Virus record (IMG/VR): IMGVR_UViG_3300033145_002795
Coordinates: 1-22,267 of that record
DNA: 22,267 bases
From: a virus
Strand: one strand, 5' to 3'
Position numbers and translations under genes: made by a program. Shown piece after piece: positions 1-22,267 of this stretch. Below the pieces are notes generated by a model. That model did no database searches and was not told where the DNA came from. It saw only the letters and a program-made list of their open reading frames with translations. Position 1 is the first letter of the stretch, and each line of letters starts with the position of its first letter.

Positions 1-1850
1 GATAAATTAACCCATTCGGGTTGATATGTATAATCGAAACCAAAAGCCCTTATTTCGCTTATATCAGGCTGATTGTCGCCCGCCGAAATTGCGATTTTGC
101 CCGCGGCAGCATCCGATATAATAACATCCTTATCTATTGTGTAAACAACTTTAGCCGAATAATAAATAGCCATATCAGCCGGTTGAGATGTACCAAATGT
201 TATTTTCTTACCAGCCGCAAAATACGACTTATAACTATTTGTCGCGGCAACCGCTGACAATGTCGGTTGCTGTGATAAAGCAAATCCCTCACTATTATAA
301 CTCACCGTAATTATTGATTTCAACGACGGAGCCGGATTAATGGTAACTTTCGCAACTTGATTATCACCACCACCAACATCCGTTAATGTCCAACCAACAC
401 CGGAACCATCATCTTTAGGCACCAAAACAGTTTGGCCCGCTGTGGATGTTCTAAAGAATTTAAGCTCTAAATCGCCATCCCCATCAACCGCATCCGAATC
501 GATAGCCTCATATGCTGTAAATGTAAAATCAGTTGTCTCACCATCCCCAACAGAAATATAACTATTTCTCACAAGATGTTTGGCCTCTCCATCATTAACA
601 AGATCTACCGACCCATCCAGTTTCAAAAGAGGAATAGACAGCGCACCACTCATTTGAATAGGATATGGTAAAGCAACAGATGCCTTACCTGACGAATTCA
701 ACTCAGCAAACATATCATTTAACTGATAAACTTCATTCAATTTCACAAGTCTGTTTGCGGCCGTTACACTTGCCGGGAAAGGAAAAATAGGAACATATTG
801 CTCAACAACTACACTATCAGCAATTGCATGTGCAACAACAGTTGTACCAAACATACCACGTTTGTATTCGTCCGCAACAATAACACCCGTGGGAGCAACA
901 TCAGTAACTTTAATACTATATGTCATAGTTCCTATATCGACACCATCATATTGAACAATTTCCATATCAGTTACAACATCATCGACTTTATGATAAATCT
1001 TCAAATAACCAACACTATCAGCGGCCATAAAAACAGGAAGCTTATCAACCTTAACAACCCCACCATCGATAGCTGTTGGATCCGCATTTATGTTTGCGGC
1101 CAAATTAGCAACCGCAACATCCGAAGTGTCGACCGTATAATCATCATCAGTATCAGCCAATTTAAAAGCATCCACCAAATTAATAACTATACTTCCGCTT
1201 GCGTCAACATACGGCATATCTTTTTGAACATCAAGCTCGAAAGACGTTCTTATTTCATTGGCATTCGCTGTAACAATTCCTGCTAAATTAGCATCAGCAT
1301 TAATTGCCGCCACTAGACCAATAACATCACTGACAGATCCGCTTATGGCGGCAGTTGGATCAAACGGTATAACACTTTCCAATCCAGACACAGGGTTATA
1401 ACCAACAACCGATAATTGTCCATTCACTATTTCCTGTCTGAATGACACACTATTATATATATCACCAGGATCATTAGCTGTTACAACCATCGCCGGAATA
1501 GCTAAACCGGTAACAGCATCAACTGTTTCATTTTTTTCTTCAGTTCCAGCTGATTCATTAACAATCAATTCTGCATTGTTACCATTTGTTATTCTGCAAA
1601 GACGAATATCTTTAACAGAACCCGGCGCGTAATACGCCTCGCAAAAACCTCTAACCAGTGTTCCACTTTCAGCCGAACCAAAAACAGCAACCGCGGCCTC
1701 AGGTGTTCTAACAGCAATTGGACTATTTTTAGGCCCCTTCGTGCTAGTACCAAGAATCAATATACTATCTCCACTACTCACAACCCTGGCTGTGTCTAAA
1801 TTGCCATCTTTAAATTCCGAAATAATATTCGGGAGATTTAAATTACTCAT
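1..1850 (-). CDS. Contractile tail sheath protein (3' end beyond the left edge)
   Basis: The frame is open from an ATG at 1850 to the window edge, giving 616 codons without a stop. A near-perfect Shine-Dalgarno site (AAAGGAGG, then six bases) precedes it. The N-terminus reads MSNLNLPNIISEF, then a segment with SILILGTSTKGP, TPEAAVAVFG and RGFCEAYYAPG. This is the pattern of myovirus sheath proteins: a hydrophobic strand, a GT..GP turn, then a phrase on extension to the next index and FG. The middle is rich in Asp, Val and Thr and looks like inserted beta domains, common in large sheaths. The conserved C-terminal sheath domain would lie outside the window, so it cannot be checked. In the virion the sheath surrounds the tail tube and contracts to drive it through the host envelope. 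Its place after the neck genes fits. Identification as sheath is likely but rests on the N-terminal pattern and on gene order. Confidence 0.78.
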   Translation of the reverse strand, partial: MSNLNLPNIISEFKDGNLDTARVVSSGDSILILGTSTKGPKNSPIAVRTPEAAVAVFGSAESGTLVRGFCEAYYAPGSVKDIRLCRITNGNNAELIVNESAGTEEKNETVDAVTGLAIPAMVVTANDPGDIYNSVSFRQEIVNGQLSVVGYNPVSGLESVIPFDPTAAISGSVSDVIGLVAAINADANLAGIVTANANEIRTSFELDVQKDMPYVDASGSIVINLVDAFKLADTDDDYTVDTSDVAVANLAANINADPTAIDGGVVKVDKLPVFMAADSVGYLKIYHKVDDVVTDMEIVQYDGVDIGTMTYSIKVTDVAPTGVIVADEYKRGMFGTTVVAHAIADSVVVEQYVPIFPFPASVTAANRLVKLNEVYQLNDMFAELNSSGKASVALPYPIQMSGALSIPLLKLDGSVDLVNDGEAKHLVRNSYISVGDGETTDFTFTAYEAIDSDAVDGDGDLELKFFRTSTAGQTVLVPKDDGSGVGWTLTDVGGGDNQVAKVTINPAPSLKSIITVSYNSEGFALSQQPTLSAVAATNSYKSYFAAGKKITFGTSQPADMAIYYSAKVVYTIDKDVIISDAAAGKIAISAGDNQPDISEIRAFGFDYTYQPEWVNL

Positions 1851-1876
1851 AATATTCCTCCTTTTTTATATTTTCT

Positions 1877-2566
1877 TTAAACATCTTCAATTCTTTTTTC
1901 AACTTCTAATTTAAGTTCCTTTAATATAGTAGCACTAATTGTCGATAATTCCTCTGTTCTCACATAGTAAGCAAATGTTCTAACATTAAGCCCATTATCT
2001 AATTGAGTTGATGTGTCGTCGACACCACGCCACCAAAACAAAATTTCAGAGAGCCCCATATATTTAAAAAAATCTCTATGGGATGTCATAAATCTTTTAA
2101 ACCACAATGCTGAAATATCAGCCTGCCAATTCGTCAATGTCCATATATCAAACTGAACCAAAGTATCAAACCACTGACCATATATTTGTTTTACTTTTTC
2201 TTCTTTCGTTTCCGGATTTACAATCTGGCGCAAACGCGGCGCCACTTCCCTAGTATTTCCAAATGGTTGTTTACTTCCACCGATTGAACCCGGCTCTTCC
2301 CTTGTTATCTTATATGTTATCGTATCAACAAATTTTTCAGTCGGATTATCCATTGTCGCTTTATGCTCCTGTGTTCCTTTCATTAAATATCTTGGAAATG
2401 CTGGAGCAATAACAAGTCCCGGTTTTTCAATATCTAAAATATGATATAATAATGTAAAAAACTGCTGCATTGTTAAATTACCAGCCGCTTTTTGCGGCGG
2501 TGGATACATATTCTTCAATTTATCAACATATTTGTCAGCCGTAAGAACATCTCTCGCCTCAATCAT
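1877..2566 (-). CDS. Putative tail terminator / tail completion protein
   Basis: This 229-residue protein lies between a connector-type gene and the sheath gene, where myophages usually place the tail terminator or tail completion protein. It starts in an ATGA overlap with the preceding gene, so it is probably translationally coupled. No signal peptide or clear membrane segment is visible. Residues about 120 to 200 are rich in aromatic residues, with GQWFDTLVQFDIW, TNWQADISALWF and ILFWWRGVDD, and the stretch QIYGQWFD resembles a beta strand and helix surface used for packing against a ring neighbour. No catalytic motif is seen. The role is inferred from position. A neck protein is the main alternative. 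Confidence 0.5.
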   Translation of the reverse strand: MIEARDVLTADKYVDKLKNMYPPPQKAAGNLTMQQFFTLLYHILDIEKPGLVIAPAFPRYLMKGTQEHKATMDNPTEKFVDTITYKITREEPGSIGGSKQPFGNTREVAPRLRQIVNPETKEEKVKQIYGQWFDTLVQFDIWTLTNWQADISALWFKRFMTSHRDFFKYMGLSEILFWWRGVDDTSTQLDNGLNVRTFAYYVRTEELSTISATILKELKLEVEKRIEDV

Positions 2567-3054
2567 GTTATCATATCCCTCACAGTAAATACTTTTTTAA
2601 ACTCAATTCTTCCTAAATCACCGCGTTTAGGATCAACACGCTTAACACTGTATTTCCTTTTAGGACAAACTTTTCTGTCCACTAAATTTTCATCACTTTT
2701 ATCATAAACAACAATTGGTTTTTCGGCATGTTCCCAATCCAAATCATATATTTCATCCTCAACAGCAACCGGAACATCATATTTAAAATAAAAAATCTCA
2801 GATGTGATATCCAAATCACCGGGACTCATAACAACAACACCCTCGCGTTTTTTAGTTGCGCTGGTAAACACAGGAACAGAATAACCCTCAACCAAAGAAT
2901 CATTATATTTATATTTTGGCCCGCCAATAGCCTCTTTAGTAACATCATTCCAATAAGAACTTTTTTGATCCGTGAATTTTCGCAAAACAAGCCACCTGGC
3001 AATTCCCTCAAAATCCGTCATTATTGATGAAAATTCGTTTCTTATATTCATCAT
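2563..3054 (-). CDS. Putative head-tail connector / head-closure protein
   Basis: The product has 163 residues and is joined by ATGA overlaps to the genes on both sides (3051..3054 and 2563..2566), so the three genes form a coupled set. The second half contains FKYDVPVAVEDEIYDLDW followed by YSVKRVDPKRGDLGRIEF. A small beta-rich protein with an acidic entry loop, then Y.V..v.p.RGd.G.iEf, resembles head-closure (stopper) proteins of tailed phages, which plug the connector after DNA packaging. I see no enzyme motif, membrane segment or metal site. The assignment to the connector set is supported mainly by position between capsid and sheath. The exact ring (stopper or another neck protein) is a guess. 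Confidence 0.5.
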   Translation of the reverse strand: MMNIRNEFSSIMTDFEGIARWLVLRKFTDQKSSYWNDVTKEAIGGPKYKYNDSLVEGYSVPVFTSATKKREGVVVMSPGDLDITSEIFYFKYDVPVAVEDEIYDLDWEHAEKPIVVYDKSDENLVDRKVCPKRKYSVKRVDPKRGDLGRIEFKKVFTVRDMIT

Positions 3055-4403
3055 AACACATCCACACTATTATCTTTACTGAAATACGGATCTTCCAACC
3101 TTTCCCAAGTCGGCCGACGATCATCATACTCAGCTTTCACCGCACCAACAGAACTAACAAAAGATTGACCGGTTGTTACAATATTCGAATTCTTAATAAC
3201 ACACGCATTCAAACCCTCTATCCTTTTCTTAACAATATCAACAAAACCCCTACCATAACTAACTGTAAAATCATCCAACGTTTTAGAAGTTACCGGACCA
3301 CCAGCAAAATAAATTCTATAAATCAAATCTAATTTAGTTTTGCACTCAACATAGTTTCGTGCCGCTTGCGGAACAGCATCATCATCCCACGAAGTTGTTG
3401 CTACACTCAATATATAAGATGAATTTTCATATATTAACATTTCTATTTCGGAATTATCAACTTTTTTTATCAAATCTCCTAAATTCGATCTAATTAATTT
3501 AACTGTACTATAATATGGGCTCACAGCTGTTTTAAATGTAAATAAATAATCATTACTAAGAACACCACTTGCTGATATATCGGTTATTCCGCTCTTCAAA
3601 ACAACATTGTATGTACTTGACGGCACATACTCATCAGCCAACACACCTGATGGTGTAATCGTCAAAATTTTTTCACTGACACTGTTAATATATGTCTCAG
3701 AATCAACAGGAAACCCAAGTAAATCTTCACCAGTTATTAAAACTCTATTAACCAGTGAATCAGGATCAGGCTCCAAATTAAATACAACTTTTATTCCACT
3801 TGTTGCAACATTTGTTTCACCATTTATCGGGCTCGTAGACGCAACTTTAAAAACTATTGGCTCATCCGGCGGAAAAATATATTGATCAGGACCTTGAGGC
3901 ACAGGAACAATTGTTCCATCGGGACCAACATCGGCCGCCGTAGTGACAATATGCGAAACCGGTTCACCAGTACGCCCGAATGTTTCACTATAAACACCAT
4001 CTTCACCTGTAAAATACGGCCCGTCGGCAAAAGACACGCCACTCTGCGCTAATGGTATTGTTTTATCAACATTTTCACCAGTTGTGAAATAAGATATAAA
4101 ACTATTACCATCCCAATTGTCACCCGATAATGTTTTAATCCCACTATCGCCGCCAACAAGTATGATCGTATATTGAGTATTTTTCTTTAAATAACCATAA
4201 AGCTGAAAAGTAAGAGTTTTTGTTCCAACAACATAATCCGGAACCCCACTAACTATTTCTTCTGTATCTGTTTGAACTAAAATAACAGACGAATCTGTTA
4301 TTGTTGATCTATCTAGCGCCTCATCAAATTTAAAACTGAAAAAAACATTTAAAACAACACCGGTCGCAAAATTTTCGGGAAACGATTCCAGTATCTTTGC
4401 CAT
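3051..4403 (-). CDS. Two Ig-like (Big_5/SbsA-type) domains fused to an adaptor-like domain
   Basis: This 450-residue protein has three visible parts. Residues about 4 to 108 and 186 to 291 are two copies of an Ig-like domain: each starts with a Pro-containing turn (ESFPENFATGV; VASTSPINGETNVATSG), continues with a strand (VFFSFKFDEAL; IKVVFNLEPDPDS) and ends in an FTT or FKT strand after a long-strand YTIIL or YNVVLK motif. This is the SbsA/Big_5 pattern. A linker (109 to 185) rich in Gly, Pro and Asp lies between them. Residues about 296 to 450 (STVKLIRSNLGDLI..., ARNYVECKTKLDLIYRI) are helical and resemble head-tail adaptor proteins. Such a fusion would place Ig domains on the outside of the neck. 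The ribosome binding site is weak (AGGAG, far from the ATG). The Ig domains are quite clear; the adaptor role is inferred from the C-terminus and position. Confidence 0.6.
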   Translation of the reverse strand: MAKILESFPENFATGVVLNVFFSFKFDEALDRSTITDSSVILVQTDTEEIVSGVPDYVVGTKTLTFQLYGYLKKNTQYTIILVGGDSGIKTLSGDNWDGNSFISYFTTGENVDKTIPLAQSGVSFADGPYFTGEDGVYSETFGRTGEPVSHIVTTAADVGPDGTIVPVPQGPDQYIFPPDEPIVFKVASTSPINGETNVATSGIKVVFNLEPDPDSLVNRVLITGEDLLGFPVDSETYINSVSEKILTITPSGVLADEYVPSSTYNVVLKSGITDISASGVLSNDYLFTFKTAVSPYYSTVKLIRSNLGDLIKKVDNSEIEMLIYENSSYILSVATTSWDDDAVPQAARNYVECKTKLDLIYRIYFAGGPVTSKTLDDFTVSYGRGFVDIVKKRIEGLNACVIKNSNIVTTGQSFVSSVGAVKAEYDDRRPTWERLEDPYFSKDNSVDVL

Positions 4404-4426
4404 CTCACTTTTTTAAAACTCCTAAA

Positions 4427-4987
4427 TTATTTAACAACAACTTCTTCCTTGTCCTTTTTAGTTTCTTTTGCTACACCAACACGCTGTGTAACAGGAAGAG
4501 TCTGAATCTGATTAGCTATAGCATCAATAACACCACCACGGGACTGGGAACTAGGATTATTACCACTTTGTTCTAATTCCATGATTCTTTCTAATGTTGG
4601 CAAATCTTTAATCGTACGAATATCCTGGATTATTAAATCTTCTATATTTCTGTTTATTACTTTTATATAACGATCATCCTGCTGGTCAATTTTCTTCGGC
4701 GCTTTCACTATTGATTGACGAGACACATCTTTATTTGCTACACCACCATATTTCAAAGAAACATCTTTCTTTTTATCATAAACAAACAAAATACCGGCAC
4801 TTATATTCTTCCGAATAAAAGTAACGTCCATCTTATCTGTCACAATAATCCGATCTTTACCTTTATCAAAAAAACTTAAAGTGAAATCATTTGAGGGATC
4901 TATATACATCCCGCTCATTTTCGGATTTAACACAACTTGATAACCAACTAAAGACTTTTCTTGTTCCGTCTGATCCATCTGATCCAT
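4427..4987 (-). CDS. Hypothetical protein downstream of the capsid gene
   Basis: I do not recognise this protein of about 186 residues. The first half (GYQVVLNPKMSGMYIDPS, then alternating hydrophobic strands) looks like a small beta domain; the second half is predicted helical and the C-terminus is lysine- and glutamate-rich (KETKKDKEEVVVK), probably disordered. I chose the ATG at 4987 because GAGGAGGG lies about ten bases upstream. A TTG at 4993, two codons earlier, is possible but only four bases from the same site. A strong hairpin at 5012..5037 separates it from the capsid gene. Position between the major capsid protein and the connector genes suggests a head or neck role, but nothing in the sequence proves it. 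Confidence 0.6.
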   Translation of the reverse strand: MDQMDQTEQEKSLVGYQVVLNPKMSGMYIDPSNDFTLSFFDKGKDRIIVTDKMDVTFIRKNISAGILFVYDKKKDVSLKYGGVANKDVSRQSIVKAPKKIDQQDDRYIKVINRNIEDLIIQDIRTIKDLPTLERIMELEQSGNNPSSQSRGGVIDAIANQIQTLPVTQRVGVAKETKKDKEEVVVK

Positions 4988-5011
4988 ACGCAATAACCCT
5001 CCTCAGGATAA

Positions 5012-5037
5012 GGTCGGAGAGGTTTCCCTCTCCGACC
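5012..5037 (-). terminator. Strong hairpin after the major capsid gene
   Basis: A perfect inverted repeat: an 11-base stem (GGTCGGAGAGG, pairing with CCTCTCCGACC) around a four-base loop. It starts 34 bases beyond the capsid gene stop codon and ends just before the Shine-Dalgarno site of the next gene. The stem is GC-rich in an AT-rich genome. The bases that follow on the minus strand read TTATCCTGAGG, so there is no run of T. It may therefore be a partial or factor-dependent terminator, or a structure that protects the 3' end of the capsid message from nucleases. Confidence 0.65.
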
Positions 5038-5046
5038 AAACATCAA

Positions 5047-5068
5047 TTCCGTTTATTAACTAACGGAA
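5047..5068 (-). other. Small second hairpin directly after the capsid stop codon
   Basis: A seven-base inverted repeat, TTCCGTT and AACGGAA, flanks an eight-base AT-rich loop, three bases past the TAA of the capsid gene. Together with the stronger hairpin at 5012..5037 it gives two stem-loops in tandem between the capsid gene and the next gene. It is short and could be chance, but the position suits message stability. Confidence 0.3.
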
Positions 5069-5070
5069 AC

Positions 5071-6309
5071 TTACAGGCCTAAATTCTTTTGTGTGTCTAA
5101 GGCCGGTAACTGCTGTTGATTTACATTATTAAATATGTAATTGCTATCAACAACCGCATTTCTACAAACAGCTATACCTTTACCCTGATCAAACACACCT
5201 TCACCATATCTCTCACTGACATGTATTTGATGCACATCTCTCTCAAAAATATCAGCCTCATCAGTTTCAGGAGTTTGTCTTTGAACAAGAATACCACATC
5301 TTTGACTATCAGCCATTATAATATTTGTTAAAGGTTTTGTGTTTCCAGATCCCGGAACAAACGGCACTAAATGACTCACAAGAACTTTCATCGGGGTTGG
5401 TAAATAACTAGGCGGAATATTCCACGTAGAGCCAACCGGTGTAAAAGTCTGCAAATAAGGATCTAATCCACTTAAATCAGTTTCTTTACCTGTTCCTGAA
5501 TATTTAAGACCCAAACCCTTTGGACTAAAAATATCAGGCCAGCCTTTGTTGCCAGACCCAAGAGGCATTCTCCTAGTTGCTAACACGGCGCCCTTAATTA
5601 CTATCTCCTTAAGCTGAGGATCAGTCGCAAACACTTTCCACGCCAACGGCGACATAAGCAAAGTATCCGGCACAAATCCACGAAGAGCAAGATATGCCCA
5701 CATGTCAAAAACATCATTAATTGTCGCTGTGCCATTTTGGGCACCAGCTATATTTCTGCCAGTAAGTACACCATTTTCACTATTCGCTGGATCGGCATTA
5801 TCATAAACGGTTATACCCATTTGATCAATAAGCCTAACACTCAAACTCTCTTTTAACCTTGCAAGGGCAGCACCGGCAGCACGAAGCCACAGCGTGATCA
5901 CATCAAATTGATTATCATTTATAGCCTCTTTTGAAATATTAATCGCGCAACCATATTTTGACACTGTTATTGCAACTGTTGACCCAACAGTATCAGTGGC
6001 AATTGTAGTTTGCGGATATATATCTGCCTGAGCAACCTTACCGGCCACAATTGATCCAACCGCACCTATTTCAACCATCTGACCTTCTGGAAGATCTAAA
6101 CGCGTGAAAAGATTTGGCGTTATCAGCAAATTGGGCTCAACTGCTTCTATAATTATCCTCTTGACAACCTTAGGAACAAACGGGGCTAAATCCTCGGTTG
6201 TAACAAGATCGTTAATTGTTAATCTTGCATCGACATCATCGCTGAATCTACCATTGTTGGTAAAAACATCGTAGACGCGACCTAACTTCTGCGTATCTGT
6301 TAATTTCAT
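5071..6309 (-). CDS. Major capsid protein (HK97-fold)
   Basis: The 412-residue product fits phage major capsid proteins in length and place, after protease/scaffold and decoration-type genes. The N-terminal 70 residues are short and charged. Residues about 75 to 130 (LDLPEGQMVEIGAVGSIVAG, then a Thr-rich strand and VSKYGCAINISKEAIND) resemble the E-loop, P-domain start and spine helix of HK97-like subunits, in particular the phrase on 'IskEai.D' before a long helix. Residues 190 to 250 (INDVFDMWAYLALRGFVPDTLLMSP) match the A-domain strand seen in many capsid proteins. A strong AGGAGG site five bases before the ATG fits the most abundant virion protein. Two hairpins follow the gene. Cleavage of an N-terminal piece by the neighbouring protease is possible but not visible. 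Confidence 0.85.
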   Translation of the reverse strand: MKLTDTQKLGRVYDVFTNNGRFSDDVDARLTINDLVTTEDLAPFVPKVVKRIIIEAVEPNLLITPNLFTRLDLPEGQMVEIGAVGSIVAGKVAQADIYPQTTIATDTVGSTVAITVSKYGCAINISKEAINDNQFDVITLWLRAAGAALARLKESLSVRLIDQMGITVYDNADPANSENGVLTGRNIAGAQNGTATINDVFDMWAYLALRGFVPDTLLMSPLAWKVFATDPQLKEIVIKGAVLATRRMPLGSGNKGWPDIFSPKGLGLKYSGTGKETDLSGLDPYLQTFTPVGSTWNIPPSYLPTPMKVLVSHLVPFVPGSGNTKPLTNIIMADSQRCGILVQRQTPETDEADIFERDVHQIHVSERYGEGVFDQGKGIAVCRNAVVDSNYIFNNVNQQQLPALDTQKNLGL

Positions 6310-6344
6310 TGTTACCTCCTATTATATATTTATACTTTCATCAA

Positions 6345-7415
6345 TTACATCTGTAATTGAATTCTAACATATCCTATTGCACCGGACTGAACAGCTGCTA
6401 AAATATCACTTTTAGCGGCAGCAGCACCAGATCCAACAAGAACATCCCTCGCGAACATATATAATTCGGTCGGAAGACCTGCTGTCTGATTACTAGGAAC
6501 CATCATTCCCGGCATTGCCTGGATTGTTGAAGTTAAATCTTTCGGAAATCTGCTATCACAGGATTTAACCACACCAACTGTTTGCGCTGTTCTAGCACCT
6601 GTTACCGCATTACTCTGTGTTTTAAACCGACCATAAAGATCAGACTGTAACAGTGTACCTGCGCGGGCACCTTCAGCACTACCATCAAAATAAAAGAAAG
6701 CATTCTTTCTCCAAATAGCAGGATATGCTTTTCCACTTGTAGCAGGAACAACATCAGCATCACTACCAAAATTAGAAACTTTATTGGTATCAACATAAGG
6801 AATGCTTACAAAACCCTTACACGCAATACCATAAATATCGTGTTTCTGATAATTAAGATATTGACCTCTTATATCCTGATACACATCCTGATAAACAACA
6901 CCAACAGGTATATTAGCAGCAAGAACCAAACTGGGAGTCACTGAACTCGTCCACCCAGCATTATTATCATCAAGCGCACTATACGGCGTTGTTGATTGCA
7001 CACCACCATTGGCCGTAACCAATAATGCTGTCACAGACTCCTGATATCCCCACGGATTTTCATCAACAGGAACATAAACAAGATCTTTCCCAACTGTTGT
7101 CTGATCATTATACACAGGCACAGTTCCACTTGCAGTCGGCGTAGGAATACCATAATCAATCGTTGTCTGATTTGTTATAAGAGACACAATAGTCCCCTTT
7201 GTTAACACAACAGCATCCGGATCAGGATTCCTCGATTCAACACCTCTTGCATCATTCCAAGCAACCGGCATATACTTATAAGGATAGACAGGTAATCCCG
7301 CTGTAACGGCATTTTGAACATCAAGTGTTCTAATATTAACCAGTCTATCTCCTAAATCAGTAAGCGGTTTTAAAGGAACTCTACGAACCACATCATTAAA
7401 ATTTAACTTTTCCAT
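6345..7415 (-). CDS. Putative capsid decoration / head structural protein
   Basis: This 356-residue protein lies between the protease/scaffold gene and the major capsid gene, the usual place for a decoration or cement protein. It is rich in Val, Thr, Ser, Gly and Tyr, contains many short likely beta strands and has no enzyme motif, signal peptide or membrane segment. It contains DIRGQYLNYQKHDIYGIACK and an alanine-rich end (GSGAAAAKSDILAAVQSG). Translation is probably high: AAGGAGG lies six bases before the ATG, as for the capsid gene. It is longer than classical small decoration proteins (about 110 to 150 residues), so a head fibre-like or larger capsid-surface protein is an alternative. Role from position and composition only. 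Confidence 0.5.
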   Translation of the reverse strand: MEKLNFNDVVRRVPLKPLTDLGDRLVNIRTLDVQNAVTAGLPVYPYKYMPVAWNDARGVESRNPDPDAVVLTKGTIVSLITNQTTIDYGIPTPTASGTVPVYNDQTTVGKDLVYVPVDENPWGYQESVTALLVTANGGVQSTTPYSALDDNNAGWTSSVTPSLVLAANIPVGVVYQDVYQDIRGQYLNYQKHDIYGIACKGFVSIPYVDTNKVSNFGSDADVVPATSGKAYPAIWRKNAFFYFDGSAEGARAGTLLQSDLYGRFKTQSNAVTGARTAQTVGVVKSCDSRFPKDLTSTIQAMPGMMVPSNQTAGLPTELYMFARDVLVGSGAAAAKSDILAAVQSGAIGYVRIQLQM

Positions 7416-7436
7416 TATTTCCTCCTTTTAAACATC

Positions 7437-8459
7437 TTATTCACCTAAAAAAACTCGTTTTATCCAACTTTTTCTATCTTCTTGTTTGTTCGCTTTGTCT
7501 CGCATAACCCTTTCAAAATCATTGACAACAGGATTTTCGATCGGCGTTGTAACACCCAATATATTAAGATCCTTTTTCAAATCATTAATCGAATCAATTA
7601 ATGACTCTGATGACCGCGTTTCTAATTCAGTAACTTTTTCTGAATATTTTGCATCACGAATCTCTATACTATCAGCGTCAATTATTTCACTAATATTCGA
7701 ACGTTTTAATATAATCGACAAATCAATAATTTTCTCAGCTTGTTTTGTCCGAAGTTCTTTCATAAGATCATTGATCTTTGTGTTCGCCTTTTCAAGCTCA
7801 ACTTTAGACCCATCAGTCATCACAGCATCTTCTTTAATTTTCTTTTCCAATGCCACTATCTTTTCATTAAGAGTCTTCACATCATCAATCGCGTCACTTG
7901 GATTGGTTTTTTTCGCCGATTCATTCACCGATGTATTCACTTTTTCATTCACCGATACATTATTTTCAACTTCATCTTTCTTTTTAGACGTCGAACAATT
8001 AAGTGCTTTTGCTTTCTTACGAACACATGCCGCTATTTTAGCACGAACACTCGAACTGTATTTCGCAACAACTTTCGGCCATTTCAACATAGCCAATGCA
8101 ACCGCGACATGTTTACAATCAGGAACCGGAAATGTTTTATTAGGACCGCAAAAAGTTGTTTTCATCTTAGCTCTTGCTTTTGATCCGGCCGGAGGAAGTT
8201 TTTTATCCTCAACTGTATCATCATAATCTTTATCTTCCGGGCCATAGCCAATGGATAAAGAAACAAATGATTCATAATCTTTAGCAAGCTCTTCTGCTTC
8301 TTTTTTATCATCCTCGTTTTTCCAAACATCATCAACTTCATCCCCACATGTCTCGCATTCGTCTAACTCTTTTAAGGCATCAACTATTAACTTTTCAAAA
8401 TCCTCATCAGAAATAGGCTCAGAAACAGATTTAGGAATAGGTTCTGTTTTAACTTCCAT
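7437..8459 (-). CDS. Nested scaffold protein from an internal start
   Basis: Within the protease/scaffold gene, codon 260 is an ATG (8457..8459, minus strand) preceded by AAGGAGGGAG with eight bases between GGAGG and ATG. This is among the strongest ribosome binding sites in the window and better than that of the full-length start. It lies at the boundary between protease and scaffold parts. Starting there gives a 340-residue protein with an acidic N-terminus, the DUF6582-like region and the coiled coil. Lambda C/Nu3 has the same plan, giving many scaffold copies for each protease. The region is in frame, so no separate reading frame supports it. The function is inferred. Confidence 0.6.
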   Translation of the reverse strand: MEVKTEPIPKSVSEPISDEDFEKLIVDALKELDECETCGDEVDDVWKNEDDKKEAEELAKDYESFVSLSIGYGPEDKDYDDTVEDKKLPPAGSKARAKMKTTFCGPNKTFPVPDCKHVAVALAMLKWPKVVAKYSSSVRAKIAACVRKKAKALNCSTSKKKDEVENNVSVNEKVNTSVNESAKKTNPSDAIDDVKTLNEKIVALEKKIKEDAVMTDGSKVELEKANTKINDLMKELRTKQAEKIIDLSIILKRSNISEIIDADSIEIRDAKYSEKVTELETRSSESLIDSINDLKKDLNILGVTTPIENPVVNDFERVMRDKANKQEDRKSWIKRVFLGE

Positions 8460-9236
8460 ATCAACTCCCTCCTTATTATCTATATTATCTTTTATCTCAC
8501 TCATCACATTATCACCCACATTATCTAATTCAATAGCACCTGCTACACTATCATCAACAAACTGCATAGAAACAACTGACGCAACGTGATCATTACTATA
8601 ATCAGCAGGACAATTGATAAAAGAAACTTCTTTATAATCCATCTCACTAATTAGCATACCGCATAACTTACCATCATATACTTTACCAATCTGATGATCA
8701 CAACTTAATGATGCCCCGAAACTATTATAACTAATTGGTTTATTGCACACCGAACAAAGCGGCGCATCAACCGGTGAGCCACCGGTTGAAACAGTGAAAA
8801 ATCTTTGATCTAAAATATTATCAATAGCTTCTTTATCCGTAATCAAAATTTTCAAACGAATTTTACCACTAGGCGACCCACGCAAAACATTTATATTTTT
8901 TTCATCTTTACCACCATCATTCGGAAAATGTGATCGCATCAAAGGAATAAATGCCGCCTGAACAATACGACCAATTGCAGTTTGATTCTCATCATGATGA
9001 GATAAAACCGGTTTATTATATGGATGGAGCCAACTGCTCACAGCCTTCGCCATTCCATCATGGGAATAAAAATACAAATTATGATTAAAATAGCCACAAT
9101 GTGTTGCATCAACTGTTACTTCCAAAAATTTCTTATTTTCAGAATCAGAAATTTTTATTCTATTATTTTTTAAACTATCAGTAAATTTAGCAAGAGACCT
9201 AACAACAATTTCATCTTTTAAATACATTCTATTCAT
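7437..9236 (-). CDS. Capsid maturation protease fused to scaffold, with DUF6582-like domain
   Basis: The 599-residue product has three parts. Residues 40 to 230 look like a phage prohead protease: a candidate His in KPVLSHHDENQTAIGRI (80/81), a candidate Ser in FFTVSTGGSP (150), and an EVSFINCPAD motif (203 to 212) near the end. Within it, C161, C164, C179 and H181 form a CxxC...CxH cluster that could bind zinc. Residues about 349 to 414 (FCGPNKTFPVPDCKHVAVA, then a Cys-and-Lys-rich helix) match the DUF6582 pattern found in phage proteases and scaffolds. Residues 450 to 500 are a heptad-rich coiled coil, as in scaffolds. The protease would cut scaffold and capsid after shell assembly. The start uses GAGG upstream of ATG at 9236. 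An internal ATG at 8459 has a better site (see separate entry). Confidence 0.75.
   Translation of the reverse strand: MNRMYLKDEIVVRSLAKFTDSLKNNRIKISDSENKKFLEVTVDATHCGYFNHNLYFYSHDGMAKAVSSWLHPYNKPVLSHHDENQTAIGRIVQAAFIPLMRSHFPNDGGKDEKNINVLRGSPSGKIRLKILITDKEAIDNILDQRFFTVSTGGSPVDAPLCSVCNKPISYNSFGASLSCDHQIGKVYDGKLCGMLISEMDYKEVSFINCPADYSNDHVASVVSMQFVDDSVAGAIELDNVGDNVMSEIKDNIDNKEGVDMEVKTEPIPKSVSEPISDEDFEKLIVDALKELDECETCGDEVDDVWKNEDDKKEAEELAKDYESFVSLSIGYGPEDKDYDDTVEDKKLPPAGSKARAKMKTTFCGPNKTFPVPDCKHVAVALAMLKWPKVVAKYSSSVRAKIAACVRKKAKALNCSTSKKKDEVENNVSVNEKVNTSVNESAKKTNPSDAIDDVKTLNEKIVALEKKIKEDAVMTDGSKVELEKANTKINDLMKELRTKQAEKIIDLSIILKRSNISEIIDADSIEIRDAKYSEKVTELETRSSESLIDSINDLKKDLNILGVTTPIENPVVNDFERVMRDKANKQEDRKSWIKRVFLGE
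8460..8474 (-). promoter_or_regulatory. Internal Shine-Dalgarno site for scaffold
   Basis: Reading the minus strand, AAGGAGGGAG is followed by TTGAT and the ATG at 8459. A seven-base match to the anti-Shine-Dalgarno sequence at ideal spacing in the middle of a reading frame is rare by chance in AT-rich coding DNA. The bases encode NKEGVD, which are not otherwise constrained by an obvious motif. Confidence 0.6.
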
Positions 9237-9302
9237 TATATTTCCTCACATTGCAAAACTCTACTGCATTCTATTAATATAGTAGCAACATTTGACACGT
9301 TT

Positions 9303-11246
9303 TCAACACTTCTCAATATGCTTATGCACAATATCTATATAGCAATCCAACAAAACACTGATACGATATCTTTGACTTTCAAATATCGAAACGACATCAC
9401 TAATTGTTTCAACCTTGGATAATCTTAACTGAATATCATCAAAAAAATCATTAATATTTCGAATATTAATATTATGATAAAATTTCAACCTGTCATCCCT
9501 TAATTTGTCCGTTAAATTACTACCAGATAACAAAGACACCAAATTAATAACAATAGAACTTGATTTATCAATAACAGTTTCCCGTGATGCACGCAACGAA
9601 CTTCGATAATCATATTTATTATCATGTTCATACGAATCAATCATATCACTTAAAATTGAATCGTACTGATCTAATAACAACACATAATATTTCTTTTTTA
9701 TCTCATCAACAACAGCTCCATTATCCTGCACGATACTAATAGAATCATGAAGCACAAGCCGTTTCATATCATTTGCCGGTGGGCCAGCTTTCTTTTTCGT
9801 ACCATATTGATTTTTCGGCTCCTCTTTTTGCGAAACCTTTTTCGACGAAACACCAAAAAGTTTCTTAGCCAATGGACCCTCCAAACCGGGCTCATCAACA
9901 GATTGCAAAATAGTCCGCGGAAGTGTAACAAGTCTCCAATATGTTTTCTCACGATCTTTATCAGTAAACGGCTCTCTACCAATTTGAGCTCTTGCCTCAT
10001 CTTCGGTTAACATATTTCCCTCAAACATCGCAAGTGTATGAAATTCTTTTCTTATCTTATCATCAACATCAATTTCAGGAATATATAATTCAACTTTATT
10101 AGCATCATTAAATGAATCAAAACCACCCTCTTCTAACAACTCATTTATAATAAATTCATTAACATATACACGGATTCTTTTTTGAAATCTTTTAGCCGCG
10201 CCAAGAACAGCCTTATTTAACGCAACCGCCGCACCACGGGATGTTCCAGCCTCGCCCAATGAAATCGCAGACTGGCCAAGTCCCAAATAAATCCTATTTT
10301 TAAAATATTCAAGATAAAGATCAACACGCAAAGCCGACTTACCTTCTCCAACAGCAACAAGTTTATGACGTTCAGGTGTAACAAGCATACCATTGGCAAC
10401 CATATTAGCAACAGAAACCTCAGCGTCTGAAATCTCATCTGGTTCAGCAGGAAGCTCATCAGTACCAACAATATAATGAATAAGCGGTATCGCATGCTGA
10501 AAAACTAAAATCTCAACATTCTCCTCCATTCTCCTAAGCGCCCGAATATCATCAAGAACCGTAATAACAGACGGCGTTCCAAATAGTTTTTCCGGCTGCC
10601 GATCAAGCGTTATATGTATAACATCATCTTTTTTATAGAATTTAGGAACATCATACAACAACTCTTGACTATATCCCAATAAAACACCTGTTTCTGAACT
10701 AGTAACAGCTTTAATTGCCGGAGTTTCCATTACGAAATATCCGCCGACCGGTAAAAGTTTTTTACCATAAAATGTCGTCCTGGGCCGACCTCCGGATGAT
10801 GCCTCGCCTCGCACTTTAACAATAATAGCATTATAAAAAAGAACCAACTGTTCAGAAATTTCAGACAATAAAACCTCAGTTGGTGTCTCCGTTACCATTG
10901 CAATTTGTTTTAATCTTTTTTTAATATAATTAACTGTTTTCGGATTTTTTCCGACTATTTCATAACCATTTTCCCATATAAGCTCGCAATATCTATTTCT
11001 TGCTCTTCTAAGTATGCTATCGACATCAAAAGCCTGCTGAATTATATCAAAATCATAATCAGGCGGAACAAGAGCATAATTCCTAGGCTGAGTATATTTT
11101 TTTAAAGCAATATAAAGTTTTTTCGTAACAGGTTTTATATGTCTTTTTATCTGCTTCAATGGTCCCGACGGTGCCATGGTATTTTTTACAAGTCCATCAT
11201 TGATTTTAACATTTTTTGATTTTTTAAACAAATTAGTTATTTTCAC
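9303..11246 (-). CDS. Portal protein
   Basis: The 647-residue protein carries the marks of a phage portal: an early IIQQAFDVDSILRRARNRYCELIWENGYEI stretch (two pieces of a helix-rich wing), then VGGYFVMETPAI, then KFYKKDDVIHITLDRQPEKLFGTPSV with the Y..D.vIHi....... .yG.Sp-like motif, then a long helix RRMEENVEILVFQHAIP and GLGQSAISLGEAGTSRGAAVALNKAV in the clip/stem region. The C-terminal 150 residues are a helical extension. In the virion it forms the twelve-subunit ring through which the terminase moves DNA and to which the neck attaches. It overlaps the previous gene by four bases (GTGA) and starts at GTG at 11246 with only a distant GAGG site, so coupling to the upstream gene is likely. 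Identification is firm. Confidence 0.88.
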   Translation of the reverse strand: MKITNLFKKSKNVKINDGLVKNTMAPSGPLKQIKRHIKPVTKKLYIALKKYTQPRNYALVPPDYDFDIIQQAFDVDSILRRARNRYCELIWENGYEIVGKNPKTVNYIKKRLKQIAMVTETPTEVLLSEISEQLVLFYNAIIVKVRGEASSGGRPRTTFYGKKLLPVGGYFVMETPAIKAVTSSETGVLLGYSQELLYDVPKFYKKDDVIHITLDRQPEKLFGTPSVITVLDDIRALRRMEENVEILVFQHAIPLIHYIVGTDELPAEPDEISDAEVSVANMVANGMLVTPERHKLVAVGEGKSALRVDLYLEYFKNRIYLGLGQSAISLGEAGTSRGAAVALNKAVLGAAKRFQKRIRVYVNEFIINELLEEGGFDSFNDANKVELYIPEIDVDDKIRKEFHTLAMFEGNMLTEDEARAQIGREPFTDKDREKTYWRLVTLPRTILQSVDEPGLEGPLAKKLFGVSSKKVSQKEEPKNQYGTKKKAGPPANDMKRLVLHDSISIVQDNGAVVDEIKKKYYVLLLDQYDSILSDMIDSYEHDNKYDYRSSLRASRETVIDKSSSIVINLVSLLSGSNLTDKLRDDRLKFYHNINIRNINDFFDDIQLRLSKVETISDVVSIFESQRYRISVLLDCYIDIVHKHIEKC

Positions 11247-13486
11247 AGTTTTGTTGCACCCTCAAGTATTTTTTGAATTTCCTGTAATTCGTCATCTGAT
11301 AAAACTTTATCACAATTACAACCCCCATCATCATCAAGTATATGGCCAACTTCCTGTTGAGAATAACCCATAAAATTTGTCAATAAAATTTTCACTCCAT
11401 CTATTGACCAAGGATCGGCATGCTTAAAATAACCCTCGGCCTCTTTCAACACTTGCTTTTCTTCAGCTGATAAAATTCTATTTAAATCCTTTTTACCCGA
11501 ACTAATGCCTTTTACATGTTCACCTGTGTATATAGTAGCAAACTTTTTGTCCTTTTTAACAATATCCTTTAATAAATTAGACATATATCTATCATCAATA
11601 TCAGCGGCTGCGGCGACTGCCTGACGCACATTCTCCGACTTCAAATCATCAATTCCGGGCTCAACATTTTCTATACAAATTTCCCAAAATTTCATAAATC
11701 CCAAAACATTATCTATCATCCTAATCCATGATTCAAATTTAAGAACAAATACAGCATCATCTGTTATTTTCTTTGCCTTTAACGCACTTAATCGCCCATT
11801 GGAAAATAAACTTGCAATATATGCCCCAAATTCTTTCATAAATCTATCCAAATAAAGACCTAATGTTGTCGTTAACTCAAGCCATGGTAAACATTCCCGG
11901 CCAAATGCTTTATATTTAGTCAAATCTTTAGAATTCAAAGCATACTTATTTATACCGGAATTAATTAACTGGCCCAATGATGAAAAAACCTTTCTAATTA
12001 ACGAATTAACCAACGTAATAACAAAATTCCCAAAATCAACAACAGATTTATTCAAATCCAATGTCATCATATTCAATATAAATTCTAATAAACCTTTTAT
12101 CATCAATAAATTTTTCTTTCCTAACGCAATCCTTTCACCATGCTCTCCAATATGTGCAACTTGCTTTCCCAAATTGGCTATTTGTGTTATAATTCTTAAA
12201 ATACAACATAAAAAAGTTGGCGACATAACCCAACTCTTCATACCATCTTCAAATGATTTTATAAAATCATGATTAATGGTATCCAAAACTGATTTCATAC
12301 CTTGCCACCGCCACTTTCCTGGTTTACCCAATAACGGCACCGGGCCATCGCCACTCCAAACACTAGAAAATTTAGTAGAACCGTCAGCACGCGCCTTCAA
12401 ATATTCTTCCGGCAAATTAGGCTCAAACTTAATACCCCCAGGTGTCTCAAAACCATCTGGAACATACAAACTCGCAACTTCCTGCATTGTTTTTATATTC
12501 TGAATTTGTGCCTCATTTGCCTGTTTAATCGCAAACCATGCCGTATGCTTTGGTGATTGTTCTCTAACTTTATCATTCGCTTTGGGCGGAAAAATCTCCC
12601 CATGCTGTATACAATTATACAAAGAAACTTCCTGGCTAATTTGACCAATAGATGATACCGGATTTATATCAGCATAAGCCTGCTCTTGCGCGGCGTCCAT
12701 TTGTGCTTCGCTTAATTCAGACATCACTGTTTTAGCACCTTCAGTTATTTTTTTCATTTGCGTATTCAATAGTAATCCCGAACTACTCTTTAGCGCATCA
12801 ATAGCTCCCTTAATTTTTTGAGGAATTTTCTTAACAAATTTAACACCGGACAATGGCCTAAGCTGAACATAAATAAAACTTAAAACCCATATCAATATTT
12901 GATTCCAAACCCCACGCATCATAATCTTAATCATATCATCAAATTTATCATACTGTTCTTTTCTAATATCATCAGGAGTTTTATAACCAACCGTATCAGG
13001 ATCGGCATGCGAAAACAATATTTTATTCCTATTATTTAATGATGCGCGTTTTACTGCAAAATCTTCAGCTGTTAATTTATCACCTGCCGCCTTTCTACCG
13101 CAATATGGGCAGTTAATAGCATCATAAAGTAAACGATCTTTATCTTTGTCTATATGAATTGACAAATCTTTTAATTGTTTATCACATTCTTTATTAATTT
13201 CATTCAACTTATTATTTATGTAATCAGCATATTCAATGTATTCATCAATAACCTGCTGCTCCTCGTATGAAAATAAATCTCTAGGATTTTTAACACCACC
13301 GGCCGGCTCACTTGGTGCTTTAACCTCATCTGGATGATATTTCGCCATATGAGTATTATATTCCAAAGCTGTTTTAAATTTTATATCACAATACTTACAA
13401 TAAAACGGGTAAAACGGTGGAACTCCGAAATCACCATCAATTTTACCTGGAATATAATTAATAATTGGTTTTTTCAAATCATCCAT
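11243..13486 (-). CDS. Large protein with C2H2 zinc finger between terminase and portal (unknown role)
   Basis: This 747-residue protein is not recognised as a known family. Near its N-terminus, C30, C33, H46 and H51 form a classical C-x2-C-x12-H-x4-H zinc finger (context YPFYCKYCD...YNTHMAKYH). A second CxxC (INCPYCGRKAAG, C126 and C129) may belong to another metal site. Residues 85 to 120 are a likely coiled coil. Several long amphipathic or hydrophobic helices follow (residues about 190 to 230 and 420 to 500), but none is a clear transmembrane anchor. The gene sits between the large terminase and portal genes, seven bases after one and overlapping the other, and lacks a good Shine-Dalgarno site. 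Its place suggests a packaging-associated or virion protein. A zinc finger suggests contact with DNA or another protein. Both are inferences. Confidence 0.7.
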   Translation of the reverse strand: MDDLKKPIINYIPGKIDGDFGVPPFYPFYCKYCDIKFKTALEYNTHMAKYHPDEVKAPSEPAGGVKNPRDLFSYEEQQVIDEYIEYADYINNKLNEINKECDKQLKDLSIHIDKDKDRLLYDAINCPYCGRKAAGDKLTAEDFAVKRASLNNRNKILFSHADPDTVGYKTPDDIRKEQYDKFDDMIKIMMRGVWNQILIWVLSFIYVQLRPLSGVKFVKKIPQKIKGAIDALKSSSGLLLNTQMKKITEGAKTVMSELSEAQMDAAQEQAYADINPVSSIGQISQEVSLYNCIQHGEIFPPKANDKVREQSPKHTAWFAIKQANEAQIQNIKTMQEVASLYVPDGFETPGGIKFEPNLPEEYLKARADGSTKFSSVWSGDGPVPLLGKPGKWRWQGMKSVLDTINHDFIKSFEDGMKSWVMSPTFLCCILRIITQIANLGKQVAHIGEHGERIALGKKNLLMIKGLLEFILNMMTLDLNKSVVDFGNFVITLVNSLIRKVFSSLGQLINSGINKYALNSKDLTKYKAFGRECLPWLELTTTLGLYLDRFMKEFGAYIASLFSNGRLSALKAKKITDDAVFVLKFESWIRMIDNVLGFMKFWEICIENVEPGIDDLKSENVRQAVAAAADIDDRYMSNLLKDIVKKDKKFATIYTGEHVKGISSGKKDLNRILSAEEKQVLKEAEGYFKHADPWSIDGVKILLTNFMGYSQQEVGHILDDDGGCNCDKVLSDDELQEIQKILEGATKL

Positions 13487-13492
13487 ATCGTT

Positions 13493-15220
13493 TTAAAATG
13501 TTTTCCTCTTCGGTGTTAGAACACGATTCCGACGCATAATACCAGCATTAGCAGATGAAATATGTTTTTTTCTAGCCTGTCTTGTCCTATTCAAATAATT
13601 CGGCATATTTCGCGATATAAGTTTACGAAACTTCGACACATTGGGATCAAACCCATCATCCCTCAATGGTATCGTTGTCGGAACATGATATGTGCTTAAC
13701 TGCTTGGTATATGTTGTTGTGCGATATTTCTTTTTCTCATTAATCTCCAAATTAAATCCAAGCAGTGCCAAAAAAAGAGCATTAAGTGCATGGTCATTAC
13801 CACCACCATCATAGACTGGTCTATCAGTCCCTCTTGAAAATTTAGCAACCTTGAATTCTCTCATTTGACCGATTATTTTATTCTTATCATCCTCATCATC
13901 CGGAATACTAATTAAATGATTCTCAACAACTATAACAGCATTATTAACCATATATGGTTTTGCAGGCTTATCTTCTTTTTTACCAGTAACAGGATCCCTA
14001 ATTTCTAGATTTCCACCATAATCTACAGGTTTAACTTTTTTGTCCAACTTTGTCATGGGATGATCTTTGCCATACTTTCGTAATGTTTCAATCTGCATCG
14101 AACCAAACCCCTTATCGACATAAATAGCTAAAAAATTCATAGTTTTTGATAAACTAATAACCCTTTGAACCGATTCCGTTTGAGTGTATTCTGATTTTTC
14201 GACTCTAATATTATCAAAAACTCTAAATCTACCAGAATCTTTCAACCTTTCAAGTATAACAATCGCGGCACCATATGTCTCATTCCAATCAACGCCCATT
14301 ATATAAAGATTATCTTTATTATATTTTAACCCAGTAATTGTTTTACCCTTTACAATTCTATCACGATAATTATACTTTTTCATTATCGCATTAAGATCCT
14401 GATTTCTGAAAACACCTTCTTCAACTGTTCCCCAACCAGCCTCAACCTCGTGTATGTATGTGGTCTTTGACATACTTTTTCTCGCAAAGTCATCGGCTTC
14501 CTTTGTCCAATTAGGGCTCTTAAACGATGAGTAATGAAATTCTTTTATATCCGGACTATTGCACCACTGATAAAACAATCCGCGGCGACCGGACGGTGTT
14601 GATGACGCTATTATTGTCGCTCTTGGATTATTAAAATATATGGGCAAAACAATCTCAGTTATAACATCATCCAACCCATGGTCCATCTCATCTAATAAAG
14701 TTAAATCTGATTCCGAACCACGCATTCCCCCACCCTTTGATGAACTCTTAGCTCCTAACGTAGCACCATTTATAATCGAACCATTTTCAAATTCCATAAT
14801 AAAAGGCTTTTTAACATATCTTGATGGTTTAACACAAGAACCCATCATCAATTTATCTAAAAAATTAAAAATAAGTCTTATTTGCGACTCATATGGTACA
14901 GCTATTAATACTTTATAATTAGCATTTGTAAACGCAAACCATAATGCTTCAACCGATATAACCAAAGTTTTCCCTAATCGTCTGCCTGTCCTATAAACCT
15001 TAATACGGTTTTTTAATATTTTTTTTCCACTCTCCCCAACACCCCATATCGCCTGATAGCGTAACATATTTTTTTGATAACTCCGCAACTTCAGTGGTTT
15101 ATATGGATTATTAGGATCTCTTAATGTTGCCTCAGCCCATTTAACAGGATCTTTAATAACATCTAGTTCTTGTTTTTCTTCTTTTGTTAATGGTTTGTTT
15201 ATTTGTTCTATATCACTCAT
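13493..15220 (-). CDS. terL: Terminase large subunit
   Basis: The 575-residue protein is the packaging motor ATPase and headful or site-specific nuclease. It shows a Walker A-type loop RTGRRLGKT (residues 77 to 85), Walker B with catalytic Glu in LTLLDEMD (173 to 180) and coupling motif ASSTPSG (205 to 211). The RNase H-like nuclease half follows, with candidate metal-binding Asp residues D311 (GVDWNETYG), D369 (AIYVDKGFGS) and D476 (GGNDHALNAL). Length and order of motifs are typical. No good Shine-Dalgarno site precedes the ATG at 15220, and only six bases separate it from the previous stop. It is translated probably by reinitiation, which fits its low copy number. A start at the ATG is supported by the absence of another candidate in frame. 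Identification is firm. Confidence 0.95.
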   Translation of the reverse strand: MSDIEQINKPLTKEEKQELDVIKDPVKWAEATLRDPNNPYKPLKLRSYQKNMLRYQAIWGVGESGKKILKNRIKVYRTGRRLGKTLVISVEALWFAFTNANYKVLIAVPYESQIRLIFNFLDKLMMGSCVKPSRYVKKPFIMEFENGSIINGATLGAKSSSKGGGMRGSESDLTLLDEMDHGLDDVITEIVLPIYFNNPRATIIASSTPSGRRGLFYQWCNSPDIKEFHYSSFKSPNWTKEADDFARKSMSKTTYIHEVEAGWGTVEEGVFRNQDLNAIMKKYNYRDRIVKGKTITGLKYNKDNLYIMGVDWNETYGAAIVILERLKDSGRFRVFDNIRVEKSEYTQTESVQRVISLSKTMNFLAIYVDKGFGSMQIETLRKYGKDHPMTKLDKKVKPVDYGGNLEIRDPVTGKKEDKPAKPYMVNNAVIVVENHLISIPDDEDDKNKIIGQMREFKVAKFSRGTDRPVYDGGGNDHALNALFLALLGFNLEINEKKKYRTTTYTKQLSTYHVPTTIPLRDDGFDPNVSKFRKLISRNMPNYLNRTRQARKKHISSANAGIMRRNRVLTPKRKTF

Positions 15221-15226
15221 AATTGC

Positions 15227-15994
15227 TTATACAATTTCAGCGTATTGGGCCGCTTCATTCCCCATAAATCTACGACCATTCACATGCGATCTTTGTATAG
15301 CTTGAACAGCTTTTTGACGTTCTGTTTTGGCCGCGGCCGTCATATAACCAACTCCTAAATTTCCACCAAATTCCAATCGCCTTATATTTTCAGATATCCT
15401 GTCCATCGTATTAACAGCGGCAACTCCCATTTTAAATGTCGCACCGACCATACTAGATAATACTTCGCCAATAACAACGCCACTCATTATAGGCAAAGCC
15501 ACCTTACCAACAGCCGAACCGATAACTGTCCATTTCCCCATTTCACCTGCACCAGCTTTAATTGCCGCATTCAAATTAAATCCCGGTATTTTATTTTTCA
15601 TTGCCAAACCAAGATTATTTAAAAAAGTTGGCGGATCATATGTCGAAACCGATGTTTTTTTCAAAACACCTCTAAGCGCTTTCATAAATGGTGCCTTATG
15701 CTCACTTCCAATTTCTAATGCTTTCATCAAATTAGCTGCACCACCTTTATGAAAACCCTTTAAAAATGTTCTTCCGTATCCTGCTAATTTACTTTTACCT
15801 AAAAAACCATATTGTCCTGGTAATACACCTGTCCAAAAAGAAGGATAAATTGTAACACCAGCGCCGCCTGCCATTTGACTAGCGGTATATAAACCATATA
15901 CGCCCGTTAATTGTGCTTTAATATCGGGAAATGGGTTTGCTATATTTACAGCTGTACTAATTGGAAAGGGCGGGCCCGTTCTATCTTCAGCCAT
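15227..15994 (-). CDS. Glycine/alanine-rich hydrophobic protein before terminase
   Basis: I do not recognise this 255-residue protein. It is rich in Gly and Ala, with a hydrophobic stretch near residues 150 to 200 (VIGSAVGKVALPIMSGVVIG, then further apolar residues) that could insert in a membrane. Its C-terminus (RQKAVQAIQRSHVNGRRFMG, then NEAAQYAEIV) has an R..a...I..S..n.R..lGnEA pattern that I associate with structural proteins of large phages. This is recalled, not searched. A GAGG site six bases before ATG at 15994 supports the start. The gene stands with three neighbours of similar character between a TerS-like gene and terL. A virion-internal or membrane-active role at DNA entry is possible but not shown. 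Confidence 0.6.
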   Translation of the reverse strand: MAEDRTGPPFPISTAVNIANPFPDIKAQLTGVYGLYTASQMAGGAGVTIYPSFWTGVLPGQYGFLGKSKLAGYGRTFLKGFHKGGAANLMKALEIGSEHKAPFMKALRGVLKKTSVSTYDPPTFLNNLGLAMKNKIPGFNLNAAIKAGAGEMGKWTVIGSAVGKVALPIMSGVVIGEVLSSMVGATFKMGVAAVNTMDRISENIRRLEFGGNLGVGYMTAAAKTERQKAVQAIQRSHVNGRRFMGNEAAQYAEIV

Positions 15995-16060
15995 TAATAA
16001 CCTCTATTAATTTTTTATCAATATATAAATTATATAAAATATCTTTATTCATATTCATGG

Positions 16061-17554
16061 TTATATCGTCGAGGCGTGACGCATTTTGTGAAGTGCCAAT
16101 GAAATGCCATCCGAACTCATGTGGTTTACAGGCATACCTGAATTATGCGAAATAATACCATTTGCTAGAACAAACAAATGATTTTCGCAATCAACTTCTA
16201 AATCATAAAAATTCAAATTATTCACTTTCTTAATTTCTTTAACAACAACTTGTCTAACATTTCCTGATGAAAATGAAGAAATCTCCTTAAAAACACTTTT
16301 CTTCTGGTTTTCCGTTTTCCTAATCTCATATTTTGTTGCTTTATATTTTTTTCTCAACTCCTTGTTATAAACTATCCTAGGATAACTACGACATCGCCAA
16401 TTTAAAAGCGAAGATATTAAATGAATTTGATCTTCTAATTTAGAATTTCGTGTTAAACCTATGACCCATCTATCATTGTCTCTATCATAATATCCATCAC
16501 CAAGTAAAAAAGAATCCATCATAACATTTAACCATTTTTCACCATAAGAAAAACATACATTTTTCAAATACTTATTATAAGCATGATCACCACCAACAAA
16601 ACGAGACATAAGGTCTTTTGTTAATTTTGACCCATAAATTGAAACAACTAAAGTATTTTCACTATCACTTTTAACTCTTTTTGTTCCGGATATTCCATAT
16701 TTACTTTGAAAAAACAAAATTATTTTATCCGCAATATCGCTTTCATCTATATTTAATGTAAACTGAATTCCGTCATCTGTTAAATTGCCTTCAGCCAAAT
16801 ACCAACCCACTATATCAGCCCACTCTAATCCAAAAAAATCAGGATAATCACCAACTTCCCGTTTCATATAAAACACACTACATATAACATCATTTTTGAT
16901 AATATTTTTTGCTTGTTTTAATACAACTTGAGAATTTTCTGATACTAATAATCTATGATCTTCACTACAAATAACAACAGACCCATCATCGCAAATAAAT
17001 TTCAAACCATGATTTTTTTCTGATTTCCATATATTTTTAATATTAACCCACACAACATTCCCATCACCATCAATTGACGGCACTATCGCATTAAGTTTTT
17101 TTAATTTAGCTAATTCCCTAATTTGTATAAATTCAAAATTTCCATTGGTTTTACAAAAAATATGAGATACACCGGCAATACACCGCTTTGACCATGATAT
17201 ATAACCAGGACCTGTTCCACTGGCGGCAATTCGACCAACGGGCTCAGCTTTAAATGATTTCAAAAGACCGCCTATCATATTAACACCCATAGTTAATGCT
17301 GTTGCGCCAACTAACCATGGGGCAGGATGTTTAGCAATCGACGACATACTAACCCGAGTCCAATTTGGCATATTAGAAACAATATTACGCATCCATTTTG
17401 TATCAATATGTGTTAAGCTTCTATAATTTTTAGAACTAACTCCAAACATTGGACGCATTAATGATGAGCCTGTATCACCCAAAACCCTTTGAGGGATAAG
17501 TTTACTTGTATATGGTGATCGTTTAACAAATAAATCTTGAACAAATCCAGCCAT
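16061..17554 (-). CDS. Intein-containing small structural-type protein (precursor)
   Basis: The precursor of 497 residues consists of a 124-residue N-extein, a 347-residue intein (separate entry) and a 26-residue C-extein. Protein splicing would yield a 150-residue protein joined at SWSKR/SGMPV. The N-extein is basic with a hydrophobic segment near residues 79 to 98 (PWLVGATALTMGVNMIGGLL); the short C-extein (VNHMSSDGISLALHKMRHAS) has an 'S.DG..LAL.K.RH' pattern that looks conserved rather than random. Together they suggest a membrane-associated or virion protein of unknown function. The ATG at 17554 overlaps the stop of the preceding gene (TAATG). The intein interrupts near the C-terminus, so without splicing the small tail would be lost from the mature fold. 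Confidence 0.75.
   Translation of the reverse strand: MAGFVQDLFVKRSPYTSKLIPQRVLGDTGSSLMRPMFGVSSKNYRSLTHIDTKWMRNIVSNMPNWTRVSMSSIAKHPAPWLVGATALTMGVNMIGGLLKSFKAEPVGRIAASGTGPGYISWSKRCIAGVSHIFCKTNGNFEFIQIRELAKLKKLNAIVPSIDGDGNVVWVNIKNIWKSEKNHGLKFICDDGSVVICSEDHRLLVSENSQVVLKQAKNIIKNDVICSVFYMKREVGDYPDFFGLEWADIVGWYLAEGNLTDDGIQFTLNIDESDIADKIILFFQSKYGISGTKRVKSDSENTLVVSIYGSKLTKDLMSRFVGGDHAYNKYLKNVCFSYGEKWLNVMMDSFLLGDGYYDRDNDRWVIGLTRNSKLEDQIHLISSLLNWRCRSYPRIVYNKELRKKYKATKYEIRKTENQKKSVFKEISSFSSGNVRQVVVKEIKKVNNLNFYDLEVDCENHLFVLANGIISHNSGMPVNHMSSDGISLALHKMRHASTI
16142..17182 (-). mobile_element. Intein with LAGLIDADG homing endonuclease
   Basis: The intein covers residues 125 to 471 of the host protein. Splicing residues are in place: Cys125 as first residue, a block B-like VVICSEDHRLLV (His200), block F-like NFYDLEVDCENHLFV (449 to 461) and block G NGIISHN (465 to 471) followed by Ser472 as the +1 nucleophile. 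The N-terminal block A (CIAGVSHIFCKTNG) is atypical, lacking the common Asp-Thr. The endonuclease insert has two LAGLIDADG motifs, IVGWYLAEGNLTDDG (248 to 262) and MMDSFLLGDGYYD (345 to 357), with KYLKNVCFSYGEKWLNV between them. Acidic residues E255 and D353 are candidate catalytic residues. Both functions therefore look intact. It propagates by cutting intein-free alleles. Confidence is high. Confidence 0.93.
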
Positions 17555-18252
17555 TATTCATACCCTCTCATCCTATTTCTTCCCTTGCGACGCATAGCAC
17601 CAACAAGCGCCGATGTCATAATACCAGATGATAACGCCGGAGTTCCAACAACAGCCATATTAGACATTAATGTTGGTCCTATTAATCTTTTACTAGCATG
17701 GGCCGCCCTTAATGCACCCAAACTATTTTCAATAGCATTCACACTTGCATCAGTTAAACTAACACTTCCAGTTGTAAACCCTTGTTTTAATAACGATTCT
17801 TTTACCAAACCACTAAGTGGGTTTTCCATTTTAGCTGACCCTCTTAACAAATCACCATATTCAGCACTGACATCGTGCGCAACATTTCGTGCTGCCCAAT
17901 TCGCAACTCTAAAATTACCAGGCATCCTTTCTTTTAATAATCTTTGAATAGGTTGAGTAATCTTTTCTGTTACTTCGGCGCCATACCACGGCCCACCCTT
18001 CATTGGGCCTTTAATAGCTCCAAGGGTTTTCGAAAAAGCACCATGCATTCCCGCATATTCTTTTATAACTCTAGGAATATTATATGCCGCTTTTAAAACA
18101 CCTGTAAATGGAACAAACCCAGCGCCCCATCCATATTTTTTAAGAGACGCCCCTGCTATTTTTTGACCAACCGATGCTTGTAAAACAGTTTTTGCAACAG
18201 AAGACACACCAGCAGCCAGTCCACTGCCAACTAATAACGTTCCAATTCCCAT
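17554..18252 (-). CDS. Glycine/alanine-rich hydrophobic protein of unknown function
   Basis: This 232-residue protein is unrecognised. The first 50 residues are markedly apolar and Gly/Ala-rich (GIGTLLVGSGLAAGVSSVA and on), consistent with one membrane segment or a fusion-type peptide. A middle, basic part has GPMKGGPWYGAEVTEKITQP. The C-terminal part (SNMAVVGTPALSSGIMTSAL) is again hydrophobic and ends in a basic tail (RRKGRNRMRGYE). The ATG at 18252 has only a distant AGGA site. It stands between the 66-residue gene and the intein gene, both with short hydrophobic stretches, which suggests a common function such as injected or inner virion proteins. That is an inference from composition and position. 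Confidence 0.6.
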   Translation of the reverse strand: MGIGTLLVGSGLAAGVSSVAKTVLQASVGQKIAGASLKKYGWGAGFVPFTGVLKAAYNIPRVIKEYAGMHGAFSKTLGAIKGPMKGGPWYGAEVTEKITQPIQRLLKERMPGNFRVANWAARNVAHDVSAEYGDLLRGSAKMENPLSGLVKESLLKQGFTTGSVSLTDASVNAIENSLGALRAAHASKRLIGPTLMSNMAVVGTPALSSGIMTSALVGAMRRKGRNRMRGYE

Positions 18253-18254
18253 TT

Positions 18255-18455
18255 TTAATAATTATCCTGATCCTGGTTTATATGCCGTTTACCACCAAAA
18301 TGATTAAGAAAAAAACCCAAACCAGCCATACCACCAAGCATAAGGCCTGTCTTTGCCCCCTTTCTTTTTAAAAACTGATTATTTTTTATAGCTTTTTCAC
18401 TCATTGTTTGTAAAACCCTGATCACTCCCTTTGCGCCATTTATCGGATTAGTCAT
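18255..18455 (-). CDS. Small hydrophobic protein (66 residues)
   Basis: A short gene of unknown function with a GGAGA site before an ATG that overlaps the end of the preceding gene (ATGACTAA). A basic N-terminal half (KGVIRVLQTMSEKAIKN, FLKRKGAKTG) is followed by a single hydrophobic stretch (LMLGGMAGLGFFLNHFGG), a possible transmembrane or amphipathic helix, and a short polar tail. Only two bases separate it from the next gene. This plan is compatible with small membrane proteins of phage, but no lysis motif or signal peptide is seen. It opens the run of hydrophobic proteins before terL. Confidence 0.6.
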   Translation of the reverse strand: MTNPINGAKGVIRVLQTMSEKAIKNNQFLKRKGAKTGLMLGGMAGLGFFLNHFGGKRHINQDQDNY

Positions 18456-19203
18456 TATCTTCTCCTTTATCAGTTTTCTCAGTATCTTTTATTTCACCAT
18501 CCATCACAACACTTACATCATGTTGTTCTTCCATTTGTCTAGCACGTTCTCTCAATTTTGCCGAATAAGTACTCGCATCATCCTTTATAGCTGTAAACAA
18601 TTTAGTCTTAGCTTCTCTAGTTGCAACCATGCTTTTCAATATTTTATCCCGACGAGCCTGCACTTTTGTTTTAACACTCAATGCAATATGCTCTTCTTTT
18701 CGTATCAATGGCTCACCCGTCTGCTCGTTAATACCAACAACATTTTCCATGATAAATCCTTCAGTTGCCAAATAAGCATTCGCCCGGGCATTTAATATAT
18801 CAATCTCAACAAGCTCCATAACTAAAGCACGTTCAATTTTATCATCCCAATCTGCTTTCAAAGATATAATATATTCATCCCGCCATTTTTCCATAAAAAA
18901 TTGCTCAAACGGACAAAGCTTTCCAAGAGGTGCTTTTCCCGCCGCTTGAAGTGGGCATTGGGACGATATCGAACAAGCTTCTGCCAAACACACCATGGGA
19001 ACAGATTTAAAATCACCACTTCCATGAACACCTAAATATTTACCGATATTTTTAACATCATCAGATGTTAATTTTAAAGCTTTAGCATAATCCTCATCAC
19101 AAAATTTAATTAAATTACTAACATTTACATTTTTAATTTCACTAACCTGAATGACACCCGACGGACTAATCATTTGCAATTCTTTCGACTTCTTGTCTGA
19201 CAT
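18448..19203 (-). CDS. Four-cysteine protein, candidate small terminase or packaging factor
   Basis: The protein of about 251 residues is read from ATG at 19203, which has GGAGG nine bases upstream. A longer frame begins at 19233 without such a site. C72, C77, C83 and C97 form a cluster (VCLAEACSISSQCPLQAAGK, then APLGKLCPFEQF), with an ending 'P.G..CP.E' phrase I recall from proteins next to terminase genes in phages of anaerobes. It may bind zinc or an iron-sulfur cluster. The rest is helix-rich, with a basic region (residues about 165 to 230, SVKTKVQARRDKILKSM and on) suited to DNA binding. Its place before terL, with four small genes between, is compatible with a small terminase. No homologous fold can be checked here, so this name is tentative. 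Confidence 0.55.
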   Translation of the reverse strand: MSDKKSKELQMISPSGVIQVSEIKNVNVSNLIKFCDEDYAKALKLTSDDVKNIGKYLGVHGSGDFKSVPMVCLAEACSISSQCPLQAAGKAPLGKLCPFEQFFMEKWRDEYIISLKADWDDKIERALVMELVEIDILNARANAYLATEGFIMENVVGINEQTGEPLIRKEEHIALSVKTKVQARRDKILKSMVATREAKTKLFTAIKDDASTYSAKLRERARQMEEQHDVSVVMDGEIKDTEKTDKGEDND

Positions 19204-19636
19204 AATTGTCATCCTCCAACTGTTTATAATCAAATCGATACACTAAATAACCATTTTCTTTAGCTATTGTTTCTTTCATTTTATCAACTCTTTTGGCTTC
19301 CTCAAATTTTTGCTTTGTCTTATGAAAATGGGGTATATATTCTAAATGCTGCCTTCCGTCTGCTTCAAATATTTTCTTTTTTCCGACAACAAGAATATCA
19401 TACCGTCTATATTTCAACCAACTAAACACACATTCCTGTAAAACAGGTTCTTTAAAAACATCTCTAACTATTTTAAATAATTTGTTCTGCCCTTTAGAAA
19501 TCTTCCTTCTAGGTCTCAATGTTACCATATTATATTTTTTATAATAAATATATTTTTTCCTGTGCTTTGCACATAAAAAACCGGACTTTATTCCTTCACC
19601 ACAGACCCAGCAAGTTCTGAATTTCTCTTGTTCCAT
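19166..19636 (-). CDS. Vsr/DUF559-like endonuclease with N-terminal zinc motif
   Basis: This 156-residue protein has a zinc-type cluster at its N-terminus (C9, C12, C22, H25; TCWVCGE...FLCAKH), followed by a domain with the restriction-endonuclease-like pattern: RRYDILVVGKKKIFEADGRQ (D80, E91, D93) then H97 and a Lys-rich helix, and NGYLVYRF. The phrase 'D..i......fEaDGrqH' is that of Vsr and DUF559 proteins. It would nick or cut DNA with one metal site. It overlaps the upstream gene by 49 bases and the TerS-like gene by 38 bases, so its insertion is compact and in other frames. The start is uncertain because the GGTGGAAG site is poor. A role in packaging or homing is possible; the sequence does not choose. 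Confidence 0.65.
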   Translation of the reverse strand: MEQEKFRTCWVCGEGIKSGFLCAKHRKKYIYYKKYNMVTLRPRRKISKGQNKLFKIVRDVFKEPVLQECVFSWLKYRRYDILVVGKKKIFEADGRQHLEYIPHFHKTKQKFEEAKRVDKMKETIAKENGYLVYRFDYKQLEDDNYVRQEVERIAND

Positions 19637-19950
19637 TCTTCCACCATATCCTCTGCAAAATCTTTAACATTTTTAAACCACAAGTTCTGCCCGATGCCAC
19701 TTTTATTCTGAAGCACGTTCTCAAGAAATCCAACATCATTATGTTCCATATCAAGATCATCAATAACAGCAATAGATGGCACATATAAAACACCTTTGCT
19801 TAATCCTCTCTCATAACCAGACGGTTTATCGAGACTAATTAATTCAACACTATGATCATCACCTATCGTGCTTTTAATAACCTCGACCGTTTTTTTACAC
19901 AAATCAACACTCATCGTGTCTTTAACTTTTCCATACACCTCGAATTTCAT
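19588..19950 (-). CDS. Small protein, possible thioredoxin-like fold
   Basis: A 120-residue protein of uncertain family. It starts MKFEVYGK and then a helix carrying Cys18 (VDLCKKTVEVIKSTIG), a strand (HSVELISLD), and VLYVPSIAVIDD, where a VP turn before a strand resembles the cis-Pro element of thioredoxin folds. The usual CxxC is absent; only one Cys is there. It overlaps the bS21 gene by four bases, with its ATG inside the end of that gene, and overlaps the nuclease by 49 bases. It is likely translated with bS21. Without a search the fold stays a suggestion. Confidence 0.4.
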   Translation of the reverse strand: MKFEVYGKVKDTMSVDLCKKTVEVIKSTIGDDHSVELISLDKPSGYERGLSKGVLYVPSIAVIDDLDMEHNDVGFLENVLQNKSGIGQNLWFKNVKDFAEDMVEEWNKRNSELAGSVVKE

Positions 19951-20204
19951 ACGAAGCTCCTCCTTTTCTTGCTCATCGGAACACTATCAATACCAAATTT
20001 ATTAATCAATTTCTCTTTTCTTTTTTGATGTTTTCTTCTTCGTGCCTGTTCCCGGTCTTTAACATGCCTTAAAAAACTTTCTTTTATATAAAATTGGCGT
20101 TTCTTAATTTCTTCAGCCAAATTAACATTTAAACAAACACGGCGAAATCTATTAATAACAGAGTCAATATCTTCATTTCTTTTAACAATAACTTTAACAC
20201 CCAC
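19947..20204 (-). CDS. rpsU: Phage-encoded ribosomal protein bS21
   Basis: This 85-residue protein matches bacterial ribosomal protein bS21. It begins VKVIVKRNEDIDSVINRFRR, as bS21 does with a 'V.V..nE..d.AlrRFkR.c' motif, and goes on with AEEIKKRQFYIKESFLRHVK and a run of Arg and Lys (QARRRKHQKRKEK). It is longer than most bS21 (about 58 to 71 residues) by a C-terminal tail ending MSKKRRSFV. In bacteria bS21 sits on the small subunit near the anti-Shine-Dalgarno region and helps initiation. Viruses that carry it are known. It starts at GTG at 20204 with GAGGGGG ahead, and a sigma70-type promoter at 20231..20258 points at it. The phage copy may favour phage messages; that is inferred. Confidence 0.85.
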   Translation of the reverse strand: MGVKVIVKRNEDIDSVINRFRRVCLNVNLAEEIKKRQFYIKESFLRHVKDREQARRRKHQKRKEKLINKFGIDSVPMSKKRRSFV

Positions 20205-20230
20205 GATGCACCCCCTCTTTCAATATATAT

Positions 20231-20258
20231 ATTATAATTTTTTAAGCCACAATATCAA
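20231..20258 (-). promoter_or_regulatory. Sigma70-type promoter for bS21
   Basis: Minus strand: TTGATA (20253..20258), a 16-base spacer, then TATAAT (20231..20236). The -10 is a perfect match and the -35 differs in two positions. The predicted start of transcription is near 20224, about 20 bases before the GTG. It overlaps the end of the preceding gene. Chance matches occur in AT-rich DNA, but this one is in the gap just in front of a gene. Confidence 0.6.
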
Positions 20259-20261
20259 TAA

Positions 20262-20585
20262 TCACGCAAATGATAATTGATCTTTAGTTTGCTTAACTTT
20301 CGGTGTCTGATACCCTTGTTTAAAATACCATTTTTTATTTTTCCATAAAAAAATTGTTCCTGTATCAAACCAATTATCTTCCTCACACCACACATCAAAC
20401 CAAAAATAACTATCAAGTGCTTTTTTAATAACAATATCAAACTTATTATTATCGCATTGCGGCATTTCACGCAAATCATAAAATTCCGTTAAAATATCGG
20501 CCTTATGTTTTTGCAACCATTCACCAGCCAACCATTTTTTAACGAACTGAATTGATTCCGGATCACCAAATTTTAATTTTTCCAT
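20262..20585 (-). CDS. Hypothetical aromatic-rich small protein
   Basis: Start taken at ATG 20585 (MEKLKFGDPES), because GAGAGGG lies six bases upstream; a longer reading from 20600 would put the start inside the likely leader of the promoter at 20611..20638. The protein of about 107 residues is rich in Trp, Phe and Lys and contains FVKKWLAGEWLQKHKADIL, then a Trp-rich middle with YFWFDVWCEEDNWFD and FLWKNKKWYFKQ. No signal peptide or membrane segment is seen. No family is recognised. It is the first gene after the promoter and is followed by bS21. Confidence 0.6.
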   Translation of the reverse strand: MEKLKFGDPESIQFVKKWLAGEWLQKHKADILTEFYDLREMPQCDNNKFDIVIKKALDSYFWFDVWCEEDNWFDTGTIFLWKNKKWYFKQGYQTPKVKQTKDQLSFA

Positions 20586-20610
20586 GTTAAGCCCTCTCAT
20601 GATTAATCAC

Positions 20611-20638
20611 ATTATACACCCGAATGGGTATAATTCAA
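20611..20638 (-). promoter_or_regulatory. Sigma70-type promoter with inverted repeat
   Basis: Minus strand: TTGAAT (20633..20638), 16 bases, TATAAT (20611..20616). Expected start of transcription is near 20604, shortly before the ATG at 20585. The same bases form an inverted repeat: ATTATA then CA then CCC, loop GAAT, GGGTATAAT (20611..20634). Nine pairs interrupted by a two-base bulge cover -10 and spacer. It could be an operator for a repressor or activator, or a coincidence of AT-rich sequence. It lies in a 58-base gap with no other gene, in front of the bS21 group. Confidence 0.6.
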
Positions 20639-20643
20639 CATTT

Positions 20644-20817
20644 TTATTTCTTTTTTACTGACTTCTTACTAATTTTTCTGCCAATTTTAACTAATTTATA
20701 CCCGTCAGGTACTTTGTATCTTACCTTTCCAACCCGCTCAAAATGCTCAGGTAGCAAATTCCCAACCTCATCTATCAGTTTAATTATCGTTTTCTTTAAA
20801 TCACTAAAATCAACCAT
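20644..20817 (-). CDS. Small hypothetical protein (57 residues)
   Basis: I chose the ATG at 20817 (MVDFSDLKK) because GAGGG lies five bases ahead. The longer reading at 20850 overlaps the previous gene by four bases (ATGA) and has its AGAGG directly against the ATG, so it is less likely but possible. The protein begins with an amphipathic helix (DLKKTIIKLIDEVGNLLP), continues with VGKVRYKVPDGYKLVKIG and ends in a Lys-rich tail. No family or function is recognised. It stands in a row of small accessory genes after the nucleotidyltransferase, so a late structural role is not indicated. Confidence 0.5.
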   Translation of the reverse strand: MVDFSDLKKTIIKLIDEVGNLLPEHFERVGKVRYKVPDGYKLVKIGRKISKKSVKKK

Positions 20818-20846
20818 AATACCCTCATATTTTTTATTTTGTTTCA

Positions 20847-20954
20847 TCATCCTCTCTTTACACTTCCAGGGCGCTTAAGCCCGTTTGTGTCTTTTAATGC
20901 ATCATAATCAGCCTGTTTTGCTTTCAATCGTTTTTCACGTTTCTTTTGTTTCAT
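20847..20954 (-). CDS. Very small basic protein (35 residues)
   Basis: From ATG 20954 with GGGAGG four bases upstream, reading MKQKKREKRLKAKQADYDAL and on to KRPGSVKRG. It is strongly basic in its first half. It overlaps the end of the decayed phosphoesterase fragment and the start of the next gene (ATGA at 20847..20850). A ribosome binding site and the overlap pattern support expression, but length is so small that chance is not excluded. No function is recognised. Confidence 0.4.
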   Translation of the reverse strand: MKQKKREKRLKAKQADYDALKDTNGLKRPGSVKRG

Positions 20955-21287
20955 CCATCCTCCCATATTTTTTACCAACACAATTAAAATTATCCGATCT
21001 AGAATCCATAATAGTCTTAACCTCATCAAATGAATACGGCGAAAATGGTGTATGTGTTTTCAAATGACACGTGTCAACACCAACATCAAATGATTTTCCC
21101 TGACCATAAAGTTTGTTATGAGAATTTCCTGTAATAAAAACTGTACCATTTCTTCTCACAATAAAAGTTCCATAAAAGCCTTATGCATATCATACAAGTT
21201 ATTGAATGGCCGTGAACAATATTTTATAATTCCCCCACTTTTACTTGAGTGACCAAAATGATGATCCGCGGAAAAAAACACACTCAT
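20935..21287 (-). pseudogene. Metallophosphoesterase remnant with internal deletion
   Basis: Two pieces of one family lie in different frames. The first, from ATG 21287 to TGA at 21156, reads MSVFFSADHHFGHSSKSGGI then IKYCSRPFNNLYDMHKAF. This is the N-terminus of calcineurin-like phosphoesterases with the DxH metal motif (D8, H10) and FGH...I.yC.RPF. The second frame, open from 21180 to 20935, has GTVFITGNSHNKL, then SFDVGVDTC and PYSFDEVKTIMD, as in the C-terminal end of that family ('HGHSH...nVGVD...P.SldEi'). The intervening 80 to 100 residues with GDxxD and GNHD are missing. It begins in an ATGA overlap with the nucleotidyltransferase gene. The gene seems dead for catalysis, although two short peptides could still be made. 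Confidence 0.75.
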
Positions 21288-22267
21288 GCCTGAGCACCTG
21301 GAATTTGTTTTAATAATTCTGTATTAATTGCACCTTGCATTTTTTTCATAACATTATTTTCCAAAAATTGCATAACCATTTTCATATATAAAGCATTAAC
21401 CTCTTTCATATTATAAGTATGAGGTAACTTTGTTTTTTTATACGCATCTTCTATATTTGCTTCCAAAGAATCGGCATAATCAAGAACTTCTTTTAACTTC
21501 CATTTCCCTTCTTTTATTTCTTTAAGTAAATCAGCATTTGGTAAAGGAAATTTTAATTCTTCTTCTTTTAATAATGTTATGCCTTCTGTCAAAAGGCGAA
21601 TTAAGTGTTGAGAGAACTTTAAATCAAAACCATACTTCAAAATTAATTCTTTCCGATTTCCAACTTTAGCCAACCGTTCTTTGATATGCAACACAACCCT
21701 TTTAATTTGTAAATTATCTTTAAAATTCAAATCACCTATGGCAACATTTGCACCCTTAAAAACGACAAATGGTAATTTCTTATCTTTTAATTCCACAAGA
21801 TATTTTTCATCTTTAAGTCCACTTAAATATTCAAAAGCATTTTGCAGTAAATTAAACTTATCTGTTTTAATAATCATTTTATGTTTTTGCGCATACGCAT
21901 ATCCGCAAAATCTATGATACAAACCCTTATGTAAAAACATATGCCGATTGTCCATTAAAAATTTACCAATATCATTTCTAAATAAAACATTCGCATCATT
22001 GACATACATAAGTTCGATAATATTCGGATTATTATTCATTAATAATCTCACATATTTTTCAAGAGAATACAAAACACAATCAACAGCATCCTCTGTGTTT
22101 TTGCCAGAATCATCTTTACTTTTATCCGACAAATCAACTTGTTCAATTCTTTTAAGCCCCATTATATAATCAAGATCCGGAATAAAAATTCCTGAAAAAT
22201 CTAAATCAGATGTTTCGGTATTTGTTCCATATAAATTAGATCCAACCCGAACCTTCAATATAATATT
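21284..22267 (-). CDS. Predicted nucleotidyltransferase (5' end beyond the right edge)
   Basis: The frame is open to the right edge and codes for about 327 residues in the window; the true start lies probably outside because the first possible in-window start is a TTG at 22258 only one codon before KVRVGSN and without a visible Shine-Dalgarno site. The motif RVGSNLYGTNTETSDLDFSG is the nucleotide-binding GS...G and SDLD pattern of polymerase beta-type nucleotidyltransferases of the COG3541/YcgL type, which are frequent in phages. The rest is helix-rich and lacks a further domain I recognise (EKYVRLLMNNNPNIIELMY resembles the helix after the catalytic core). Target is unknown: RNA, protein and small molecules are possible. 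The stop overlaps the following phosphoesterase remnant by ATGA, a sign of a shared transcript. Confidence 0.75.
   Translation of the reverse strand, partial: NIILKVRVGSNLYGTNTETSDLDFSGIFIPDLDYIMGLKRIEQVDLSDKSKDDSGKNTEDAVDCVLYSLEKYVRLLMNNNPNIIELMYVNDANVLFRNDIGKFLMDNRHMFLHKGLYHRFCGYAYAQKHKMIIKTDKFNLLQNAFEYLSGLKDEKYLVELKDKKLPFVVFKGANVAIGDLNFKDNLQIKRVVLHIKERLAKVGNRKELILKYGFDLKFSQHLIRLLTEGITLLKEEELKFPLPNADLLKEIKEGKWKLKEVLDYADSLEANIEDAYKKTKLPHTYNMKEVNALYMKMVMQFLENNVMKKMQGAINTELLKQIPGAQA

Follow-up and report, generated by a model that had tools for sequence, protein, structure and literature searches.

In this study, we identified in the window (the whole 22,267-nt stretch of viral DNA analysed here) an element that, with a probability of about 95%, is a class 1 intein that is mobile, encodes a LAGLIDADG homing endonuclease and lies at 16142..17182 on the minus strand, in the conserved 3′ end of a gene of the head/packaging cluster. 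The kind of element is known and ordinary; the host protein family is unusual and new as an intein host. The precursor gene (16061..17554, minus strand, as are all parts of it given below) is one uninterrupted open frame of 497 aa plus stop. Its N-extein, residues 1–124 (17183..17554), could be aligned with intein-free homologues (L002:5644-6138 and L004:4058-4375); the intein comprises residues 125–471 (Cys125 to Asn471, 347 aa), and the C-extein is the 26-aa tail of residues 472–497 (16064..16141; SGMPVNHMSSDGISLALHKMRHASTI), which alignments and HMM searches of tails mark as the conserved tail of the family. The predicted spliced product has 150 aa and reads ...ISWSKR-SGMPVNHM... across the junction.

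The element is regarded as a real intein because HMM matches, an empty site and fold matches to homing-endonuclease inteins all point to it. Pfam Intein_splicing (PF14890) matched the precursor with E=2.7e-15 (57 bits; cut-off 35.8), and TIGR01443 (4.6e-6) and TIGR01445 (1e-5) each exceeded their curated cut-offs. The TIGR01445 match begins at residue 125, i.e. at the putative catalytic Cys125 of block A (CIAGVSHIF, 17156..17182), which lies at the splice boundary as set by the empty site. The TIGR01443 match covers residues 449–472 and reaches Ser472, spanning block F/G and the junction FYDLEVDCENHLFVLANGIISHN/S (16139..16210; a slash marks a junction), so that the C-terminal His-Asn is followed by Ser at +1 (SHN/S, residues 469–472). 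Block B (GSVVICSEDHRLL, residues 191–203, 16946..16984), found by alignment to 6qaz and motif inspection, keeps its His within CSEDH, while Cys occupies the Thr position of TxxH, a feature shared with the gp41-1-type intein. Inspection also revealed two motifs of the LAGLIDADG type, each retaining its acidic residue, IVGWYLAEGN (residues 248–257, 16784..16813) and MMDSFLLGDGYY (residues 345–356, 16487..16522), and the part of the fold that holds them matches I-DmoI-type and VMA intein endonucleases. The initial annotation, made from the letters of the DNA, had placed a complete intein at exactly these coordinates, and all the motifs that it named (Cys125, block B His, block F, HN/Ser472 and the LAGLIDADG pair) are present. 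A profile built from this intein and four inteins of related phages found solved inteins, among them the DnaB intein (2.7e-18) and PI-PfuI (8.1e-15); the match to PI-PfuI, which bears an endonuclease, takes in nearly the full length of the profile and spans the endonuclease region. The AlphaFold model of the intein, with a mean pLDDT of 55 and about 80 only over residues 120–220 (the first part of the endonuclease domain), gave its best PDB matches to the TliVMA intein (2.3e-7), PhoVMA and PI-PfuI, with low TM-scores of about 0.28.

The intein-free allele with an exact junction is the decisive evidence for an intein. Two IMG/VR contigs of 203 kb and 27 kb (L002 and L003) carry a terminase 93% identical to that of the window. 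In both, the counterpart of the invaded gene encodes a protein of 165 aa without an intein, which reads GTGPGYISWAKR/SGMPRNHMSSDGISLALHKMRHASTI, the relative on the 203-kb contig thus showing ISWAKR/SGMPRNHMSSDGISLALHKMRHASTI at the junction; the joined flanks of the window read GTGPGYISWSKR/SGMPVNHMSSDGISLALHKMRHASTI, and comparison of the two shows neither gain nor loss of a residue. Of the 60 bases on each side of the junction, 44 and 48 are identical between the window and the empty site. The 106-aa homologue of L004, the third intein-free sequence, is likewise continuous across the junction and has Thr at +1. We looked for homologues that stop at the junction and found the opposite, the intein-free allele reading straight through. 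The GC content of the intein is 28.4%, against 39.2% and 45.7% for the exteins, and the empty site together with this foreign base composition is the pattern of a recent mobile insertion. Searches of phage genomes, viral contigs and genome contigs found no other intein-bearing allele of the host gene and no close relative of this intein; for this reason the mobility of the intein is something that we infer. Window positions 16101-16127, within the tail, share 27 consecutive identical bases with the L002 gene (5644-6141; AAACCACATGAGTTCGGATGGCATTTC), with synonymous differences on both sides; this stretch is possibly part of the homing site, or a matter of chance.

Motifs, fold, exact empty site, conserved target, patchy distribution and foreign base composition were all observed, and the most likely reading is that 16142..17182 would splice by the standard pathway to give the 150-residue protein while its endonuclease would drive homing. 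The class 1 route is taken from established intein chemistry. Cys125 would start an N-S acyl shift, Ser472 would accept the N-extein through transesterification, Asn471 would cyclise with the aid of the penultimate His, and an O-N shift would then yield the product. During co-infection, the endonuclease may cut the intein-free alleles of sister phages at the same site, and gene conversion after cutting would spread the element. On this reading, the gene that the intein has entered, at its conserved 3′ end, is a small one in the head/packaging cluster of a large tailed phage.

Could the site be occupied by a degenerate intein that has lost splicing or endonuclease activity, the host protein being dispensable or working as the precursor? 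In favour of this, block A is unusual in that it lacks the GD pair common in this block, and Cys takes the usual place of Thr in block B. Nevertheless, Cys1, the block B His, His-Asn and Ser+1 are all kept in one uninterrupted frame, both LAGLIDADG acidic residues are kept, and CSEEH in block B is also found in gp41-1-type inteins, so we consider this reading unlikely. A misreading of two chance motifs, or of a fused unrelated domain, as an intein is already refuted by the empty site and the HMM matches and disagrees with the profile and fold matches to solved inteins; nothing was seen to speak for it, and its probability is close to nil.

A more elaborate reading takes the intein for a regulatory switch, which would keep the body of the protein and its conserved tail apart until some condition is met, so that splicing would time entry into assembly. 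Some inteins splice in a condition-dependent manner, and the insertion does fall between the body and a tail that many phages conserve. Yet about two dozen homologues, as well as the nearest relative, work without an intein, the foreign base composition suits a recent selfish insertion, and the present data hold no sign of conditionality. We therefore regard such a switch as highly improbable, and the suggestion in the initial annotation that splicing could time the release of the protein was speculation that found no support, because none of the homologues found, the nearest relative included, has the intein.

The host gene lies two genes upstream of the terminase gene. Between them is a conserved gene for a 255-aa protein (15227..15994, minus strand) that ends AKTERQKAVQAIQRSHVNGRRFMGNEA, as neighbourhood comparison revealed, and the terminase large subunit itself (13493..15220, minus strand; 575 aa; phrog_2, E=7e-27) is without an intein here. 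As had been proposed, the host is a small protein (about 150 residues) that bears no enzyme signature and is invaded at a conserved site 26 residues from its end. It belongs to a small family for which no description was found: no extein homologue scanned gave a meaningful Pfam or PHROG match or matched a known phage structural family in these collections, so that the family is covered by no model in either. We found no virion proteomics in the literature searched that covers any member. No fold is claimed for the extein, because the AlphaFold model of an intein-free homologue (pLDDT 48.6) was too poor for use. The protein had been called hydrophobic, which overstates the case, since it is only moderately so: its GRAVY is -0.08, its top 19-residue Kyte–Doolittle mean is 1.48, and one moderately hydrophobic segment lies in the N-extein (residues 80–98, WLVGATALTMGVNMIGGLL). 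It had also been called virion-type; the position of the gene two upstream of the terminase is suggestive of a virion (head) protein and makes that label plausible but not proven.

Inteins prefer conserved sites. The insertion point here, as judged from alignment, is immediately before the conserved tail of the family and within its most conserved stretch: in the three closest sequences, 25 of 36 tail columns are invariant, compared with 9 of 114 in the body. This bears out the prediction that the C-terminal phrase S.DG..LAL.K.RH would be conserved, as do tail homologues at the same position in distant phages. We considered whether the C-extein might be too short to be of importance and rejected this, since no part of the protein is more conserved. 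In about two dozen distant phages (IMG/VR contigs, Moorella phage MTATph1 and Bacillus phage KLEB27-3), the open frame that occupies the corresponding place has a related tail at its end (e.g., GHLGMSGSLPFAMHKARHRSTV, LGATGDLVFALHNLRHGG and LGASGSMVFGMHNARKG), and none of these homologues showed any sign of an intein; the consensus of the intein-free homologues is LGxxGxLxxALHxxRh.

An HMM built from the three close tails only placed six positional equivalents at ranks 1–6 among 1982 open frames (best E 8.7e-6; ranks five and six at 0.055 and 0.15). With the bridging sequences L064, L067 and L068 added, the GATGDLVFALH group joined, and L040 and L005 scored at about 1e-3. When only the close and the distant extein group were compared, profile against profile, the match was weak (probability 1.9%), and the link between them was made via the bridging sequences and gene order. 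A single-protein scan of viral contigs with the spliced 150-aa sequence gave no match, and a profile scan returned the L002, L003 and L004 contigs again and nothing else; the breadth of the family was obtained with a DNA pattern of the motif and with terminase-anchored neighbourhoods. As an exact pattern, the tail motif was absent from genome contigs, and therefore no host was inferred.

These data add a small protein without a detectable enzyme domain to the phage intein hosts. The preference of inteins for conserved sites points to a conserved C-terminal tail in a terminase-adjacent family of many large phages, and this tail offers a concrete target for mutation and pull-down work. A bolder proposal, that the host belongs to a widespread group of small proteins for phage assembly, which dock on a common partner by their free C-terminal tails, with the intein targeting the tail and splicing gating assembly, seems to us very unlikely. 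The neighbouring families at window 15227-15994 and 18255-18455 (with equivalents in L014, L015, L031-L040 and L045-L071) have conserved free C-termini of their own (T.RQ.A..AI..S..NAR..LGNEA and SN.ELY-like), as if several small proteins of the cassette were docking one partner via their tails.

The closest known systems include the endonuclease-containing class 1 inteins TliVMA (7qss), PI-PfuI (1dq3) and PI-PkoII (2cw7), in which, as in the window intein, Hint splicing blocks flank a two-motif LAGLIDADG endonuclease. They were the best structural and profile matches, yet share 10–12% identity in fold alignments, and their hosts are an ATPase or a polymerase, whereas the host here is a small phage protein. 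The gp41-1-type inteins (6qaz and 6riz) share block B CSE[DE]H with the window intein but are split, while the latter is contiguous and has an endonuclease. The statement that phage inteins concentrate in enzymes holds as a trend, although portal and hypothetical-protein inteins have already been reported in mycobacteriophages (PMC5050341); like the window intein, these lie outside the usual enzymes, in different host proteins. The same work states that all of its phage intein hosts bind nucleic acid (PMC5050341), a property not indicated for the window host protein.

The lineage of the window's phage is, by its sequences, intein-rich. Within the same broad phage group, terminase inteins occur at several sites, Walker A or other motifs, in L004, L007 (two), L039, Bacillus phage KLEB27-3 and Acinetobacter phage ME3, whereas in the window the terminase is intein-free and the small upstream gene is invaded. 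Those of L004, L007 and L039 have the general architecture of the window intein at 20–25% identity; that of ME3, unlike it, is a mini-intein without an endonuclease. The two inteins of L007 (343-1608 and 2062-3399) lie in one terminase large subunit, and the second has an atypical C-terminus (FNIFN/C, without the penultimate His). With inteins present in other genes and at other sites of related phages, one that lies beyond the classic enzymes is less isolated than the window alone suggests.

A Cys-rich gene further upstream (window 18448-19233) has homologues invaded at two different Cys positions. That of L002 holds a 313-aa intein (3323-4261, plus strand) between Leu and Cys (PLGNL/C...N/CPFEQ), with full-length similarity (28%) to the SPO1 gp34.33 helicase intein; by eye its insert resembles a GIY-YIG nuclease (VYLMKRGRFWRIGKT ... 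AEEYY), an arrangement that would be uncommon among inteins, and no GIY-YIG model matched it. That of ME3 (L021:1075-2376) holds a mini-intein without an endonuclease at the other Cys (CAFKQT/CLTGDT...VHN/CPYW), and the ME3 record annotates part of this region as an RNA methyltransferase. In the 203-kb relative (L025, L028, L029), a single frame of 2851 aa contains two inteins, and another frame, of 1686 aa, which by eye reads as a glycosyltransferase, contains one. Free-standing HNH-type genes, also recognised by eye, lie between the 255-aa family gene and the terminase in L004 (5645-6271), L006 (685-1089) and L045 (4278-4583) and are absent there in the window. At 19166-19636 on the minus strand, the window encodes a protein of 156 aa that resembles a free-standing HNH or homing endonuclease (phrog_559, 4.8e-9); its gene overlaps the start of the next one.
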